Part shown: in pieces, positions 1 through 64,000 of the stretch
How positions within the stretch are numbered: position 1 is the first letter of the stretch
Layout of the letters: each line of letters starts with the position of its first letter
Source: Cupriavidus sp. YR651
Lineage (GTDB): Bacteria > Pseudomonadota > Gammaproteobacteria > Burkholderiales > Burkholderiaceae
Assembly (NCBI RefSeq): GCF_900101625.1
Contig: NZ_FMYZ01000002.1
Location: forward strand, 1 to 64,000
Direction: 5' to 3'
Length of the DNA: 64,000 bases
Made by a program: the position numbers and the translations under genes
Notes under the pieces: generated by a model
What the model was told of the DNA's origin: nothing
The model's database searches: none
What the model saw: only the letters and a program-made list of their open reading frames with translations

Positions 1-806
1 CGGTAGCGGTTCAGGTCCTGGACCGTATCAAACGTGCGCTCGAACAGCAGCGACATGTTGTGCAGGATCCGTTCGATCACCTTCTTTTCCCAGCCTTCGT
101 CAAAGCGGATCTGCTCGTCGAGCCAGTGCTCGAGCCAGTCCGGGTCCGGCAGGCGCGACTGCACCGTGTCGCGGGGGAACAACGCCTTGTTCACGTGCAG
201 GTTGGTCGGGTGCAGCGGCTTTTCCGTGCGGCGGGCCGATGCCATCAGCACGCCGATTTTGGCAAACGCCGCGCGTGCCGAGTCGCCAAACTGGGCCAGG
301 TACTTCTTCATGTAGCGCAGGTACGCGCCGCCGTGGCGGGCTTCGTCCTGGGACAGCGTGCGGTAGATGTGCTTGATCACCGGTTCCGAGTGCCATTCGG
401 CGGCGCGGCGATACCAGTGGTTCAGGCGGATCTCGCCGCAGAAATGCAGCATCAGCGTTTCCAGCGGCGGGGCCGGGTCGAACTCGAAGCGCACGGCGTG
501 CAGCTCCTCCTCGGTCGGCACCAGGTCGGGGCGGAAGCGGCGCAGGTACTCCATCAGCACCAGCGAGTGCTTCTGTTCCTCGAAGAACCAGATGCTCATG
601 AACGCCGAAAAGTCGGAATCGTGGCGGTTGTCGCGCAGGAACATCTCCGTGGCCGGCAGGGCGGACCATTCGGTGATGGCATTCATGCGGATGGTTTTCG
701 CCTGGTCATCGGTCAGCAGACTGGCGTCGAAGGAATCCCATGGGATGTCCTTGTCCATGTGCCAGCGGACCGATTCCAACGATTTGAACAGTTCGGGGTA
801 GAGCAT
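1..806 (-). CDS. Ferritin-like di-iron protein (acyl-ACP desaturase-like), 3' end outside window
   Basis: The reading frame starts at ATG 806 and runs off the left edge, giving 268 codons here. Helical segments carry the E / ExxH / E / ExxH ligand pattern of di-iron carboxylate four-helix bundles: E77-Q-K-H80, E125 and E155-A-R-H158, with a further Glu at 46 or 54. This pattern is shared by acyl-ACP desaturases and ferritin-like oxidases, so an oxygen-activating di-iron centre is likely but the substrate is unknown. No signal peptide or membrane segment is visible, so it is probably cytoplasmic. A TAGAAT hexamer on the minus strand (832-837) is a possible -10 box about 26 bases before the start. 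The C-terminus is not in the window, so full length cannot be judged. Confidence 0.7.
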   Translation of the reverse strand, partial: MLYPELFKSLESVRWHMDKDIPWDSFDASLLTDDQAKTIRMNAITEWSALPATEMFLRDNRHDSDFSAFMSIWFFEEQKHSLVLMEYLRRFRPDLVPTEEELHAVRFEFDPAPPLETLMLHFCGEIRLNHWYRRAAEWHSEPVIKHIYRTLSQDEARHGGAYLRYMKKYLAQFGDSARAAFAKIGVLMASARRTEKPLHPTNLHVNKALFPRDTVQSRLPDPDWLEHWLDEQIRFDEGWEKKVIERILHNMSLLFERTFDTVQDLNRY

Positions 807-1063
807 GGTAAGCCTTTGAAATTACGGGCGGATTCTACCAGATGGGAATTATTCTCGAATCTTTTCTCTAATCCCTTTTTAGCGCGGATGCGCGGGAATG
901 CAACCGGCTAGCCCGGTTTTCGAGAAGTCTTCTTGACAGAATTGCCGGCCCCGGCCCCGAAAGTGGCGCAAGGACGGTGTCGGCACGGCCGACGTGCGTG
1001 AGGCGCCACCCGGCTCCGGGCTGGCTTCGCCAACGTCGTCACTACGTCCCCACTACATCCACT

Positions 1064-2314
1064 CTACGTCGCGACGACGTCCGGTGTGCCCGCTCGCGCC
1101 GGAGACGTGGTCTCGGGCACCACGCCGTACAGGAATGCGGCGATTTCGTCGGCCTGGGCTTCGGCGTCACGTTCGCCCAGCGCCAGCAGGGCTTGCGTGA
1201 AGGCGGGCTCGAACAGCAGGTAGCTGGCAAACGCGGCGCCGCGCGCCTCGGTGCCGCCCAGCGGCGCCAGGAATGCCCGCACGGTTCGCGGCAACCGGTG
1301 CAGGTGCCAGGCGGCAATGGCTTCGATCGGCTCGCTCGGGGCGATGGTCATCACCTCCACCGGCCGCCAGCCTTCGGCATCGCCGGCAATCTCGGGCATG
1401 CGCGCCAGCAGGCGGTTGATGTGCATCAGCCGTTCGATGTCGGCCTGCAGGCCGTCCAGGAAAATGCTCGCCAGCGCCTGCCCGCCCACCTGCGCCAGCG
1501 ATGGGTAGCCGCCGGACGGCACGGTGTCGAACCAGCCGGGCCGCTGGCGCGATGCCGCCCCAATCGCCAGGATGCGCGACGCGCCGAGGTGGATGGCGGG
1601 CGAAAGCGGCGACATTTGCCGCATCGTGCCATCGCCGAACCATTCATGATGGCCTTCGATCTCCAGCGGCATCGACGGGAACAGGAACGGGATCGACGAC
1701 GACGCCAGCAGGTGGTCCACGCCGATCTGCGCTTCCACTGCCAGCCGCTGGCTGCGCTGCCAGGGATGGATGCGGCGGTGCGACTGGTAGAACGTGACGT
1801 GCCGGCCCGTGCTGTATGACAGCGCGGTGACGGCGAACGCCTGCAGCACGCCGGCGTCGAGGCTGGCCTGCACGCGCTCCGGTTCGAACAGTTCGGTGAG
1901 AAAGCTGCCCAGCGGCGCATTGTCGAAGAGCGCACGCGGGGATGTACGAGTGACCCAGCCGAAGGCCAGCGACGACAGCCAGCGCGCGCCGGACAGGCCT
2001 ACGCGCAGCACATCGGTCCGGTAGACATCGTCGGCGTGGATGCCATGCCAGAGGGCGGCAAGGCTGTCGGCGGCGGCCTGGAAGTCGGCGGCGCCCACCG
2101 CCAGGCCGGCGCCGTTGATCGCCCCGGCCGAGGTTCCCGCCACGATGCCGAACGGCAGTGGGCAGTGTCCCAGCCCGTGGCGAGCGGCAATGCGCGCGAT
2201 GCCGGCCAGCACGCCCGCCTGGTAGGCCGCGCGTGCGCCGCCGCCCATCATGACCAGCGCCGTGCTCTGACGCTGCAGCGCACGGGCGGCCGGGTTGGCC
2301 TGGCCAGTACTCAC
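1064..2314 (-). CDS. Patatin-like phospholipase
   Basis: A 416-residue patatin-family acyl hydrolase, expected to cleave acyl esters with a Ser-Asp dyad. The glycine-rich oxyanion motif GGGARAAYQAG is at 24-34, the nucleophile elbow GTSAG has Ser62, and the D-G motif lies at Asp228 (WFGDGT). No clear signal peptide is seen, so it is probably cytoplasmic or peripheral. The GTG start at 2314-2312 overlaps the TGA of the upstream phaM in a GTGA tetranucleotide, so the two genes are co-transcribed and probably translationally coupled. A link to storage-granule or membrane lipid turnover is inferred only from that coupling. Confidence 0.8.
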   Translation of the reverse strand: MSTGQANPAARALQRQSTALVMMGGGARAAYQAGVLAGIARIAARHGLGHCPLPFGIVAGTSAGAINGAGLAVGAADFQAAADSLAALWHGIHADDVYRTDVLRVGLSGARWLSSLAFGWVTRTSPRALFDNAPLGSFLTELFEPERVQASLDAGVLQAFAVTALSYSTGRHVTFYQSHRRIHPWQRSQRLAVEAQIGVDHLLASSSIPFLFPSMPLEIEGHHEWFGDGTMRQMSPLSPAIHLGASRILAIGAASRQRPGWFDTVPSGGYPSLAQVGGQALASIFLDGLQADIERLMHINRLLARMPEIAGDAEGWRPVEVMTIAPSEPIEAIAAWHLHRLPRTVRAFLAPLGGTEARGAAFASYLLFEPAFTQALLALGERDAEAQADEIAAFLYGVVPETTSPARAGTPDVVAT

Positions 2315-3273
2315 TCGGACGTGTCCTCAGGGGTGTCCGGCCTAGTGGTTGTGGCCGGATTTGGCGAAGGCGCCTTCGCCGGAGTCTTCTTCACGGGCGC
2401 CTTCTTTGCGGTGGCTGTCTTTGCCGTGGCCTTCTTTGTTACGACCTTCTTTGCAGCGACCTTGCTGGCTTCGCTGTTCTTTGCTGCGGGCTTCTTTGTG
2501 GCCGCCTTCTTCGTCGCCGCCTTCTTTGCGGCCGGACGCTTGGCGGCCGGCTTGGGAGCGGTAGCGCCGTTGGCGGGTTTCGCACCTGCGTCGGTGCCCT
2601 CGGCACCCGGCGGCGTCGCGCCGAATCCCGCGAGGTTGCCGAACGGTGCGCCACTCGCCGCGGCTGCGGTGGCTCCGGCGGCGATCTGGGTGAACTGCTG
2701 TTGGAGCAGATCCCACCACAGTGACGCGTTGGGTGGCAACTGGGCGGCGCCGGCCGACGATTCCGGGGACGCTTCGTCGCCGGACGCACTCGCGGATGAA
2801 CTCGCCTCGGCGGCGCCCGTATCCGGCGGCGCGTCGAAATCGTCCTCATCCTCCTCGGCGTTGGCCGCATCGGCCTCTTCCTCGGAGATGGTTTCGGCCT
2901 GGGGCCCGGTCGGGGCCGGCTGATGGAAATGCGGCGGCGTGGCGCTTGGCGCGTTCGCCGCGCGTGCCACGTTTTCCATCGCGCTCTGCATGGCCTCGGG
3001 CGACAGGGCGTTGCCGAACGTCTGCAGCGCCACCAGCGTGGCACGCTGGACTTCGAGGCCCTGGATGGTCGTGCGCAGCAGGCTGGCGTTCAGTTGCAGC
3101 CAGCCTTCCACTGCCTTGAGGTCATGAATGCGCTTGTCGACCTCGTCGAGGTCCATGGGGGGCGTCATCGCGCCCAGGCCCGGCATCAGGCCGCTAGGCA
3201 TGCCGCTGCCGGAGGCCCAGAGCTTGCGCAGGAACTCGAAGCCGTTGGTGAAATCGGGGATCTGTCCGAACAT
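2311..3273 (-). CDS. phaM: PhaM-type polyhydroxybutyrate granule-associated protein
   Basis: A 320-residue protein beginning MFGQIPDFTNGFEFLRKLW, the N-terminus I recognise from PhaM of Ralstonia/Cupriavidus. The first 110 residues form a helical region that in characterised PhaM binds and activates the PHB synthase. An acidic Ser/Glu/Asp linker follows. The last 100 residues are rich in Lys, Ala and Pro with repeated KKAA/KKPAAK/PAKK motifs, resembling histone H1-like DNA-binding tails. Known PhaM links PHB granules to the nucleoid so that they segregate at division. The ATG at 3273 is chosen because the conserved N-terminus starts there, although the frame is open further upstream. The stop overlaps the start of the patatin gene. 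Confidence 0.85.
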   Translation of the reverse strand: MFGQIPDFTNGFEFLRKLWASGSGMPSGLMPGLGAMTPPMDLDEVDKRIHDLKAVEGWLQLNASLLRTTIQGLEVQRATLVALQTFGNALSPEAMQSAMENVARAANAPSATPPHFHQPAPTGPQAETISEEEADAANAEEDEDDFDAPPDTGAAEASSSASASGDEASPESSAGAAQLPPNASLWWDLLQQQFTQIAAGATAAAASGAPFGNLAGFGATPPGAEGTDAGAKPANGATAPKPAAKRPAAKKAATKKAATKKPAAKNSEASKVAAKKVVTKKATAKTATAKKAPVKKTPAKAPSPNPATTTRPDTPEDTSE

Positions 3274-3328
3274 GGTCGCGCAACTCCGTCTGACTTGGCG
3301 GCCCGTGACTGCAAGTCCGGCCGGCCGG

Positions 3329-4189
3329 TTACTGGAATTCGGGCGGCCGCTTCTGGCGCAGGCTCGCCATGCCTTCGTGCACGTCGGGGCCGGCAAAGCC
3401 CATGAATTCGAGCGCCAGCGAGGTATCGAACGCGGGACCGGCCATGCGCAGCCAGTTGTTGAGCGCGTACTTGGTCCAGCGGATGGCGGTCTGAGATCCC
3501 GCCGCAAGCCGGTTGGCCACCTCGAAGGCCTTGGCCACCAACTCGTCTTCCTCCACCGCCAGCGACACCAGGCCGATCCGCTCGGCTTCCTCGCCGCTGA
3601 CCGACTCGCACAGCATCAGATAGTACTTGGCCTTGGCCATTCCGCACAGCAGCGGCCACACGATGGCGGCATGATCGCCCGCCGCCACGCCCAGCCGCGT
3701 GTGGCCGTCGACGATGCGCGCCGTCTTCGATGCGATCGAGATGTCGGCCAGCAGGCCGGCCACCAGGCCAGCGCCGACCGCTGGCCCGTGCATGGCGGAG
3801 ACGATGGGTTTGTCGCAGTTGATGACGTTGTAGACCAGGTCGCGCGCCTCATGCCAGACCCGGGTACGGGTGGCGAAGTCGTTGGCCATGTCCTCGACCA
3901 GCGCCAGGTCGCCGCCGGCGGAAAATCCCTTGCCTTCGCCGCGGATGATGGCGACGCGGACGTCCGGATCGGCGGAAATGTCGCGCCAGATCTCGGCCAG
4001 CTCGCGATGCATGCTGGCATCGGCGGTGGCCAGTTTCTGGTTGGCGGACTGTGCGGCGCCCATGACGACTTCAAGCACGGGTCCGTGCCGGCGCAGGGTC
4101 AGCGCACGATAGCGGGCGAGGCGGGGGGAGAGTGCGTTGGCGTCGGCGCCGGAGTTGGCGGCGGTGTCCGGCTGGCTGGGGGTGGTCAT
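3329..4189 (-). CDS. Crotonase-family protein (enoyl-CoA hydratase/isomerase fold)
   Basis: A 286-residue crotonase-superfamily protein with a 20-residue Ala/Asp-rich N-terminal extension. The first oxyanion-hole loop is [12 protein letters not shown] (residues 84-95) and the second lies near [12 protein letters not shown] (134-145). Both glutamates of classical enoyl-CoA hydratases look absent: the GGGCE position reads GAGLV, and the second region reads [14 protein letters not shown]. The CoA-binding fold is clear, but a standard hydratase reaction is doubtful; an isomerase, decarboxylase or hydrolase role is possible. It lies 55 bases upstream of phaM on the same strand, so one operon (this gene, phaM, patatin gene) is likely. 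Confidence 0.75.
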
Positions 4190-4382
4190 GGCGGCTTTCC
4201 GTTGCGGCGTCCGCGGACGCCTGGGTACGACAGGATGCGAGCCGCCCGGTGCGGGCCTGAAGATCGGGGATGCGTCTATTTCCCGACCGCGCGGTCGGGC
4301 AATTATAGGCGCAATCCCCGGGCCGGCGGACAGGCGGGTTTCCCCCGGTGCGCCCCGGCAAGGTCCCGGTGTTTGCCGACGG

Positions 4383-5363
4383 TCAGCGCGCCGCCACCAC
4401 CTGGTCGATCGCGCCAAAAATGGATTGACCCTGGGCGTCGAGCATCTCGATCCGCACGGCATCGCCGTACTTCATGAACTCGGTGACCGGCTTGCCGCCG
4501 TCGATCGTCTCCAGCATGCGCTTCTCGGCGATGCAGCAGTAGCCCTTGCTGCGATCGACGTTGGAAATCGTGCCCGAGCCGACGATGCTCCCCGCGCGCA
4601 CGTTGCGCGTCTTGCAGATGTGGGCGATCAGCTGGCCGAAGTCGAACACCATGTCCGTGCCGCAGTCGGGCGCGCCGACCTTTTTGCTGTTCCAGTGCAC
4701 GGTCAGCGGGCGGTGGACCTTGCGCTCGCGCCAGGCGTCGCCAAGCTCGTCGGGCGTGACCGCCACGGGAGAGAACGCCGTGGCCGGCTTGCTCTGGAAG
4801 AAGCCGAAGCCCTTGCCCAGCTCGGCCGGGATCAGGTTGCGCAGCGAGACATCGTTGGCCAGCATCACCAGGCGGATGCTATCGGCGGCCTGCGCGGGCG
4901 TGGCGCCCATGCGCACGTCGCCGGTAATGACGGCCACCTCGGCCTCGAAGTCGATGCCGAAGGCCTCGTTGGCGCAGACAATGTCGTCCTGCGGGCCGAT
5001 GAAGTCGTCGGAGCCACCCTGGTACATCAGGGGATCGGTCCAGAATTCGGGCGGCATCTCGGCGCCGCGAGCCTTGCGCACCAGTTCCACGTGATTCACG
5101 TAGGCGGAGCCGTCGGCCCACTGGTACGCGCGTGGCAGCGGCGCCATGCAGTCCTTCGCCTGGAACGGGAACGGATGGCGGGCGCGGCCGGCGTTCAGCG
5201 CGTCAAAGAGGTCCTGCAGCTGCGGGGCGTAGAAGTTCCAGTCATCCAGCGCGGTCTGCAGCTTGCCGGCGATATCGGTGGCAAAGTGCGCGGTCTTCAG
5301 ATCGCGGGACACGACGACGAGCTGGCCGTCGCGCGAGCCGTCCTTCAGGGTTGCGAGTTTCAT
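4383..5363 (-). CDS. Fumarylacetoacetate hydrolase (FAH) family protein
   Basis: A 326-residue member of the FAH superfamily, which cleaves or hydrates beta-diketo acids with a divalent metal. The metal-ligand triad is visible as D138-x-E140-x-E142 in [11 protein letters not shown]. The N-terminus ([19 protein letters not shown]) and the segment [16 protein letters not shown] around 67-82 match the long fumarylacetoacetase-type subgroup. The family is typically linked to aromatic or homogentisate degradation, but no other gene of that pathway is next to it. It is transcribed away from the IclR regulator with 126 bases between the starts, which suggests local control by that regulator. Confidence 0.82.
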
Positions 5364-5489
5364 GCGGGTATCGGGCAGTGGCGATATGCGATGGGGCGGT
5401 AGTCTACCGGACCTGCCATCGCGGCAACCGGCGCCCGTATAGAATGGCCGGCAATACCTCCCCCTTCACTTCCACCTTTTCACGCCCGC

Positions 5490-6335
5490 ATGACCGCAGC
5501 CGAAGACGACGATTCCAGGGACGACGACGCGAAGCGCTCGGGCATCCAGTCCATCGAGGTCGGATTCCGGCTGCTGCAGGCACTGGCCGCGTCGCCGCGC
5601 GCGATGATGCTGCGCGACCTGGCCGCCGCCGCGGACATGAACCCGGCCAAGGCGCACCGCTACCTGGTGAGCTTCCAGCGGCTGGGCGCCGTCACGCAGG
5701 ACGCGGTGAGCGGCCGCTATGACCTCGGCCCGTTCGCGCTGCAGCTCGGGCTGGCCGGGCTGAACCGGCTGGATCCCGTGCGCCGCGCGCGCCCCATTCT
5801 GTCGCAACTGCGCGACGAGATCGACCAGACCGCCGGCATTGCCGTGTGGGGCAATCACGGGCCCACCATCGTCCATTGGGAGGAGTCGAGCCATCCGGTC
5901 AGCGTGAGCCTGCGCCTCGGCGATGTCATGCCGATGCTGAATTCGGCGACTGGGCGCCTGTATGGCGCGTACCTGTCGCGCCGGCAGACGCTGCCGCTGA
6001 TCGAGCGCGAACTGGCCACGCGCGGAGACGTGCCGCTGCCGGACATGCCCGCGTCGCTGGCGGAATACGACGCGATCTGCGCCGACGTGCGCGCCCAGGG
6101 CGCGGCACGCACGCGCGGTGGCGTGCTGCCCGGCATCAATGCGATCTCCACGCCGGTGTTCGACGCCAACGGTCATTTGTCGATGGCGCTCATTGTGCTC
6201 GGTGCACAAAGCGTATTCGATGCAGAATGGGATGGTTTGGTGAACCGCCGCGTGCGGGACATCGCCCGACAGATTTCTTCGGAGCTTGGTTACCTTGGCG
6301 GCAGCCAGCCGGCCGGACAAGACGGTCACCCCTGA
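5490..6335 (+). CDS. IclR-family transcriptional regulator
   Basis: A 281-residue IclR-type regulator. The N-terminal winged helix (about 18-80) contains SIEVGFRLLQAL and the recognition region LRDLAAAADMNPAKAHRYLVSF. The C-terminal effector-binding domain follows at about 90-265. It is divergent from the FAH-family gene, the usual arrangement for an IclR protein controlling a neighbouring catabolic gene; the effector is unknown. The ATG at 5490 is the first good start. The 3' end overlaps the start proposed for the next gene by 50 bases. Confidence 0.88.
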   Translation: MTAAEDDDSRDDDAKRSGIQSIEVGFRLLQALAASPRAMMLRDLAAAADMNPAKAHRYLVSFQRLGAVTQDAVSGRYDLGPFALQLGLAGLNRLDPVRRARPILSQLRDEIDQTAGIAVWGNHGPTIVHWEESSHPVSVSLRLGDVMPMLNSATGRLYGAYLSRRQTLPLIERELATRGDVPLPDMPASLAEYDAICADVRAQGAARTRGGVLPGINAISTPVFDANGHLSMALIVLGAQSVFDAEWDGLVNRRVRDIARQISSELGYLGGSQPAGQDGHP

Positions 6336-7368
6336 TATCAAGAAGCAGCGGCGGCGGCGCTGGCTTGCCGTCGCCGCCATTGTCGTCATCTTGCACGCGC
6401 TGGCGCTGCTGGGACTGGTGCACATGCCGATGTGGCCCGGATTGCCGGATACCAGGCTGCCGCCGACGATAGACGCGATCCTGCTCCCGCCGCCGGCACC
6501 GCCCACGCCCCCCGCGCCGCCGCGCCAGCCGCGGCCGCGTGCCACGCCGCAGACCCAGCCGGGCACCCCCACGCCCGATGAGCCGACGTCGCAGGCATCG
6601 GCGCCCGACCTGGCGACTTCGTCCGGAGGCGCCACCACCGCCACAACGGGCCCGGGGGGCGAAGGCGCCGCTGCAGCGCCGGGCGCGTCCGCCGGCGCAC
6701 CGGCCGCCGAACCGGGCCCCCCCGCGCCGCAGTACACGGCGCCGCCTTCCGCCACGATGCACTACGCCAGCTACGTCAACGGCGTGCAAAACCCCGATGG
6801 CCTGATCCGCTGGGAACAGGACGGCAAGCGCTATCACCTGGCTGTGGAAACGCGGGTGCTGTGGTTCCGTTTCGTATTCCAGAGCAGTGGCGAGATGGGC
6901 GAGCGCGGACTCGTGCCAGGGCGCTACGAGGAAGCCCGCCGCAGCAAGGTGGAGGTTGCGCGGTTTGATCCGGCGGCTGGCGTTGTCGCGTTCGAGACGC
7001 GTGGCAACCAGGTGCCGATGCCGGCGAACTTCCAGGACCGCTTCAGCGTTTTCCTGCAACTGGTGGGCTGGGTGCGGGCCGACCCGCAACGCTACGCCAC
7101 GCCGGGCGTGACCGAGACCTTCAACGTGGCCGATACGCGAGATGTCGAGGCCATGCAGGTTCAGTACGTGGGCGAGGACACCATCGACACCGGCAGCGGC
7201 ATGGTGCGCGCAAAGCACTTCGTGCGGCTGCCACGCCACCCGGGTGACAAACGGCGCGTGGAAATCTGGCTGGCGCAGTCGCTCGGGTGGATGCCGGCGC
7301 GCTTGCGTCAGACGGAGCCTGATGGCACGCAGATCGATCTCGTCTATCGTAGTAGTGAAGGGCGTTGA
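6286..7368 (+). CDS. DUF3108 domain protein, membrane-anchored
   Basis: A 360-residue protein with a basic N-terminus, one membrane segment (about 25-45: WLAVAAIVVILHALALLGLV), a long Pro/Ala/Thr-rich linker (about 60-160) and a C-terminal DUF3108 domain of beta-strands (about 165-358). The layout suggests an inner-membrane anchor, a periplasm-spanning linker and a folded periplasmic domain, similar to TonB-like spacers. Function is unknown. The start is uncertain: the frame opens with TTG at 6286 inside the iclR gene, and a second TTG lies at 6295. No ATG precedes the membrane segment. Confidence 0.72.
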   Translation: MVTLAAASRPDKTVTPDIKKQRRRRWLAVAAIVVILHALALLGLVHMPMWPGLPDTRLPPTIDAILLPPPAPPTPPAPPRQPRPRATPQTQPGTPTPDEPTSQASAPDLATSSGGATTATTGPGGEGAAAAPGASAGAPAAEPGPPAPQYTAPPSATMHYASYVNGVQNPDGLIRWEQDGKRYHLAVETRVLWFRFVFQSSGEMGERGLVPGRYEEARRSKVEVARFDPAAGVVAFETRGNQVPMPANFQDRFSVFLQLVGWVRADPQRYATPGVTETFNVADTRDVEAMQVQYVGEDTIDTGSGMVRAKHFVRLPRHPGDKRRVEIWLAQSLGWMPARLRQTEPDGTQIDLVYRSSEGR

Positions 7369-7397
7369 TCGTCGACGCCGTGTCAGGAGACTGCCAC

Positions 7398-8249
7398 ATG
7401 TCTGTCACAACGGCGCCGTCGATTGCTTCGCAGACCCGCCGCGTGCGTGCCGGCGACGTCAATCTGCAAGTGCGGATCGACGGCAATGACGGCCCGTGGG
7501 TGATCCTGGCGCATGCGCTGGGCGCGAACCTGAGCCTGTGGGACGACACCGCGCGCCATCTTGCGGGCCGCTATCGTGTGATGCGTTACGACCTGCGCGG
7601 TCATGGCGGCAGTGATGCGCCGGTCGGGCCCTATACGATGCCGCGCCTGGCTGACGACGTAGCGGCGCTGATGGACGCGCAGGAGATCGGGCAGGCGCAC
7701 TTCTGTGGCGTGTCGGTTGGCGGAATGATCGGACAGACGCTGGGGGTGCGGCATGCGGAGCGGTTGTTGTCGCTGACGCTGGTGGACACCATCCACCACA
7801 CGCCGATGGAGGCCCATCCGATGTGGGCCAACCGGATCGGCCAGGCGGAGGCGCATGGCATGGCGGGGATGACCGACGCGACGCTCGAACGATGGCTGAC
7901 CGCTCCGTTTCGTCGCGCGCATCCCGGCGTGGTCGAGGGCATTCGCAAGATGCTGCTGACCACACCGGTGCATGGCTACGTCGGCGTGGCGCAGGCGATC
8001 GTGGCCTTTGACCTGGCGGAGGCGATTGGCCGCATCCACTGTCCGACGCTGGTGGTGGCGGGGGCGAATGACGAAGGCGCGCCCGTCGCGATGGCCCGGT
8101 CCATCGCGGAAAAGATTCACGGTGCCAGGCTGGAGGTGTTGCCCGACGCGGCCCACCTGGCGTTTATCGAGCAACCGGAACGCTTTCATGCGGTCTTCGA
8201 TGCGTTCCTGGGCAATGCCGCGTGCGGCGGGCAGTGTGATATTCCGTAA
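7398..8249 (+). CDS. Alpha/beta hydrolase, 3-oxoadipate enol-lactonase-like
   Basis: A 283-residue alpha/beta-hydrolase. The nucleophile elbow GVSVGG has Ser106, followed by an acidic residue near GANDEGAP and the catalytic His in DAAHLAFIEQ. Motifs RYDLRGHGGSD (63-73) and HALGAN match the PcaD/3-oxoadipate enol-lactonase subgroup, but there are no other protocatechuate genes here, so the substrate is open. The ATG at 7398 is chosen because AGGAGA (7385-7390) lies 7 bases before it; an upstream in-frame start at 7365 overlaps the preceding gene and lacks such a site. Confidence 0.8.
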   Translation: MSVTTAPSIASQTRRVRAGDVNLQVRIDGNDGPWVILAHALGANLSLWDDTARHLAGRYRVMRYDLRGHGGSDAPVGPYTMPRLADDVAALMDAQEIGQAHFCGVSVGGMIGQTLGVRHAERLLSLTLVDTIHHTPMEAHPMWANRIGQAEAHGMAGMTDATLERWLTAPFRRAHPGVVEGIRKMLLTTPVHGYVGVAQAIVAFDLAEAIGRIHCPTLVVAGANDEGAPVAMARSIAEKIHGARLEVLPDAAHLAFIEQPERFHAVFDAFLGNAACGGQCDIP

Positions 8250-8331
8250 CGCCGTTGAGAAGATCGCAACACAGTAATGCACGGCGCTCAAGAAACTTGC
8301 GGAACGCGCCGATGCCCAATAAAGGAGGGCA

Positions 8332-8358
8332 ATGCTACGAAGGTTCGTCCGGCAGTAA
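8332..8358 (+). other. Possible leader peptide reading frame (8 codons)
   Basis: A minimal frame encoding MLRRFVRQ sits behind AAAGGAGGG (8321-8329), one of the strongest ribosome-binding sequences in the region, though only 2-3 bases separate it from the ATG. It lies in the 235-base gap ahead of the DUF3567 gene. Three of eight residues are arginine. It may be a translated leader or a chance frame; sequence alone cannot decide. Confidence 0.2.
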
Positions 8359-8484
8359 GAACTTGAATTACGGGCGACTACCCTCAGCTTGGAGGTGAAA
8401 TCGCGTCAGTCCCCGAGGCCTTGGGCCGGAAGCGCGCCGCAATTGCGCGGGACTGTCGCCAACTAAACGCCAGGAGGTAGTGCG

Positions 8485-8742
8485 ATGCAAATGATCTACA
8501 ACAGCGACAATTACTGCATTGTCGAGTTTGGAGCAGATGTCGAGCATGCGCCCCTTGCCTCGGGCGGCTACGAAATCGTCGACAAGAACCTGAAACGCGA
8601 AATTTTCCTCGGTGGCCAATTGGCCGAGACCTTCCGCGCCGACGTGACGCGTCTGATTGAGAGCGAGCCATCCGTGGAGGAGGTGGATGAATTTCTCGGC
8701 AAGTTCGATATCGTGATGAACAACCCGCTAGTCATGCACTAG
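8485..8742 (+). CDS. DUF3567 family protein
   Basis: An 85-residue soluble acidic protein (MQMIYNSDNYCIVEFG at the start) that I recognise as the DUF3567 family frequent in Burkholderiales. A good ribosome-binding site (CAGGAGG, 8470-8476) precedes the ATG. No catalytic motif or membrane segment is visible and function is unknown. The stop codon abuts repeat copy A, and a rho-independent terminator follows at 8884. Confidence 0.85.
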   Translation: MQMIYNSDNYCIVEFGADVEHAPLASGGYEIVDKNLKREIFLGGQLAETFRADVTRLIESEPSVEEVDEFLGKFDIVMNNPLVMH

Positions 8743-8855
8743 GAGGTCGCTTCAAAAAGATCCTGGCGTCGTTGCGCGGCCTTGCCGTACCACTTGTACT
8801 GTCTGCGGCCGCGCGCCTAGCCAGGACCGCTTCGCTTCATTTTGAAGCAACCTCC
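8742..8855. repeat. Dispersed intergenic repeat, copy A (long form with terminal inverted repeat)
   Basis: The ends form a 16-base inverted repeat with one mismatch: GGAGGTCGCTTCAAAA at 8742-8757 and TTTTGAAGCAACCTCC at 8840-8855. The interior, read on the minus strand, contains GCGGCCGCAGACAGTACAAG, nearly identical to the interior of copy C at 34590-34700 on the plus strand. There is no reading frame inside. It sits between the convergent DUF3567 and rhodanese genes. Confidence 0.75.
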
Positions 8856-8883
8856 AGGCGGCGCACATCGCGCCTCATAGATC

Positions 8884-8910
8884 AAATGCCCGCAGGTCGC
8901 GGGCATTTTT
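8884..8910 (+). terminator. Rho-independent terminator after DUF3567 gene
   Basis: Perfect 10-base stem AAATGCCCGC (8884-8893) and GCGGGCATTT (8899-8908) with loop AGGTC, ending in a run of five T. It ends plus-strand transcription just before the convergent rhodanese gene. Confidence 0.85.
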
Positions 8911-8961
8911 GCTTCTGGCGGCCACATTCGGCGCTGCGCTCCCGGCCTTCTTCCGATGCGA

Positions 8962-9366
8962 TCAGTACTGCTCCCACGGCAGCCCGTCATGGCGCCAGCC
9001 GTTGAGCGTATTGCGATGCCGCTGTGGGTCGAGATCGCCCTCGAACCCGTGCATCACGTAGTAGACCGTGGTGAAGCCGGCGCCCTCCAGCGCCCGCGCG
9101 GCTGCCGACGAGCGGTTGCCGCTGCGACAGATCAGCAGCACCGGGCGCGCCGATGCATGCCCGGCCAGCTTCTTCACCGCCTGCACAAAGTGCGGATTGA
9201 CCTCCCAGTCCGGGCCGTCATTCCAGGGCACGTTGTGCGCACCCTTGGGGTGGCCGACGAACAGGTATTCCATCTCGCTACGGCAATCGATGAATAGCGC
9301 GTCCGGGGCATTGTCGAGCAGGGCAAGGGCGTCGGCGGGGATCAGATGTTGCATCGGGTGGATCAT
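8962..9366 (-). CDS. Rhodanese-like sulfurtransferase domain protein
   Basis: A single-domain rhodanese of about 134 residues. The active-site loop CRSGNRSS has Cys80, the residue that carries a persulfide in this family, and the preceding [19 protein letters not shown] is a typical rhodanese strand-loop. It is short and cytoplasmic. The physiological sulfur donor and acceptor are unknown. Start is ambiguous between ATG 9366 and ATG 9354; neither has a clear ribosome-binding site. It is divergent from the methionine synthase genes and convergent with the DUF3567 gene. Confidence 0.85.
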
Positions 9367-9495
9367 GTACCGGTGAGCGGGGCGGAGGAATGGTGGCGAA
9401 TGCGTCTCCCAGTGTAGGCTTGCGGGCCGGCCGCTGGCAACCGCGAAAAAGGGCCCCAACGCATGCCCTTATCGGCCGCAATGCCTTGATCTACC

Positions 9496-9504
9496 TGATA
9501 AAAT
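9496..9504 (+). promoter_or_regulatory. Possible extended -10 element for metH
   Basis: TGATAAAAT, inside a stretch CCTGATAAAAT that recurs before argS at 18586-18596. It lies 45 bases upstream of the metH start. No convincing -35 box is visible, so this is tentative. Confidence 0.35.
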
Positions 9505-9548
9505 CCCGCTCTTACCTAAAATCCGCAGTCTTTCGCCTGAGCCCCATC

Positions 9549-10622
9549 ATGAGCGCCGCCAACTCCACCCCCGCACGCCCCTATACCCGGGCCGCCAACC
9601 TGCCCCGGCTGCTGCGCGACCGCATCCTGATCCTGGATGGCGCCATGGGGACCATGATCCAGCGCTACAAGCTGACCGAGGCGGACTATCGCGGTACGCG
9701 TTTCGCCGACCACATCATCGACGTGAAGGGCAACAACGAGCTGCTGCTGCTCACGCGTCCGCAAGTCATCAGCGAGATCCACGAGCAATACCTGGCCGCC
9801 GGCGCCGACCTGATCGAAACCAACACGTTCGGGGCGACGGGCGTCGCGCAGGAAGACTACAAGCTGGCCGGGCTGGCGTACGAGATGAACGTCGAGGCTG
9901 CCCGCCTGGCGCGCGCCGCCTGCGACAAGTACAGCACGCCCGAGAAGCCGCGCTTCGTGGCCGGCGCGTTCGGCCCCACGCCCAAGACCGCCAGCATCAG
10001 CCCGGACGTCAACGATCCCGGCGCACGCAATGTCTCGTTCGAGGAGCTGCGCGCCTCGTACTACGAGCAAGGCAAGGGACTGCTCGACGGGGGCGCCGAC
10101 GTGTTCCTGGTCGAGACGATCTTCGACACGCTCAATGCCAAGGCCGCGTTGTTCGCGATCGACCAGTTGTTCGAGGATACCGGCGAGCGCCTGCCCGTGA
10201 TGATCTCCGGCACCGTGACCGACGCGTCGGGCCGCATCCTCTCCGGGCAAACCGTGGAAGCGTTCTGGAACAGCCTGCGTCACGCCAGGCCGATCACGTT
10301 CGGCCTGAACTGCGCGCTCGGTGCCACGCTGATGCGTCCGTACATCGCCGAACTGGCCAAGGTATGCGACGCCGCCGTGTCGTGCTACCCGAATGCCGGC
10401 CTGCCCAACCCGATGAGCGACACGGGCTTCGATGAAACACCGGAGGTGACGTCCTCGCTCGTCGAGGAATTCGCTGCGTCCGGCCTGGTGAACCTGGTGG
10501 GCGGCTGCTGCGGCACTACGCCGGAGCACATCGCCGCCATCGCGAAGCGGGTCGCCGACAAGGCACCGCGCGCCTGGCCCGGCCAGTACCGCGAAGACGA
10601 CGCCCAGCGCCACGCCGCCTGA
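9549..10622 (+). CDS. metH: Methionine synthase, homocysteine-binding (zinc) module as separate protein
   Basis: A 357-residue protein equal to the N-terminal homocysteine S-methyltransferase module of cobalamin-dependent MetH. It carries the opening motif [11 protein letters not shown] and the three zinc-ligand cysteines: C255 in GLNCALGA and C320-C321 in [10 protein letters not shown]. In single-chain MetH this module activates homocysteine for methyl transfer from methylcobalamin. Here it ends after the barrel, and the remaining modules are encoded by the next gene 38 bases downstream. The ATG at 9549 fits the family N-terminus; upstream codons are in frame but unconserved. Confidence 0.92.
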
Positions 10623-10660
10623 TCCATCGAGCGCCCCCAGCCCCCAAGACAAGAATTCCC

Positions 10661-13408
10661 ATGAGCCAGCAAAACCTCCCCCCGCGTCCGATGCGCCTGT
10701 CCGGCCTGGAACCCTTCACCATCGATGACGACACGCTGTTCGTCAACGTGGGCGAGCGGACCAACGTCACCGGCTCCAAGGCCTTCGCGCGCATGATCCT
10801 GAACAGCCAGTTCGACGAGGCGCTGGCGGTGGCCCGCCAGCAGGTGGAGAACGGCGCCCAGATCATCGACATCAACATGGACGAGGCGATGCTGGACTCC
10901 AAGGCCGCGATGGTTCGCTTCCTGAACCTGATCGCGTCCGAGCCGGACATCGCGCGCGTGCCGATCATGATCGACTCGTCCAAGTGGGAAGTCATCGAGG
11001 CCGGCCTGCAGTGCGTGCAAGGCAAGCCCGTGGTGAACTCGATCTCGCTCAAGGAGGGCGAGGAGCAATTCCGCCATCACGCCGAACTGATCCGCCGCTA
11101 TGGCGCCGCGAGCGTGGTGATGGCTTTCGACGAGAAGGGCCAGGCCGATACCTTCGCGCGCAAGACCGAGATCTGCAAGCGCAGCTACGACTTCCTGGTG
11201 AACGAGGTCGGCTTCCCGCCCGAGGACATCATCTTCGACCCGAACATCTTCGCGGTGGCCACCGGGATCGAGGAGCACAACAACTACGCGGTGGACTTCA
11301 TCAACGCCACGCGCTGGATCAAGGAGAACCTGCCATACGCCAAGGTGAGCGGCGGCGTCTCCAACGTGTCGTTCTCGTTCCGCGGCAACGACATGGTGCG
11401 CGAGGCCATCCACACCGTGTTCCTGTACCACGCCATCGAAGCCGGCATGGACATGGGCATCGTCAATGCCGGCCAGCTCGGCGTGTACGACCAGCTCGAC
11501 CCCGAGCTGCGCGAGCGGGTGGAAGACGTGGTGCTGAACCGCCGCGACGACGCCACGGACCGCCTGCTGGAGATTGCCGACCGCTTCAAGGGCGGCGCCG
11601 CGAAGAAGGAAGAAAACCTGGCCTGGCGCGGCACACCCGAGCAGCCCGTGACGGTCGGGGCGCGGCTCGCGCACGCGCTGGTGCATGGCATCACCACGTT
11701 CATCGTCGAGGACACCGAGGAAGCGCGCCAGGAGATCGCCGCGCGCGGCGGCCGTCCGATCGAAGTGATCGAAGGCCCGCTGATGGATGGCATGAATGTC
11801 GTGGGCGACCTGTTCGGCGCGGGCAAGATGTTCCTGCCGCAGGTGGTGAAGAGCGCGCGGGTGATGAAGCAGGCCGTGGCGCACCTGCTGCCGTTCATCG
11901 AGGAAGAGAAGCGCCTGCTGGCCGAAGCCGGCGGCGACGTCAGGGCGCGCGGCAAGATCGTGATCGCCACGGTAAAGGGCGATGTGCACGACATCGGCAA
12001 GAACATCGTGTCGGTGGTGCTCCAGTGCAACAACTTCGAAGTGGTCAACATGGGCGTGATGGTCCCGTGCAACGAGATCCTGGCGCGCGCCAAGGTCGAG
12101 GGCGCGGACATCGTCGGCCTGTCCGGGCTGATCACGCCGTCGCTCGAGGAAATGGCCTACGTGGCATCCGAGATGCAGCGTGACGACTACTTCCGCATCA
12201 AGAAGATTCCGCTGCTGATCGGCGGCGCGACCACGTCGCGCGTGCACACGGCCGTGAAGATCGCCCCGAACTATGAAGGCCCGGTGGTGTACGTGCCGGA
12301 CGCTTCGCGATCGGTCAGCGTGGCATCGAGCCTGCTGTCCGACGAAGGCGCGGCCCGCTACCTGGACGAGCTCAAGACGGACTACGACCGCATCCGCACG
12401 CAGCACGCCAGCAAGAAGGCCACGCCGATGGTGACGCTGGCGCAGGCCCGCGCCAACAAGACGCCGTTCGACTGGAGCACGTACGTGCCGCCGAAGCCCA
12501 AGTTCATCGGCCGGCGCGTGTTCCGCAACTACGATCTTTCCGAGCTGGCCAACTACATCGACTGGGGCCCGTTCTTCCAGACGTGGGATCTGGCCGGCAA
12601 ATTCCCGGACATCCTCAATGATGAGATCGTCGGCGAGTCCGCCCGCCGGGTCTTCTCGGATGGCAAGAGCATGCTGGCCCGCCTGATCCAGGGCCGCTGG
12701 CTGTCCGCCAACGGGGTGATGGCACTGCTGCCGGCCAACACCGTCAACGACGACGACATCGAGATCTACACCGACGAATCGCGCAGCCAAGTCGCGCTGA
12801 CGTGGCACAACCTGCGCCAGCAGAGCGAGCGCCCCGTGGTCGATGGCGTGCGTCGTCCCAACCGCTGCCTGGCCGACTTCATCGCGCCGAAGTCGAGTGG
12901 CGTGGCCGACTACATCGGCCTGTTCGCGGTGACGGCCGGCATCGGCGTGGACAAGAAGGAGGCGCAGTTCGAAGCGGATCACGATGACTACAGCGCGATC
13001 ATGCTCAAGTCGCTGGCCGACCGTCTGGCGGAAGCGTTCGCCGAATGCCTGCACGCGCGCGTGCGGACGGACCTGTGGGGCTACGCCGCCGGCGAGTCCC
13101 TGAGCAACGACGAGCTGATCGCCGAGGACTACCGTGGCGTCCGCCCGGCGCCCGGTTATCCGGCTTGCCCCGAGCATACGGTCAAGGCGCCGATGTTCGA
13201 GTATCTCGATGCCACCGAGATCGGCATGGGCATCACCGACGGACTGGCGATGACGCCGGCCGCTTCGGTCAGCGGCTTCTACCTGTCGCATCCCGATGCC
13301 ACGTACTTCAGCGTGGGCAAGATCGGCCAGGACCAGCTGGAAGACATGGTGGCCCGTCGCGGCGAAGATCGCGCGACGATGGAGCGGGCGCTCGCACCGA
13401 ACCTGTAA
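10661..13408 (+). CDS. metH: Methionine synthase, folate-, cobalamin- and reactivation modules
   Basis: A 915-residue protein containing the rest of cobalamin-dependent methionine synthase. The pterin-binding barrel is at about 15-300 ([15 protein letters not shown], then DINMDEAML). The cobalamin cap and Rossmann modules are at about 320-560, with cobalt-ligand His443 in GDVHDIGKN. The S-adenosylmethionine reactivation domain occupies the C-terminus, with [13 protein letters not shown]. It transfers the methyl group of methyltetrahydrofolate to homocysteine bound by the preceding gene product. The split is a known arrangement in Ralstonia/Burkholderia relatives. No cobalamin riboswitch is apparent upstream. 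Confidence 0.94.
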
Positions 13409-13625
13409 CGATGTGCAATGGCCGGCGCGCTGCTTGCGGGCAGTGGTCCGGCCGCTGCGGCGGGTGCCACGGCCGTTGATGCGTAAGGGAATTCGCGCGG
13501 CCACGCGGGCAGCGATGAGCCACATCGCACCCCGATGACAGGTGCACGGCGCACTCACTACTGCTTACAGGGCATTACAAGTGCTCACAGACCGGGTAGC
13601 AGGGACTCCATAGACTGAGCCTCAG

Positions 13626-13677
13626 TTCACGTGACACCGCGTGAATGCCGCGGCGAATGTTTCGCCGCGGAGCATTC
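13626..13677 (+). promoter_or_regulatory. Two consecutive stem-loops ahead of a small exported-protein gene
   Basis: The first hairpin has arms TTCACG (13626-13631) and CGTGAA (13640-13645). The second, partly overlapping, pairs GAATGCCGCGGCGAA (13643-13657) with TTCGCCGCG then GCATTC (13661-13677) across a 3-base loop and a 2-base bulge. They share bases 13643-13645, so they cannot both form completely. The ribosome-binding site AGGAG begins 7 bases after the second stem. Confidence 0.45.
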
Positions 13678-13696
13678 CAGAAAAGGAGTCTCTTCC

Positions 13697-14062
13697 ATGA
13701 ACAAACTGCTGATCTCCCTGTCCGCCCTGTCGATCGCCGCCGCTTCCTCGCTTGCGATGGCGCAAGGAACTGGCGCGACCGCCGGCACGCAAGCCGGCGT
13801 GGGCGCCGCCGTGACCGCGCCGGGTGCGCAGTCCGGTGTCAACGCAGGGGTCAACACGTCGGGCGGGCTGAGCACCCAGGGTGCCGCCGCCACGCCGTCC
13901 GCCGCGGACGCCAAGGCCGATGCCGGCGCCCAGGCCGACAGCAAGGCGAAGAGCAAGCACAGCAGCCATGCCAAGGCCAAGTCGAAGAAGGGCGATGCCA
14001 AGGACGGCGTGACGCCGCTCGGCGCCAGCGGCGGCGCGGATGCCGGTGCCAAGATCCAGTAA
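13697..14062 (+). CDS. Small exported Ala/Gly/Lys-rich protein
   Basis: A 121-residue protein with a clear signal peptide (MNKLLISLSALSIAAASSLAMAQ, cleavage likely after ALAMA-Q near 22). The mature part is low complexity: Gly/Ala/Thr-rich to about residue 75, then a Lys/Ser/Ala-rich stretch with two histidines (KSKHSSHAKAKSKK). It is probably periplasmic and natively unfolded. I do not recognise the family. AGGAG at 13684-13688 supports the start, strong stem-loops lie just upstream, and a terminator follows at 14116, so it is transcribed alone. Confidence 0.75.
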   Translation: MNKLLISLSALSIAAASSLAMAQGTGATAGTQAGVGAAVTAPGAQSGVNAGVNTSGGLSTQGAAATPSAADAKADAGAQADSKAKSKHSSHAKAKSKKGDAKDGVTPLGASGGADAGAKIQ

Positions 14063-14115
14063 CGATTCCATCGTTCCGATCGACGGCCCCCTCCAGGCCG
14101 CCTCGACAAACCGGG

Positions 14116-14142
14116 AAACGGGCGCTTCGGCGCCCGTTTTTT
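14116..14142 (+). terminator. Rho-independent terminator
   Basis: Ten-base stem AAACGGGCGC / GCGCCCGTTT with a TTCG tetraloop and a T run to 14142. It ends the small exported-protein gene. Confidence 0.9.
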
Positions 14143-14350
14143 CATGCCGCCGCCGACGTGGCGCAATGCAGCAATGCGCAGCGTCCCGCTCCGCGCCGAT
14201 GGCCGCCTGCAAGCCGCATCCGACTGTCGCCGTGGCGCGTCATGTCAGCGCGACACCGACATATTTGGCGCGAGGGCGGCACTACAATGCAGGAAACCGG
14301 CCCGGACCGTGCAGCGACATGCGGGCCGCACCCTCACCGTGGAGACACCG

Positions 14351-14983
14351 ATGATCCGCGTCTTGATCGCCGACGATCATGAGATCGTTCGCGCCGGTCT
14401 GCGCCAGTTCATTTCAGAGGAACCCGACATCAAGGTGACGGGCGAAGCCGCCAGTGGCGACGAAGTGATGGCGCAGTTGCGCGACAGCGAGTTCGATGTC
14501 CTCGTGCTCGATATTTCCATGCCGGACCGCAATGGCATCGATGTGCTCAAGCTCATCCGGCAGCGCTTGCCCAATCTGCCGGTGCTGATCCTCTCGACCT
14601 ATCCGGAAGACCAGTACGCGATCAACCTGATCCGTGCAGGCGCGTCCGGCTATCTGACCAAGGAGTCCGCGCCGGAGGACCTCGTCAAGGCGATCCGCAC
14701 CGTGGCCCAGGGCCGTCGCTACGTCAGCCCCACGGTGGCGGACCTGCTGATCGGCGGTCTGGACAAGCCGACCGAGCAACCGGTGCACCAGACGCTTTCC
14801 GAACGCGAGTTCCAGATCTTCTGCAAGCTGTCGCGCGGCCAGTCGGTATCGGTGATCGCGGACGAGCTTTTCCTGAGCGTGAAGACCGTGAGCACCTATC
14901 GCTCGAGGATCCTGGAGAAAATGGGCATGAAGACCAACGCCGACCTGACCTACTACGCTATCAAGAATGGCCTGGTCGAATAG
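14351..14983 (+). CDS. NarL/FixJ-type response regulator
   Basis: A 210-residue two-component regulator. The receiver domain (1-120) has the acidic pocket DDH at 8-10, phospho-acceptor Asp54 (LVLDISMPD) and the conserved Lys in LTKES. The LuxR-type helix-turn-helix is at about 145-205 (LSEREFQIFCKLSRG, VSVIADELFLSVKTVSTYRSRI). It resembles the GacA/UvrY group. A receiver-only gene follows immediately, and a CHASE3 histidine kinase faces both from the opposite strand, so the three probably form one signalling set. The ATG at 14351 begins the conserved receiver. Confidence 0.9.
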   Translation: MIRVLIADDHEIVRAGLRQFISEEPDIKVTGEAASGDEVMAQLRDSEFDVLVLDISMPDRNGIDVLKLIRQRLPNLPVLILSTYPEDQYAINLIRAGASGYLTKESAPEDLVKAIRTVAQGRRYVSPTVADLLIGGLDKPTEQPVHQTLSEREFQIFCKLSRGQSVSVIADELFLSVKTVSTYRSRILEKMGMKTNADLTYYAIKNGLVE

Positions 14984-15035
14984 GAATGGTCTGACTCCCT
15001 CGCAAAACCCATTCGTCAGTCCGCCCCCTCACACC

Positions 15036-15443
15036 ATGCCGGAGCAAGCCACGGCCTCCCCGAACCGATCGCTGCGCGTCCTCCTGATCGAGGACTCCGC
15101 AGTATTGCGGGGTATGCTCCTGGAGTACCTGACGGCGTTCCCGTTCGTGGAAACGGTGGACTGGGCTGATACGGAAAGCATGGCGCTGCGGCTGGCCACG
15201 GATGGCCATTACCACGTGGTGATCGTCGACCTGCAACTGCGCCAGGGTAATGGCATCAACGTGCTGCGGGAGATGCAGCGCGCCGGGCTGTCCGGAATCC
15301 GCATCGTGTACACGAACCACGCCCAGGTATCGATGTACCGCCGCCAATGCGCGGAGGCGGGCGCGGACTACTTCTTCGACAAGTCGCTCGAGCTGGAACA
15401 AGTGTTCCGGGTCATCGAGGACTACGCCACCTCGGCGTCATAG
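15036..15443 (+). CDS. Stand-alone receiver-domain protein
   Basis: A 135-residue single receiver domain without an output domain. Acidic residues E19-D20 precede phospho-acceptor Asp65 (VVIVDLQLRQGNG), and the conserved Thr/Lys side is represented by YTNHAQ and FFDKSLE. Single receivers act as phosphate sinks, relays or allosteric partners. It lies 52 bases after the NarL-type regulator and converges on the histidine kinase gene, whose stop is 23 bases away. ATG 15036 is preferred; an in-frame ATG at 14967 would overlap the preceding gene. Confidence 0.85.
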   Translation: MPEQATASPNRSLRVLLIEDSAVLRGMLLEYLTAFPFVETVDWADTESMALRLATDGHYHVVIVDLQLRQGNGINVLREMQRAGLSGIRIVYTNHAQVSMYRRQCAEAGADYFFDKSLELEQVFRVIEDYATSAS

Positions 15444-15466
15444 CGACGCCACCCCCTTCGCCTTCA

Positions 15467-16885
15467 TCACACCTCGGTGTCTTCCGGCGGTGCCAGCACG
15501 CTGGTCGTGAGCGGCACTTCGATCCGCACCTCCACGCCCTCGCCGGGTGCCGAGTCGATGTGCATGGTGCCGCCCAGCGCCAGCACGCGTTGCTCCATGC
15601 CCAGCAGGCCGTGATGGCCGGCGATGCTGCCGGCTTCGAAATCGGGAGGCAACCCCTTGCCGTCGTCGCGGATGGTCAGCGTCAGGTGGTGGCCGGTGTG
15701 TGCCAGGCTGACCGAGACATGCACGGCCTCCGCGTACTTGCTGGCATTGGTCAGCGATTCCTGCACGATGCGGTATAGCGCGATGGCGGCGCTGTCGCGC
15801 AATTGCGGCAGCGTCTCCGGGACGTTCACTTTCATTTCCCACTGGTTGCGCGTGCCCACGTCCTCTACCAGCTGGAGAATGGCCTCGCGCAGGCCCAGGT
15901 TCAGCAGCACGGTCGGGCGCAGGTCCTCGATCAGCCGGCGCTTGATCTGGATGCCCTGGTCGACGTGCAGCATCACGCGGGTCAACTTGTCGCGCGCCTC
16001 CGGATGATTCTCCTGCACGCGCATGCGCACCCAGTGCAGGTCGAGCTTGATGGCGGTCAGGATGGCGCCCAGTTCATCGTGCAACTCGCGCGCCAGCCGG
16101 GTCTTCTCGTCTTCGGTCACGCGTTGCAAGTGCGCGGCCAGCGCGGACAGCTGGCGGGTGCGGGAGCGCACCTTGCGGTCCAGCCGGGCGCTTTCCTCTT
16201 CCAGCTGGGTGCGGGCGGCCTCGGCCATCGACATCCGGCGCGCATGTCCCAGCCCCACCGTGACCAGCAGCAGGATGTTGATGGCTGTCAGCAGCCCGAT
16301 GCCGTAGCGCGAAAGCTGGAGATCGTGCTCGGCGGCTTCCAGGTTGTGGGTCACCGTGCCGGATTCGCGCGCCTGCAGTTGCTCCAGCCCGCGCCGGGCG
16401 CTTTCCATGGTTTGCCGGCCGAAGTCCGTGCGAATCAGGTCCATCGCCACTTCGACGTCGCGTTTACCGTAGACCAGCGTCAGCGCCATCTCGTTGAGCT
16501 TGCGCGTGACGAACTGCGACGCCTCGCCAAACTGCCGCAGGCCCTCGGGATCGTTGGCGTAGTGCTGGCGGATCCGTGCCATCAGCTCGTTGATGTGGGG
16601 GAGCGCCTTGTAGTACGGATCCAGGTAGCTGTCCTTGCCGGTCAGGAGGAAGCCGCGCTGGCCAGCTTCCGCATTGACGAGTTCGCCGACCAGCGCTCCG
16701 AGATCGCTTTGCAGTTGCTGGGAGCGGATGGCCTCGGTGTAGCCGGCGCGCAGGCGCAGGTTGCCCGTCTCGGAGGCGATCAGCACCGCCAGCGTCAGCA
16801 CGATGCCGCCTGCAAGCAGCAGGGTGTTCCGGAGCAGGAGGGAATGCTTGGCCATGAGGAGTACCGGTTTCTGGCGTGCGGCCAT
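15467..16885 (-). CDS. CHASE3 sensor histidine kinase (NarX/HisKA_3 type)
   Basis: A 472-residue membrane kinase. A first membrane helix (about 19-38) and second (about 195-213) bracket a periplasmic CHASE3-like domain containing NAEAGQRGFLLTGKDSYL (71-88). A cytoplasmic coiled coil leads to the HisKA_3 dimerisation domain with phosphorylated His269 (ARELHDELGAILTAIKLDL). The ATPase domain has the N box (VQESLTNASKYA), DDGKG and GLLGMEQR motifs. HisKA_3 kinases pair with NarL-type regulators, matching the convergent regulator at 14351. The signal is unknown. An alternative ATG at 16855 would shorten the N-terminus by 10 residues. Confidence 0.9.
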   Translation of the reverse strand: MAARQKPVLLMAKHSLLLRNTLLLAGGIVLTLAVLIASETGNLRLRAGYTEAIRSQQLQSDLGALVGELVNAEAGQRGFLLTGKDSYLDPYYKALPHINELMARIRQHYANDPEGLRQFGEASQFVTRKLNEMALTLVYGKRDVEVAMDLIRTDFGRQTMESARRGLEQLQARESGTVTHNLEAAEHDLQLSRYGIGLLTAINILLLVTVGLGHARRMSMAEAARTQLEEESARLDRKVRSRTRQLSALAAHLQRVTEDEKTRLARELHDELGAILTAIKLDLHWVRMRVQENHPEARDKLTRVMLHVDQGIQIKRRLIEDLRPTVLLNLGLREAILQLVEDVGTRNQWEMKVNVPETLPQLRDSAAIALYRIVQESLTNASKYAEAVHVSVSLAHTGHHLTLTIRDDGKGLPPDFEAGSIAGHHGLLGMEQRVLALGGTMHIDSAPGEGVEVRIEVPLTTSVLAPPEDTEV

Positions 16886-17108
16886 GGAATCACATCGTCA
16901 TTGCGGGGTCAATCGTACCGGGCGCGGCGGGCCGGCGCACCCGGCGTGGAGCGATGCGCGTTGTAGGACTCGGCTGACACGGGAATCGGTGTGGTTTCGG
17001 TACTGCCTGCCGGGGACGGACCCTAGGATGAGGCTATGAGCTTGCGCACCGTGGCGCAAGCCGGACGCACCACCCGCCGGTGCGCCCGCTAACCTCGGGA
17101 GACTGGCC

Positions 17109-17276
17109 ATGCTGCACTACGCACTCGTTTTCTTCATCGTCGCCCTGATCGCCGCGATCTTCGGCTTTGGCGGTATTGCCGCCGGCGCCGTGGAAATCGC
17201 GAAGATCCTGTTCTTCATCTTCCTGATCGTGGCGCTGGTGACCTTCGTCATGGGCCTGCTCCGTCGAGGACGATAG
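17109..17276 (+). CDS. DUF1328 family small membrane protein
   Basis: A 55-residue, strongly hydrophobic protein ([20 protein letters not shown] at the start) with two membrane segments, ending in LLRRGR. The sequence matches the DUF1328/YtjA family. A GGGAG ribosome-binding site (17097-17101) supports the start. In many proteobacteria such genes are general-stress induced next to DUF883/ElaB-type genes, as here; that regulatory link is inference. A hairpin with arms GCTTGCGC/GCGCAAGC (17040-17061) lies in the upstream region. Confidence 0.85.
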
Positions 17277-17384
17277 GGAGCGCGGCGACCCGCATCCGCC
17301 CGCCGGGGGGAGTTGACTGGCAGCAGTGCTGCCAGTGGGCCTCGCTTTGCTTCGCGGGCCTCACATCCGAATAGAGGAGTACCT

Positions 17385-17813
17385 ATGCTCACGCAGAACC
17401 CCAAAGTCCGGAAGGAAATCAATCATCTGCACGACAACGCCGACGCGGCCGTACGGCAGATCAAACATGCCGCCCGCGATACCCGCGATGCCGCGCGCGA
17501 CGCCGCCGGTCCGGTATCTGACGAAGTACGCGCGCTGATCGCCCAGCTCCAGCAGACGATCGATGTGCTGGCACACGAAGGATCGGCGGAAAGCATGGCC
17601 GCCGGCCGCCGCCTGCGCATGCGCGCCCAGGACATGGCGGACCGCGTGCGTGCGCGCGGCGCCGACGGGATGCACTGGGCGCGCGACCAGGTGGACGTGG
17701 CCGTGGATCACGGTCGTCAACGCGTGGTGGATTCGCCGCTGAAGGCCGTGGGACTGGCCGCGCTGGCAGGTGCCTTCATCGGTCTGCTGCTGGCCGGCCG
17801 CCGGGGCGAGTAG
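17385..17813 (+). CDS. DUF883 (ElaB/YqjD/CsbD-like) membrane-anchored protein
   Basis: A 142-residue protein with a long charged helical region (about 8-110, rich in Ala/Arg/Asp) and one C-terminal membrane helix (AVGLAALAGAFIGLLLAGRR). This matches ElaB/YqjD/DUF883 proteins, which in Escherichia coli are tail-anchored inner-membrane proteins that bind stationary-phase ribosomes. GAGGAG lies 9 bases before the ATG. It follows the DUF1328 gene by 108 bases and ends at a strong terminator. Confidence 0.85.
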   Translation: MLTQNPKVRKEINHLHDNADAAVRQIKHAARDTRDAARDAAGPVSDEVRALIAQLQQTIDVLAHEGSAESMAAGRRLRMRAQDMADRVRARGADGMHWARDQVDVAVDHGRQRVVDSPLKAVGLAALAGAFIGLLLAGRRGE

Positions 17814-18193
17814 CCGTTTTCCGTCGACGATCTCCGTCGCATCAACCGTTTTTCGCTTTACCCCTGTAGCAGAACCCCCTTTCCGGATATCTCCCTGGTC
17901 CGGGACGCCCGGTCACCCTAACACGGCGACCGGGCTTTTTTTTGCGCGCGCCGGCCCCGATCCCCAAGGCGAGGGCTGACGGCTTCCATCGGCTTTCCGG
18001 CAATGGGCGAGGCGCGGGAATCGGGTGGAAAACGGGCAGGATGCCCGGCGGGGTCAGACGGGGCTGGGAGGGGGAGGCGGCTGGGCGGGGCTGGCGCGCC
18101 GGAGACCCGGCGCGGGGATAGTAGGGGGGCAGGCGCCGCACAACGCGACGCATAGGGGCGCCGCTTAAGGCGACGCCCGGATCGGTCAGCGGG
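17814..18193. other. Intergenic region, 380 bases
   Basis: It contains the terminator at 17907-17943 and then a G-rich stretch (about 18000-18130) with no convincing gene, RNA or repeat. It separates the DUF883 gene from the convergent DUF1840 gene. Confidence 0.6.
17907..17943 (+). terminator. Rho-independent terminator after DUF883 gene
   Basis: Stem GCCCGGTC (17907-17914) / GACCGGGC (17928-17935) followed by eight consecutive T. Confidence 0.88.
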
Positions 18194-18514
18194 TCAGACG
18201 CCCCACATCACGTCGGTGCCTTCCTTCTGCGAGGCGCGCAACATGTCGAGGAACGGGTAGGCGCGCTGGCCAAGGTGCAGCGGCTCTTCCTCCTGATCGT
18301 CATCCTTGCCGGGATGGACGGAGGTGTCGGCAGGGTGAACCTTCCTGGCGTCCTGGACGGCGGCTTCCAGCTTCTGGATGGCGCGCGGCAGCTCTTCGGT
18401 TGTGATCACCCCGCGTTCGCCCAGATGCTTGCCGATGATGCCAAGCAGCGTCATGGCAAGATCCTTCATCATGATCAGGTCTTGCGCCGCGTGGGATTTG
18501 AAGGTGATCAGCAT
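18194..18514 (-). CDS. DUF1840 family protein
   Basis: A 106-residue soluble protein (MLITFKSHAAQDLIMMKDLA at the start) matching the DUF1840 family. The N-terminal half is helical with a Met-rich strand; the middle is charged (GKDDDQEEE) and the end (AYPFLDMLRASQKEG) is conserved-looking. Function is unknown. The ATG at 18514 has AAAGGAAA upstream; a longer in-frame start at 18556 lacks support. It is divergent from argS with 209 bases between. Confidence 0.82.
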   Translation of the reverse strand: MLITFKSHAAQDLIMMKDLAMTLLGIIGKHLGERGVITTEELPRAIQKLEAAVQDARKVHPADTSVHPGKDDDQEEEPLHLGQRAYPFLDMLRASQKEGTDVMWGV

Positions 18515-18587
18515 GATGTTTCCTTTCACGAGTGGCGATACCCGCGCGCGAAGCACACGAGTCGTCGCATGATGTCAGCATAGCACC

Positions 18588-18596
18588 TGATAAAAT
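18588..18596 (+). promoter_or_regulatory. Possible extended -10 element for argS
   Basis: TGATAAAAT within CCTGATAAAAT, the same 11 bases as upstream of metH (9494-9504). It is 128 bases before the argS start. No clear -35 box. Confidence 0.35.
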
Positions 18597-18723
18597 TCCG
18601 CGTTTCCCGAATTCCAGAGCCGGTCACGCGACGCGGCGTTCACATGCCGGCCATCCCTGGCCGCCGCGATCGTGAGCGACCCCCGCGGTGCCGGACGCAC
18701 CCGGCCTCAGGGCCCAGAGATCC

Positions 18724-20532
18724 ATGCTGCCAGTTCAGACCTCCAATCTTGCCGCCGCGTTCACGGACGCCGTACGCGCGCTCGCCCCGGCCGACGCCGC
18801 CCTGCCCGCGGTCACCTTCGAGCGTCCCAAGGCGGCCGCCCACGGCGACCTGGCCTGCAACATCGCCATGCAGGTGGCCCGCGCGCTCAAGAGCAACCCG
18901 CGCGAACTGGCCCAGAAGGTCGTCGACGCCGTCAAGGCCGATCCCCGCGCGTCCGCGCTGGTGGCCGCGCTGGAAATCGCCGGCCCCGGCTTCATCAACC
19001 TGCGCCTGACGCCGGCCGCCCGCGCCGACGTGCTGCGCGCCATCCTGGCCGAAGGCAACCGTTTCGGCGCCCGGCCGGCCGGCGAGCATGGCCAGGTGCT
19101 GGTCGAATTCGTTTCCGCCAACCCCACCGGCCCGCTGCACGTGGGCCACGGCCGCCAGGCCGCGCTGGGCGACGCGCTGGCCAACCTGCTGGCCTGGCAG
19201 GGCTGGGCGGTCCATCGCGAGTTCTACTACAACGACGCCGGCGTGCAGATCCAGACGCTCGCGATCTCCGTCCAGGCCCGCGCGCGCGGGCTGAAGCCGG
19301 GGGATGACGGCTGGCCCGAGGCCGCCTACAACGGCGACTACATCGCCGACATCGCCGCCGATTTCCTGGCCGGCAAGACCGTCGCCGCCTCCGATGGCGA
19401 GCCCGTGATGGCGTCCGGCAACATCGAGGATATCGAGTCGATCCGCAAGTTCGCGGTGACCTACCTGCGCAACGAGCAGGACATCGACCTGCAGGCTTTT
19501 GGCGTGAAGTTCGACCGCTACTACCTGGAGTCGTCGCTCTACAGCGACGGCCGCGTGGATGCCGCCGTGCAGTCGCTGGTCGCCAAGGGCAAGACCTACG
19601 AGAACGAAGGCGCCCTGTGGCTGCGCACGACCGATGACGGCGACGACAAGGACCGCGTCATGAAGAAGACGGACGGCACCTACACGTATTTCGTGCCGGA
19701 CGTGGCGTACCACACCACCAAGTGGGAGCGCGGTTTCGCCAAGGTCATCAACGTGCAGGGCAGCGACCACCACGGCACCATCGCCCGCGTGCGCGCCGGC
19801 CTGCAGGGCCTGGACCTGGGCATTCCCCAGGGCTATCCGGACTACGTGCTGCACAAGATGGTCACCGTGATGAAGAACGGCGAGGAGGTGAAGATCTCCA
19901 AGCGTGCCGGTTCGTACGTGACCGTGCGCGACCTGATCGAATGGAGCAACGGCGGCGACGAGACTATCCGCGGCTGCCTGGAAGCGGGCGTGGCCGACTG
20001 GCCTGCGCACTTCACGCGCGGCCGCGATGCGGTGCGCTTCTTCCTGCTGTCGCGCAAGGCCGACACCGAATTCGTGTTCGACGTGGACCTGGCGCTGAAG
20101 CAGAACGATGAAAACCCGGTGTACTACGTGCAATACGCCCACGCCCGGATCTGCTCGATCTTCGAGGCATGGGGCGGCGCGGACTGGGAAGCCCGCCTGC
20201 CGGAGCTGGCCGGCGCCGACCTGGCCGCGGTGACCGCCGCGGACGTGAGCCCGCAGGCCATCGCCCTGGGCCGCCGCCTGGCCGAATTCCCGGACATGCT
20301 GGCCGCCGCCTCGACGGAACTGGCCCCGCACGCCGTGGCGTTCTACCTGCGCGACCTGGCCGGCGACTTCCACGCCTTCTACAACGCCGACCGCGTGCTG
20401 GTGGACGATGAAGCGGTCAAGCGCGCGCGACTGGCGCTGCTGGCCGCCACGCGCCAGGTGCTGAAGAACGGCCTGGCCGTGATCGGCGTCTCCGCGCCGC
20501 AGCGCATGGACCGGGAAGCCCCGGCCAACTGA
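18724..20532 (+). CDS. argS: Arginyl-tRNA synthetase
   Basis: A 602-residue class I aminoacyl-tRNA synthetase charging tRNA-Arg. The N-terminal additional domain (about 1-110) precedes the catalytic core with the HIGH-type motif HVGHG (His139) after [11 protein letters not shown]. The KMSKS-type loop reads KISKRAG (Lys390). The C-terminal DALR anticodon-binding domain ends with [20 protein letters not shown]. Length is normal. The ATG at 18724 starts [13 protein letters not shown]; a start at 18688 would add 12 unconserved residues. Confidence 0.96.
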
Positions 20533-20689
20533 GCGATGCGCGAAGCGGCGGCGCGGCGTGTCGTCGTGCAGCCGCGTCGCGCGCCGGGCCCGCCACGGGG
20601 GTGGTCGCCGTTTCGGAATTTCAGGCCAATATGAGACAGCACCCCACGGGACTGGCTCTATAATCCCCGGCAACACCGAAGAGGACTTC

Positions 20690-21433
20690 ATGCAACAGCA
20701 ACGCAAGCGCGATCCGCGCCCGCACCGCCCCGTCCGGATGCAGCGCGGCGGTACGTTCCTGGGCCTGGTGCTCGGGCTGATCGTCGGCCTGGCCATCGCC
20801 GTGGTGGTCGCCCTGTACATCACCAAGTCGCCCGCGCCGTTCCAGCAGAAGGGCGGCAACGGCAGCAGCGCGCCCCGGCCGAGCGAGCCCGGCAACGTGG
20901 CCAGCACGCTGCCCAATCCGGCGCAGCAACCGCAGCAGCAGGGCGAAGCGCAGAGCGATCCCAACAAGCCGTTGTGGAGCAAGACCCCGGCCAAGCCGGT
21001 GGGCCAGCCGCCCGAGGCCGCCCAGCCGTCGGCCCCCGCGCCGCAGCAGCCGCCCGTGGCGGTGACCCGCCCGACGGAGGTGCCCAACGGCAAGCCGGCC
21101 GAGGCGTCGAAGCCGGCGGAAAAGCCTGCCACGCGTCCGGCGGAGAAGCCGGTGGCGGACCCGATTGCCGAAATCGCGCAGGCCGATGCCAACAAGGTCG
21201 GCTATCTGTTGCAGGTCGGGGCCTTCCGGTCGCAGGATGACGCCGATCGCCAGAAAGCCAACCTGGCCATGCAGGGCTTCGAGGCCAAGGTGACCGACCG
21301 TGATGTCAACGGCGTGAAGATGTATCGCGTTCGACTTGGGCCGTTCAACCGCATCGAGGAAATGAACCGCGCCCGGGACCGCCTGCAGTCGGCGGGTTTC
21401 GAAGCGTCCGTGATCCGCTTTACCAAGCAGTAA
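20690..21433 (+). CDS. SPOR-domain cell-division-type protein (FtsN-like)
   Basis: A 247-residue single-pass protein. A short basic cytoplasmic N-terminus precedes a membrane helix (about 22-45: FLGLVLGLIVGLAIAVVVAL). A Pro/Gln/Lys-rich periplasmic linker follows, then a C-terminal SPOR domain (about 168-247: YLLQVGAFRSQDDADRQKANL, MYRVRLGPFN) that in this family binds denuded peptidoglycan at the septum. The architecture matches FtsN-like proteins, often encoded beside argS in beta-proteobacteria. A TATAAT hexamer at 20659-20664 is a possible -10 box. Confidence 0.85.
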   Translation: MQQQRKRDPRPHRPVRMQRGGTFLGLVLGLIVGLAIAVVVALYITKSPAPFQQKGGNGSSAPRPSEPGNVASTLPNPAQQPQQQGEAQSDPNKPLWSKTPAKPVGQPPEAAQPSAPAPQQPPVAVTRPTEVPNGKPAEASKPAEKPATRPAEKPVADPIAEIAQADANKVGYLLQVGAFRSQDDADRQKANLAMQGFEAKVTDRDVNGVKMYRVRLGPFNRIEEMNRARDRLQSAGFEASVIRFTKQ

Positions 21434-21543
21434 GATGGCTGGCGGCCGCGGTGAACCGGAACCCGGTGCCGCGGTCATACGCTGAGTTCGATCCGTCGTT
21501 CACCTCGCTTAACTATCCTGCCTAACCAGAAGGCCCTTCAAAG

Positions 21544-22182
21544 ATGAAGAAAATCGCCGCCCTGTTTGCCACGCTTGCCGCTGTCAGCGGCCTGCTGATG
21601 ACCGCCCCCGCCGCCATGGCCGCGCCGACGGAGGGCAAGGACTACACGGTGCTGAAGTCCCCGCAGCCCGTGCCCGCCGGCAAGATCGAGGTGACCGAGT
21701 TCTTCTGGTACGGCTGCCCGCATTGCTACGACTTCGAGCCGGAACTCGAAGCCTGGGTGAAGAAGCAGGGCAAGGATGTGGTGTTCAAGCGCGTGCCGGT
21801 GGCTTTCCGCGAAGACCTGCTGCCGCACACGAAGATCTTCTATGCGCTGGAATCGCTGGGCAAGCTGGAGGCCCTGCACGGCAAGGTCTTCGATGCGATG
21901 CACAAGGACCGCAAGCGCATGCTGTCCACGGACGAAATCGCCGATTTCATGGCCAAGAACGGCATCGACCGCAAGCAGTGGCTGGACACCTACAACTCGT
22001 TCTCGGTGACCACCAATTCGCAGCGCGCCAACAAGATTGCCGATGCCTACAAGATCGACGGCGTGCCGACGGTGGTGGTGCAGGGCAAGTACGAGACCTC
22101 GCCGTCCATCGCCGGCACCAAGCCGGCGGCCATCCAGGCCATGGACTTCCTGGTCACGGGCGTCCGCGACAAGAAGCTCTGA
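21544..22182 (+). CDS. dsbA: Thiol:disulfide interchange protein DsbA
   Basis: A 212-residue periplasmic disulfide oxidase. The signal peptide is MKKIAALFATLAAVSGLLMTAPAAMA, cleaved near residue 26. The thioredoxin-fold active site is C58-P-H-C61 in FFWYGCPHCYDFEPEL, with the cis-Pro loop in GVPTVVV. It introduces disulfides into exported proteins and would be reoxidised by DsbB, which is not in this window. It follows the SPOR gene by 110 bases and ends at a good terminator. Confidence 0.95.
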   Translation: MKKIAALFATLAAVSGLLMTAPAAMAAPTEGKDYTVLKSPQPVPAGKIEVTEFFWYGCPHCYDFEPELEAWVKKQGKDVVFKRVPVAFREDLLPHTKIFYALESLGKLEALHGKVFDAMHKDRKRMLSTDEIADFMAKNGIDRKQWLDTYNSFSVTTNSQRANKIADAYKIDGVPTVVVQGKYETSPSIAGTKPAAIQAMDFLVTGVRDKKL

Positions 22183-22256
22183 TCGCCATCGGCTGGCAGG
22201 CGTGCTGCGGCGGAGGCCGTGGCAAATTGTCGCAGCCACCTGGCGTGTGATCCCCG

Positions 22257-22293
22257 ACGGCCCGGTGCACGTTTCAGTGCGCCGGGCCGTTTT
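22257..22293 (+). terminator. Rho-independent terminator after dsbA
   Basis: Outer stem ACGGCCCGG (22257-22265) / CCGGGCCGT (22282-22290), continued by GCAC/GTGC around loop GTTTCA, followed by TTTG. Confidence 0.7.
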
Positions 22294-22343
22294 GCCATGT
22301 GGCCATGCCATTCATCCATTCCCGAGTTCGCTATATTGATCCG

Positions 22344-23141
22344 ATGCAAGCCCTGAAAGTCTTCCTTACCGGTGCCTCCAGCGGCATTGGCCAGGCACTG
22401 GCCCGTACCTATGCCGCGCAAGGCGCCGTACTGGGTCTGGTGGGCCGGCGCGAGGATGCGCTGCGCGAATTCGCCGCATCCCTGCCCAATCCCGGTGCCG
22501 TGCGCGTGTATGCCGTGGATGTGCGCGATGCCGACGCCATGGGCGATGCCGCCGCGGATTTCCTGGCCCACTTCGGTTGCCCGGACGTGGTGATCGCCAA
22601 TGCGGGCATATCGGTGGGCACCGTCGCCAGCGAGCGTGAGGACCTGGAGGTATTCCGCACGGTCATGGATACCAACTGGTTTGGCGTGCTGACGACGTTC
22701 CAGCCGTTCCTGAATCCGATGCGCGAGCGCGCGCCCGGGGCCGGCGGCTGGCGGGGCACGCTGGTCGGCATCGCCAGCGTGGCCGGTGTGCGCGGCCTGC
22801 CGGGTGGCGGGGCGTACAGCGCCTCGAAGTCCGCCGTGGTCAAACTGCTGGAAAGCCTGCGGCTGGAGCAGACGCGTCATCGGATCCGCGTGGTGACGAT
22901 CGCACCGGGCTACATTCGCACGCCGATGACCGCGCGCAACCCGTACCGGATGCCGTTCCTGATGGACGCCGACGTCTTCGCCCGCAAGGCCGTGCGAAGG
23001 ATCGCCGCAGGCACGCGCTACACGGTGATTCCGTGGCCAATGGGCGTGGTGGCGTCGATCCTGCACGTGATGCCGCTATGGCTCTACGACGCGCTGTTCG
23101 CCCGTGCGCCGCGCAAGCCGCGCCGGTCCGGGAGCGCGTGA
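22344..23141 (+). CDS. Short-chain dehydrogenase/reductase
   Basis: A 265-residue classical SDR. The nucleotide-binding motif is TGASSGIG (9-16), followed by NAG (ANAGIS), an active-site Ser (IASVAGV) and YSASK. The C-terminus has a hydrophobic stretch (TVIPWPMGVVASILHVMPLWLYDALF) suggesting membrane association, as in some lipid or steroid SDRs. The substrate is unknown. The stop overlaps the next start in TGATG, so the two are probably translated together. ATG 22344 is preferred over an upstream in-frame ATG at 22299. Confidence 0.85.
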   Translation: MQALKVFLTGASSGIGQALARTYAAQGAVLGLVGRREDALREFAASLPNPGAVRVYAVDVRDADAMGDAAADFLAHFGCPDVVIANAGISVGTVASEREDLEVFRTVMDTNWFGVLTTFQPFLNPMRERAPGAGGWRGTLVGIASVAGVRGLPGGGAYSASKSAVVKLLESLRLEQTRHRIRVVTIAPGYIRTPMTARNPYRMPFLMDADVFARKAVRRIAAGTRYTVIPWPMGVVASILHVMPLWLYDALFARAPRKPRRSGSA

Positions 23142-23974
23142 TGTGGACGGACGCGATCGGGCAGTCGCACGCCGTCGCTGCCGGCGAGGTGCGGATCGCA
23201 TCGCTGGTGCCGTCGGTGACGGAGCTGCTGTTCGACCTGGATCTTGCCGACCGGATGGTGGCGCGCACCGGCTTCTGCATCCATCCCGAGCCTGCCGTGC
23301 GTGCCGTGGCCAAGGTCGGCGGCACCAAGGACGTCAGGCTCGACAAGCTGCGCGACCTCGCGCCGACGCATGTGGTGGTCAACATCGACGAGAATCGCCG
23401 CGACACCGTCGACGAGATTCGCACGTTCGTGCCGCACGTGATCGTGACCCATCCCTGCACGCCGGAAGACAACGTCGCGCTGTACCGGCTCCTCGGCGGG
23501 ATCTTTGGTCGCCAGCCGCAGGCGGAAGCGCTGGTAACGGCCCTGCAGGCCGAACTCGACAGCATCCGCGCCAGGTCGTGGCCCGCCCGTCGCGTGCTCT
23601 ACGCGATCTGGCAGGACCCATGGATGACGGTTTCGCGCGCCACCTACATCAGCCGGATGCTCGCGCTGGTGAACTGGGCCACGTGGCCGGACGACAGCGC
23701 GGACTTGGCGGCCTGCGTCGATGGCGACTGCAGCCGTCCCAATGCGCCGGGCGAACGCTATCCGACCTTCCGCTGGAGCGACGCGCTCGTGCGGGACCTC
23801 GATGCCGTGCTGCTGTCGACCGAGCCCTATCGATTCACCGAAGACCACGCCGATGCGCTGGAGCGTCAGCTCGGCAAGCCGGTGATGCTGGTCGACGGGG
23901 AAATGCTGTCGTGGTACGGCAGCCGGGCCGTCGCCGGGGTGCGCTATCTGAAGACGCTCGCGGAAGGGTTCTGA
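23141..23974 (+). CDS. Helical-backbone metal-receptor fold protein (BtuF-like, no signal peptide)
   Basis: A 277-residue protein of the class III ABC binding-protein fold (Peripla_BP_2). It has RIASLVPSVTELLFDLDLADRMVA near the start, VGGTKDVRLDKLRDLAPTHVV, and a long bridging helix. BtuF-type cobalamin binding proteins share this pattern, but no export signal is present and no ABC transporter genes adjoin. Cytoplasmic relatives are common in beta-proteobacteria and their ligand is unclear. The start ATG overlaps the SDR stop by one base. Confidence 0.75.
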   Translation: MWTDAIGQSHAVAAGEVRIASLVPSVTELLFDLDLADRMVARTGFCIHPEPAVRAVAKVGGTKDVRLDKLRDLAPTHVVVNIDENRRDTVDEIRTFVPHVIVTHPCTPEDNVALYRLLGGIFGRQPQAEALVTALQAELDSIRARSWPARRVLYAIWQDPWMTVSRATYISRMLALVNWATWPDDSADLAACVDGDCSRPNAPGERYPTFRWSDALVRDLDAVLLSTEPYRFTEDHADALERQLGKPVMLVDGEMLSWYGSRAVAGVRYLKTLAEGF

Positions 23975-24005
23975 AATGCAAACGCCCCGACGGATGCCGG
24001 GGCGT
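23975..24005 (-). terminator. Probable terminator on the minus strand
   Basis: Stem ACGCCCCG (23982-23989) / CGGGGCGT (23998-24005) with an 8-base loop. Read on the minus strand it is followed by TTTGCATTTC, which would end transcription of the metallo-hydrolase gene at 24097. The plus-strand side lacks a T run. Confidence 0.5.
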
Positions 24006-24035
24006 CTGGGTGTCGGGCCTTGAGGGCTCTGGCCC

Positions 24036-24100
24036 TAGAGGCGCTATCAGAACGAAGCGATAGCGATTCTGGCCAGGCTGCGCAACGACGGCTGAATCAT
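24036..24100. repeat. Dispersed intergenic repeat, copy B (short form)
   Basis: TAGAGGCGCTATCAG leads into GAAGCGATAGCG and ends CGCAACGACGGCTGAATCAT. It matches both ends of copy C (34590-34700) but lacks the central 30-40 bases containing the GCGGCCGC core. Its right end runs over the stop codon of the minus-strand gene at 24097. Confidence 0.65.
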
Positions 24101-25173
24101 TTCTTGCGGAAGCGGATCACGCCGTCATCGCCGCATTCCCGCACCAGCTCGCCGCGATGCCAGAGCGCGTGCAAGTGCGCCAGCGCTTCGCCCATCGCGA
24201 ACGTCAGCTGGTGAATGTCGAACTGGCGCCGGAAGATCACGCCGACGATGTCGTGCGCATTGCACGGCTTTTCCGCGCAGGCGGCCAGTGTTTCGGCCAG
24301 GCGATCGACGTGGTGCTCCTGCAGTTGCCGGATGCGGATATGCAGGTTCTGGAACGGCCGGCCGTGCGACGGCAGGATCTTCACATCCTCGGGCAGGTCG
24401 GCGTACTTGCCGAGCGAATCCAGGTAGAGCTGCAGCGGATTGGCCTCGGGCTCCATGTCGAACACGCTCACGTTGGTCGAGATCCGCGGCAGCACCATGT
24501 CCCCGGAAATCAGCACATGGGTCGCCGGGTTGAACAACGCGACATGTTCCGGGGCGTGGCCGTAACCCGTGATGACGCGCCAGGCGGACGTGGCCGGATC
24601 GGTGCCGATCGAGACCGTGTCGCCATCCATCAGGCGACGGTATTGCGTGGGCAGGTCGGGCACCAGCGACGGGTAGTAGCTCTTGCGGGCGCGCAGCTTT
24701 TCCAGGTTGTCCGGATCCACGAGCCCATGGCGGGCAAAGTGGCTTGCGGCAAAATCTCCGCCCGCGTTCGAGCCGACGCCCGAGCCGCCGGCCATCACGC
24801 GCGCGGACATGTAGTCGCCCAGGCTCATCCACAGCCGCACGTTCCAGTGCTTGCACAGCCAGTGCGCCAGCCCCACGTGGTCCGGGTGGCAGTGGGTCAC
24901 CAGCACGCGCAGTACCGGCAGGCCCTCCAGCTCGTTGGCGAAGATGGTTTCCCAGTGGGTCTTGATGGTGTCGTTGGTGATGCCGCAATCGATGATGGTC
25001 CAGCCGTCCCGGCCATCCAGATGGTCGCGCACGAGCCACAGGTTGATATGGTCCAGCGCGAAGGGCAGCGGCATGCGCAGCCAGTAGACGCCGGGTGCCA
25101 CTTCCTGCCGGGTGCCGGGCTCCGGCATGGTGTCGCCAAACGGGTATTGAAGCTGGTGTTCGAGTGCGTTCAT
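24097..25173 (-). CDS. Metallo-beta-lactamase-fold hydrolase beside liuR
   Basis: A 358-residue MBL-fold hydrolase. The metal motif is H94-C-H96-P-D98-H99 (VTHCHPDHVG), with a later Asp in LISGDMV and His in LPSHGRPF. The C-terminal region forms an extra helical domain like that of glyoxalase II-type or thioester-cleaving family members. It is divergent from liuR, and the palindromic operator at 25241-25262 lies between the two starts, so it probably belongs to the LiuR regulon. An acyl-CoA or acyl-thioester substrate is plausible but inferred. The start may instead be ATG 25200. Confidence 0.8.
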   Translation of the reverse strand: MNALEHQLQYPFGDTMPEPGTRQEVAPGVYWLRMPLPFALDHINLWLVRDHLDGRDGWTIIDCGITNDTIKTHWETIFANELEGLPVLRVLVTHCHPDHVGLAHWLCKHWNVRLWMSLGDYMSARVMAGGSGVGSNAGGDFAASHFARHGLVDPDNLEKLRARKSYYPSLVPDLPTQYRRLMDGDTVSIGTDPATSAWRVITGYGHAPEHVALFNPATHVLISGDMVLPRISTNVSVFDMEPEANPLQLYLDSLGKYADLPEDVKILPSHGRPFQNLHIRIRQLQEHHVDRLAETLAACAEKPCNAHDIVGVIFRRQFDIHQLTFAMGEALAHLHALWHRGELVRECGDDGVIRFRKK

Positions 25174-25240
25174 GGGGAATGTCTCGTCAATCTGGCGCAT
25201 CGGGCTGCGCTCTTGTCAGGGTCATTGTCAGGCGCCGCAG

Positions 25241-25262
25241 TTGACGCTAACGTTAACGTCAA
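25241..25262. promoter_or_regulatory. Palindromic operator, probable LiuR site 1
   Basis: A 22-base palindrome with one mismatched pair: left arm TTGACGCTAAC, right arm GTTAACGTCAA. It lies between the divergent metallo-hydrolase gene and liuR and differs from the liuA operator at only a few positions. Confidence 0.75.
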
Positions 25263-25339
25263 TTCGCGCATCACGATTCTCAATCTTAGACGAAAAGTTG
25301 ATCGCGCAACGAACGACCGTTCACTTTTCTGGGCGCACC

Positions 25340-25768
25340 ATGCCGGCACAGCCATCTTCCGCCACTTACACGATCACCGACCTCGCGCGCGAGTTCGACG
25401 TCACCCCTCGCGCCATCCGGTTCTATGAGGATCAGGGCCTGCTGTCGCCGGACCGCGAAGGCCCGGGCGGCCGCAAGCGCGTCTATAACGGCCGCGAACG
25501 GACCCGCCTCAAACTGACACTACGGGGCAAGCGGTTAGGGCTCACTCTCAATGAAATCCGCGAAATTCTGGATCTCTACGAATCGCCCCGCGACACCGCG
25601 CCCCAGCTTGAGCGCTTCCTGCACTCGCTGGCCCAGCACCGCCGGACGCTGGAGCGGCAAATGGAGGACCTGCAGGCCCAACTAGCCGAGATCGATCAGC
25701 ACGAGCGCCAGTGCAAGTCCCTGCTGGCGTCACACGCCCATGGCCACGCCAAGACCGGTACGGCCTGA
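25340..25768 (+). CDS. liuR: MerR-family regulator of leucine/isovalerate catabolism
   Basis: A 142-residue MerR-type regulator. The N-terminal winged helix-turn-helix is at 10-47 (TITDLAREFDVTPRAIRFYE, then DQGLLSPDREGPGGRKRVY). A dimerisation coiled coil runs at about 80-130. There is no cysteine-based metal site; a single Cys occurs near the end, in a His-containing tail. Placement directly before liuA, with near-identical palindromes before both genes, identifies it as LiuR, which in proteobacteria controls branched-chain acid degradation. The ATG at 25340 begins just before the conserved DNA-binding domain. Confidence 0.88.
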   Translation: MPAQPSSATYTITDLAREFDVTPRAIRFYEDQGLLSPDREGPGGRKRVYNGRERTRLKLTLRGKRLGLTLNEIREILDLYESPRDTAPQLERFLHSLAQHRRTLERQMEDLQAQLAEIDQHERQCKSLLASHAHGHAKTGTA

Positions 25769-25801
25769 TTCGCCACTTTTTTGCCCGACACACCGGTTTC
25801 A

Positions 25802-25830
25802 ATTGACGTTTACGTAAACGTCAATAGAAT
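25802..25830 (+). promoter_or_regulatory. liuA promoter overlapped by a perfect palindrome (probable LiuR site 2)
   Basis: A perfect 24-base palindrome (25802-25825, half-site ATTGACGTTTAC) contains the -35 box TTGACG (25803-25808). A -10 box TAGAAT (25825-25830) follows at 16-base spacing. MerR proteins typically bind between -35 and -10, which this geometry matches. The liuA start is 40 bases downstream. Confidence 0.8.
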
Positions 25831-25869
25831 ATCCGGACGACACCATACCCATACCGACAGGAGACCAAC

Positions 25870-27051
25870 ATGACCGAACTGCCAGGCCTGAGATTCGATC
25901 TGGGCGAGGACATCGAGATGCTGCGCGAATCCGTGCGCGGCTGGGCCCAGACGGAGCTGGCGCCCCGTGCGGCCGAGATCGACCGGACCGACCAGTTCCC
26001 CATGGACGCCTGGAAGAAGATGGGCGACCTCGGCGTGTTGGGGATCACGGTGGCCGAGGAATACGGCGGCGCCAACATGGGCTACCTGGCCCATATGATC
26101 GCCATGGAGGAGATCAGCCGCGCGTCGGCGTCGGTGGGGTTGTCCTACGGCGCTCACTCGAACCTGTGCGTGAACCAGATCCACCGCAACGGCTCGGCTG
26201 CCCAGAAGGCGAAGTACCTGCCCAAGCTGGTCTCGGGCGAATGGATCGGCGCGCTGGCGATGAGCGAGCCCAACGCCGGGTCGGATGTGGTCAGCATGAA
26301 GCTGCGGGCCGATCTCAAGGGCGACCGCTACGTGCTCAACGGCACCAAGATGTGGATCACCAACGGTCCGGACTGCGATGTGCTGGTGGTCTACGCCAAG
26401 ACCGAGCCGGACCTGGGCGCGCGCGGCATGACCGCCTTCATCGTCGAAAAGGGCATGAAGGGCTTTTCGGTCGCGCAGAAGCTGGACAAGCTGGGCATGC
26501 GCGGTTCCCATACGGGCGAGCTGGTGTTCCAGGACGTCGAAGTGCCCATCGAGAACATCCTCGGCGCGGAGAACGGTGGCGCCAAGGTGCTCATGAGCGG
26601 GCTCGACTATGAGCGCGCCGTGCTGTCCGGCGGCCCGGTCGGCATCATGCAGGCCTGCATGGATGTCATCACGCCGTATATCCATGACCGCAAGCAGTTC
26701 GGCCAGAGCATCGGCGAATTCCAGCTGATCCAGGGCAAGGTGGCGGACATGTACACCACGCTGCAGGCCGCCCGCAGCTACCTCTATACGGTGGGGAAGA
26801 ACCTCGACGCGCTGGGCTCCGGGCACGTGCGCCAGGTGCGCAAGGATTGCGCCGCCGTGATCCTGTACACCGCGGAAAAAGCGACCTGGATGGCCGGCGA
26901 ATCCGTGCAGATCCTCGGTGGCAACGGCTACATCAACGATTACCCGACCGGTCGCCTGTGGCGCGATGCCAAGTTGTACGAGATCGGTGCCGGCACGTCG
27001 GAGATCCGCCGGATGCTGATCGGCCGCGAGCTTTTCTCCGAAACAATGTGA
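25870..27051 (+). CDS. liuA: Isovaleryl-CoA dehydrogenase
   Basis: A 393-residue FAD acyl-CoA dehydrogenase converting isovaleryl-CoA to 3-methylcrotonyl-CoA in leucine degradation. The family signatures are [18 protein letters not shown] and [10 protein letters not shown]. The catalytic base typical of isovaleryl-CoA dehydrogenase is in the position seen as Glu248 ([12 protein letters not shown]), not at the C-terminal loop, which here reads [10 protein letters not shown]. That places it in the IVD subgroup. It is controlled from the palindromic promoter at 25802. Confidence 0.93.
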
Positions 27052-27060
27052 TGCAAGCGC

Positions 27061-27093
27061 CGTTCGGTGGGGCGCGGAAGCGGCCACCGAACG
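27061..27093 (+). other. Stem-loop between liuA and aceK
   Basis: Perfect 10-base arms CGTTCGGTGG (27061-27070) and CCACCGAACG (27084-27093) with a 13-base loop, starting 10 bases after the liuA stop. There is no T run, so it is not a standard terminator; it could stabilise or attenuate the transcript. TACAAT at 27098-27103 is a possible -10 box for aceK. Confidence 0.5.
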
Positions 27094-27135
27094 CGCATAC
27101 AATCTCCTGACCGCCATCCTCTGCCCGTCCGAGTC

Positions 27136-28959
27136 ATGTCGCACTTCCCCAAGCTGCTCTCGTCGCAGATTGCCTACGATGTGGCGCGGACCATGCTGGA
27201 CGGGTTCGACAAGCACTATCGCCTGTTCCGGGAAGTCAGCCATGCGGCCAAGCTCCGCTTCGAGGCGGGCGACTGGCATGGCCTGCAGCAACTGCAGCGC
27301 GACCGCATCGCGTTCTACAACGAGCGCGTGCGCGAAACCAGCCTGATCCTGCAAGAGGAATACGACGCCGAGCGCATCGAGGACGGCATCTGGCAGCAGA
27401 TCAAGCTGCATTACATCGGACTGCTGACCAAGCATCATCAGCCGGAACTGGCCGAGACGTTCTTCAACTCGGTCTGCACGCGGCTGCTGCACCGTTCGTA
27501 CTTCAACAACGATTTCATCTTCGTGCGGCCGGCGATCTCGACCGAGTACATCGAGAACGAGGAATCGCCGACCCGGCCGACGTTCCGGGCCTACTACCCG
27601 GGCAGCCGCGAAGGCATGGCCGCCTGCTTCGAGCGGGTCGTCCACAACTACCAGCTCGAGCGACCATTCGAGGACCTCACGCGCGACATCGGCTACGTGG
27701 TGCGCGCCGTGACCGAGCACTTCGGCGAGTTCCGGATCGCCCCAAATTTCCAGGTACACACGCTGTCGTCGCTGTTCTTCCGCAACAAGTCGGCATTCAT
27801 CATCGGCCGCGTGCTCAATGGCGACCAGACCTATCCGCTGGCAATCCCGATCATCCACGGCCCGTCCGGCAAGCTGATGCTGGACACGGTGCTGCTGCGC
27901 CAGGAACAGCTGCTGATCCTGTTTTCGTTCGCGCACGCCTATTTCATGGTCGACATGGAGATCCCGTCGGCCTACGTGACTTTCCTGCGCGACCTCCTGC
28001 CCCGCAAATCGCGCGCGGAAATCTACACGTCCCTGGGTTTGCAGAAGCAGGGCAAGAACCTGTTCTACCGGGACTTCCTGCACCACCTGCAGCACTCGTC
28101 GGACAAGTTCATCAGCGCGCCCGGCATCAAGGGGCTGGTGATGCTGGTGTTCACGCTGCCGTCATACCCGTACGTGTTCAAGGTCATCCGGGACTTCTTT
28201 CCGGCGCCGAAGGAAACCACGCGCGAACTGGTACAGTCGAAGTACCAGCTCGTGAAGCAGCACGATCGCGTGGGCCGCATGGCCGATACGCTCGAATACT
28301 CGGACGTGGCCTTCCCGCTGGCGCGCTTTGACGAGGCGCTGGTGCGCGAGCTCCACCAGCACGCGCCGTCGATGATCGAATATCAGCGTGGCAAGGACGG
28401 TGGCGAGGAAATCGTCGTGCGCCACGTCTATATCGAGCGCCGCATGACGCCGCTGAACCTCTGGCTGCAGGAGGGCACCGACGAGCAGGTGGAGCACGGC
28501 ATCATCGAATATGGCAACGCCGTGAAGGAGCTGATCGCCGCGAACATCTTCCCGGGCGACATGCTCTACAAGAACTTCGGCGTGACGCGCCATGGCCGCG
28601 TGGTGTTCTACGACTATGACGAGATCGAGTACCTGACCGACTGCAATATCCGCCGCGTGCCGGAACCCCGCAACGAGGAAGAGGAAATGTCCGGCGAGGT
28701 GTGGTACACCGTACATCCGCACGATATCTTTCCGGAGACCTATCGCACCTTCCTGCTGGGGGACCTCCGCGTGCGCGCCGCCTTCCTGCGGCATCACGAA
28801 GATTTCTTTGACGCCACCATGTGGCAGCACCACAAAGACCGGCTGCTGGCCGGACATGTCCATGACTTTTTTGCCTACGACAGTAAAGAGCGCTTCATCA
28901 ATCGCTACGGCCCCGGCGCGGGCCAGCCTGCAACAGATCTCGCAAGGAGGGCAGCATGA
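27136..28959 (+). CDS. aceK: Isocitrate dehydrogenase kinase/phosphatase
   Basis: A 607-residue AceK, a bifunctional enzyme that phosphorylates and dephosphorylates isocitrate dehydrogenase. It thereby sets the split between the TCA cycle and the glyoxylate bypass. The regulatory domain occupies roughly the first 310 residues. The kinase-like region contains [12 protein letters not shown], the loop [25 protein letters not shown]-type segment (here beginning GDMLYKNFG) with DYDE, and the C-terminal lobe. Length is typical. It sits in the leucine cluster, whose products are acetyl-CoA and acetoacetate, substrates that make the glyoxylate bypass necessary. Its stop overlaps the carbonic anhydrase start (ATGA). 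Confidence 0.95.
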
Positions 28960-29627
28960 GTGACGCCATCGCCCAGCTGTTCCGCAACAACCGCGAATGG
29001 GTGGACCGCGTCAACGCGGAAGACCCCACGTTCTTCACGCGCCTCGCCAACCAGCAGGCACCGGAATACCTGTGGATCGGCTGTTCCGATTCGCGCGTGC
29101 CCGCCAACCAGATCCTCGGCCTGGCACCGGGCGAGGTCTTCGTCCACCGCAACATCGCCAACGTGATCTCGCACAGCGACCTCAACGCGCTGTCCGTGCT
29201 GCAGTTCGCGGTGGATGTGCTCAAGGTGCGCCACATCACCGTGGTGGGCCACTACGGCTGCGGTGGCGTGAAGGTGGCACTCAAGCGCCAGCGCGTCGGC
29301 CTGGCCGACAACTGGCTGCGCCACGTGCAGGACGTGGCCGACAAGCACTCGGCCTATCTCGGCACGGTGCTGCGCGAGGACGACGCCCACACGCGCCTGT
29401 GCGAGCTGAACGTGATCGAGCAGGTCAACAACGTCTGCCAGACCACGGTGCTGCAGGACGCCTGGGACCGCGGCCAGGCCCTGACCGTGCATGGCTGGGT
29501 CTACGGCGTGTCCGACGGCCTGCTGCGCGACCTCGGCATGGCCGCCAGCAGCAACGATGAACTTCAGGCGCAACTGGCCGCCGCCTACCGCCAGTTCGGC
29601 GATCCGCCACAAGCATCGATCCGCTGA
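28956..29627 (+). CDS. can: Beta-class carbonic anhydrase
   Basis: A 223-residue zinc enzyme interconverting CO2 and bicarbonate. The zinc ligands are C43 (GCSDSR), H99 and C102 (VGHYGCGG), with the conserved D45 and R47 of the Asp-Arg dyad. It is cytoplasmic, with no signal peptide. It is translationally coupled to aceK by an ATGA overlap and lies in a cluster encoding a bicarbonate-using biotin carboxylase (LiuBD), so local bicarbonate supply is a plausible role. Several family names are used (can, cynT). Confidence 0.93.
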
Positions 29628-29669
29628 TTCCGACATCCCGGGCCACCCCCCCGCCTTCAGGAGACCGAC

Positions 29670-30851
29670 ATGCAAGACCCGATCGTTATCGTATCCGCCG
29701 CCCGCACCCCGATGGGTGCGTTCCAGGGAGAACTCGCCAGCGTGACGGCTCCCCAGCTCGGTGCCGCCGCGATTCGCGCCGCCGTCGAGCGTGCGGGGCT
29801 GAAGCCCGAGCAGATTCAGGAAGTGGTGTTCGGCTGCGTGCTGCCAGCCGGCCAGGGCCAGGCCCCGGCCCGTCAGGCGGCCCTGGGCGCGGGCTTGCCG
29901 CTGGACGTGGCGTGTACCACCGTCAACAAGATGTGCGGGTCCGGCATGCGCGCCGCGATGACCGTCCACGACGGCCTGCTGGCGGGTTCGTTCGAGATCG
30001 CCGTGGCCGGCGGCATGGAGAGCATGACCAACGCGCCGTACCTGATTCCGAAGGGGCGCGGCGGCTATCGCATCGGCCACGGCATGATCTACGACCACAT
30101 GATGCTGGATGGCCTGGAGGACGCGTACGACAAAGGCCGCGCGATGGGCACCTTCGGCGAGGACTGTGCCGCCAAGTACCAGTTCACGCGCGAGGCGCAG
30201 GATGCCTTTGCGATGGAATCGGTGCGCCGCGCGCAGCAGGCCACCGAGCGCGGCGACTTCCGCTGGGAGATCGCCCCGGTGACGGTGTCCGGCAAGGCCG
30301 GCGACACGGTGATCGACACCGACGAAGGCCCGCGCCGCATCAAGGTCGACAAGATTCCCTCGCTGAAGCCCGCCTTCGCCAAGGACGGCACCATCACGGC
30401 CGCCTCGTCGTCGTCGATCAATGACGGCGCGGCCGCGCTGGTGATGATGCGCGAATCCACCGCGAAGGCGCTGGGGCTGCAGCCGCTGGCCCGCATGCTT
30501 GGCCACACCTCGCACGCGCAGGCGCCGGGCTGGTTCACCACCGCGCCGGTGGAAGCCATCTCCAAGCTGTATCGCAAGCTCGACTGGAACAGCGACAGTG
30601 TCGACCTGTTCGAGATCAACGAAGCCTTTGCCGTGGTGCCGATGGCCGCGATGCACGACCTCAGGATTCCGCGCGAGAAGGTCAACATCCACGGCGGCGC
30701 CTGCGCGCTGGGCCATCCGATTGGCGCATCGGGCGCACGCATCATGACCACGCTGATCGGCGCGCTGCGCAAGACCGGTGGCAAGCGGGGCGTGGCCAGC
30801 CTGTGCATCGGCGGCGGCGAGGCCACCGCGGTCGGTATCGAACTGCTCTGA
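29670..30851 (+). CDS. Acetyl-CoA acetyltransferase (thiolase)
   Basis: A 393-residue thiolase. The acyl-accepting Cys89 lies in NKMCGSGM, and the second-site residues are His349 (CALGHPIGASG) and Cys379 (SLCIGGGEA), with NEAFA in between. It reversibly condenses or cleaves acetoacetyl-CoA. In this cluster it would handle acetoacetate-derived acetoacetyl-CoA from leucine breakdown, and it could feed polyhydroxybutyrate synthesis; that role is inferred. It starts 42 bases after can with AGGAGA before the ATG. Confidence 0.92.
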   Translation: MQDPIVIVSAARTPMGAFQGELASVTAPQLGAAAIRAAVERAGLKPEQIQEVVFGCVLPAGQGQAPARQAALGAGLPLDVACTTVNKMCGSGMRAAMTVHDGLLAGSFEIAVAGGMESMTNAPYLIPKGRGGYRIGHGMIYDHMMLDGLEDAYDKGRAMGTFGEDCAAKYQFTREAQDAFAMESVRRAQQATERGDFRWEIAPVTVSGKAGDTVIDTDEGPRRIKVDKIPSLKPAFAKDGTITAASSSSINDGAAALVMMRESTAKALGLQPLARMLGHTSHAQAPGWFTTAPVEAISKLYRKLDWNSDSVDLFEINEAFAVVPMAAMHDLRIPREKVNIHGGACALGHPIGASGARIMTTLIGALRKTGGKRGVASLCIGGGEATAVGIELL

Positions 30852-30886
30852 TCCCTCCACCCACATCGAAGAACAGGAGTCTCTCC

Positions 30887-31567
30887 ATGCCCACAGCCCT
30901 CGTCCTTGGCGCATCGCGCGGTCTGGGTCTCGAGTTTGTCCGCCAGTATCGTGCCGATGGCTGGCGCGTGATCGCTGCCGCGCGCAGCGATGAAGGCGTG
31001 GCGGAACTCAAGGCCCTCGGCGCGGAAGCCCACAAGCTGGACGTGACCGATGCCGCCGCCATGGCGGGACTGGGCTGGAAGCTGGACGGCGAATCGCTGG
31101 ACGTGGCGATCTACAACGCCGGCGTGATCGGCCCGCGCACGGAAGGCGCGCAACCGGTCACGCGCGAGGACTTCGATGCCGTGATGCACACCAACGTGCT
31201 GGGCGCGATGATGGCGCTGCCGGTGATGCTGCCGTTCGTCGAGACCGGCAACCAGGGGCGCGGCGGCGTGCTTGCCGTGCTGTCGTCCCGCATGGGCAGC
31301 ATCAGCGCGATGGACAGCAATCGCAGCTGGCTCTATCGCGTCAGCAAGGCGGCGGCCAATGCCGCGCTGAAATCGATCTCGCTCGATGCGCGTCATGCGA
31401 CCTGCGTGGCGCTGCATCCCGGCTGGGTGCAGACCGACATGGGCGGCCCGAAGGCCGATATCACGGCGCGGCAGAGCGTGTCCGGCATGCGCCGCGTGCT
31501 GGCCGGCGTGACCCATCGCGATAACGGCAGCTTCCACAACTACGATGGCACCGCCATCCCCTGGTAA
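30887..31567 (+). CDS. Short-chain dehydrogenase/reductase
   Basis: A 226-residue SDR of the C-factor/sniffer-like subgroup. It has the nucleotide motif GASRGLG (8-14), YNAGVIGP, active-site SSRMGS and an atypical YRVSK (Tyr-x-x-x-Lys, conserved). The C-terminus (HPGWVQTDMGGPKADI) is typical. The substrate is unknown. It is 35 bases after the thiolase gene and 6 bases before the acyl-CoA dehydrogenase gene, within the same run of plus-strand genes. CAGGAG lies 9 bases before the ATG. Confidence 0.87.
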   Translation: MPTALVLGASRGLGLEFVRQYRADGWRVIAAARSDEGVAELKALGAEAHKLDVTDAAAMAGLGWKLDGESLDVAIYNAGVIGPRTEGAQPVTREDFDAVMHTNVLGAMMALPVMLPFVETGNQGRGGVLAVLSSRMGSISAMDSNRSWLYRVSKAAANAALKSISLDARHATCVALHPGWVQTDMGGPKADITARQSVSGMRRVLAGVTHRDNGSFHNYDGTAIPW

Positions 31568-31573
31568 GACGAC

Positions 31574-32704
31574 ATGCTGCTGACCCCCGAACAGGAAATG
31601 ATCCGCGACGCCGTCCGGCAGTTCGCGCAGGAAGTCATCGCGCCGCAGGCGGCGCAGTGGGACCGCGACAAGACGTTTCCCAAGGACGTCCACAAGGAAC
31701 TCGCGGCGCTGGGCGCCTATGGCGTGGCCGTGCCGGAAGAACTCGGCGGTGCCGGGCTCGACTACCTGTCGCTGGCGCTGATCCTGGAAGAGATCGCGGC
31801 CGGCGATGGCGGCACCTCCACGGTCATCAGCGTGAACAACTGCCCGGTGTGCAGCATGCTGATGTCGTTTGCCGACGATGCGCAGAAGCAGCAGTGGCTG
31901 GTGCCGCTGGCGCGTGGCGAGATGCTCGGCGCGTTCTGCCTGACCGAGCCGCACGTGGGCTCGGATGCATCGGCGCTGCGCACCACGGCCCGGCGCGACG
32001 GCGACCACTACGTGCTGAACGGCGTGAAGCAGTTCATCACCAGCGGCAAGCATGCCGATGTGGCGATCGTCATGGCGGTCACCGACAAGGCCGCCGGCAA
32101 GCGCGGCATCAGCGCCTTCCTGGTGCCGACCGCCACGCCGGGGTACATCGTCGCGCGCCTGGAAGACAAGCTGGGCCAGCATTCGTCGGACACCGCGCAG
32201 ATCGTGTTCGAGGACTGCCGCATCCCCGCCGCGAACCTGCTGGGCGAGGAGGGCGCCGGCTACAAGATGGCGCTGTCCGGCCTCGAGGGCGGCCGCATCG
32301 GCATTGCCTCGCAGAGCATCGGCATGGCGCGCGCCGCGTTCGAGGCCGCGCTGGCCTACGCCAAGGAGCGCGAGAGCTTCGGTCAGCCGCTGTTCCAGCA
32401 TCAGGCCGTGCAGTTCCGCCTGGCCGACATGGCGACGCGCATCGATGTGGCCCGCCAGATGGTGTGGCACGCCGCCGCGCTCAAGGATGCCGGACGCCCC
32501 TGCCTGAAAGAGGCCGCGATGGCCAAGCTGTTCGCCAGCGAAATGGCCGAGGCCGTTTGCTCGGATGCCATCCAGGTGTTCGGCGGCTACGGCTACGTGA
32601 ATGATTTCCCGGTCGAGCGGATCTATCGTGATGTGCGCGTCTGCCAGATCTACGAAGGCACCAGCGACATCCAGAAGATCCTGATCGCCCGCGCGCTCGG
32701 CTGA
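31574..32704 (+). CDS. Acyl-CoA dehydrogenase
   Basis: A 376-residue FAD acyl-CoA dehydrogenase distinct from LiuA. Signatures are LTEPHVGSDASAL and FGGYGYVNDFPVERIYRD, with catalytic Glu361 in the C-terminal loop (QIYEGTSDIQ), the position used by short- and medium-chain enzymes. This makes a straight- or branched short-chain acyl-CoA substrate likely. It is part of the catabolic run and starts 6 bases after the SDR stop. Confidence 0.9.
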   Translation: MLLTPEQEMIRDAVRQFAQEVIAPQAAQWDRDKTFPKDVHKELAALGAYGVAVPEELGGAGLDYLSLALILEEIAAGDGGTSTVISVNNCPVCSMLMSFADDAQKQQWLVPLARGEMLGAFCLTEPHVGSDASALRTTARRDGDHYVLNGVKQFITSGKHADVAIVMAVTDKAAGKRGISAFLVPTATPGYIVARLEDKLGQHSSDTAQIVFEDCRIPAANLLGEEGAGYKMALSGLEGGRIGIASQSIGMARAAFEAALAYAKERESFGQPLFQHQAVQFRLADMATRIDVARQMVWHAAALKDAGRPCLKEAAMAKLFASEMAEAVCSDAIQVFGGYGYVNDFPVERIYRDVRVCQIYEGTSDIQKILIARALG

Positions 32705-32816
32705 CGCGCCGCGCACGGATTCGCCCCGCAAGAAGAAGACCCGAAGGACGCAGCACAGAAAGACGCAGCACCGTTAGCCCAGTCGTCACTGAATCCTGAA
32801 CCGGAGCCCGCTCGCC

Positions 32817-33476
32817 ATGACCGCACCGATCGATTTCTACTTCGATTTTTCCTCGCCCTACGGCTACTTCGCCAGCACCCGCATCGACGAGATCGCGCAG
32901 AAGCACGGCCGCTACGTGGTGTGGCATCCGATCCTGCTGGGGGTGGTGTTCAAGACCACGGGGTCTTCGCCGCTGCCGAGCATTCCGCTCAAGGGCGAAT
33001 ACTGCTGGCGCGACTTCGAGCGCACGGCGCAGTTCCACGACATCGACTACAAGCGGCCCACGCATTTCCCGCTGCCGACGCAGCATGCCGCGCGCGCGAT
33101 GCTGTGGCTGCACAACCAGCACGGCGCGGACAAGGCCACGGCCTTCGCCAAGGCGGTCTATCGCGCGCTGTTCGTCGATGACATCAATATCGCCGAGCCC
33201 GCGGAGCTGGCCAGGCTGGCCGAGGCGCTCGGCATCGACCCGATCGCCATGAATGAAGGCGCCACGAGCTACCAGATCAAGGACCAGCTGAAGGCCGAGA
33301 TCGACGTGGCGATGGCCAAGGGCGTCTTCGGGTCCCCGTTCGTCATCATCGACGGCGAACCGTTCTGGGGCTTCGATCGCTTCGACCAGGTCGAGCAACA
33401 TCTGAAGAGCCGTCGGCAGACCGAACTGCGCGCCGTCGGCGGCAACGACATCACCAAGGAAAAGAAACCCGCATGA
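32817..33476 (+). CDS. 2-hydroxychromene-2-carboxylate isomerase-like (DsbA/GST-kappa fold)
   Basis: A 219-residue thioredoxin-fold protein of the HCCA-isomerase/GST-kappa family. It begins IDFYFDFSSPYGYFAS with the Ser12-Ser13 glutathione-binding site replacing the DsbA cysteines. The cis-Pro region reads GVFGSPFVIIDGEPFWG. The characterised enzyme uses glutathione in naphthalene degradation, but no such pathway is here, so the real substrate is unknown. The stop overlaps the next start (ATGA). Confidence 0.85.
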   Translation: MTAPIDFYFDFSSPYGYFASTRIDEIAQKHGRYVVWHPILLGVVFKTTGSSPLPSIPLKGEYCWRDFERTAQFHDIDYKRPTHFPLPTQHAARAMLWLHNQHGADKATAFAKAVYRALFVDDINIAEPAELARLAEALGIDPIAMNEGATSYQIKDQLKAEIDVAMAKGVFGSPFVIIDGEPFWGFDRFDQVEQHLKSRRQTELRAVGGNDITKEKKPA

Positions 33477-34156
33477 CCGCAGCAAACCAGCCCGCACGCT
33501 TTGATTGTGTCATCTTCGACTGCGACGGCGTGCTCGTCGACAGCGAGCCCATCGTCCATCGCGTGCTGAACCGCGTGCTCAACGAACTGGGCATCGAGAT
33601 CACGCTGGAGGAGTCCACGCGCTGGTTCCTCGGCAAGGCCGTGCGGGACGAGCTGGGCAACATCGAGGCGCGCCTCGGCAAGCCACTGTCGCGCAATTTC
33701 CTGTCCGAGTGGTTCGTGCGGCGCGATGCCGCGCTGATCGAGGAACTGGAAGCGGTGCCGCACATCCGCCCGACGATCGAGGCTATCAAGGCAAGCGGCC
33801 TGCCGGTTTGCGTGGCGTCTGGCGCGGACCGTATCAAGGTCAAGCTGCAACTCGGGCACACGGCGCTGATCGACCTGTTCACCGACGGCGATGCGCGCGA
33901 GCACATCTTCACCGCCACCGAGGTCGAGCACAGCAAGCCGGCGCCCGATGTGTACCTGCTGGCCGCCCGCACGATGGGCGTGGACCCGTCGCGCTGCGCG
34001 GTCGTCGAGGACAGCCCCACCGGCGTCACGGCGGGGGTCGCCGCGGGCATGACCGTGTTTGGCTACGCCGCGCGCACCAACGCGGACGAACTGCGTGCGG
34101 CCGGCGTCAAGACGGTCTTCACCGACATGCGCGACCTGCCGGAGCTGATCGGATGA
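33473..34156 (+). CDS. HAD-superfamily hydrolase (subfamily IA)
   Basis: A 227-residue phosphatase or phosphomutase-like HAD protein. The nucleophile motif is D16-C-D18-G-V-L-V-D-S, motif II is in VASGAD, the Lys in HSKPAPDVY, and the acidic motif in VVEDSPTGV. The helical cap is between residues 22 and 90. Substrate cannot be read from sequence; sugar phosphates or phosphoglycolate are common in the family. Start and stop each overlap neighbours by 4 bases, so it is translated within a three-gene unit. Confidence 0.9.
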   Translation: MTAANQPARFDCVIFDCDGVLVDSEPIVHRVLNRVLNELGIEITLEESTRWFLGKAVRDELGNIEARLGKPLSRNFLSEWFVRRDAALIEELEAVPHIRPTIEAIKASGLPVCVASGADRIKVKLQLGHTALIDLFTDGDAREHIFTATEVEHSKPAPDVYLLAARTMGVDPSRCAVVEDSPTGVTAGVAAGMTVFGYAARTNADELRAAGVKTVFTDMRDLPELIG

Positions 34157-34578
34157 GCGCGCGTCGCCCGCCGCGCGCCAGCGCCGAGCCCTGCCCGTGC
34201 GGCAACGCCGACTATGCGGCGTGCTGCGGCCGCTTCCATCGCGGCGAGGTGATGCCCCCCAACGCCGAGGCCCTGATGCGCTCGCGCTACAGCGCCTATG
34301 TGCTGAACAACCTCGACTGGTTGCGCCAGACCTGGCACGCCACCACCTGCCCGGGCGACCTGGCCGCCGATACGGGTACGCGCTGGCTCGGGCTGGCAGT
34401 CAAGGCGCATGCGCAGCAGGACGATACGCATGCCACGGTGGAGTTCGTCGCGCGCTACAAGGTGGGCGGCCGTGCATGGCGGCTGCATGAGCGCAGCCGT
34501 TTCGTGTTCGAGCCGCGCGAGGCTGGCACCACGCCGCGCTGGCTTTACGTCGATGGCGAGATGATGGAGAAATACTGA
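34153..34578 (+). CDS. YchJ-like SEC-C motif protein
   Basis: A 141-residue protein of the YchJ/UPF0225 family. The N-terminal zinc-binding SEC-C-like motif CPCGNADYAACCGRFH supplies four cysteines. The body contains SRYSAYVLNNLDWLRQTW and ends with the typical RWLYVDGEM. Function is unknown; the family has a cystatin-like NTF2-type fold. It overlaps the HAD gene by 4 bases. Repeat copy C begins 11 bases after the stop. Confidence 0.87.
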   Translation: MSARRPPRASAEPCPCGNADYAACCGRFHRGEVMPPNAEALMRSRYSAYVLNNLDWLRQTWHATTCPGDLAADTGTRWLGLAVKAHAQQDDTHATVEFVARYKVGGRAWRLHERSRFVFEPREAGTTPRWLYVDGEMMEKY

Positions 34579-34589
34579 CTCCGGCTCAT

Positions 34590-34700
34590 GGAGGCGCTTG
34601 TCAGGATGAAGCGATAGCGGTTCTCGCCGGACGCGGCCGCAGGCAGTACAAGTGGTAAGGCAAGGGAGTGTGGCAACGCCGGCAACGACGCCCGAATCAT
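34590..34700. repeat. Dispersed intergenic repeat, copy C (long form) in the liuB leader
   Basis: It begins GGAGGCGCTTGTCAGGATGA, continues through GAAGCGATAGCGG and GCGGCCGCAGGCAGTACAAG, and ends CGACGCCCGAATCAT. It shares its centre with copy A (opposite strand) and its ends with copy B. It fills most of the gap between the YchJ-like gene and liuB. Confidence 0.75.
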
Positions 34701-34752
34701 GTGGATCGTGCCGCCTGCGGCGCTCCGGGATCAAGACAAAACAGGAAGAGAC

Positions 34753-36360
34753 ATGCCCACGCTGGAAACCAAACTGAACGCCCGCTCCGAAGCCTTCAAG
34801 GCGAACGCGGAGTCCATGCAGGCGCTGGTGGCCGATCTCAAGCAGAAGATCGCGAAGCTGGCCGAGGGCGGCGGCGAAGACGCGCGCGCCAAGCATCTGT
34901 CGCGCGGCAAGCTGCTGCCACGCGACCGCGTGCAACAACTGCTGGACCCGGGTACGCCGTTCCTGGAACTGTCCCAGCTGGCCGCGTACGACATGTACGA
35001 CGATGCGGCCCCCGGCGCGGGCATCATCACCGGCATCGGCCGCGTGGCCGGCCAGGAATGCGTGATCGTCTGCAACGACGCCACGGTCAAGGGCGGCACG
35101 TACTACCCGCTGACCGTCAAGAAGCACGTGCGTGCACAGGAGATCGCCGAGCAGAACAATCTGCCCTGCATCTACCTGGTGGATTCCGGCGGTGCCAACC
35201 TGCCGAACCAGGATGACGTGTTTCCGGACCGCGACCACTTCGGCCGCATCTTCTACAACCAGGCCAACCTCTCCCGGCAGGGCATTCCGCAGATCGCCGT
35301 GGTGATGGGTTCGTGCACGGCGGGCGGCGCCTACGTGCCGGCCATGAGCGACGAGTCGATCATCGTCAAGAACCAGGGCACGATTTTCCTGGGCGGCCCG
35401 CCGCTGGTGAAGGCGGCCACCGGCGAGGAAGTCAGCGCCGAGGACCTGGGCGGTGCGGATGTGCACACGCGGCTCTCCGGCGTGGCCGACTACTTCGCGC
35501 AGAACGATCACCACGCGCTGTCGCTGGCACGCAATATCGTCCAGCACCTGAACCGCCGCAAGCCGGACCAGATCCGCCTGCACGAGCCCGTGGAGCCGCT
35601 GTATCCGCCCGAGGAACTCTATGGCGTGATTCCGACGGATACCCGCAAGCCGTACGACGTGCGCGAAGTCATCGCGCGGCTGGTCGATGGTTCCGATTTC
35701 GACGAATTCAAGGCGCGCTATGGCACCACGCTGGTCTGCGGCTTCGCGCGCATCTGGGGCTACCCGGTCGGCATCATCGCCAACAACGGCATCCTGTTCT
35801 CGGAGTCGGCGCTCAAGGGCGCCCACTTCATCGAACTGTGCTGCCAGCGCAAGATCCCGCTGGTGTTCCTGCAGAACATCACCGGCTTCATGGTCGGCCG
35901 CAAGTACGAGAACGAAGGCATCGCGCGCAACGGCGCCAAGATGGTGACGGCCGTGGCCACGGCGCAGGTGCCCAAGTTCACGGTCATCATCGGCGGGTCG
36001 TTCGGCGCCGGCAACTACGGCATGTGCGGCCGCGCGTATTCGCCGCGTTTCCTGTGGATGTGGCCGAACGCGCGGATCTCGGTGATGGGTGGTGAGCAGG
36101 CCGCCAGCGTGCTGGCCACGGTGCGCCGCGACGGCATCGAGGGTCGCGGTGGCCAGTGGAGCGCGGAGGAGGAGGAGGCGTTCAAGGCGCCGATCCGCGA
36201 CCAGTACGAACACCAGGGGCACCCGTACTACGCCAGCGCACGGCTGTGGGATGACGGCGTCATCGATCCGGCGCAGACGCGCACCGTACTCGGCCTGGGC
36301 CTGTCGGCGAGCCTCAATGCGCCGATCGGCGACATGAAGTTCGGCGTGTTCCGCATGTAA
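34753..36360 (+). CDS. liuB: 3-Methylcrotonyl-CoA carboxylase, carboxyltransferase (beta) subunit
   Basis: A 535-residue carboxyltransferase that moves CO2 from carboxybiotin (on LiuD) to 3-methylcrotonyl-CoA, giving 3-methylglutaconyl-CoA. Signatures include [32 protein letters not shown] and [20 protein letters not shown], which fit methylcrotonyl- rather than propionyl-CoA carboxylase. Length is typical. ATG 34753, with AGGAAGAG just upstream, is preferred over an in-frame ATG at 34699 that falls at the end of the repeat. Confidence 0.94.
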
Positions 36361-36394
36361 CGGCCGACGCACGCACCTGGTATCCATCGTCATC

Positions 36395-37312
36395 ATGTCC
36401 CGACTTGCCTCCATCGTTTTCGGCATTGCCGCGCTGGTCTGCCTCGCGCAGCACGGCACGGCTGTCGCGCAGGCGCCGTTGCCGCCGCGCACGATCGAGC
36501 AGGTCGTGATGGTGCCGAAGGCCGGCGCGCTCTTCTCGGTGGATCTGGAGACGACGATCTTTCGTCCGGCCGGCGACGGGCGCTATCCGCTGGTCGTGAT
36601 CAATCACGGCAAGGCGCCAGGCAAGCCGGCCTTCCAGGGCCGCGCGCGCTTTGCCGCGCAGACCGCGGAGTTCCTGCGGCGCGGCTACGTCGTGGCCCTG
36701 CCGATGCGCCAGGGCTTCTCGAAGTCCGGCGGCGCGTATATCGGCGGCGGCTGCAATGTGCGCGACAACGGCATGATGCAGGCGGAGGACGTGGTGGCCG
36801 CGCTCGATTACCTCGTGCGGCAACCGTACGTGGACCCCACGCGGATCATCGTGATCGGGCAGTCGCATGGCGGCCTGTCGACCATGGCGTTGTCCACGAT
36901 CGGCTATCCGGGCGTGCGCGGCGTCGTGAACTTCGCCGGCGGCCTGCGCAACGACAACTGCGTGGGCTGGGAAGGCAATCTGGTCGACGCGTTCGGCGAA
37001 TATGGCCGCGGCGCGCGCTATCCCTCGCTCTGGGTGTACGGCGACAACGACAGCTACTGGCCGTGGCCGTTGCCCGAGCGCATGTTCAACAACTACAAGG
37101 CCCATGCCACGGGCGCCGCCGCCGATGCGCGGTTCGTGGACGTGGGCGAGTTCGAGGGTGATTCGCATCGGCTGTTCAGCAGCCGAAACGGCATCGCGAT
37201 CTGGCTGCCGGAGGTGGAAACATTCTTCCGCCAGCTCGGCCTGCCGTTCGATCGCACGCCGGACGCCGCCGATCCTGCCGGGCGCGGGTCGTCGACGGAT
37301 CGCGCCTCCTGA
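36395..37312 (+). CDS. Exported alpha/beta hydrolase (dienelactone hydrolase-like)
   Basis: A 305-residue protein with a signal peptide (MSRLASIVFGIAALVCLAQH..., cleavage near AVAQA, residue 26-27) and an alpha/beta-hydrolase fold. The nucleophile is Ser157 in GQSHGG, with acidic candidates in YGDNDSYWPW and a His near FEGDSHRLF. It is likely periplasmic, unlike the cytoplasmic pathway enzymes either side. The substrate is unknown. It starts 34 bases after liuB and may simply be carried in the operon. Confidence 0.82.
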   Translation: MSRLASIVFGIAALVCLAQHGTAVAQAPLPPRTIEQVVMVPKAGALFSVDLETTIFRPAGDGRYPLVVINHGKAPGKPAFQGRARFAAQTAEFLRRGYVVALPMRQGFSKSGGAYIGGGCNVRDNGMMQAEDVVAALDYLVRQPYVDPTRIIVIGQSHGGLSTMALSTIGYPGVRGVVNFAGGLRNDNCVGWEGNLVDAFGEYGRGARYPSLWVYGDNDSYWPWPLPERMFNNYKAHATGAAADARFVDVGEFEGDSHRLFSSRNGIAIWLPEVETFFRQLGLPFDRTPDAADPAGRGSSTDRAS

Positions 37313-37347
37313 GATACGCACGACAACATCCGTCATCGGAGAGAGAC

Positions 37348-38136
37348 ATGAATTTCACCACGCTCACGGTCACTGCCGCCCATCACGTCGCCACGATCAC
37401 GCTGAACCGGCCCGACGTGCGTAACGCGTTCAACGAGACCGTCATCGCGGAACTGACCGGCGCCTTCCGCGCGCTGGGCGACACGCCCGAAGTACGCGCC
37501 ATCGTGCTGGCCGGCAACGGCCCGGCGTTCTGCGCGGGCGCGGACCTGAACTGGATGAAGAAGATGGCCGGCTACTCGGACGACGAGAACCGCGCCGACG
37601 CGCTGACGCTGGCGCAGATGCTCCACACCATCTGGGTCTGCCCCAAGCCCGTGATCGCGCGGATTCATGGCGATACCTACGCCGGCGGGGTCGGGCTGGT
37701 GGCGGCGTGCGATATCGCCGTGGCTGCGGAGCCCGTCAGCTTCTGCCTGTCGGAGGCGCGCCTGGGCCTGCTGCCGGCCACCATCAGCCCCTATGTGATC
37801 CGTGCGATGGGCGAGCAGGCCGCGCGCCGCTACTTCATCACGGCCGAGCGCTTCGACGCCGCCGAGGCCCTGCGGATTGGCTTTGTCCATGAGGTGGTGC
37901 CCGTCTCGGGGCTCGACGCGCGCGTGGCCGAGATTGCCGCCGCGCTGGTGGCCAACAGCCCGAACGCCGTGCGCGAGAGCAAGCGGCTTGTGCAGGAAGT
38001 GGCGGGAAGGGCCATCGACAATGATCTGCTGGCCGATACCGCCAACCGCATCGCCGCCATCCGTTCGTCCAGCGAGGGGCGCGAAGGTGTGCGCGCGTTC
38101 CTCGAAAAGCGCACGCCGTCGTGGCGTCCCCAGTAA
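37348..38136 (+). CDS. liuC: Methylglutaconyl-CoA hydratase
   Basis: A 262-residue crotonase converting 3-methylglutaconyl-CoA to HMG-CoA. The first oxyanion loop is GNGPAFCAGADLNWM and the second lies in HGDTYAGGVGLVAACD. The region FCLSEARLGLLPATISPYVI keeps one catalytic Glu. The motif ARRYFITAERF is characteristic of LiuC/AtuE proteins. The other classical Glu position is Gly, as I recall for this subgroup. A GGAGAGAG ribosome-binding site precedes the ATG. Confidence 0.9.
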   Translation: MNFTTLTVTAAHHVATITLNRPDVRNAFNETVIAELTGAFRALGDTPEVRAIVLAGNGPAFCAGADLNWMKKMAGYSDDENRADALTLAQMLHTIWVCPKPVIARIHGDTYAGGVGLVAACDIAVAAEPVSFCLSEARLGLLPATISPYVIRAMGEQAARRYFITAERFDAAEALRIGFVHEVVPVSGLDARVAEIAAALVANSPNAVRESKRLVQEVAGRAIDNDLLADTANRIAAIRSSSEGREGVRAFLEKRTPSWRPQ

Positions 38137-38380
38137 TTTTTATCGACCGTTGACGGGCGTTGCTGGCGAGAAGCCGGTGGTGGAGCGGTTCATGCTGCAC
38201 TGCACTAGCCAAGATCGCACAACATCCGCCAACGTGTCGCCAACGCGCTGACGGCGCCCGGTTTGCCAAGTCCACAGGGACCTTCCTACCATGAGCCTCC
38301 CCAATCCGTTCGCCCTGCAAGCGCACCCCGGCACAGCCGGGCGTGACGCCTGCGCGGACGGTCAACAAAGGAGGGTCCCC

Positions 38381-39832
38381 TTGGAACACCTTTCCCCATT
38401 ACCGACAGGCGGCGACGCGTCCCTGGCGGCGCGCAGCCAGCGCGCCGTCTGGCACCCGTGCACGCGCCTGCGCCCCGACGCCGGCGCCAACGAGCCGCCG
38501 CTGGCGATCGCGCGCGGCGAGGGTCCGTGGCTGGTCGACACCGGCGGCAAACGGTACTTCGACGCCATCAGCTCATGGTGGGTCAACCTGTTTGGCCACG
38601 CCAACCCGGCCATCAACGCCGCGCTCACCGCACAACTGCAAACGCTGGAACACGTGATGCTGGCCGGCTGCACGCATGCGCCCGCCGTCGAGCTGGCCGA
38701 GCGGCTCTCCGCGCTGACCGGCGGCGCGCTCGGCAATACGTTCTACGCGTCCGATGGCGCGTCGGCGGTGGAGATCGCGCTCAAGATGAGCTTCCACTAC
38801 TGGCGCAACACCGGCCTGCCGGCCAAGCGCGAGTTCGTGTGCCTGCGCCACGGCTATCACGGCGAGACCGTTGGCGCGCTGGCGGTGACCGACGTCGAGA
38901 TCTTCCGCGATGCCTATGACGCGCTGACCCGGCGTGCGCACGTGGTGATGTCGCCGGATGCCCGCCAGGCCGCCCCCGGCGAATCCGCGGCCGGCGTGGC
39001 CGCGCGCGCGCTGGTCGAACTCGAGGCGCTGTTGCGCGAGCATGCCGGCCAGATCGCCGCGCTGATCGTCGAACCGCTGGTGCAGGGCGCGGCGGGCATG
39101 GCGATGTACGACCCGTTGTACCTCGAAGGCGCACGCGCGTTGTGCGACCGCTACCGCGTACACCTGATCGCCGACGAGATCGCCGTGGGCTGCGGCCGCA
39201 CTGGCACGTTCTTCGCCTGGGAGCAGGCACGCGCGGGTGATCCCCTGCCCGCGCACGCGTGGCCCGATTTCCTGTGCCTCTCCAAAGGCATCAGCGGCGG
39301 CTACCTGCCGTTGTCGCTGGTGTTGTCGCGTCCGGAGATCCAGCGCGCGTTCGTTGCCGACGACATCGCGCGCAGCTTCCTGCATTCGCATTCGTACACC
39401 GGCAATCCGCTGGCCTGCCGCGCAGCGCTGGCCACGCTGGACCTGTTCGAATCGGAAGACGTGATCGCCCGCAACCGCGACCGCGCGCAATGGCTGGCCG
39501 ACGCGATGGCCCCCCTGGCCGCCGATCCGCGCGTGACGCACGTGCGCCAGCGCGGCATGATCTGGGCCGCCGATATCGATGCGGACGCCGCCGGCGCGGA
39601 CTTTGCCGCGCGCTTCCATCTGGCGGCGCGCGAGCGCGGCGTACTGGTGCGGCCGATCGGCACCACGCTGTATGTGATGCCGCCGTATGTGTTCGACGCT
39701 GCGCTGGCGCAGTGGCTGGGTGATCAGTTGCTGTCCACGCTGCACGCCGTGGCAGGCCCGCTTGGTGCATCGCCGCTTGGGGCATCCCCGCTCGGTGCAT
39801 CCCCGATCCAGGAGGTGCGCCATGCTGCTTGA
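38381..39832 (+). CDS. bioA: Adenosylmethionine-8-amino-7-oxononanoate aminotransferase
   Basis: A class III PLP aminotransferase that makes 7,8-diaminopelargonate in biotin synthesis. Motifs are [38 protein letters not shown] and the PLP lysine in CLSKGISGG (Lys302 from this start). The TTG at 38381 is chosen because AAAGGAGGG ends 5 bases before it. An in-frame ATG at 38291 adds 30 unconserved residues and remains possible. The 483-residue product is longer than usual, partly through a C-terminal tail with three GASPL-type repeats. The stop lies 11 bases inside bioF. Confidence 0.92.
39761..39805 (+). repeat. Three 15-base tandem repeats inside the 3' end of bioA
   Basis: Units at 39761-39775, 39776-39790 and 39791-39805, each near CTTGGTGCATCGCCG, encode repeated LGASP. 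They explain part of the extra length of this BioA. Confidence 0.85.
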
Positions 39833-41063
39833 ACACCTGACACGCGCCGCCGCGGAGCGCGAAGCCCAGTCGCTCACGCGCCGCCGCCGCATTGCGCATA
39901 CGGCCTGCGCGCCGCACCAGTCGGTCGGCGGGATCGATGCCACCCCCACGCCGCTGCTGACGTTCTGCAGCAACGACTACCTGGGGCTGGCCAACCATCC
40001 GTCCATCGCCAACGCGCTCGCCGAGGGCGCCTATCGCTATGGCGCGGGCAGTGGCGCATCTCACCTGGTCAGCGGCCATTCGCTGGCCCACGCGCAACTC
40101 GAGCACGTGCTGGCACGCTGGATGGCGCCGTTCATCCCGCAGGCGCAGGCGCTGTACTTCTGCACGGGCTACATGGCCAACCTCGCGGTGCTGACGTCGC
40201 TGGGGACGGCTGGCGCCACGCTGTTCTGCGAAACGCTGAATCACGCCTCGCTGATCGATGGCGCACGGCTTGCGCGCGCCGACGTGCAACGCTACCCGCA
40301 CGGCGACACCGGCGCGCTGGACGCCCTGCTGGCTGCCAGCCAGAGCCCGCTCAAGCTGATCGTCACCGACAGCGTATTCAGCATGGACGGCGACATGGCG
40401 CCGATGGCGGCGCTGCTGGCGCTGGCCGAACGCCACGACGCGTGGATCATCGTCGACGACGCGCATGGCTTCGGCGTGCTCGGCGAGAACGGTCGCGGCG
40501 TGCTGGAGCATCTGGGCCTCGCCTCGGAGCGTTTTGTCTATATCGGCACGCTGGGCAAGGCGGCCGGCGTGGCGGGGGCCTTCGTGGCCGCGCACGCGAC
40601 GATCGTCGAGCACCTGGTCAACACCGCGCGTCCCTATATCTACACGACGGCCGCGCCACCGGCCGTGGCGCATGCGTTGCTGACCAGCCTCGGCATCATC
40701 GACGGCGAGGAAGGCCGCAGCCGTCGCGCGCACCTGGCCGAGCTGATTGCGCAACTGCGCGACGGGCTGGGCCGGCTGGCCGCGCAGGCGGGCTGGACCC
40801 TTGGCGACAGCGAAACCGCCATCCAGCCGCTGATCGTTGGCGACAACGCCGCCGCGCTGGCCTTGTCGGCGGCGCTCGAGGCCGACGGCATCCGCGTGGG
40901 CGCCATCCGCCCGCCTACCGTGCCAGCGGGCACCGCGCGACTGCGGATCACGCTGTCGGCATCGCATACGGCCGAGGATGTGCAGCGGCTGCTCGATGCG
41001 GTGGCGCGCGCCGTGCCGGGTGCCAGCGATATTGCTGGCATTTCCGACAGGGAGGCCGCATGA
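39822..41063 (+). CDS. bioF: 8-Amino-7-oxononanoate synthase
   Basis: A 413-residue PLP enzyme condensing pimeloyl-ACP or pimeloyl-CoA with alanine in biotin synthesis. Motifs are [42 protein letters not shown] and the PLP lysine Lys246 in [16 protein letters not shown] at 39811-39815 supports ATG 39822. It overlaps bioA by 11 bases and bioD by 4 (ATGA). Confidence 0.95.
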
Positions 41064-41827
41064 GCGCCATCGACAACATGCCGCCCCGCTTTGCCTGTTT
41101 TGTCACCGGCACCGACACGGGCGTCGGCAAGACGCACGCCACGGCCACGCTGCTGCATGCGCTGCATGACGCCGGCTACAGCACGGTGGGCATGAAGCCC
41201 GTGGCCAGTGGGGGCGAATGGCTCGACGAGCGCTGGCAGAACGACGACGTGGAGCAGCTACGCGCGGCGTGCTCGGTCATCGTGCCGCAGGAGGAGATGT
41301 GCCCGTTCCTGTTGCGCACGCCGGTGTCGCCGCACCTGGCCGCCGCCATGGAAGGTGTGCGCATCACGCGCGAGCCGATCCGCGCGGCGTTCGATGCGCT
41401 GCGGCAGCGCGCGCAGGCCGTGGTGGTGGAGGGCGTGGGCGGCTTCCAGGTCCCGCTCGACGTGGGCGCGGCCCGCTGGAATACGGCGGACCTGGCCGTG
41501 ATGCTCGACCTGCCCGTCGTGATGGTGGTCGGCATCCGGCTCGGCTGCCTGAACCACGCCACGCTGACTGCCGACGCGGTCCGGGCGCGCGGGCTCAGGC
41601 TGGCTGGCTGGATCGCCAACCGCATGGACCCCGACATGCTGCTGCCGCAAGAGAACATCGCCACGTTGCACGACGCGCTGGATGTGCCCTGCCTGGGCGA
41701 ACTGCCCTGGCAGGTGGCGCCCGCCGTCGCCGCCAGCCATCTCGACCTCGCACCGTTGCTGGCCAGTGTGCCGCCGCAACGCCAGGCCGTGACCTCCCAT
41801 ACCGACGCGGCCCCGAGCCGCGCCTGA
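41060..41827 (+). CDS. bioD: Dethiobiotin synthetase
   Basis: A 255-residue ATP-dependent carboxylase closing the ureido ring to give dethiobiotin. The P-loop is G17-T-D-T-G-V-G-K24-T, followed by [11 protein letters not shown] and [12 protein letters not shown]. The enzyme uses CO2 or bicarbonate, another reaction served by the nearby carbonic anhydrase. GGAGG lies just before the ATG, which overlaps the bioF stop. Confidence 0.95.
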
Positions 41828-41845
41828 ACCGAATTCGCATTGATC

Positions 41846-42886
41846 ATGACGCAAACCACCAACACCCAGACCGTCGCCACCATTTCCGCCGAAGCCCTGC
41901 GCCAGTCGGCCCGCAACCTGCAGGCCGCCGCGCCGCAACCGGACGCCGCGTGGCGCGTCGACGACGTGGCCGCGCTGTTCGCGCTGCCGTTCAACGACCT
42001 GCTGTTCCGCGCGCAGCAAGTGCATCGCGAGCACTTCGACGCCAACACGGTGCAACTCTCCACGCTGCTGTCGATCAAGACCGGCGGCTGCGAGGAAGAT
42101 TGCGGCTACTGCCCGCAAAGCGCGCACCACGATGCCGGCGTGAAGGCCGAGAAGCTGATGGCGCTGGATGAAGTGCTCGATGCCGCGCGCGCGGCCAAGG
42201 CCAACGGCGCCACGCGCTTCTGCATGGGCGCCGCCTGGCGCAGCCCGAAAGACCGCCACCTGGAGCCCGTGATCGACATGGTGCGCGAGGTGAAGGCGAT
42301 GGGCCTGGAAACCTGCGTGACGCTGGGCATGCTCAAGGCCGAGCAGGCGCTGCGCCTGAAGGACGCCGGGCTGGACTACTACAACCACAACCTCGATACC
42401 TCGCCGGAGTTCTACGGCAAGATCATCGGTACGCGCACGTATCAGGACCGGCTGGACACCATCGGCCATGTGCGCGAAGCGGGCATCAACGTCTGCTGCG
42501 GCGGCATCGTCGGCATGGGCGAGACGCGCGAGGCGCGCGCCGGCCTGATCGCGCAGCTGGCCAACCTGGACCCGTACCCCGAGTCGGTACCCATCAACAA
42601 CCTGGTGCAGGTGGAAGGCACGCCGCTGGCGGGCACTGCCGCGCTGGACCCGTTCGAGTTCGTCCGCACGATTGCCGTGGCACGCATCACGATGCCGCGC
42701 GCGATGGTGCGCCTGTCCGCCGGCCGCGAGGCCATGGACGAAGCGTTGCAGGCGCTGTGCTTCATGGCAGGCGCCAATTCCATTTTCTATGGCGAAAAGC
42801 TGCTGACCACCGGCAACCCGCAGGCCGACCGCGATCGCGCCCTGCTGGCTCGCCTCGACATCCGCGCGGAAGGGTATGCCGGATGA
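41846..42886 (+). CDS. bioB: Biotin synthase
   Basis: A 346-residue radical-SAM enzyme inserting sulfur into dethiobiotin. The 4Fe-4S cysteines are C82, C86 and C89 (CEEDCGYC). [13 protein letters not shown] and [10 protein letters not shown] mark the barrel, and later conserved Cys/Arg residues are in the expected places. ATG 41846 follows the bioD stop by 18 bases; a TTG at 41840 is in frame but has no better ribosome-binding site. Confidence 0.95.
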
Positions 42887-42943
42887 CGAGTCTGCCGTGA
42901 GGTAAGCAAGCTGGCCGCCCCCCGGATATAACAAGGAGGAGCC

Positions 42944-44977
42944 ATGTTCAACAAGATCCTGATCGCCAACCGTGGCGAGATTGCCTGCCGTGTGGCGGCC
43001 ACGTGCCGCCGGCTGGGGATTCGCACGGTGGCCGTCTACTCGGATGCGGACGCGGATGCCCGGCACGTGGCGTTCTGCGACGAGGCCGTGCATATCGGCG
43101 GCCCCGCCGCGCGCGACAGCTACCTGCGCGCGGACCACATCATCGAGATGGCGAGGGCAACCGGCGCCCAGGCAATTCACCCGGGCTACGGCTTCCTGTC
43201 CGAGAACGAGGCGTTCGCCGAAGCGTGCGCCGCCGCCGGGCTGGCCTTCATCGGGCCGCCGGCATCGGCCATCCACGCGATGGGCAGCAAGAGCGCGGCC
43301 AAGCAGTTGATGGAAAAGGCCGCGGTGCCGCTGGTGCCCGGCTATCACGGCGAGGATCAGGACCCCGCGCTGCTGCGCCGCGAGGCGGACCGCATCGGCT
43401 ACCCGGTGCTGCTCAAGGCCAGCGCGGGCGGCGGCGGCAAGGGCATGCGCGTGGTGGAATCGGGCGACGGCTTCGAGGCCGCGCTGGCGTCCGTCAAGCG
43501 CGAGGCATCGGCCAGCTTCGGCGACGACAAGGTGCTCGTCGAGAAATACCTGACCCGTCCGCGCCACATCGAGATCCAGGTCTTTGCCGATACCCACGGC
43601 AACTGCGTCTACCTGTTCGAGCGCGACTGCTCGGTGCAGCGCCGTCACCAGAAGGTGCTGGAGGAAGCCCCCGCGCCGGGCATGACCGAGGATCGCCGCC
43701 GCGCGATGGGCGAGGCCGCGGTGGCCGCCGCCAAGGCGGTTGGCTACGTCGGCGCCGGCACGGTGGAGTTCATCGCCAACCAGGATGGTTCGTTCTACTT
43801 CATGGAGATGAACACCCGCCTGCAGGTGGAGCACCCCGTCACCGAGATGATCACGGGGCAGGACCTCGTGGAATGGCAACTGCGCGTGGCGGCGGGCGAG
43901 GCGCTGCCGCTGACGCAGGACCAGTTGCAGATCAGCGGCCACGCGCTGGAGGCGCGCATCTACGCCGAGAACCCCGACAAGCAATTCCTGCCGTCGACGG
44001 GCACGCTGCGCTTCCTGCGCACGCCGCCGGCGGTGCAGTTCATGCGCGGCGGCGACGCCCACGGCCCGGCTGGCGTGCGGATCGATGCCGGCGTGCGCGA
44101 AGGCGACACCATCAGTCCGTTCTATGACCCGATGATCGCCAAGCTGATCGTCTGGGGGCGCGACCGCGACGAGGCGCTGGCCCGCATGGCCCAGGCGCTG
44201 GCCAGCTATCACGTGGTGGGGCTGTCGACCAACGTTGCATTCCTGCAGCGGCTGGTGAAGTCCGAAGCGTTCCGGACGGCGGATCTCGACACCGGCCTGA
44301 TCGAGCGCAACCAGGCCGTGTTGTTCCCGCCGCAGAAGTCGGTCGGCATCGAGTCCATCTCGCTGGCCGTCGCCGCGCTGGTCGAGCGCGACATCCGCAC
44401 GCGCCATATCGACGCGGCGGACCGGAATTCGCCGTGGACCCACGCGGGCGCATGGCGCCTGAACGGCCGCGATACGCGCACGCTGCACTTCACGTGCGGC
44501 GGCAGCAAGCTCGAGGTCGTGCTGAAGGACGACACGCGCCGCAGCACGCTGATCTATGCCGACCAGGCGGCGCCGTTCGCGTACACCTTCAATGCCGACG
44601 ATATCCGCGTGGACCTGGGCACACGCCGCACGCACGGCCAGGTCCATGTGGAGGGCGACACGTTCCACGTCTTCACCGCCGGGCGCCATACGGTGCTGGA
44701 GTGGCAGGACCCGCTGTCCCACGCCGGGGAATCCGAAGGCGAAGGCGGCAAGCTCACCGCGCCGATGCCCGGCAAGGTCATCGCCGTGATGGTCGAGCCG
44801 GGCAGCACCGTCACGCGCGGCACGCCGCTGCTGGTGATGGAAGCGATGAAGATGGAGCACACCATCAGCGCGCCGGCCGACGGCGTGGTGAGCGAGGTGC
44901 TCTACGGGGTGGGCGAGCAAGTGGCGGAAGGCGCGCAACTGCTGGCATTCGCGGTAGGCGACACCGCACCGGCCTGA
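42944..44977 (+). CDS. liuD: 3-Methylcrotonyl-CoA carboxylase, biotin-carrying (alpha) subunit
   Basis: A 677-residue biotin carboxylase plus carrier protein, partner of LiuB. The biotin carboxylase domain (1-450) starts FNKILIANRGEIACR and contains KASAGGGGKGMR and MNTRLQVEHPVTE. A linker domain follows, and the biotinyl domain at the C-terminus holds Lys636 in EAMKMEH. It requires the biotin made by the bio operon immediately upstream (57 bases). AAGGAGGAG precedes the ATG. Confidence 0.95.
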   Translation: MFNKILIANRGEIACRVAATCRRLGIRTVAVYSDADADARHVAFCDEAVHIGGPAARDSYLRADHIIEMARATGAQAIHPGYGFLSENEAFAEACAAAGLAFIGPPASAIHAMGSKSAAKQLMEKAAVPLVPGYHGEDQDPALLRREADRIGYPVLLKASAGGGGKGMRVVESGDGFEAALASVKREASASFGDDKVLVEKYLTRPRHIEIQVFADTHGNCVYLFERDCSVQRRHQKVLEEAPAPGMTEDRRRAMGEAAVAAAKAVGYVGAGTVEFIANQDGSFYFMEMNTRLQVEHPVTEMITGQDLVEWQLRVAAGEALPLTQDQLQISGHALEARIYAENPDKQFLPSTGTLRFLRTPPAVQFMRGGDAHGPAGVRIDAGVREGDTISPFYDPMIAKLIVWGRDRDEALARMAQALASYHVVGLSTNVAFLQRLVKSEAFRTADLDTGLIERNQAVLFPPQKSVGIESISLAVAALVERDIRTRHIDAADRNSPWTHAGAWRLNGRDTRTLHFTCGGSKLEVVLKDDTRRSTLIYADQAAPFAYTFNADDIRVDLGTRRTHGQVHVEGDTFHVFTAGRHTVLEWQDPLSHAGESEGEGGKLTAPMPGKVIAVMVEPGSTVTRGTPLLVMEAMKMEHTISAPADGVVSEVLYGVGEQVAEGAQLLAFAVGDTAPA

Positions 44978-45104
44978 TCGCGCGGGAACCGGTGGGAGGT
45001 GGGGCGTCCGCCATGCGGAACACCGTCCCGCAATCCCACCGCTTCGCGCCGACCTCTGCCAAAATGCACTGTATCAACGTCCCCCGAAGAGAACTGGAGT
45101 CGAG

Positions 45105-46046
45105 ATGAAGTTGCAGTTGTACGTGCCGGATGGCCGCTATGAGCCGTGGATCGAAGGGTTCGCCGAAGTGTTGCCCGAGGCGCAATGCCTCAAGTGGGAA
45201 GAGAGCCAGGGCCAGGCTGCCGACTACGCCGTGGTGTGGCGCCCGCCGCTGGAAATGCTGCGCGGCCGCAAGGACCTGAAAGCCGTCTTCAATCTCGGCG
45301 CCGGCGTGGATGGCATCCTGAAGCTGCGCGACAGCGATCCGGATGCGCTGCCGGCGGGCGTGCCCATCGTGCGACTCGATGACGCCGGCATGGCCGCGCA
45401 GATGGCGGAGTACGTCGCCGCCGCCGTGCTGCGTTATTTCCGCAAGCTCGACGCCTACGACACGCAGGAGAAGGCCGGCACGTGGAAATTCCTCAAGCCG
45501 CACCGTCGCGCCGACTTCACGATCGGCGTGATGGGCATCGGCGCATTGGGGACGCACATCGCCCGCACGTTGGCCGGCTTCGGCTTTCCGGTGCGCGGCT
45601 GGAGCCGCTCGCCGAAGACCGTGGAAGGCGTGCAGTCGTTCCACGGCGAGGAAGGCCAGGCGGCATTCCTCGGCGGTTTGCGCGTGCTCGTCAACGTGTT
45701 GCCGCTGACGCCGGATACCGAGGACCTCATCGACACCGGATTGCTGTATCGCCTGGCGCGCGGTGCCTACGTGGTCAACGTGGCACGCGGCCAGCATCTG
45801 GTGGAAGAAGACTTGCTGGCTGCAGTGCAGGAAGGACAGATCGCGGGCGCCACGCTCGACGTGTTCCGCAAGGAGCCGCTGCCGGCCGATCATCCGTTCT
45901 GGCAGGAGCCGCGCATCACCATTACGCCGCATATCTCGGCACTGACGCTGCGCGAAGACAGCATCGCCCAGATTGCCGGCAAGATTCACGCGCTGGCCGA
46001 AGGCAAGCCGATCGCCGGCATCGTGGATCTGGCGCGCGGGTATTGA
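45105..46046 (+). CDS. ghrA: Glyoxylate/hydroxypyruvate reductase A-like D-2-hydroxyacid dehydrogenase
   Basis: A 313-residue NAD(P)H-dependent 2-hydroxyacid dehydrogenase. The cofactor motif is GVMGIGALG, and the catalytic set is Arg in NVARGQ, Glu in DVFRKEPLP and His in TPHISAL. GhrA enzymes reduce glyoxylate and hydroxypyruvate. It lies between liuD and liuE, and together with aceK it hints at glyoxylate flux in this region; that connection is inferred. Confidence 0.85.
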   Translation: MKLQLYVPDGRYEPWIEGFAEVLPEAQCLKWEESQGQAADYAVVWRPPLEMLRGRKDLKAVFNLGAGVDGILKLRDSDPDALPAGVPIVRLDDAGMAAQMAEYVAAAVLRYFRKLDAYDTQEKAGTWKFLKPHRRADFTIGVMGIGALGTHIARTLAGFGFPVRGWSRSPKTVEGVQSFHGEEGQAAFLGGLRVLVNVLPLTPDTEDLIDTGLLYRLARGAYVVNVARGQHLVEEDLLAAVQEGQIAGATLDVFRKEPLPADHPFWQEPRITITPHISALTLREDSIAQIAGKIHALAEGKPIAGIVDLARGY

Positions 46047-46155
46047 ATATTGGTTTGATAAAAATGGAGGCGTGGCCGGAGTGAAGGGACGCCGTGCCGG
46101 CCGGTGCGAGGCCGGCCGGAATGCTCCCGACGCAGCACCGCCCAAGGAGACAGTC

Positions 46156-47088
46156 ATGAATCTGCCCCAGTACGTGAAGATCGTGGAAGTGGGTCCGCGC
46201 GATGGCCTCCAGAACGAAAAGGCGATGGTGCCCACCGACGTCAAGGTCGCGCTGGTCAACCAGCTGACCGACGCAGGTTTCGTCAACATCGAGGCCGCAT
46301 CGTTCGTGTCGCCCAAGTGGGTGCCGCAGATGGCCGATGGCGCGGATGTGATGGCGCGCATCCAGCGCCGCCCCGGCACGCTGTACTCGGTGCTGACGCC
46401 CAATATGAAGGGCTTCGAGGGCGCCGTGGCGGCCGGGGCCGACGAGGTGGTGATCTTCAGCGCCGCCAGCGAGGCGTTCTCGCAGAAGAACATCAATTGC
46501 TCGATCGCCGAGTCGATCGCGCGCTTTGCGCCTGTCGCGGCCGCGGCCAAGGAGGCCGGCGTGCGCCTGCGCGGCAGCATCTCGTGCTCGCTCGGCTGCC
46601 CGTATCAGGGCGAGGTGCCGGTGAGCGCCGTGATCGATGTGGTGCGCCGCATGCGCGAACTCGGCTGCGACGAGATCGACATCGCCGACACGATTGGCGT
46701 GGGTACGCCGGGCAAGGTGCAGGACGTGATGCGCGCGGCGGTGGCGGAGTTTCCGATCGACCGGCTGTCGGGCCACTTCCACGATACCTACGGGCAGGCG
46801 CTGTCCAACATCCTGGCCAGCCTGGAGGTCGGCATCGGCATCTTCCACGCCTCCGTGGCGGGGCTGGGCGGCTGCCCGTACGCGAAGGGCGCGACCGGCA
46901 ACGTGGCGACCGAGGACGTGCTGTACATGCTGCACGGCATGGGCTTGCATACCGGCATCGACCTTGAAGCCGTGGTGCGCACCGGCGACTACATCTCGCA
47001 GGCCATCGGCCGCCCGAACAACTCGCGCGTGGGACGCGCGTTGCTGACCAAGTGGGCCGCCGCCGGCGACGCGGCGGTCTGCGCGTGA
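46156..47088 (+). CDS. liuE: Hydroxymethylglutaryl-CoA lyase
   Basis: A 310-residue TIM-barrel lyase cleaving HMG-CoA to acetoacetate and acetyl-CoA, the last step of leucine degradation. Family motifs are VEVGPRDGLQNE near the N-terminus, SEAFSQKNINCS, SGHFHDTYGQA with metal-binding His residues, and the signature GLGGCPYAKGATGN with the catalytic-loop Cys. AAGGAGA precedes the ATG. With liuA-D it completes the pathway in this window. Confidence 0.94.
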   Translation: MNLPQYVKIVEVGPRDGLQNEKAMVPTDVKVALVNQLTDAGFVNIEAASFVSPKWVPQMADGADVMARIQRRPGTLYSVLTPNMKGFEGAVAAGADEVVIFSAASEAFSQKNINCSIAESIARFAPVAAAAKEAGVRLRGSISCSLGCPYQGEVPVSAVIDVVRRMRELGCDEIDIADTIGVGTPGKVQDVMRAAVAEFPIDRLSGHFHDTYGQALSNILASLEVGIGIFHASVAGLGGCPYAKGATGNVATEDVLYMLHGMGLHTGIDLEAVVRTGDYISQAIGRPNNSRVGRALLTKWAAAGDAAVCA

Positions 47089-47124
47089 AGTCGTCACGCG
47101 AGCATACATAAGGAGAACCCGACG

Positions 47125-47634
47125 ATGAGCGAAACGACCGTGCTCCCCGATGCCGCGCAGCGCGTGGCGGACCTGCTGGCTGGTATCGGCCATGACCGCC
47201 CGGTGGTGATGCTGCCGGCCACCGGCAAGACCTCGGCGGAAGCGGCCGCCGGGCTGGGTTGCAGCGTGGCCGAGATCGCCAAGTCGATCATCTTCCGCCG
47301 CGTGGCGGATGACGTGCCGGTGCTGGTGATCGCCAGCGGCAGTAATCGCGTGGACGAGGCCAAGGTGGCCGCGCGCGTGGGCGCGCTGGGCAAGGCCGAC
47401 GCGAAGTTCGTGCGCGAGAAGACTGGCTATGCGATTGGCGGCGTCTGCCCGATCGGCCACGCCGTGAAGCCGGTGATGCTGCTGGACCAGGACCTGTTCC
47501 GGTATGACAGCCTGTGGGCGGCCGCCGGCCATCCGCACGCGGTGTTCAACCTGACGCCGCAGCAACTGCAGGTGATGACTGGGGCCGAGGTGGCCGATGT
47601 TGCGCTGGGCGTGACGCAGGGAGCCGCGCAATGA
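47125..47634 (+). CDS. YbaK/EbsC-type aminoacyl-tRNA deacylase
   Basis: A 169-residue protein of the YbaK/ProX editing fold, which hydrolyses mischarged tRNA. The conserved Lys53 is in EIAKSIIFR, and the later GYAIGGVCPIGH matches the family. Which mischarged species it clears cannot be read from sequence. It starts 36 bases after liuE with AAGGAGAA upstream, and its stop overlaps the next start (ATGA). Confidence 0.88.
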   Translation: MSETTVLPDAAQRVADLLAGIGHDRPVVMLPATGKTSAEAAAGLGCSVAEIAKSIIFRRVADDVPVLVIASGSNRVDEAKVAARVGALGKADAKFVREKTGYAIGGVCPIGHAVKPVMLLDQDLFRYDSLWAAAGHPHAVFNLTPQQLQVMTGAEVADVALGVTQGAAQ

Positions 47635-48095
47635 GCCAGGCGGAGGGCGAGCCGATCGGCGCCGCGAACGCGCGGGGCCTGCGTCCCGGCCTGCGGTTCG
47701 AGTGGCAGTATGTGGTGCCGCCCAAGGCTACCGTGCCCAATCTCTATGACGACATCCCGGGCTGCGCGGACATGCCCGATGTGCTCGCCACGGGCTACAT
47801 GGTCGGCATCATGGAATGCGCCTGCCTGCAGATGCTGCGCGAGCACATGGACTGGCCGCGCGAGCAATCGCTCGGCACGCTGGTCAACTTCACGCATCTG
47901 GCCGCCACGCCGCCCGGCATGACCGTCACGGTCAAGGGCGAACTGGTGGCCGTGGAAGGCCGCAAGGTGCGGTTTGCCCTGACGGCGTGGGACGGCGAAG
48001 ACAAGATTTCGGAAGGCGTGCACGAGCGTCACCTGATCGACCCGGCGCGCTTCAACGACAAGATCGCGGCCAAGGTCGGCCGCATGAAAGGCTGA
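47631..48095 (+). CDS. Thioesterase (FlK/hot-dog-fold) family protein
   Basis: A 154-residue protein with a hot-dog thioesterase pattern: LYDDIPGCADMPDVLATGYMV, then a long helix with ECACLQMLREHM, and GTLVNFTHLAATPPGMTVTV. This resembles the fluoroacetyl-CoA thioesterase-like (FlK) family. An acyl-CoA substrate is likely. It is translated in a chain of overlapping or closely spaced genes (47125-49382). Confidence 0.78.
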   Translation: MSQAEGEPIGAANARGLRPGLRFEWQYVVPPKATVPNLYDDIPGCADMPDVLATGYMVGIMECACLQMLREHMDWPREQSLGTLVNFTHLAATPPGMTVTVKGELVAVEGRKVRFALTAWDGEDKISEGVHERHLIDPARFNDKIAAKVGRMKG

Positions 48096-48099
48096 CGTG

Positions 48100-48456
48100 A
48101 TGGCTTGCATGACGCCCGCCACACCGGATGCACCGGATATGCCGGAGACACCCGAGGCGCCCGGCACCCCCGATACCCTCGACACCCCGGCCCGGCGCCG
48201 GCTGCATGCCGACCTGATCCGTGGCGCCGCCGCGGCCCAGCGGGCGGAGCCGGTGCCGTCGCCGTGCCGCAACGTATGCAAGATGGACGCGGCACGACTC
48301 TATTGCGAAGGGTGCCTGCGTACGATTCCCGAGATCGCCGGCTGGTCGAAGGCCGATGACGCGGAACGCCGGCGCATCTGGCAACTGCTGCCCGATCGCC
48401 TGGCGCCGCGCGGCGCGCAGGCTGTGCCCGGGAGCGTACCGGGGAGCGCCGCATGA
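48100..48456 (+). CDS. DUF1289 family cysteine-motif protein
   Basis: A 118-residue protein with a Pro/Thr/Asp-rich N-terminus (about 1-30) and a C-terminal DUF1289 domain. Four cysteines are in the pattern C56-x3-C60-x8-C69-x2-C72 (SPCRNVCKMD, YCEGCLRTIPEIAGW), suggesting a bound metal or iron-sulfur centre. Function is unknown. The start follows the thioesterase stop by 4 bases; the stop overlaps the next gene by 4 bases. Confidence 0.85.
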   Translation: MACMTPATPDAPDMPETPEAPGTPDTLDTPARRRLHADLIRGAAAAQRAEPVPSPCRNVCKMDAARLYCEGCLRTIPEIAGWSKADDAERRRIWQLLPDRLAPRGAQAVPGSVPGSAA

Positions 48457-49382
48457 CCACGCCGGCGCAACTGCCCGCCACGATGCGTGTGTTCGAGCGT
48501 GGCTGGCTGTCGGCCAACAACGTGCTGTTCATCGACGACCAAACCGGCGAGGCCGCGCTCGTCGACAGCGGCTACGTGACGCATGCCGGGCAGACCGAGG
48601 CCTTGGTGGAATCGGCGCTCGATGGCCGGCCCCTGCATCGGCTGATCAATACCCATCTCCACTCGGATCACTGCGGCGGCAATGCGCAGCTGCAAGCGCG
48701 CTGGCACCCGCGCACGTGGATTCCCGCCGCCGACGCCGCTGCGGTATCGGCCTGGGACGAGGACGCACTCAGCTACAAGGCCACCGGCCAGCAGTGCCAG
48801 CGCTTCACCTTCGATGCCGTCCTGCACGACGGCGACCGCCTGCGCCTGGGGGGCATCGACTGGGAAGTGGTGGCCGCGCCGGGGCACGACGCGCATGCCG
48901 TGATGTTGTTCGCGCCGGGGCCGCGCATCCTGATCTCGGGCGATGCGCTGTGGGAGAACGGCTTTGGCGTGATCTTTCCCGAGCTCGATGGCGAGAGCGG
49001 GTTTGACGAACAGGCCGCCGTGCTCGACCGCATCGATACGCTCGATGCCCGCATCGTCATCCCCGGCCACGGCCGCGTGTTCGACGATGTGGCGGCGGCC
49101 GTGACGCGCGCACGCGGACGGCTTGCGCATCTGCGTGGCGACGCGTTGCGCAACGCCACGCATGCCGTGAAAGTGCTGGTGAAGTTCCGGATGCTGGAGG
49201 TGCAATCGGTGTCGCGCGACGCGTTGTTTGCGTGGATGTGCGACACGCCGCTGATGCAGCGGATTCACGCGCGCTTCATGCCCGCGCAAGCGCTGGACGG
49301 GATGTTCGACCAGACGCTGCGGGGACTGGCCGGCGTGGGCGCGCTGACGCTTGACGGCGACCTCGTCGTCAACCGGGATTGA
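48453..49382 (+). CDS. Metallo-beta-lactamase-fold hydrolase
   Basis: A 309-residue MBL-fold hydrolase with H68-L-H70-S-D72-H73, then His in APGHDAHAV, Asp in LISGDALW and His in VIPGHGRVF, i.e. the full two-metal ligand set. It is a glyoxalase II-like member of unknown substrate, cytoplasmic. It is the last gene of the chain from the YbaK-like gene. It is not closely similar to the MBL protein at 24097. Confidence 0.87.
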   Translation: MTTPAQLPATMRVFERGWLSANNVLFIDDQTGEAALVDSGYVTHAGQTEALVESALDGRPLHRLINTHLHSDHCGGNAQLQARWHPRTWIPAADAAAVSAWDEDALSYKATGQQCQRFTFDAVLHDGDRLRLGGIDWEVVAAPGHDAHAVMLFAPGPRILISGDALWENGFGVIFPELDGESGFDEQAAVLDRIDTLDARIVIPGHGRVFDDVAAAVTRARGRLAHLRGDALRNATHAVKVLVKFRMLEVQSVSRDALFAWMCDTPLMQRIHARFMPAQALDGMFDQTLRGLAGVGALTLDGDLVVNRD

Positions 49383-49402
49383 GCGGAGCGGGAGACGCGG
49401 CC

Positions 49403-49954
49403 ATGATGCAACCGCTGCGTGGCAAGGACTTCATGTTGCGGCCATTTCGCGCGGCCGACGTGGCGCAGTTCGTCGCGGCCGTACGCGAGTCCATGGCGAC
49501 CGTGGGCGTATGGATGCCCTGGGCGCGGATCGACTACAACGCCTACGACGCACAGGAATGGTTCGCGCGCTGCGACGTCAACATGGCGGACGGCAGCGCG
49601 TTCGATATCGGCGTATTTGCCCCCGATGGACGCGAGCTCTACGGCGGCGTGGCGATCAACCAGATCCGGCGCGAGGACAATCTTGGCAATCTCGGCTACT
49701 GGATTCGTCAGGGCCGCCAGCGGCAGGGCCTGGCGACCGGCGCGGCGACGATGATGGCGTGCCACGGCTTCCACGGACTGGGGCTGACGCGGCTGGAGAT
49801 CGTGGCGGCCGAGGCTAACCTGGCGAGCCGTGGTGTGGCGGAGCGGGTTGGCGCGCAGTTCGAATGCATCGCGCGAAACCGGCTGATCCTGCGCGGCAGG
49901 CCGATTGCGGCGGCCGTGTATTCGCTGGTGCCGGAGTCATTCGGCGGCATTTGA
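49403..49954 (+). CDS. GNAT N-acetyltransferase (RimJ/RimL type)
   Basis: A 183-residue acetyltransferase. It starts with the RimJ/L-like LRPFRAADVAQFVAAVRE. The acetyl-CoA loop is RQGRQRQGLATGAATMM, and the last strand-helix includes EIVAAEANLASRGVAERVGAQFE, typical of ribosomal-protein or amino-acid N-acetyltransferases. The target is unknown. ATG 49403 (or 49406) has GGGAGA upstream and follows the metallo-hydrolase by 20 bases. Confidence 0.87.
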   Translation: MMQPLRGKDFMLRPFRAADVAQFVAAVRESMATVGVWMPWARIDYNAYDAQEWFARCDVNMADGSAFDIGVFAPDGRELYGGVAINQIRREDNLGNLGYWIRQGRQRQGLATGAATMMACHGFHGLGLTRLEIVAAEANLASRGVAERVGAQFECIARNRLILRGRPIAAAVYSLVPESFGGI

Positions 49955-50043
49955 TACGCAGCCTGCCGATGCCGGATGTCCTCTCCCGCATGGCGGGAGA
50001 GGACTGGGGCGCCCGGCATGGCGGTGCTGATCGCGCTGATCCG

Positions 50044-52188
50044 TCAGAACGTCGTGCGCATCCCGATCTTCACACTTCGACCCGGCAGCGGCGCGATGTC
50101 ACGCAGGATCGACGTGGCGCTGCGGGCTTCCGTGTTGGTGAGATTGTCGCCACGCACATACAGCAGCGTCTGCGTGCCCGACAGCTTCAGCTTGTAGGTC
50201 AGCGCCACGCCGAGCAAGGTGTAGGCATCGCTTGCGGTGTCGCCCGCGGGCACGCGGCTCTGGCGCGCGTACCAGTCGAGATTGACGCGCGCGCCCCAGG
50301 GGCCGGCGGCGTACGCCAGCGCACCGCCCAGCCGCAGCGGCGACAGGCGCGGCAGCGGCTCGCCCGTGTTGCGGTTCTCGCCATGCACGTAGTCGGCCCG
50401 CGCCTCGAAGTCGAGCGTGTCGCTCGTCGTCAGCATTTTCTGCAGCAGGCGTGTCTTGCCTTCGGCCTCGAAGCCGTACAGCGTGGCCGGCACCCCCAGG
50501 TATTGCTGCTCGGGCAGCGCGCCGTCGCTGCCGGCGGCCACCACATTGCCTTCCGCGTCGCGGAAGTTGCCCGTGTTCAGCAGCGCCAGGTAGTTCTGGA
50601 AGCGGCTGTAGTAGCCGGAGAGGCTGCCACTATGCGGCCCTTGCTTGAAGCGCACGCCGAGGTCGATCGATGTTGCGCGTTCCTTGTTCGCGTTGGGGTC
50701 GCCCACCTCGAAAGCGCCGGTGGCCAGGTGAGGGCCGTTGGCGTACAGCTCATAGAAGGTTGGCGCGCGCTCGGTGTACGACAGGTTGGTCGTCACGGAC
50801 CAGACCGGGTTCAGCTTGTACAGCAGGCCGGCCGACGCGCTGCCGGCGTTGAAGCTGCGGTCGGCATCGGTGAAGCGGTCGTTGCCATTGGCGCTGGCCT
50901 TGACGCTGCTGTGGTCGAGCCGTCCGCCCAGATTGAGCTTGAGGTCGCCCGATGCCGTCAGCGGCAGTTCCTCGAAGACGAACAGCGCGGCGTTGTCGGT
51001 GGTGGTGCTCGGCACGAACGCTTCCTCGCCGAGCGCCGAAAAATCGGTGTGGCCGAACTGCGTGCCGATCACGCCGGTCATGTTGCCGATCTTGCCGTGC
51101 GTGGCTTCCAGGCGCGCATCCCAGCCGTGATTCTTGAACGTGGTGCCGGTGACGCCGTCTTCGATTTCGCGGTGCTCGTAGTCGGTGTAGTTGAACTTGC
51201 CCTTCACCGATTCGATGACCCCGCCAGTGGTGCCGGCCAGGTTGCGCGCCTCACCCTCCAGCGCAAACCGGTCCTGGCGCATCTTGATGCGCGCGGCTTC
51301 CTCAGCCGGCGTGCCGTAGTCGTTGCGATAGGTCGAGTAGTTGGCGCCGACGAAGCCGTCCGCCCACGTGTAGGAGCCGCCCATCGAGCCGCCTTCCTGG
51401 TGGGCGTTGGTGTTCGGGATCTTGCCGTAGGCCTCGGTTTCGCCCTCGGGCAGCGGTTGCGTCGCGCGCAGGTTGCCGCTGCGGGCAAAGCCGGGGATGC
51501 GCAGGTCGCTGGTCTGGCGGACGAAGGCGTCGGCGTGCACCGCGAACTTGCCGTTGCCGGCCTCGATCAGGCCGCTGGCGTTGCGGCCCTTGTCGCCGCC
51601 GATGGTGCCGCTCACGTCCGTGGCGCCGGACACACCCGTGATGGGGTCCCTCGGAATCCGGTTGTCGATCACATTGACCACGCCGCCCAGCGCGCTGCCG
51701 CCGTACATCAGCGCCGCCGGTCCGCGGACGACTTCGATTTTTTCCGCCACGAGCGGGTCGATCGGCACCGCGTGGTCATAGGACAGCGTCGAGGCGTCCA
51801 GCGTGGAGCCACCGTTCTGCAGCACCTTGATGCGGTCGCCGTCCAGCCCGCGGATGGCCGGGCGGCTGGCGTTGGGGCCGAAGTAGCTGGACGCCACGCC
51901 GGGCAGGCTGTTCAGCGTTTCGCCGAGCGTGCTGGTCTGGCGCACGGCCAGCGCATCGCCGCCGAGGGTGGAGACCGGTGCGACCATGTCGTTGAGGTCG
52001 CTGCCCAGCGGATTGGCGGTGACGACGACTTCCTTGAGTGTCTGGGGTGCCGGGGCCTTGGCATCGGCTGGCGGCGTGGCGTCCTGGGCCACGGCGTGGG
52101 ACGACAGGCTGGCGCTGACGATCAGGGCGGCGACGGCCGCCAGCGGGGTGCGGCGCACCGCCGGGGAGAGAGTGGGATTCGAGAACAT
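50044..52188 (-). CDS. TonB-dependent outer-membrane receptor, probable zinc uptake (ZnuD-like)
   Basis: A 714-residue outer-membrane receptor. It has a signal peptide (to about residue 35, SSHAVA), TonB box LKEVVVTA (51-58), a plug domain (about 60-180, with RGLDGDRIKVLQNG and VEVVRGPAALMYGGSALGG-like segment) and a 22-strand barrel ending in the terminal Phe. It follows a CobW GTPase gene and a small membrane protein gene on the same strand, behind a candidate Zur site, so zinc is the most likely substrate, as for ZnuD. The ligand itself is inferred from context. Confidence 0.85.
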   Translation of the reverse strand: MFSNPTLSPAVRRTPLAAVAALIVSASLSSHAVAQDATPPADAKAPAPQTLKEVVVTANPLGSDLNDMVAPVSTLGGDALAVRQTSTLGETLNSLPGVASSYFGPNASRPAIRGLDGDRIKVLQNGGSTLDASTLSYDHAVPIDPLVAEKIEVVRGPAALMYGGSALGGVVNVIDNRIPRDPITGVSGATDVSGTIGGDKGRNASGLIEAGNGKFAVHADAFVRQTSDLRIPGFARSGNLRATQPLPEGETEAYGKIPNTNAHQEGGSMGGSYTWADGFVGANYSTYRNDYGTPAEEAARIKMRQDRFALEGEARNLAGTTGGVIESVKGKFNYTDYEHREIEDGVTGTTFKNHGWDARLEATHGKIGNMTGVIGTQFGHTDFSALGEEAFVPSTTTDNAALFVFEELPLTASGDLKLNLGGRLDHSSVKASANGNDRFTDADRSFNAGSASAGLLYKLNPVWSVTTNLSYTERAPTFYELYANGPHLATGAFEVGDPNANKERATSIDLGVRFKQGPHSGSLSGYYSRFQNYLALLNTGNFRDAEGNVVAAGSDGALPEQQYLGVPATLYGFEAEGKTRLLQKMLTTSDTLDFEARADYVHGENRNTGEPLPRLSPLRLGGALAYAAGPWGARVNLDWYARQSRVPAGDTASDAYTLLGVALTYKLKLSGTQTLLYVRGDNLTNTEARSATSILRDIAPLPGRSVKIGMRTTF

Positions 52189-52343
52189 GGCTCGCGATTC
52201 GAATTCGGAAGGCGAGCGCCCGGCTGATGGCGCGACGTGCCCCGGTACTCGGACCGGCGCATGGCGATATGGCGAATCATCAGGTGGGCGCTGCGCAAGA
52301 CAGGCGGATGGGCGGCGTCAGGCCGCCATCCGCGCTCAGGCAA

Positions 52344-52805
52344 TCAAACGAAGGCGGGCGAGGCAGGCGGGGCGCGCGTGTGGAAAGGGCGCGCGGCGGG
52401 AAGATCTGGCCAGCGCCAGGCCAGGCTGGCCGGCTTGACCGGTTTGCCGAAGGCAAGCAGCGGCAGGGTGAATGTGTCGACGTGACTGTCGGCGATGGTC
52501 GCGCCGTCGAACAGCACGCAGGAGTGCAGGCCGAGTTTCAGCGACAGCGGCTCGGCATGGTCTGCGTCGGTGGCATCGGACGCGATGGATGTGTCGGACG
52601 CATCCGACGCAGTGGACAATGCGGCGGCGGCCTGCGGCAGGTTCAGCAGCCCGCCGTGGACCACGCGGTGTGTCAGGCCGGCCTGTTGCGCGAGCAGCAG
52701 ACACAGCACAAGCCACAACGCGGGCCAGATACCCAGGCCGCGCGAACGCCACCGGGCCAACTGGCCGGTCGGGCGAGCGTGGAGCGTACGCGACTCAGTG
52801 CCCAT
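52344..52805 (-). CDS. Small membrane-anchored/exported protein in the zinc unit (DUF2946-like)
   Basis: A 153-residue protein with one N-terminal hydrophobic segment (GIWPALWLVLCLLLAQQAGL, about 25-45) followed by HRVVHGG. An Asp/Ser/Ala-rich loop (about 65-85) follows, then HSCVLFDGATIADS. The pattern of histidines, one cysteine and a single membrane segment resembles DUF2946-type proteins, but the assignment is tentative. It overlaps the cobW1 stop by 11 bases and precedes the TonB receptor, so it probably works with zinc uptake. Function is unknown. Confidence 0.65.
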   Translation of the reverse strand: MGTESRTLHARPTGQLARWRSRGLGIWPALWLVLCLLLAQQAGLTHRVVHGGLLNLPQAAAALSTASDASDTSIASDATDADHAEPLSLKLGLHSCVLFDGATIADSHVDTFTLPLLAFGKPVKPASLAWRWPDLPAARPFHTRAPPASPAFV

Positions 52806-54009
52806 GTCCGCAATCGCACGGGTCGTCGCCGTGCTTATGGTCATGGTGGTCACGGCCATGCGCAGCGTCGTGATCGTGGTCGTGGTCGTGATCGTCGCCA
52901 AAGGCATCGCCCCAGTCCGGGAACGGATCGGGATAGGCGGCCCACGTCTCGGGACCGGCAGCCATTTCGGCATCGGTCAGCAGGCAGGCGTCCAGCAAGG
53001 CTTCCAGCGCGTGGGCGTTCAGCTTCTCGCCGATCAGCGCCAGTTCCTGCCGGCGGTCGCCGAACGGGGCGGGCAAGCCGTCTTCGATCATGTCGGCTTC
53101 GATGCCGGCGCGCGATGCCGCGTCGGCCGGCCATTCGTCGGCGTCGATGGCGGCCCACCAGGCACCGGCCGCGCCGGGACGGCATACCCCGCCGGCCTGG
53201 CTCCAGTCGCCGGCGATATCCATGCGGCTGGCCAGCCAGAAGATGCCCTTCGAGCGCAGCACGTCGCCGTGCTCGCGCATCCATTCGGTGTGAATCAGGT
53301 CGGCAAAGCGCTGCGGATGGAACGGGCGGCGCCGGCGATACAGCAGTGTGCCGAGTCCGGCCGCCGCAGGCACGGGTTCGCCCTGAAGCGCCGCCTGCCA
53401 GCCGGCCGCGTTGGGCGTGGCATCGATATCGAAGCGGCCGGTGTCCAGCACGCGGTCCGCCGGGACCTTGCCGTGGCTGGCCTCGACGATGTCGGCGCGC
53501 GGGTTCAGCGCATGCAGCACGGCATGCAGATGCCCCAGCTGGCCGGCGTCGACGAGGTCGATCTTGTTGACGACGATGACGTCGCAGACCTCGATCTGGT
53601 CGATCAGCACATCCACCACGGTGCGATCGTCGCCGCTATGCGCGCGAAGTCCCCGGTCCGACAGGTAGTCGGCGTCGTGATAGTCCTGCAGGAAGCGGCT
53701 GGCATCGACAACCGTGACCAGCGTGTCGAGATGGGCGACGCCAGCGGACGCGGCGCCCTGTTCGCCATGTTCGTCCTCGAACGCGAAACCCTCGGCGATG
53801 CCGAGCGGCTCGTCGGCCGGGCCGGCTTCGATGACCACGCAGTCGTGCTGGCCCGCTTGCGCGAGACGATCGACCTCCGCCAGCAAATCGCCCTCGCCGC
53901 CGAGCACGGCCACGCGCTTGCCGGGTTGGGCGAGCAGATGGTTCAGCACGGAGGTCTTGCCGGCGCCGGAGAATCCGGACAGCACAGTGACGGGCAGGCG
54001 ATCGGCCAT
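52795..54009 (-). CDS. cobW1: CobW/COG0523 GTPase lacking the CxCC motif
   Basis: A 404-residue G3E-family GTPase. The P-loop is SGFSGAGKTS (Lys18), and VVNKIDLVD supplies the guanine-specificity motif. Compared with the paralogue at 55327, about 30 residues between the second strand and VVIEAGP are missing, including the CxCC metal site. The sequence passes directly from VAVLGGEGDLLAEV to VVIEAGP. A His/Asp-rich tail (residues about 368-404) ends DPCDCGHGH and could still bind zinc. The family hands zinc to client enzymes. A candidate Zur element lies 29 bases before the start. The number in the symbol only distinguishes the two copies here. Confidence 0.85.
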   Translation of the reverse strand: MADRLPVTVLSGFSGAGKTSVLNHLLAQPGKRVAVLGGEGDLLAEVDRLAQAGQHDCVVIEAGPADEPLGIAEGFAFEDEHGEQGAASAGVAHLDTLVTVVDASRFLQDYHDADYLSDRGLRAHSGDDRTVVDVLIDQIEVCDVIVVNKIDLVDAGQLGHLHAVLHALNPRADIVEASHGKVPADRVLDTGRFDIDATPNAAGWQAALQGEPVPAAAGLGTLLYRRRRPFHPQRFADLIHTEWMREHGDVLRSKGIFWLASRMDIAGDWSQAGGVCRPGAAGAWWAAIDADEWPADAASRAGIEADMIEDGLPAPFGDRRQELALIGEKLNAHALEALLDACLLTDAEMAAGPETWAAYPDPFPDWGDAFGDDHDHDHDHDAAHGRDHHDHKHGDDPCDCGHGH

Positions 54010-54037
54010 GGCGCGCGGTGAGTGGTGTAAGGGGTTA

Positions 54038-54054
54038 TTGCAACAAAGTTGCGA
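54038..54054. promoter_or_regulatory. Candidate Zur operator before cobW1
   Basis: Inverted repeat TTGCAAC-AAA-GTTGCGA (one mismatched pair). The core TGCAAnnnAGTTGCG recurs before zur at 56989-57003. It lies 29 bases upstream of the cobW1 start. Confidence 0.55.
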
Positions 54055-54221
54055 CTGTAGCAGAAAGCCGGCGGCGGCAACAGGTGATCGCGTCTCAAAG
54101 TGGCGCCGGCCGGTGTCTCCCAATGGTAGTGCCGTGGCCATGGCGCGACAACGACATTGGTTCGGCCATCGGCGAAGCGAGCGCGCCGGCACGCTGGCGT
54201 GCAGCGCACCCGGATCGCGCT

Positions 54222-54256
54222 GCACCAAAACAAAACGGCCCGGAATTCCGGGCCGT
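54222..54256 (-). terminator. Rho-independent terminator after dksA
   Basis: Perfect 22-base palindrome at 54235-54256 (arm ACGGCCCGGAA). On the minus strand it is followed by TTTTGTTTTGG, as expected for a terminator of dksA. It separates dksA from the cobW1 unit. Confidence 0.85.
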
Positions 54257-54283
54257 CTCGGTGCCGCCTGGGCGTGCGGGGAA

Positions 54284-54970
54284 TCAGTCCCCGAACAGCT
54301 TCTGGCGCAGTTCGCGGCGCTGCTGGGCTTCCAGCGACAGCGTGGCGGTCGGGCGGGCCAGCAGGCGGGGCACGCCGATCGGCTCGCCGGTTTCCTCGCA
54401 CCAGCCGTAGTCGCCGGATTCGATGCGCTGCAGCGACTGCTCGACCTTCTTCAGCAGCTTGCGCTCGCGGTCGCGCGTGCGCAGTTCCAGCGCGTGTTCT
54501 TCCTCGATCGTTGCGCGGTCGGCGGGATCGGGCACGATGACCGTTTCGCGCAGGTGTTCCGTGGTCTGATCGGCGTTCTTGAGAATTTCGTCGCGAAGCT
54601 GCTCAAGGCGATTCCTGAAGAAGGCAAGCTGCGCCTCGTTCATGTAATCCTTGTCGCTCATCTTCAGGATTTCAGCTTCAGTCAGAAGTTTGTTGCTGCT
54701 CATGGTTGCTGCTGATTCTCTTGTTGATGCGACCGGCGGCGTCTTCGTCCGCTCGGGTGCAGTGGCCGTCCGCTTGCGCGGCGCGGTCGTTTCACTCTGG
54801 CTGGCTGCAGTCTTGCTGCTTCGCGTGCCTCCCTTGGCCTCGCCCGCATCGGCGTGCGCCGTACTGCCGCGGGGAGCTGGCGCAGCCTTCACCGACTGCG
54901 CCTTGAGCGTCTCCGCCGCAGCGGTACCTGTCTTGCTGCGGCTTTCTTTCGTCTTTGTTGCGGCTGTCAT
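54284..54970 (-). CDS. dksA: DksA-type RNA polymerase-binding transcription factor, degenerate zinc finger
   Basis: The C-terminal 139 residues are DksA, which binds the RNA polymerase secondary channel with ppGpp. The coiled-coil tip DPADRA with its acidic residues is present. Only the first of four zinc-finger cysteines remains: Cys191 in YGWCEETGEPIG, with Thr194, Ser212 and Ala215 at the other positions. From ATG 54970 the protein has an 89-residue Lys/Ala/Thr-rich extension. A start at ATG 54703 would give a protein of ordinary DksA length, but AGAGAGG precedes 54970. It sits between two zinc-related units and ends at a strong terminator. Confidence 0.88.
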   Translation of the reverse strand: MTAATKTKESRSKTGTAAAETLKAQSVKAAPAPRGSTAHADAGEAKGGTRSSKTAASQSETTAPRKRTATAPERTKTPPVASTRESAATMSSNKLLTEAEILKMSDKDYMNEAQLAFFRNRLEQLRDEILKNADQTTEHLRETVIVPDPADRATIEEEHALELRTRDRERKLLKKVEQSLQRIESGDYGWCEETGEPIGVPRLLARPTATLSLEAQQRRELRQKLFGD

Positions 54971-55326
54971 GGGGACACCTCTCTCTACGCGTCGAAGAGT
55001 GACGGCGCTCTTGCCGAGGTACCCCAAGCGGAGGGCGGTCTCCGCACGAAGCACTGCGACCGCGCCTGCCGGCGGCCCGCCTCATGCTGACGACGACCGC
55101 CGCCCTGCAAATACGGACGGCGTCAGAAAAGGTGCGTCGCCCGCATCAAATCCGGCCTATTGTACTTGAACAAATTTTTCCGAGATATGGGAGAAAGCCG
55201 GACAACAGGCAGGAGTTTTCCCGGTACCCCTCTGGTAGGGAGGCGTGGGAGGTGTCCGGTGTCACCGCCCGACCCCGCAACAGGGGGCCGGAACGGTGCC
55301 CGCCGCACAAGCGGCGGAAGGGGCAC
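54971..55326. other. Intergenic region between cobW2 and dksA, 356 bases
   Basis: It must carry the dksA promoter. A TACAAT on the minus strand (about 55160-55165) in a locally AT-rich patch is a possible -10 box without a clear -35. No gene, repeat or terminator is seen. Confidence 0.4.
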
Positions 55327-56400
55327 TCAGGCCAGGCAGGCCGCCAAACCTTTCAGAATGGCGTCGCGCGGCAGGTCCACGCCGATAAAGACCATCTTGG
55401 TGCCCGGGGTTTCATCGTCCCATTTGGCGCCGACGTCGCTGCCCATCAGCTGGTGCACCCCCTGGAATACCACCTTGCGATCCACGCCTTCCATATAGAG
55501 CACGCCCTTGTAGCGCAGCAGCTTTTCGCCGTACACGGACAGGATGCCCGACAGGAACTCCTCGAGCTTGCCATAGTGGAACGGCTTGTCGCTGCGGAAG
55601 ACAAACGACGCGATGCGGTCCGTATGGTGGTGATGGTGGTGGTGATCGTGCGCGTGGCCATGCCCGTGGTCATCGTCATGGTCGTGATCGTGGCCGCAGT
55701 GCTCGTCATGCACGTGGTCGTGATCATGATCGTGCTCGTCGGCGCGCAGGAAGTCGGGGTCGATCTCCAGTTTCTCGTTCAGGTTGAAGCCGCGAAGGTC
55801 GAAGATTGTCTCGATCGGGGCTTCGCCGAAGTGCGCCGTGTTGATCGGGGCGCGCGGGTTCATGTGCAGCAGGCGGTGGCGCAGGTCGGCCACGTCGCCG
55901 TCGCTGACCAGGTCGGCCTTGGTGATGAAGATGGCATCGGCGAAGCCCACCTGGCGTTGCGCCTCTTCCTGCTTGTCCAGCTGCAGGTGGGCGTGCTTGG
56001 CGTCCACCAGCGTGATCACGGCATCCAGCAGGTAGCGCGAGGCGATTTCCTCGTCCATGAAGAACGTCTGTGCCACCGGGCCCGGGTTGGCGACGCCGGT
56101 GGTTTCGATCACCACGCGGTCGAAGTCGAGCTTGCCCTCGTCGCGCTGCGTGATCAGATCGGACAACGCCTGCACCAGGTCGCCGCGGATCGTGCAGCAG
56201 ATGCAGCCGTTGCTCATCTGCACGATCTGCTCGCGGCCGTCCTGCACCAGGATCTCGTTGTCGATGTTCTCTTCGCCGAACTCGTTCTCGATCACGGCGA
56301 TCTTCATGCCGTGCTGCTCGGTGAGGATGCGCTTGAGCAGCGTCGTCTTGCCGCTGCCGAGGAAGCCAGTCAGGATCGTGACCGGGGTCAGTTTGGACAT
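55327..56400 (-). CDS. cobW2: CobW/COG0523 GTPase, zinc metallochaperone type
   Basis: A 357-residue G3E GTPase with P-loop GFLGSGKTT (Lys18), the metal motif C66-I-C68-C69 (SNGCICC), VVIETTGVANP and TKAD. A long His/Asp-rich insertion (about 220-265) ends in seven consecutive histidines and probably buffers zinc. The C-terminal CobW domain follows. The start at ATG 56400 has CGGAG upstream. It lies 41 bases after zur on the same strand and is likely under Zur control with it. The family transfers zinc to proteins under limitation. Confidence 0.9.
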   Translation of the reverse strand: MSKLTPVTILTGFLGSGKTTLLKRILTEQHGMKIAVIENEFGEENIDNEILVQDGREQIVQMSNGCICCTIRGDLVQALSDLITQRDEGKLDFDRVVIETTGVANPGPVAQTFFMDEEIASRYLLDAVITLVDAKHAHLQLDKQEEAQRQVGFADAIFITKADLVSDGDVADLRHRLLHMNPRAPINTAHFGEAPIETIFDLRGFNLNEKLEIDPDFLRADEHDHDHDHVHDEHCGHDHDHDDDHGHGHAHDHHHHHHHTDRIASFVFRSDKPFHYGKLEEFLSGILSVYGEKLLRYKGVLYMEGVDRKVVFQGVHQLMGSDVGAKWDDETPGTKMVFIGVDLPRDAILKGLAACLA

Positions 56401-56441
56401 GTAGTTGTTCTCCGAGGAAAGCGTTTGCGCGTCCGTGCGCA

Positions 56442-56966
56442 TCAGTGCGCTGCGTCGCCGCGAGGCTTGCCGCATTCGGCGCAGACGCCGTTGACCGTCA
56501 GTTCCACGTGCTCGACGGCAAAGCCGCTGGGCACCTTGGGCGTGACGGACGGCGCGGGCAGGCCGGCGGCTTCCAGGCAAAACGTGCGGTCGCAGCGGGT
56601 GCAATGGAAATGGCTGTGCTGGCGGTGGACTTCGGCGCGCGCGGCTTCGTGCTCGACCAGCGCGAAGCGGAACACGCGGTCGTTGCCGGCGCGCTTCTGC
56701 GCCAGGCCCTGGTCCACGAGCCAGTCCAGCACGCGATACACCGTGACGCGGTCCACCTCGCCGTCGGCCGGCAGGCGGTCGATCACGGCCTGGTGGGTCA
56801 TCGCGTCCTCGGCGTCGATCAGGCAGGCGAGGATGGCCACGCGCGGCTGCGTCACCCGTGCGCCCAGCTGGCGCAGGCGTTCCTCGGCAGCGTCGAGCGT
56901 GGTGCCGGGCAGCGGGGCGCCGTTGGCGGGCGCCGGATGCGGAGTGGGACGAGTCATGCGGGCCAT
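56442..56966 (-). CDS. zur: Zinc uptake regulator, Fur family
   Basis: A 174-residue Fur-family repressor. The winged helix (about 25-95) includes LGARVTQPRVAILACLIDAEDAMTHQ and VDRVTVYRVLDWLV. The metal region has HRQHSHFHCTRCDRTFC, and CAECGK near the C-terminus supplies the second CxxC of the structural zinc site. Assignment to Zur rather than Fur or PerR rests on the two CobW genes and TonB receptor downstream. A candidate auto-regulatory site lies 23 bases before the start. Confidence 0.87.
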   Translation of the reverse strand: MARMTRPTPHPAPANGAPLPGTTLDAAEERLRQLGARVTQPRVAILACLIDAEDAMTHQAVIDRLPADGEVDRVTVYRVLDWLVDQGLAQKRAGNDRVFRFALVEHEAARAEVHRQHSHFHCTRCDRTFCLEAAGLPAPSVTPKVPSGFAVEHVELTVNGVCAECGKPRGDAAH

Positions 56967-56988
56967 TTAACCATAGCCATCCGCTCGA

Positions 56989-57003
56989 TGCAATTCAGTT
57001 GCG
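56989..57003. promoter_or_regulatory. Candidate Zur operator before zur
   Basis: TGCAATTCAGTTGCG, sharing TGCAA, then AGTTGCG at the same spacing, with the element before cobW1 (54038-54054). It lies 23 bases upstream of the zur start. Confidence 0.5.
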
Positions 57004-57099
57004 TAAGCAGGGTTTTGCCGGCAGCGGCAGGTGCCGATTGCGCCTATGATCGGCAGGGAGAGAATCAGTCGCCGGCCCAGGAATCGAGGAGACGATGTC

Positions 57100-57999
57100 A
57101 TGCAGAACGACGCCAGCGCGTTGCTGTTTCCCAACTTCGAGTGGTTTCGCGTGCAGGTGGACGACGTGGAGATTGCCGGCGTGCGCGGCGGCTCCGGTCC
57201 GCCGCTGCTGCTGCTGCATGGATTTCCGCAGAGTCACCTGATCTGGCACAAGGTGGCCCCGGCGCTGGCGGACCGCTTCACGGTCATCGCCACCGACCTG
57301 CGGGGCTACGGCAGCAGTGCCGCGCCGCCGGGAAATCCGGGCCATGAGGCGTACAGCAAGCGGGCCATGGCGCACGACCAGGTGGAGGTGATGCGTCGGC
57401 TTGGCTTCAAGCGCTTTGCGCTGTGCGCGCACGACCGTGGTGCGCGCGTGGCACACCGGCTCTGCATGGATCATCCGGACAGCGTCGACCGCGCGATGTT
57501 CCTTGACATCGCCCCCACGCTGGCGATGTACGAAGCGACCAGCATGGCCTTTGCCGCCGCGTACTGGCACTGGTTCTTCCTGATCCAGCCCGCGCCGTTC
57601 CCGGAAACGCTGATCAACGCCGAGCCCGAGTTTTTCCTTGAGAAGTTGCTGGGCCTGCGGCATGCCGGGGCGAATCCCTTCGCGCCGGACGCCATGGCGG
57701 CCTACATCGCCGCGATGCGGGACCCCGCGCGCGTGCACGGGATGTGCGAGGACTATCGCGCCGCCGCCACCGTCGACCTGGAACACGACCGCGCGGACCG
57801 CGAAGCGGGGCGCAAGCTGGCGCTGCCCATGCGCGTGCTGTGGGGCGAGCACGGCGTGGTGGCGCGCTGCTTCGAGCCGCTGGCGCTGTGGCAGGCCGTC
57901 TCCGAGGATGTCTCGGGCGCCGCGCTGGCCTGCGGCCACTACGTTCCGGAAGAGGCCCCGGACGCGCTGCTGGAGGAGATGCTCGGTTTCTTCGGGTAG
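57100..57999 (+). CDS. Alpha/beta hydrolase with the fluoroacetate dehalogenase residue set
   Basis: A 299-residue alpha/beta hydrolase. The nucleophile is Asp112 in AHDRGARVAHR rather than Ser. Asp136, His280 and the carboxylate-binding Arg113 and Arg116 are present, as are the halide-pocket residues His157, Trp158 and Tyr219. These correspond one to one with fluoroacetate dehalogenase (numbering shifted by 0-2). The expected reaction is hydrolysis of haloacetates to glycolate. ATG 57100 has GAGGAGA upstream. No transporter or regulator for haloacids is adjacent, although a Bug-type binding protein follows 232 bases later. Confidence 0.85.
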   Translation: MQNDASALLFPNFEWFRVQVDDVEIAGVRGGSGPPLLLLHGFPQSHLIWHKVAPALADRFTVIATDLRGYGSSAAPPGNPGHEAYSKRAMAHDQVEVMRRLGFKRFALCAHDRGARVAHRLCMDHPDSVDRAMFLDIAPTLAMYEATSMAFAAAYWHWFFLIQPAPFPETLINAEPEFFLEKLLGLRHAGANPFAPDAMAAYIAAMRDPARVHGMCEDYRAAATVDLEHDRADREAGRKLALPMRVLWGEHGVVARCFEPLALWQAVSEDVSGAALACGHYVPEEAPDALLEEMLGFFG

Positions 58000-58231
58000 G
58001 CCGCATTCTCGCGGGTTACCCCCTATACCTCGTGCATGTTCGCGGTTGCTAACATCCACCTCCGGCTCCGCCTGTCGGCGGGGCCAGGCGCCGCACGGCA
58101 CCCATACATCCTGCCGATGGTCATCGTGGCGATCCGATATGGATCGCACGACCGGAGCGCCCGCACGCGGCGCGCCTCCGGCGGCAGCTGCGGCGCAGGA
58201 ACGGGGCATAGGGTATTCAGGAGAGACAGAG

Positions 58232-59218
58232 ATGAAACGAGTTGCAATGAACATTGCGGCCGCGCTGGCTGTTGCAGGCGTGGGTGCTTTCACCGGGGCG
58301 CAGGCGCAGGAATATCCGGGCAACAAGCCGGTGCAGGCGGTAGTGCCGTTTGCCGCGGGTGGCCCGACCGACAAGGTGGCGCGTGAACTGACGATGGTCA
58401 TGTCCAAGCATCTGGGCACGACGATCGTGATCGAGAACCTGGGCGGTGCCGGCGGCACCATCGGCGCCAAGAAAGTGGCGCAGGCCAAGGGCGATGGTTA
58501 CACCATCCTGATCCACCACATCGGCATGTCCACGGCCCCGGCGCTGTACCGCAACCTGGGCTTCGATCCGCTGAAGGATTTCGAGATGGTCGGCGAGGTG
58601 GCCGACGTACCGATGGTGCTGGTGGGCAACAAGCAACTGCCGCCGGCCAACTTCAAGGACCTGGTGCCTTATATCAAGGCCAACGCCAGCAAGCTGTCGC
58701 TGGCCAACGCCGGGATCGGCTCGGCCTCGCACCTCTGCGGGCTGCTGTTCCAGAGCGCCATCCAGACCGAACTGACCACCGTGCCGTACAAGGGCACGGC
58801 GCCGGCGCTGACCGATATCCTCGGCGGCCAGGTGAACCTGATCTGCGATCAGACCACCAACATCGCCGGCCAGCTGAAGGCCAACGCGCTGAAGCCGTAT
58901 GCCGCGATGCAGTCGCGCCGCGTGGAAGCGTTCAAGGACATCCCGACCGCCGCCGAGCAGGGCCTGCCGGGCGTGGAAGTGAAGATCTGGCACGCCATGT
59001 ACGCGCCGAAGGGCACGCCGAAGCCGGTGATCGACAAGCTGTCGGCCGCGCTGCAGAAGGCGGTGGCCGATCCAACCTTCCGCGCCAAGATGGCTGAGCT
59101 GGGTGCGGAGGCCGTGCCGGCCCAGCGCGCCACGCCGGACTCGCTGCGCACGTTCCTGACCGCCGAAATCAACAAGTGGACGCCGGTGATCAAGAAGGCG
59201 GGTGTGTACGCCGACTGA
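58232..59218 (+). CDS. Bug/TctC-family periplasmic solute-binding protein
   Basis: A 328-residue exported binding protein. The signal peptide runs MKRVAMNIAAALAVAG to about AQAQ (residue 26). It contains the family motifs VPFAAGGPTDKVAR, ENLGGAGGTIGAKKVA, and VPYKGTAPALTDILGGQV. Bug proteins bind small carboxylates, often with tripartite TctAB carriers, though none is next to it. These orphans are abundant in Burkholderiales. CAGGAGAGA lies before the ATG. A terminator follows at 59259. Confidence 0.92.
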   Translation: MKRVAMNIAAALAVAGVGAFTGAQAQEYPGNKPVQAVVPFAAGGPTDKVARELTMVMSKHLGTTIVIENLGGAGGTIGAKKVAQAKGDGYTILIHHIGMSTAPALYRNLGFDPLKDFEMVGEVADVPMVLVGNKQLPPANFKDLVPYIKANASKLSLANAGIGSASHLCGLLFQSAIQTELTTVPYKGTAPALTDILGGQVNLICDQTTNIAGQLKANALKPYAAMQSRRVEAFKDIPTAAEQGLPGVEVKIWHAMYAPKGTPKPVIDKLSAALQKAVADPTFRAKMAELGAEAVPAQRATPDSLRTFLTAEINKWTPVIKKAGVYAD

Positions 59219-59258
59219 TGACCACCTGACCGGCCATTGCGCCGGCACCAGATGGACG

Positions 59259-59288
59259 AAAGGCCACGCAGCGATGCGTGGCCTTTTT
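59259..59288 (+). terminator. Rho-independent terminator
   Basis: Stem AGGCCACGCA (59261-59270) / TGCGTGGCCT (59275-59284) with loop GCGA and a five-T run. Confidence 0.9.
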
Positions 59289-59445
59289 GCATTGGCACGA
59301 TGGGCGGCGCGCGTCTCCTATATTGGGGAGACACGCTGGCCGGCGGCGGGGAGGAAACCGGCCGGACTGGCCGTTGATTTCCCGGATGGAATCCCGCACT
59401 GAAACCCGCACTGAAACCCGCACGAAATCCGCTGCTGAAATGGCA

Positions 59446-59474
59446 CTTGAAAGCGGGGCGGGTGGCGCCACCTA
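59446..59474 (+). promoter_or_regulatory. Possible heat-shock (sigma-32 type) promoter for hslVU
   Basis: CTTGAAA at 59446-59452 matches the sigma-32 -35 consensus exactly, followed after 14 bases by GCCACCTA, a weak match to CCCCATnT. The hslV start is 30 bases downstream. Just upstream (59393-59428) is a short tandem repeat CCCGCACTGAAA. Confidence 0.4.
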
Positions 59475-59503
59475 CCGACCTGACACACACGACAGAAGGC
59501 ACC

Positions 59504-60040
59504 ATGGAACAGTATCACGGCACTACCATCGTCAGCGTTCGCCGCGGCAACCAGGTCGCGCTGGGCGGTGACGGCCAGGTCACTCTCGGCAACATCGTGA
59601 TGAAGGGTACGGCCCGCAAGGTGCGGCGCATCTACAACGGCAAGGTGCTGGTCGGGTTTGCCGGCAGCACGGCCGATGCCTTCTCGCTGCTGGACCGCTT
59701 TGAAGCCAAGCTCGAGAAGTACCAGGGCAACCTGACCCGCGCCGCGGTGGACCTGGCCAAGGACTGGCGATCGGATCGCGCGCTGCGACGCCTGGAGGCG
59801 ATGCTGATCACGGCCGACCGCGACACCACGCTGGTCATCACCGGCAACGGCGACGTGCTGGACCCCGAAGGCGGCATCGCGGCGATCGGGTCGGGCGGCG
59901 CCTACGCGCAGTCGGCGGCCAAGGCGCTGATCGAGAACACCGAGCTGGCGCCGAAGGACGTGGTCGAAAAGGCCCTGACCATCGCCGGCGAGCTCTGCAT
60001 CTACACGAACACCAATTTCGTTATCGAGACGCTGGAATAA
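59504..60040 (+). CDS. hslV: ATP-dependent protease peptidase subunit HslV
   Basis: A 178-residue proteasome-like threonine protease. The short propeptide MEQYHG is removed to expose catalytic Thr7 (TTIVSVRRG). GGDGQVTLG and [10 protein letters not shown] are family motifs, and the C-terminus TNFVIETLE fits the HslU-contacting tail region. It forms a dodecamer capped by HslU. Length is normal for beta-proteobacteria. hslU follows after 87 bases. Confidence 0.96.
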
Positions 60041-60127
60041 GCGTCGCATCGCGGGCCGCGCGCCAGCGTTGCGCGGCCGCTCCCGATTTCGACCGGACCC
60101 ATCGGTCCGGCGCACTGAACGGATACC

Positions 60128-61459
60128 ATGTCGCAAACCATGACCCCGTCGGAAATCGTTTCCGAACTCGACAAGCACATCATCGGCCAGAACAAGGCCA
60201 AGAAGGCCGTGGCCGTGGCGCTGCGCAACCGCTGGCGTCGCCAGCAGGTGGCCGACCCCCTGCGCCAGGAAATCACGCCCAAGAACATCCTGATGATCGG
60301 ACCGACCGGCGTCGGCAAGACGGAGATCGCCCGCCGGCTGGCCAAGCTGGCCGACGCGCCGTTCATCAAGATCGAGGCCACCAAGTTCACGGAAGTGGGC
60401 TACGTGGGCCGCGACGTCGACACGATCGTGCGCGACCTGGCTGAGATGGCCATCAAGCAGACGCGCGAATCCGAAATGAAGAAGGTGCGCACCAAGGCCG
60501 AGGAAGCCGCCGAGGACCGCCTGCTGGATGTGCTGCTGCCGCCGCCGCGCGACATCGGCTTTGCGCAGACCGAGGACAAGGATTCCAACACGCGCCAGGT
60601 CTTCCGCAAGAAGCTGCGCGAAGGCCAGCTCGACGACAAGGACATCGAGCTCGAAGTGGCCGCCGGCCTGCCGAGCATGGACATCATGGGTCCGCCGGGC
60701 ATGGAAGACATGACCGAGCAGATCCGCACGATGTTCGCCGGCCTGGGCCAGGGCAAGAAGCATCGCCGCAAGCTGAAGGTGAAGGAAGCCTTCAAGCTGC
60801 TGATCGACGAAGAGGCGGCCAAGCTCGTCAATGAAGAGGAGCTCAAGCACAAGGCCATCGCCAACGTGGAGCAGAACGGCATCGTGTTCCTGGACGAGAT
60901 CGACAAGATCGCCAGCCGCAGCGAGATCGGCGGTGGCGAGGTGTCGCGCCAGGGTGTGCAGCGCGACCTGCTGCCGCTGGTGGAAGGCACGACGGTGAGC
61001 ACCAAGTACGGCATGATCCGGACCGACCACATCCTGTTCATCGCGTCGGGCGCGTTCCATCTTTCCAAGCCGAGCGACCTGATTCCCGAACTGCAGGGCC
61101 GCTTCCCGATTCGCGTCGAGCTGGAATCGCTGTCCGTGCAGGACTTCGAGGCCATCCTCACGCAGACCGATGCGAGCCTGACCAAGCAATACCAGGCGCT
61201 GCTGAAGACGGAAGAGGTAGAGCTGCTGTTCGCGCCGGATGGTATCCGCCGGCTGGCGGAGATCGCGTTCTCGGTGAACGAGAAGGTTGAGAACATCGGC
61301 GCGCGCCGCCTGTACACGGTGATGGAACGTCTGCTGGAAGACCTGTCGTTCCACGCGACGAAGTCGTCGGGCGAGACGGTGACGATCGATGCCAAGTATG
61401 TCGACGAGCGGTTGGGCGATCTGGCCGGCAATGAGGATTTGTCGCGCTACGTTCTCTAA
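60128..61459 (+). CDS. hslU: ATP-dependent protease ATPase subunit HslU
   Basis: A 443-residue AAA+ unfoldase of the HslVU protease. Walker A is GPTGVGKTE (Lys64) and Walker B is VFLDEIDK (Asp256-Glu257). The intermediate domain lies at about 110-230. The GYVGRD pore loop (residues 90-95) and C-terminal sensor/tail (ending DLSRYVL) match HslU; the C-terminal residues insert into HslV. A strong terminator follows. Confidence 0.97.
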
Positions 61460-61488
61460 CTCGCTGACGCGCGCGATCACGCGCAAAG

Positions 61489-61522
61489 AAAAAGAGCCGG
61501 ACATCTGTCCGGCTCTTTTTTT
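61489..61522 (+). terminator. Rho-independent terminator after hslU
   Basis: Thirteen-base stem AAAGAGCCGGACA / TGTCCGGCTCTTT (61491-61518) followed by further T to 61522; also A-rich on the left, so it could act on both strands. Confidence 0.92.
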
Positions 61523-61555
61523 GTCTTGCGTTCAGTGCCTCGGTGCCTCAGTGCC

Positions 61556-62134
61556 TCAGTGCACGTGGCCGGCGTGGCCGCCCTGTGTGCCTTCGGGCGC
61601 GATCACGTCGAGCGCCGGTGCGGGCGACTTCAGTTCACGCGGGTTTTGCCCGGCGGCAGGCACCTGCGTCCACTCGCTCTTGCCGTTCTCGCATTCCTGC
61701 AGCACCGGGAAATACAGCTTGCCGCCTTGCTCCGGCAGCTTCATCAGCATCCGGAATTCATCGAAGTGCGCGTCGGCCAGCGTGCCGCCGAACCAGCGCA
61801 GCGTGCGGACGTCTTCCTCCACGGTCTTGCCGTGCGACGCGTACGGCTTGGCCAGCTTCTCGCGGCGAACCTCGACCTGCCAGCCCGCCTTCGGCTGCGG
61901 ATGGGCGCCCTGCACGCCGTCCGGGATGGTGACCGTGATGGCGCGCGTCGCGCTGCCGTTGCAGCCGTGGCCCACCAGCAGCACGCCCTTGAAGTAGCTG
62001 CCGGCCGCCGCCTGCTTCTGTTCGAACACGATATGCGCCGATGCGTTGGGCGACCACGCCGCCGCCGCCAGGCAGGCAACACCGGCGAAGGTGGCGAACA
62101 GGGGAGCGAGAGCAGGGCGCAGGCGCAAGGTCAT
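61556..62134 (-). CDS. YcnI-like (DUF1775) exported protein, possible copper binding
   Basis: A 192-residue protein with a signal peptide (to about ASA, residue 33). Cleavage there exposes His34 as the first residue (HIVFEQKQA). In YcnI-type DUF1775 proteins the N-terminal His ligates copper, so this placement is meaningful. The domain contains LLVGHGCNGSATRAITVTIP and RWFGGTLADAHFDEF, and the C-terminus is His-rich (GGHAGHVH). No copper oxidase or CopC gene adjoins. Several in-frame starts exist upstream; ATG 62134 directly precedes the signal peptide. Confidence 0.83.
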   Translation of the reverse strand: MTLRLRPALAPLFATFAGVACLAAAAWSPNASAHIVFEQKQAAAGSYFKGVLLVGHGCNGSATRAITVTIPDGVQGAHPQPKAGWQVEVRREKLAKPYASHGKTVEEDVRTLRWFGGTLADAHFDEFRMLMKLPEQGGKLYFPVLQECENGKSEWTQVPAAGQNPRELKSPAPALDVIAPEGTQGGHAGHVH

Positions 62135-62223
62135 GATGGATCGGGATTCGGAAGTCGGTAAGGAAATTGAAATCGCGCGCCAGTCTAGCGTCAATCCGCC
62201 GCATGGCTGTGCGACCTGGTGCC

Positions 62224-62323
62224 GCAGCGCGGATATCCGGTCACATCGAGGCACGCGACGCAGCGCGGTTATCCGTGCGTATCGGCTTGGCTCTCACCGG
62301 TAAGGTTGGTAAGCATTGGTAAG
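62224..62323. repeat. Direct-repeat arrays in a divergent promoter region
   Basis: A 16-base direct repeat with one mismatch, GCAGCGCGGATATCCG (62224-62239) and GCAGCGCGGTTATCCG (62260-62275), is followed by three GGTAAG units at 62299, 62308 and 62318. They lie in the 299-base gap (62135-62433) between the divergent YcnI-like and hypothetical genes, which otherwise shows nothing recognisable. Confidence 0.6.
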
Positions 62324-62433
62324 CACACTGGCGCGGCACCCGGGGCGAATGAGACCCTTGCGCACCTTGTCGGTCTACTGGGACCGGGGCGGGAGCCACC
62401 GCATCCACCTCAAATACCTGCCGGGAGTCAGCC

Positions 62434-62799
62434 ATGTCGCGCAATACCTCGCGTACCCCCTTTTTCAAACGCAACCAGGTGCGAAAGCGCCGGGTGGCGA
62501 TAGCCACGGCGAGTGTCGTGGCCGGGATCACCGCCGCCACCGTGTTCCTGTGTCTGCGGCCCGCGGTAGCGCCTGCCGTCGCGGCGTCGCTGCCGATCAC
62601 AACGTCGGCGAAGGCCGATCAGCCGGAGCGCCAGGCCGCGCACGACGGCGCGGCCGCCGTGGCCGCCGTGGCGATGGCATCGGGCGCAATGGTCACGCTG
62701 GTCGACCGTCACGCCAGCGATGCCGTGCGCATGGCCGATGCTTCGGACAATGCGTCCGTGGACGACCTCGGCTGGGACTACGTGCAACTGCGCCTGTAA
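62434..62799 (+). CDS. Hypothetical small membrane or exported protein
   Basis: A 121-residue product with a very basic N-terminus (MSRNTSRTPFFKRNQVRKRR), one hydrophobic helix (about 21-55: VAIATASVVAGITAATVFLC and on) and an Ala/Asp-rich tail ending DLGWDYVQLRL. I do not recognise the family. GGGAG lies 5 bases before the ATG. It converges with the RegA-like gene 25 bases away. It could be a membrane-anchored periplasmic protein. Confidence 0.6.
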   Translation: MSRNTSRTPFFKRNQVRKRRVAIATASVVAGITAATVFLCLRPAVAPAVAASLPITTSAKADQPERQAAHDGAAAVAAVAMASGAMVTLVDRHASDAVRMADASDNASVDDLGWDYVQLRL

Positions 62800-62824
62800 G
62801 CGACGGCGCCTGCAAGCGAGGGTC

Positions 62825-63418
62825 CTAGCGCGACACCGGCCGCTTGCCCAGCTTGCGCTGCAATGTGCGCCGATGCATGTTGAGCGCCCGCGCCGTGGCC
62901 GAGATATTGCCACCGTGCTCCGTGAGCACGCGCTGGATGTGCTCCCACTCGAGCCGTGCCACGGATAGCGGCACCGGTTCCTCGAGCGCGGCTTCCGCCG
63001 CATCTTCTGAAATCCCCGCCATCAGCGCCGTCAGGATCGAATCGACATTGGCCGGCTTGGCCAGGTATTCGTCCGCCCCCTGCTTGACCGCGGCCACGGC
63101 CGTGGCGATGCTCGCATAGCCTGTCAGCACGAGGATGCGCGCGTCCGGCAACGCGGCGCGCAGCGGTGCCACCAGATGCAGGCCCGATTCGGCCGGCGCG
63201 GTGCCGCCCGATTCCGCCGGGGGCCCCAGATGGAGATCGAGCGTGACATACGCAAACGACGTACGCGCCGCCAGCGCGAGCGCCGTACTGCCGTTGTGCG
63301 CCACCTGCACCGCATAGCCGCGCCGCGTCAGCGCACGGGCCAGCGTGCCGGAGAACACCTCGTCGTCATCGATCACAAGGAAGGGGGTGGCGTCGGTAGG
63401 CGCGGAGGCGTCGGTCAT
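62825..63418 (-). CDS. RegA/PrrA/ActR-type response regulator
   Basis: A 197-residue response regulator. Acidic residues D17-D19 (VIDDDE) precede phospho-acceptor Asp61 (VTLDLHLG), with the Lys in LAKPANV, and a C-terminal Fis-type helix-turn-helix follows (about 160-190: NISATARALNMHRRTLQRKL). This short RegA architecture controls redox- and respiration-linked genes in proteobacteria. After Asp61 the receiver carries an extra loop, GPPAESGGTAPAESG, longer than usual. Its start overlaps the kinase stop (TGATG). Confidence 0.86.
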   Translation of the reverse strand: MTDASAPTDATPFLVIDDDEVFSGTLARALTRRGYAVQVAHNGSTALALAARTSFAYVTLDLHLGPPAESGGTAPAESGLHLVAPLRAALPDARILVLTGYASIATAVAAVKQGADEYLAKPANVDSILTALMAGISEDAAEAALEEPVPLSVARLEWEHIQRVLTEHGGNISATARALNMHRRTLQRKLGKRPVSR

Positions 63419-64000
63419 CACGGTTGGAAGTCGGGTTGAGGCGCGAGCGCGCGATCGGCTGCGCGAGTCGCGCCCGGTAGTGGCAGCCGCAGTTCGGCCA
63501 CGGTGCCACCGTCGGGGTGATCATGCCAGGCGAGGTTGCCGCCGAGTTGGCGTGCCGCGCTTTGCGCGAGATAGAGTCCGATGCCCTGGCCGCCATGCGC
63601 GCTGACCACGGGCGCTTCACCCAGTCGTGCGCGCAGCGCGGGCGGGATGCCGCCGCCATGATCGGTCACGCGGCAGCACAGCGACGCGCCTTCGAGCGCG
63701 ATGTCCAGCCGCAGCGGCGGCCCTTGGCGCGTCGCCTGCCCCGCCGATCGCTGGCTGCGCGCGGCGTTATCGAGCAGGATGGTGAGGATCTGGCTCACGC
63801 GGGCGGTATCGGTGGGTTGCGTTGCCGCTTCCGGCGTGACGCACGATTGCAGGCTGGCCTGCGGGTGGCGCAGTTGCCAGCGTTCGACGAACGGCGCGAG
63901 CCACGCCTCGACAGGCTGCGGCGCCAGCGTCTCGTGATCCTCGCGCAGCCGCGCCAGGATCGACCGGCAGAGCTCCAGTTGCTGTTCCATCGTGCGCAGG
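63418..64000 (-). CDS. Sensor histidine kinase (RegB/PrrB-like), 5' part outside window
   Basis: Only the C-terminal 194 codons are inside the window; the frame is open to the right edge. The ATPase domain is clear, with N box ILTILLDNAARS, G1 TDHGGGIPP and G2 GGQGIGLYLAQSAA. The membrane part, H box and redox cysteine region of RegB-type kinases are beyond the edge. Coupling to the RegA-like regulator supports the pairing. The internal ATG at 63990 is not taken as the start because the frame continues. Confidence 0.82.
   Translation of the reverse strand, partial: LRTMEQQLELCRSILARLREDHETLAPQPVEAWLAPFVERWQLRHPQASLQSCVTPEAATQPTDTARVSQILTILLDNAARSQRSAGQATRQGPPLRLDIALEGASLCCRVTDHGGGIPPALRARLGEAPVVSAHGGQGIGLYLAQSAARQLGGNLAWHDHPDGGTVAELRLPLPGATRAADRALAPQPDFQP

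Follow-up and report, generated by a model that had tools for sequence, protein, structure and literature searches.

A zinc-free DksA encoded between zur-cobW3 and cobW2 is probably the sole DksA of Cupriavidus sp. YR651 and might be made in two forms

DksA proteins enter the secondary channel of RNA polymerase through their coiled coil and act in synergy with ppGpp. The gene analysed here from Cupriavidus sp. YR651 encodes the ordinary, sole, zinc-free DksA of its group. We suggest that it is the only DksA of the cell, that it belongs to a class in which the four zinc ligands read C-T-x-A and in which zinc should not be needed for the folding of the globular domain, and that by analogy it would act as any ordinary DksA, with its coiled coil in the secondary channel and together with ppGpp. 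The gene would be expressed from a unit of its own and not as a Zur-controlled backup, a proposal that draws on a putative promoter and, at the protein level, on a relative. In addition, the constraint on its sequence suggests that an internal ATG at position 54703 may be used besides the upstream ATG at 54970, which would yield a long protein with an N-terminal tail and a short one without it. New in this study are the finding that the two DksA classes differ in the genes linked to them and the prediction of two forms.

The window, that is the whole stretch of 64,000 nucleotides, lies on contig 34 of an assembly of 6.96 Mb which is 99.99% complete. The dksA frame runs on the minus strand from 54970 to 54284 and is open for 228 amino acids; its coordinates, strand and frame were given correctly in an earlier note made from the sequence. 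The product scores 147.4 bits with TIGR02420 (curated cut-off 115.5), and both Pfam domains of DksA, DksA_N and zf-dskA_traR, are over their cut-offs, the coiled-coil domain DksA_N (PF21157) with 95.4 bits against 27. The residues D148, D151 and A153 of the acidic tip D-x-x-D-x-A of the coiled coil are invariant in 38 rows. According to a core search in named genomes the nearest named relatives of the locus are Cupriavidus.

The neighbouring genes are all on the minus strand, in the order zur (56966–56442), cobW3 (56400–55327), dksA, cobW2 (54009–52795), so that zur and cobW3 lie 5′ and cobW2 lies 3′ of dksA. This order confirms the zinc-related block in which the earlier note had placed the gene. 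The zur product is a Fur-family regulator (FUR profile over cut-off) which scores 33.9 with the Zur equivalog profile, below the cut-off of 167, and is named by gene order and the literature. CobW3 is a member of the COG0523 GTPase family with the Pfam domains cobW and CobW_C over cut-off, and CobW2 was assigned to the COG0523 family by profile search. The CxCC signature of COG0523 proteins is missing from CobW2 of the window and of 10 of the 12 named Cupriavidus loci; it is kept in the CobW2 of two Cupriavidus loci (L081, L082) and of both Ralstonia-like loci looked at. In C. necator A5-1 (L077) the distance between cobW3 and dksA exceeds that of the other Cupriavidus loci by ∼1.1 kb, which suggests an insertion.

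The upstream region and the terminator of its own that had been ascribed to dksA were both found. The gap 5′ of the gene (54971–55326) measures 356 bases, and downstream a terminator-like hairpin of 13 pairs with a T run is located at 54231–54260 (minus strand). The terminator scan gave 3 such sites in the whole stretch, where shuffled sequences gave 1.5 (sd 1.1). By a simple criterion 9 of 12 named Cupriavidus loci have a comparable hairpin with a T run no more than 75 bases past the end of dksA. The upstream start codon is preceded by the Shine–Dalgarno sequence GAGAGAGG (54978–54985, minus strand), which in this form is present in the window and in 10 of the 12 named Cupriavidus loci, the remaining two having the weaker GAGAAAGG. 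A scan with the sigma-70 consensus found no promoter upstream of dksA; about 190 bases 5′ of the gene there is a largely conserved, promoter-like element TTGTTCAAGTACAATA (55158–55173, minus strand), which may serve as its promoter.

Four-cysteine, zinc-binding DksA proteins have the pattern C-x2-C-x17-C-x2-C. In the window DksA the pattern is C-x2-T-x17-S-x2-A, and translation as well as alignment agree with the earlier reading of the former zinc site as Cys191, Thr194, Ser212 and Ala215 (54326–54400, minus strand). The loss of the ligands supports the zinc-independent fold which the earlier note had expected. For its group such a form is nothing unusual: the 80 best of 506 named relatives are all C-T-S/T-A (79 CTSA, 1 CTTA), a set which, being the best 80 kept by the core search, leans to close kin. 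The ligands read in the window and in 18 further loci of the genus, some from genomes met twice, are likewise all C-T-S-A. Elsewhere in the order, among hand-picked genomes, some have CCCC, some have CTxA and a few have both.

In a tree of 100 rows the CTxA (68) and CCCC (32) proteins are separated by one branch with a support of 100/100, the tree being unrooted, built on few columns and with a bootstrap that had not settled. The split is kept when the sequence from the zinc motif onward is removed (SH-aLRT 95 with a quick method on 80 columns). Thus, the window DksA belongs to the zinc-free class both by its ligand loss and by a grouping apart from CCCC that extends outside the ligand region. 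On the CTxA side of the tree there are also DksA2-like rows of Pseudomonas and rows from further classes of the phylum, their taxa judged by resemblance; 13 rows from other classes, picked among the best-scoring, are zinc-free as well, and one row (L234) reads CTCA. Three TraR-like rows (L177–L179), initially counted as CCCC, were left out of the tree and of the tail counts below.

The AlphaFold model of the protein is weak as a whole because of the tail (mean pLDDT 59.7, pTM 0.40), and from residue 101 on its blocks have a pLDDT of 67–87, except for residues 201–210 between the ligand pairs (mean 52). Its best matches in the PDB are the zinc-free DksA2 of Pseudomonas aeruginosa (4IJJ, E 9.6e-7, target TM 0.67), first by a narrow margin, and the zinc-bound DksA of E. 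coli (1TJL, E 1.1e-6, target TM 0.60), which are about equal. By sequence the core scores higher with E. coli DksA (119.5 bits) than with DksA2 (108.7 bits). Since the fold comparison is near level and the sequence comparison favours E. coli DksA, it is the loss of the ligands and the characterised relatives, and not the model, that speak for zinc independence. Among these relatives, P. aeruginosa DksA2 has a zinc-free globular domain too and has the GDYGWC-ETGEPIG and RPTATL stretches in common with our protein, but it contains two cysteines where the window DksA has one; in P. aeruginosa DksA1 is reported to be replaceable by DksA2 (PMC9213440). RSP2654 of Rhodobacter sphaeroides and SMc00469 of Sinorhizobium meliloti, which are from another class of the phylum, are described as functioning like DksA without a C4 finger (PMC9239242). 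By sequence and by analogy to these proteins, the globular domain of the window DksA is expected to fold without zinc.

The earlier note had proposed to look for a second, four-cysteine DksA in the genome. Protein and profile searches of the own genome found none; apart from this gene, the protein search with DksA returned a single weak match (E 0.13). There is a second protein with PF01258 (zf-dskA_traR) in this genome (at C16 33717–33824; L001 1489–1956), which has four cysteines. We rejected it as a DksA, as it is a short TraR/DksA-like protein which scores 42.5 with TIGR02420 against the cut-off of 115.5 and is devoid of DksA_N; its gene adjoins one whose translation resembles phosphoribosyl-pyrophosphate synthase. 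The same picture emerges for the genus. Each of the 60 genomes searched, drawn from a larger group, has exactly one TIGR02420 match over the cut-off, and all 60 have a matching PF01258 hit of ∼48 bits, which by a count by eye is the sole PF01258 hit in 32 of them. Among 25 further zf-dskA_traR loci of the genus (L042–L066), the 22 with a score (all except L043, L055 and L056) include none that is DksA-like, with at most 51 bits against at least 114 for the DksA rows. We consider it quite probable that the window gene is the sole, zinc-free DksA and not a backup.

The two classes also differ in their gene neighbourhood. Counted by one test for all sets within the fetched stretch, a COG0523 or Zur homologue lies near dksA in 68 of 80 named CTxA loci, in 9 of 16 CTxA loci across the order and in 0 of 24 CCCC loci (Fisher p 4e-5 for 9/16 against 0/24, both sets consisting of hand-chosen rows). 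The 12 named CTxA loci without such a neighbour are from Herbaspirillum (10) and Vallotia (2). Six genomes were found with both classes; there the CTxA copy is next to zur and/or COG0523 in five, the CCCC copy in none of the six. These counts indicate that linkage to zur and COG0523 goes with the zinc-free class, and the place of dksA among these genes in the window is the linkage typical of this class. The gene of HslU (60128–61459 in the window) was also seen near 44 of the 80 named and 4 of the 16 other zinc-free dksA genes and near none of the 24 four-cysteine ones.

It is conceivable that this linkage is a relic, and that the gene is a former backup which became the main gene. An ancestor within the order would have had both classes with the zinc-free gene inside a Zur block, and here the four-cysteine gene would have been lost while the zinc-free one left Zur control. 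Such a history, which is compatible with our explanation, accounts for the arrangement in the six genomes with both classes, and we give it nearly an even chance. Nevertheless, the trees are unrooted and thus do not give its direction. The COG0523 neighbours in the six genomes differ as well: one (G134) has 57% identity to cobW3, three have pieces of 32–48% identity to CobW2 or CobW3, one genome has zur alone and one has neither. Furthermore, the 13 rows from other classes mentioned above, which were picked among the best-scoring, are also zinc-free.

In front of the DksA core the long frame has an N-terminal tail of 89 residues (54704–54970, minus strand). The length noted earlier is correct, but instead of Lys/Ala-rich the tail is better described as rich in Ala, Thr and Ser (A 21, T 17, S 10, K 9) with a net positive charge (K+R 16, D+E 7). 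In 13 Cupriavidus sequences the pooled pairwise dN/dS is 0.40 for the tail and 0.03 for the core, the sequences being related and the pairs not independent. Changes in the tail are in excess at the third codon position (1308 vs 648 and 707), and the only indel in this set is in-frame. Judged from these sequences, the tail is more than chance and is under constraint at the protein level. Residues 1–78 and 80–92 have a pLDDT below 50 in the AlphaFold model, and we predict that the extension is a translated, disordered and net cationic tail. A second stretch with almost zero synonymous change in the 13 sequences is located at 54791–54835 (tail residues 46–60).

Tails are found on other DksA proteins too. 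Those of the Ralstonia-like loci have stretches in common with the Cupriavidus tail, and further tails occur in Pandoraea and in Herminiimonas, where they comprise ∼200 residues, roughly half of them Lys or Ala. By a tail criterion which is arbitrary and misses some rows shown as tailed (e.g. L118, L119, L130), a Lys/Ala-rich tail is present in 31 of 80 named CTxA, 27 of 88 other CTxA and 2 of 32 CCCC proteins, in 0 of 160 wrong-frame controls and in none of 28 Burkholderia-group loci. The Herminiimonas tails resemble the cationic, disordered, Lys/Ala-rich segments of the histone H1-like proteins AlgP and PhaF; however, these are unrelated proteins with C-terminal KPAA repeats (PMC9239181), and the tail in Cupriavidus contains less Lys. 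Among the literature entries listed, nothing beyond Xanthomonas concerned a DksA tail or two forms of DksA. For DksA of X. euvesicatoria a long N-terminus is reported on the basis of peptides and start-codon mutants, together with a smaller form (PMC5559785). That protein is listed with 256 against 147 amino acids and starts with GTG, and its smaller form is called processed and not internally initiated.

The core of 139 amino acids begins with the internal ATG at 54703 (54284–54703, minus strand). In the alignment this ATG coincides with the start codon of relatives without a tail, such as the DksA of Paraburkholderia. All 13 Cupriavidus, all 4 Ralstonia-like and all 3 Pandoraea sequences retain this Met; of 12 tailed Oxalobacteraceae none has a Met at the junction, and among the tailed rows outside these sets 4 of 20 have a Met in the junction stretch. 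Around ATG 54703 there is a block of near-zero synonymous change (54674–54733, minus strand), which forms the middle of a broader region (alignment codons 80–114). The 8 scored columns before the ATG have a synonymous difference of 0 (p 0.0002) and the 20 after it one of 0.090 (p 0.003), compared with 0.223 for the remaining core, in permutations that treat columns as exchangeable and on rows that are related. A thinned set of 11 gave 0 before and 0.073 after the ATG. In 28 Burkholderia-group genes without a tail a like dip is located at the true start (0.104 vs 0.292, p 0.0002), and it is also seen in the Ralstonia-like (0.058 vs 0.218, p 0.009, 4 rows) and Pandoraea sets (0 vs 0.191, p 0.002, 3 rows), whereas the 12 tailed Oxalobacteraceae without that ATG have none (0.441 vs 0.422, p 0.61, 9 scored columns). 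The constraint around 54703 looks like the trace expected from a start codon in use. The ATG is preceded by a weak and distant Shine–Dalgarno-like AAGAGAA, and a search of Rfam gave no match.

Constraint of this kind is not unique to start sites, since there is no synonymous suppression at the upstream start 54970 (0.187, p 0.31) and the tail has dips elsewhere, a moderate one in its rest and middle (0.136, p 0.01–0.015) and another stretch without synonymous change at alignment codons 43–59. Nevertheless, ATG 54703 still looks like a used start, and thus two proteins may arise from the gene, a long one with the tail and a short one without it. The doubt raised earlier, that translation might start at 54703, is therefore justified in part: this ATG appears to be used, but the upstream start has support as well from the dN/dS of the tail and the conserved Shine–Dalgarno sequence. 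Tentatively, at somewhat less than an even chance, we propose that one dksA gene gives rise to both forms. No less tentative is the wider proposal that Cupriavidus, the Ralstonia-like group and Pandoraea have a long DksA, held on nucleic acid or polyphosphate by its cationic, disordered tail, besides a short canonical DksA made from the retained ancestral start, the ratio of both tuning the stringent response.

Alternatively, only the long protein might be made, and the constraint around 54703 would reflect another RNA or DNA element, for example, an internal promoter or an sRNA site. Synonymous change is reduced in other parts of the tail too, and despite the negative Rfam search an undescribed element is conceivable; on the other hand, the dip sits where relatives without a tail have their true start, and tailed rows that lack the Met do not show it. 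We give this possibility, too, somewhat less than an even chance. Conversely, it is unlikely that only the short protein is made and that the upstream frame is a mere leader: the start-like constraint at 54703 and its alignment with the start of tail-less relatives would fit, but the protein-level constraint on the tail, the conserved Shine–Dalgarno sequence before 54970, the tailed Oxalobacteraceae devoid of a junction Met and the long N-terminus reported for Xanthomonas DksA all argue against it.

The earlier note had set the gene, encoded between two putative Zur units, beside the Zur-controlled backups of other bacteria. The motif CGCAACTNNNTTGCA, which we infer to be a Zur box, occurs exactly at 54039–54053 upstream of cobW2 (CGCAACTTTGTTGCA) and at 56989–57003 upstream of zur-cobW3 (CGCAACTGAATTGCA), both on the minus strand, and in each of the 12 named Cupriavidus loci it precedes cobW2 and recurs on the side of zur, with at most 1 mismatch. 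Neither the window nor any of these 12 loci has a match, at up to 3 mismatches, in the 450 bases 5′ of dksA. Of the four Ralstonia-like loci three contain the box, with one mismatch, at a large distance 5′ of dksA towards zur, the fourth (L128) being a short contig. None of the four has a match better than 2 mismatches before cobW2, so that the evidence for a cobW2 box is confined to Cupriavidus. Within the window there are 3 hits at up to 2 mismatches, fewer than the 5.76 expected, and two of them are the exact ones before zur and cobW2. In the whole genome the 14-base pattern gave 59 hits at up to 1 mismatch against 48 for the reversed control, and thus it marks no regulon by itself and was rejected as a regulon marker. 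Only 4 genome-wide hits are exact, the two described here and two in or at genes without an evident link to zinc.

In C. metallidurans dksA likewise lies between cobW2 and cobW3, and DksA is reported as not regulated in a mutant in which CobW2 and CobW3 were raised (PMC13192273). On the contrary, a table in a review lists dksA1 in the Zur regulon of this species (PMC6103462). The best-known backup, P. aeruginosa DksA2, is a second copy beside the four-cysteine DksA1 and is reported to be made only in zinc starvation (PMC9213440), whereas the window DksA is the sole copy and has a tail. Although the ligand loss and the ETGEPIG-type region common to DksA2, the location among zur and COG0523 genes and the entry in the review would suit a zinc-starvation backup of this type, we regard it as very improbable, as no four-cysteine DksA that could be backed up was found, for which reason a backup paralogue was rejected, as the putative Zur box of the neighbours is absent 5′ of dksA, and as DksA is reported as unregulated in C. 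metallidurans.

Our results correct a misreading to which this locus lends itself: in this genus a zinc-free DksA next to zur is the normal form and the only DksA, and it does not look like a backup for zinc shortage. By inference, the stringent response in these bacteria should not depend on the supply of zinc to DksA. In addition, the analysis points out that Lys/Ala-rich tails are recurrent on a core regulator of transcription. If two forms are indeed made, the ratio of long to short DksA would tune the stringent response in bacteria whose only DksA is zinc-free.
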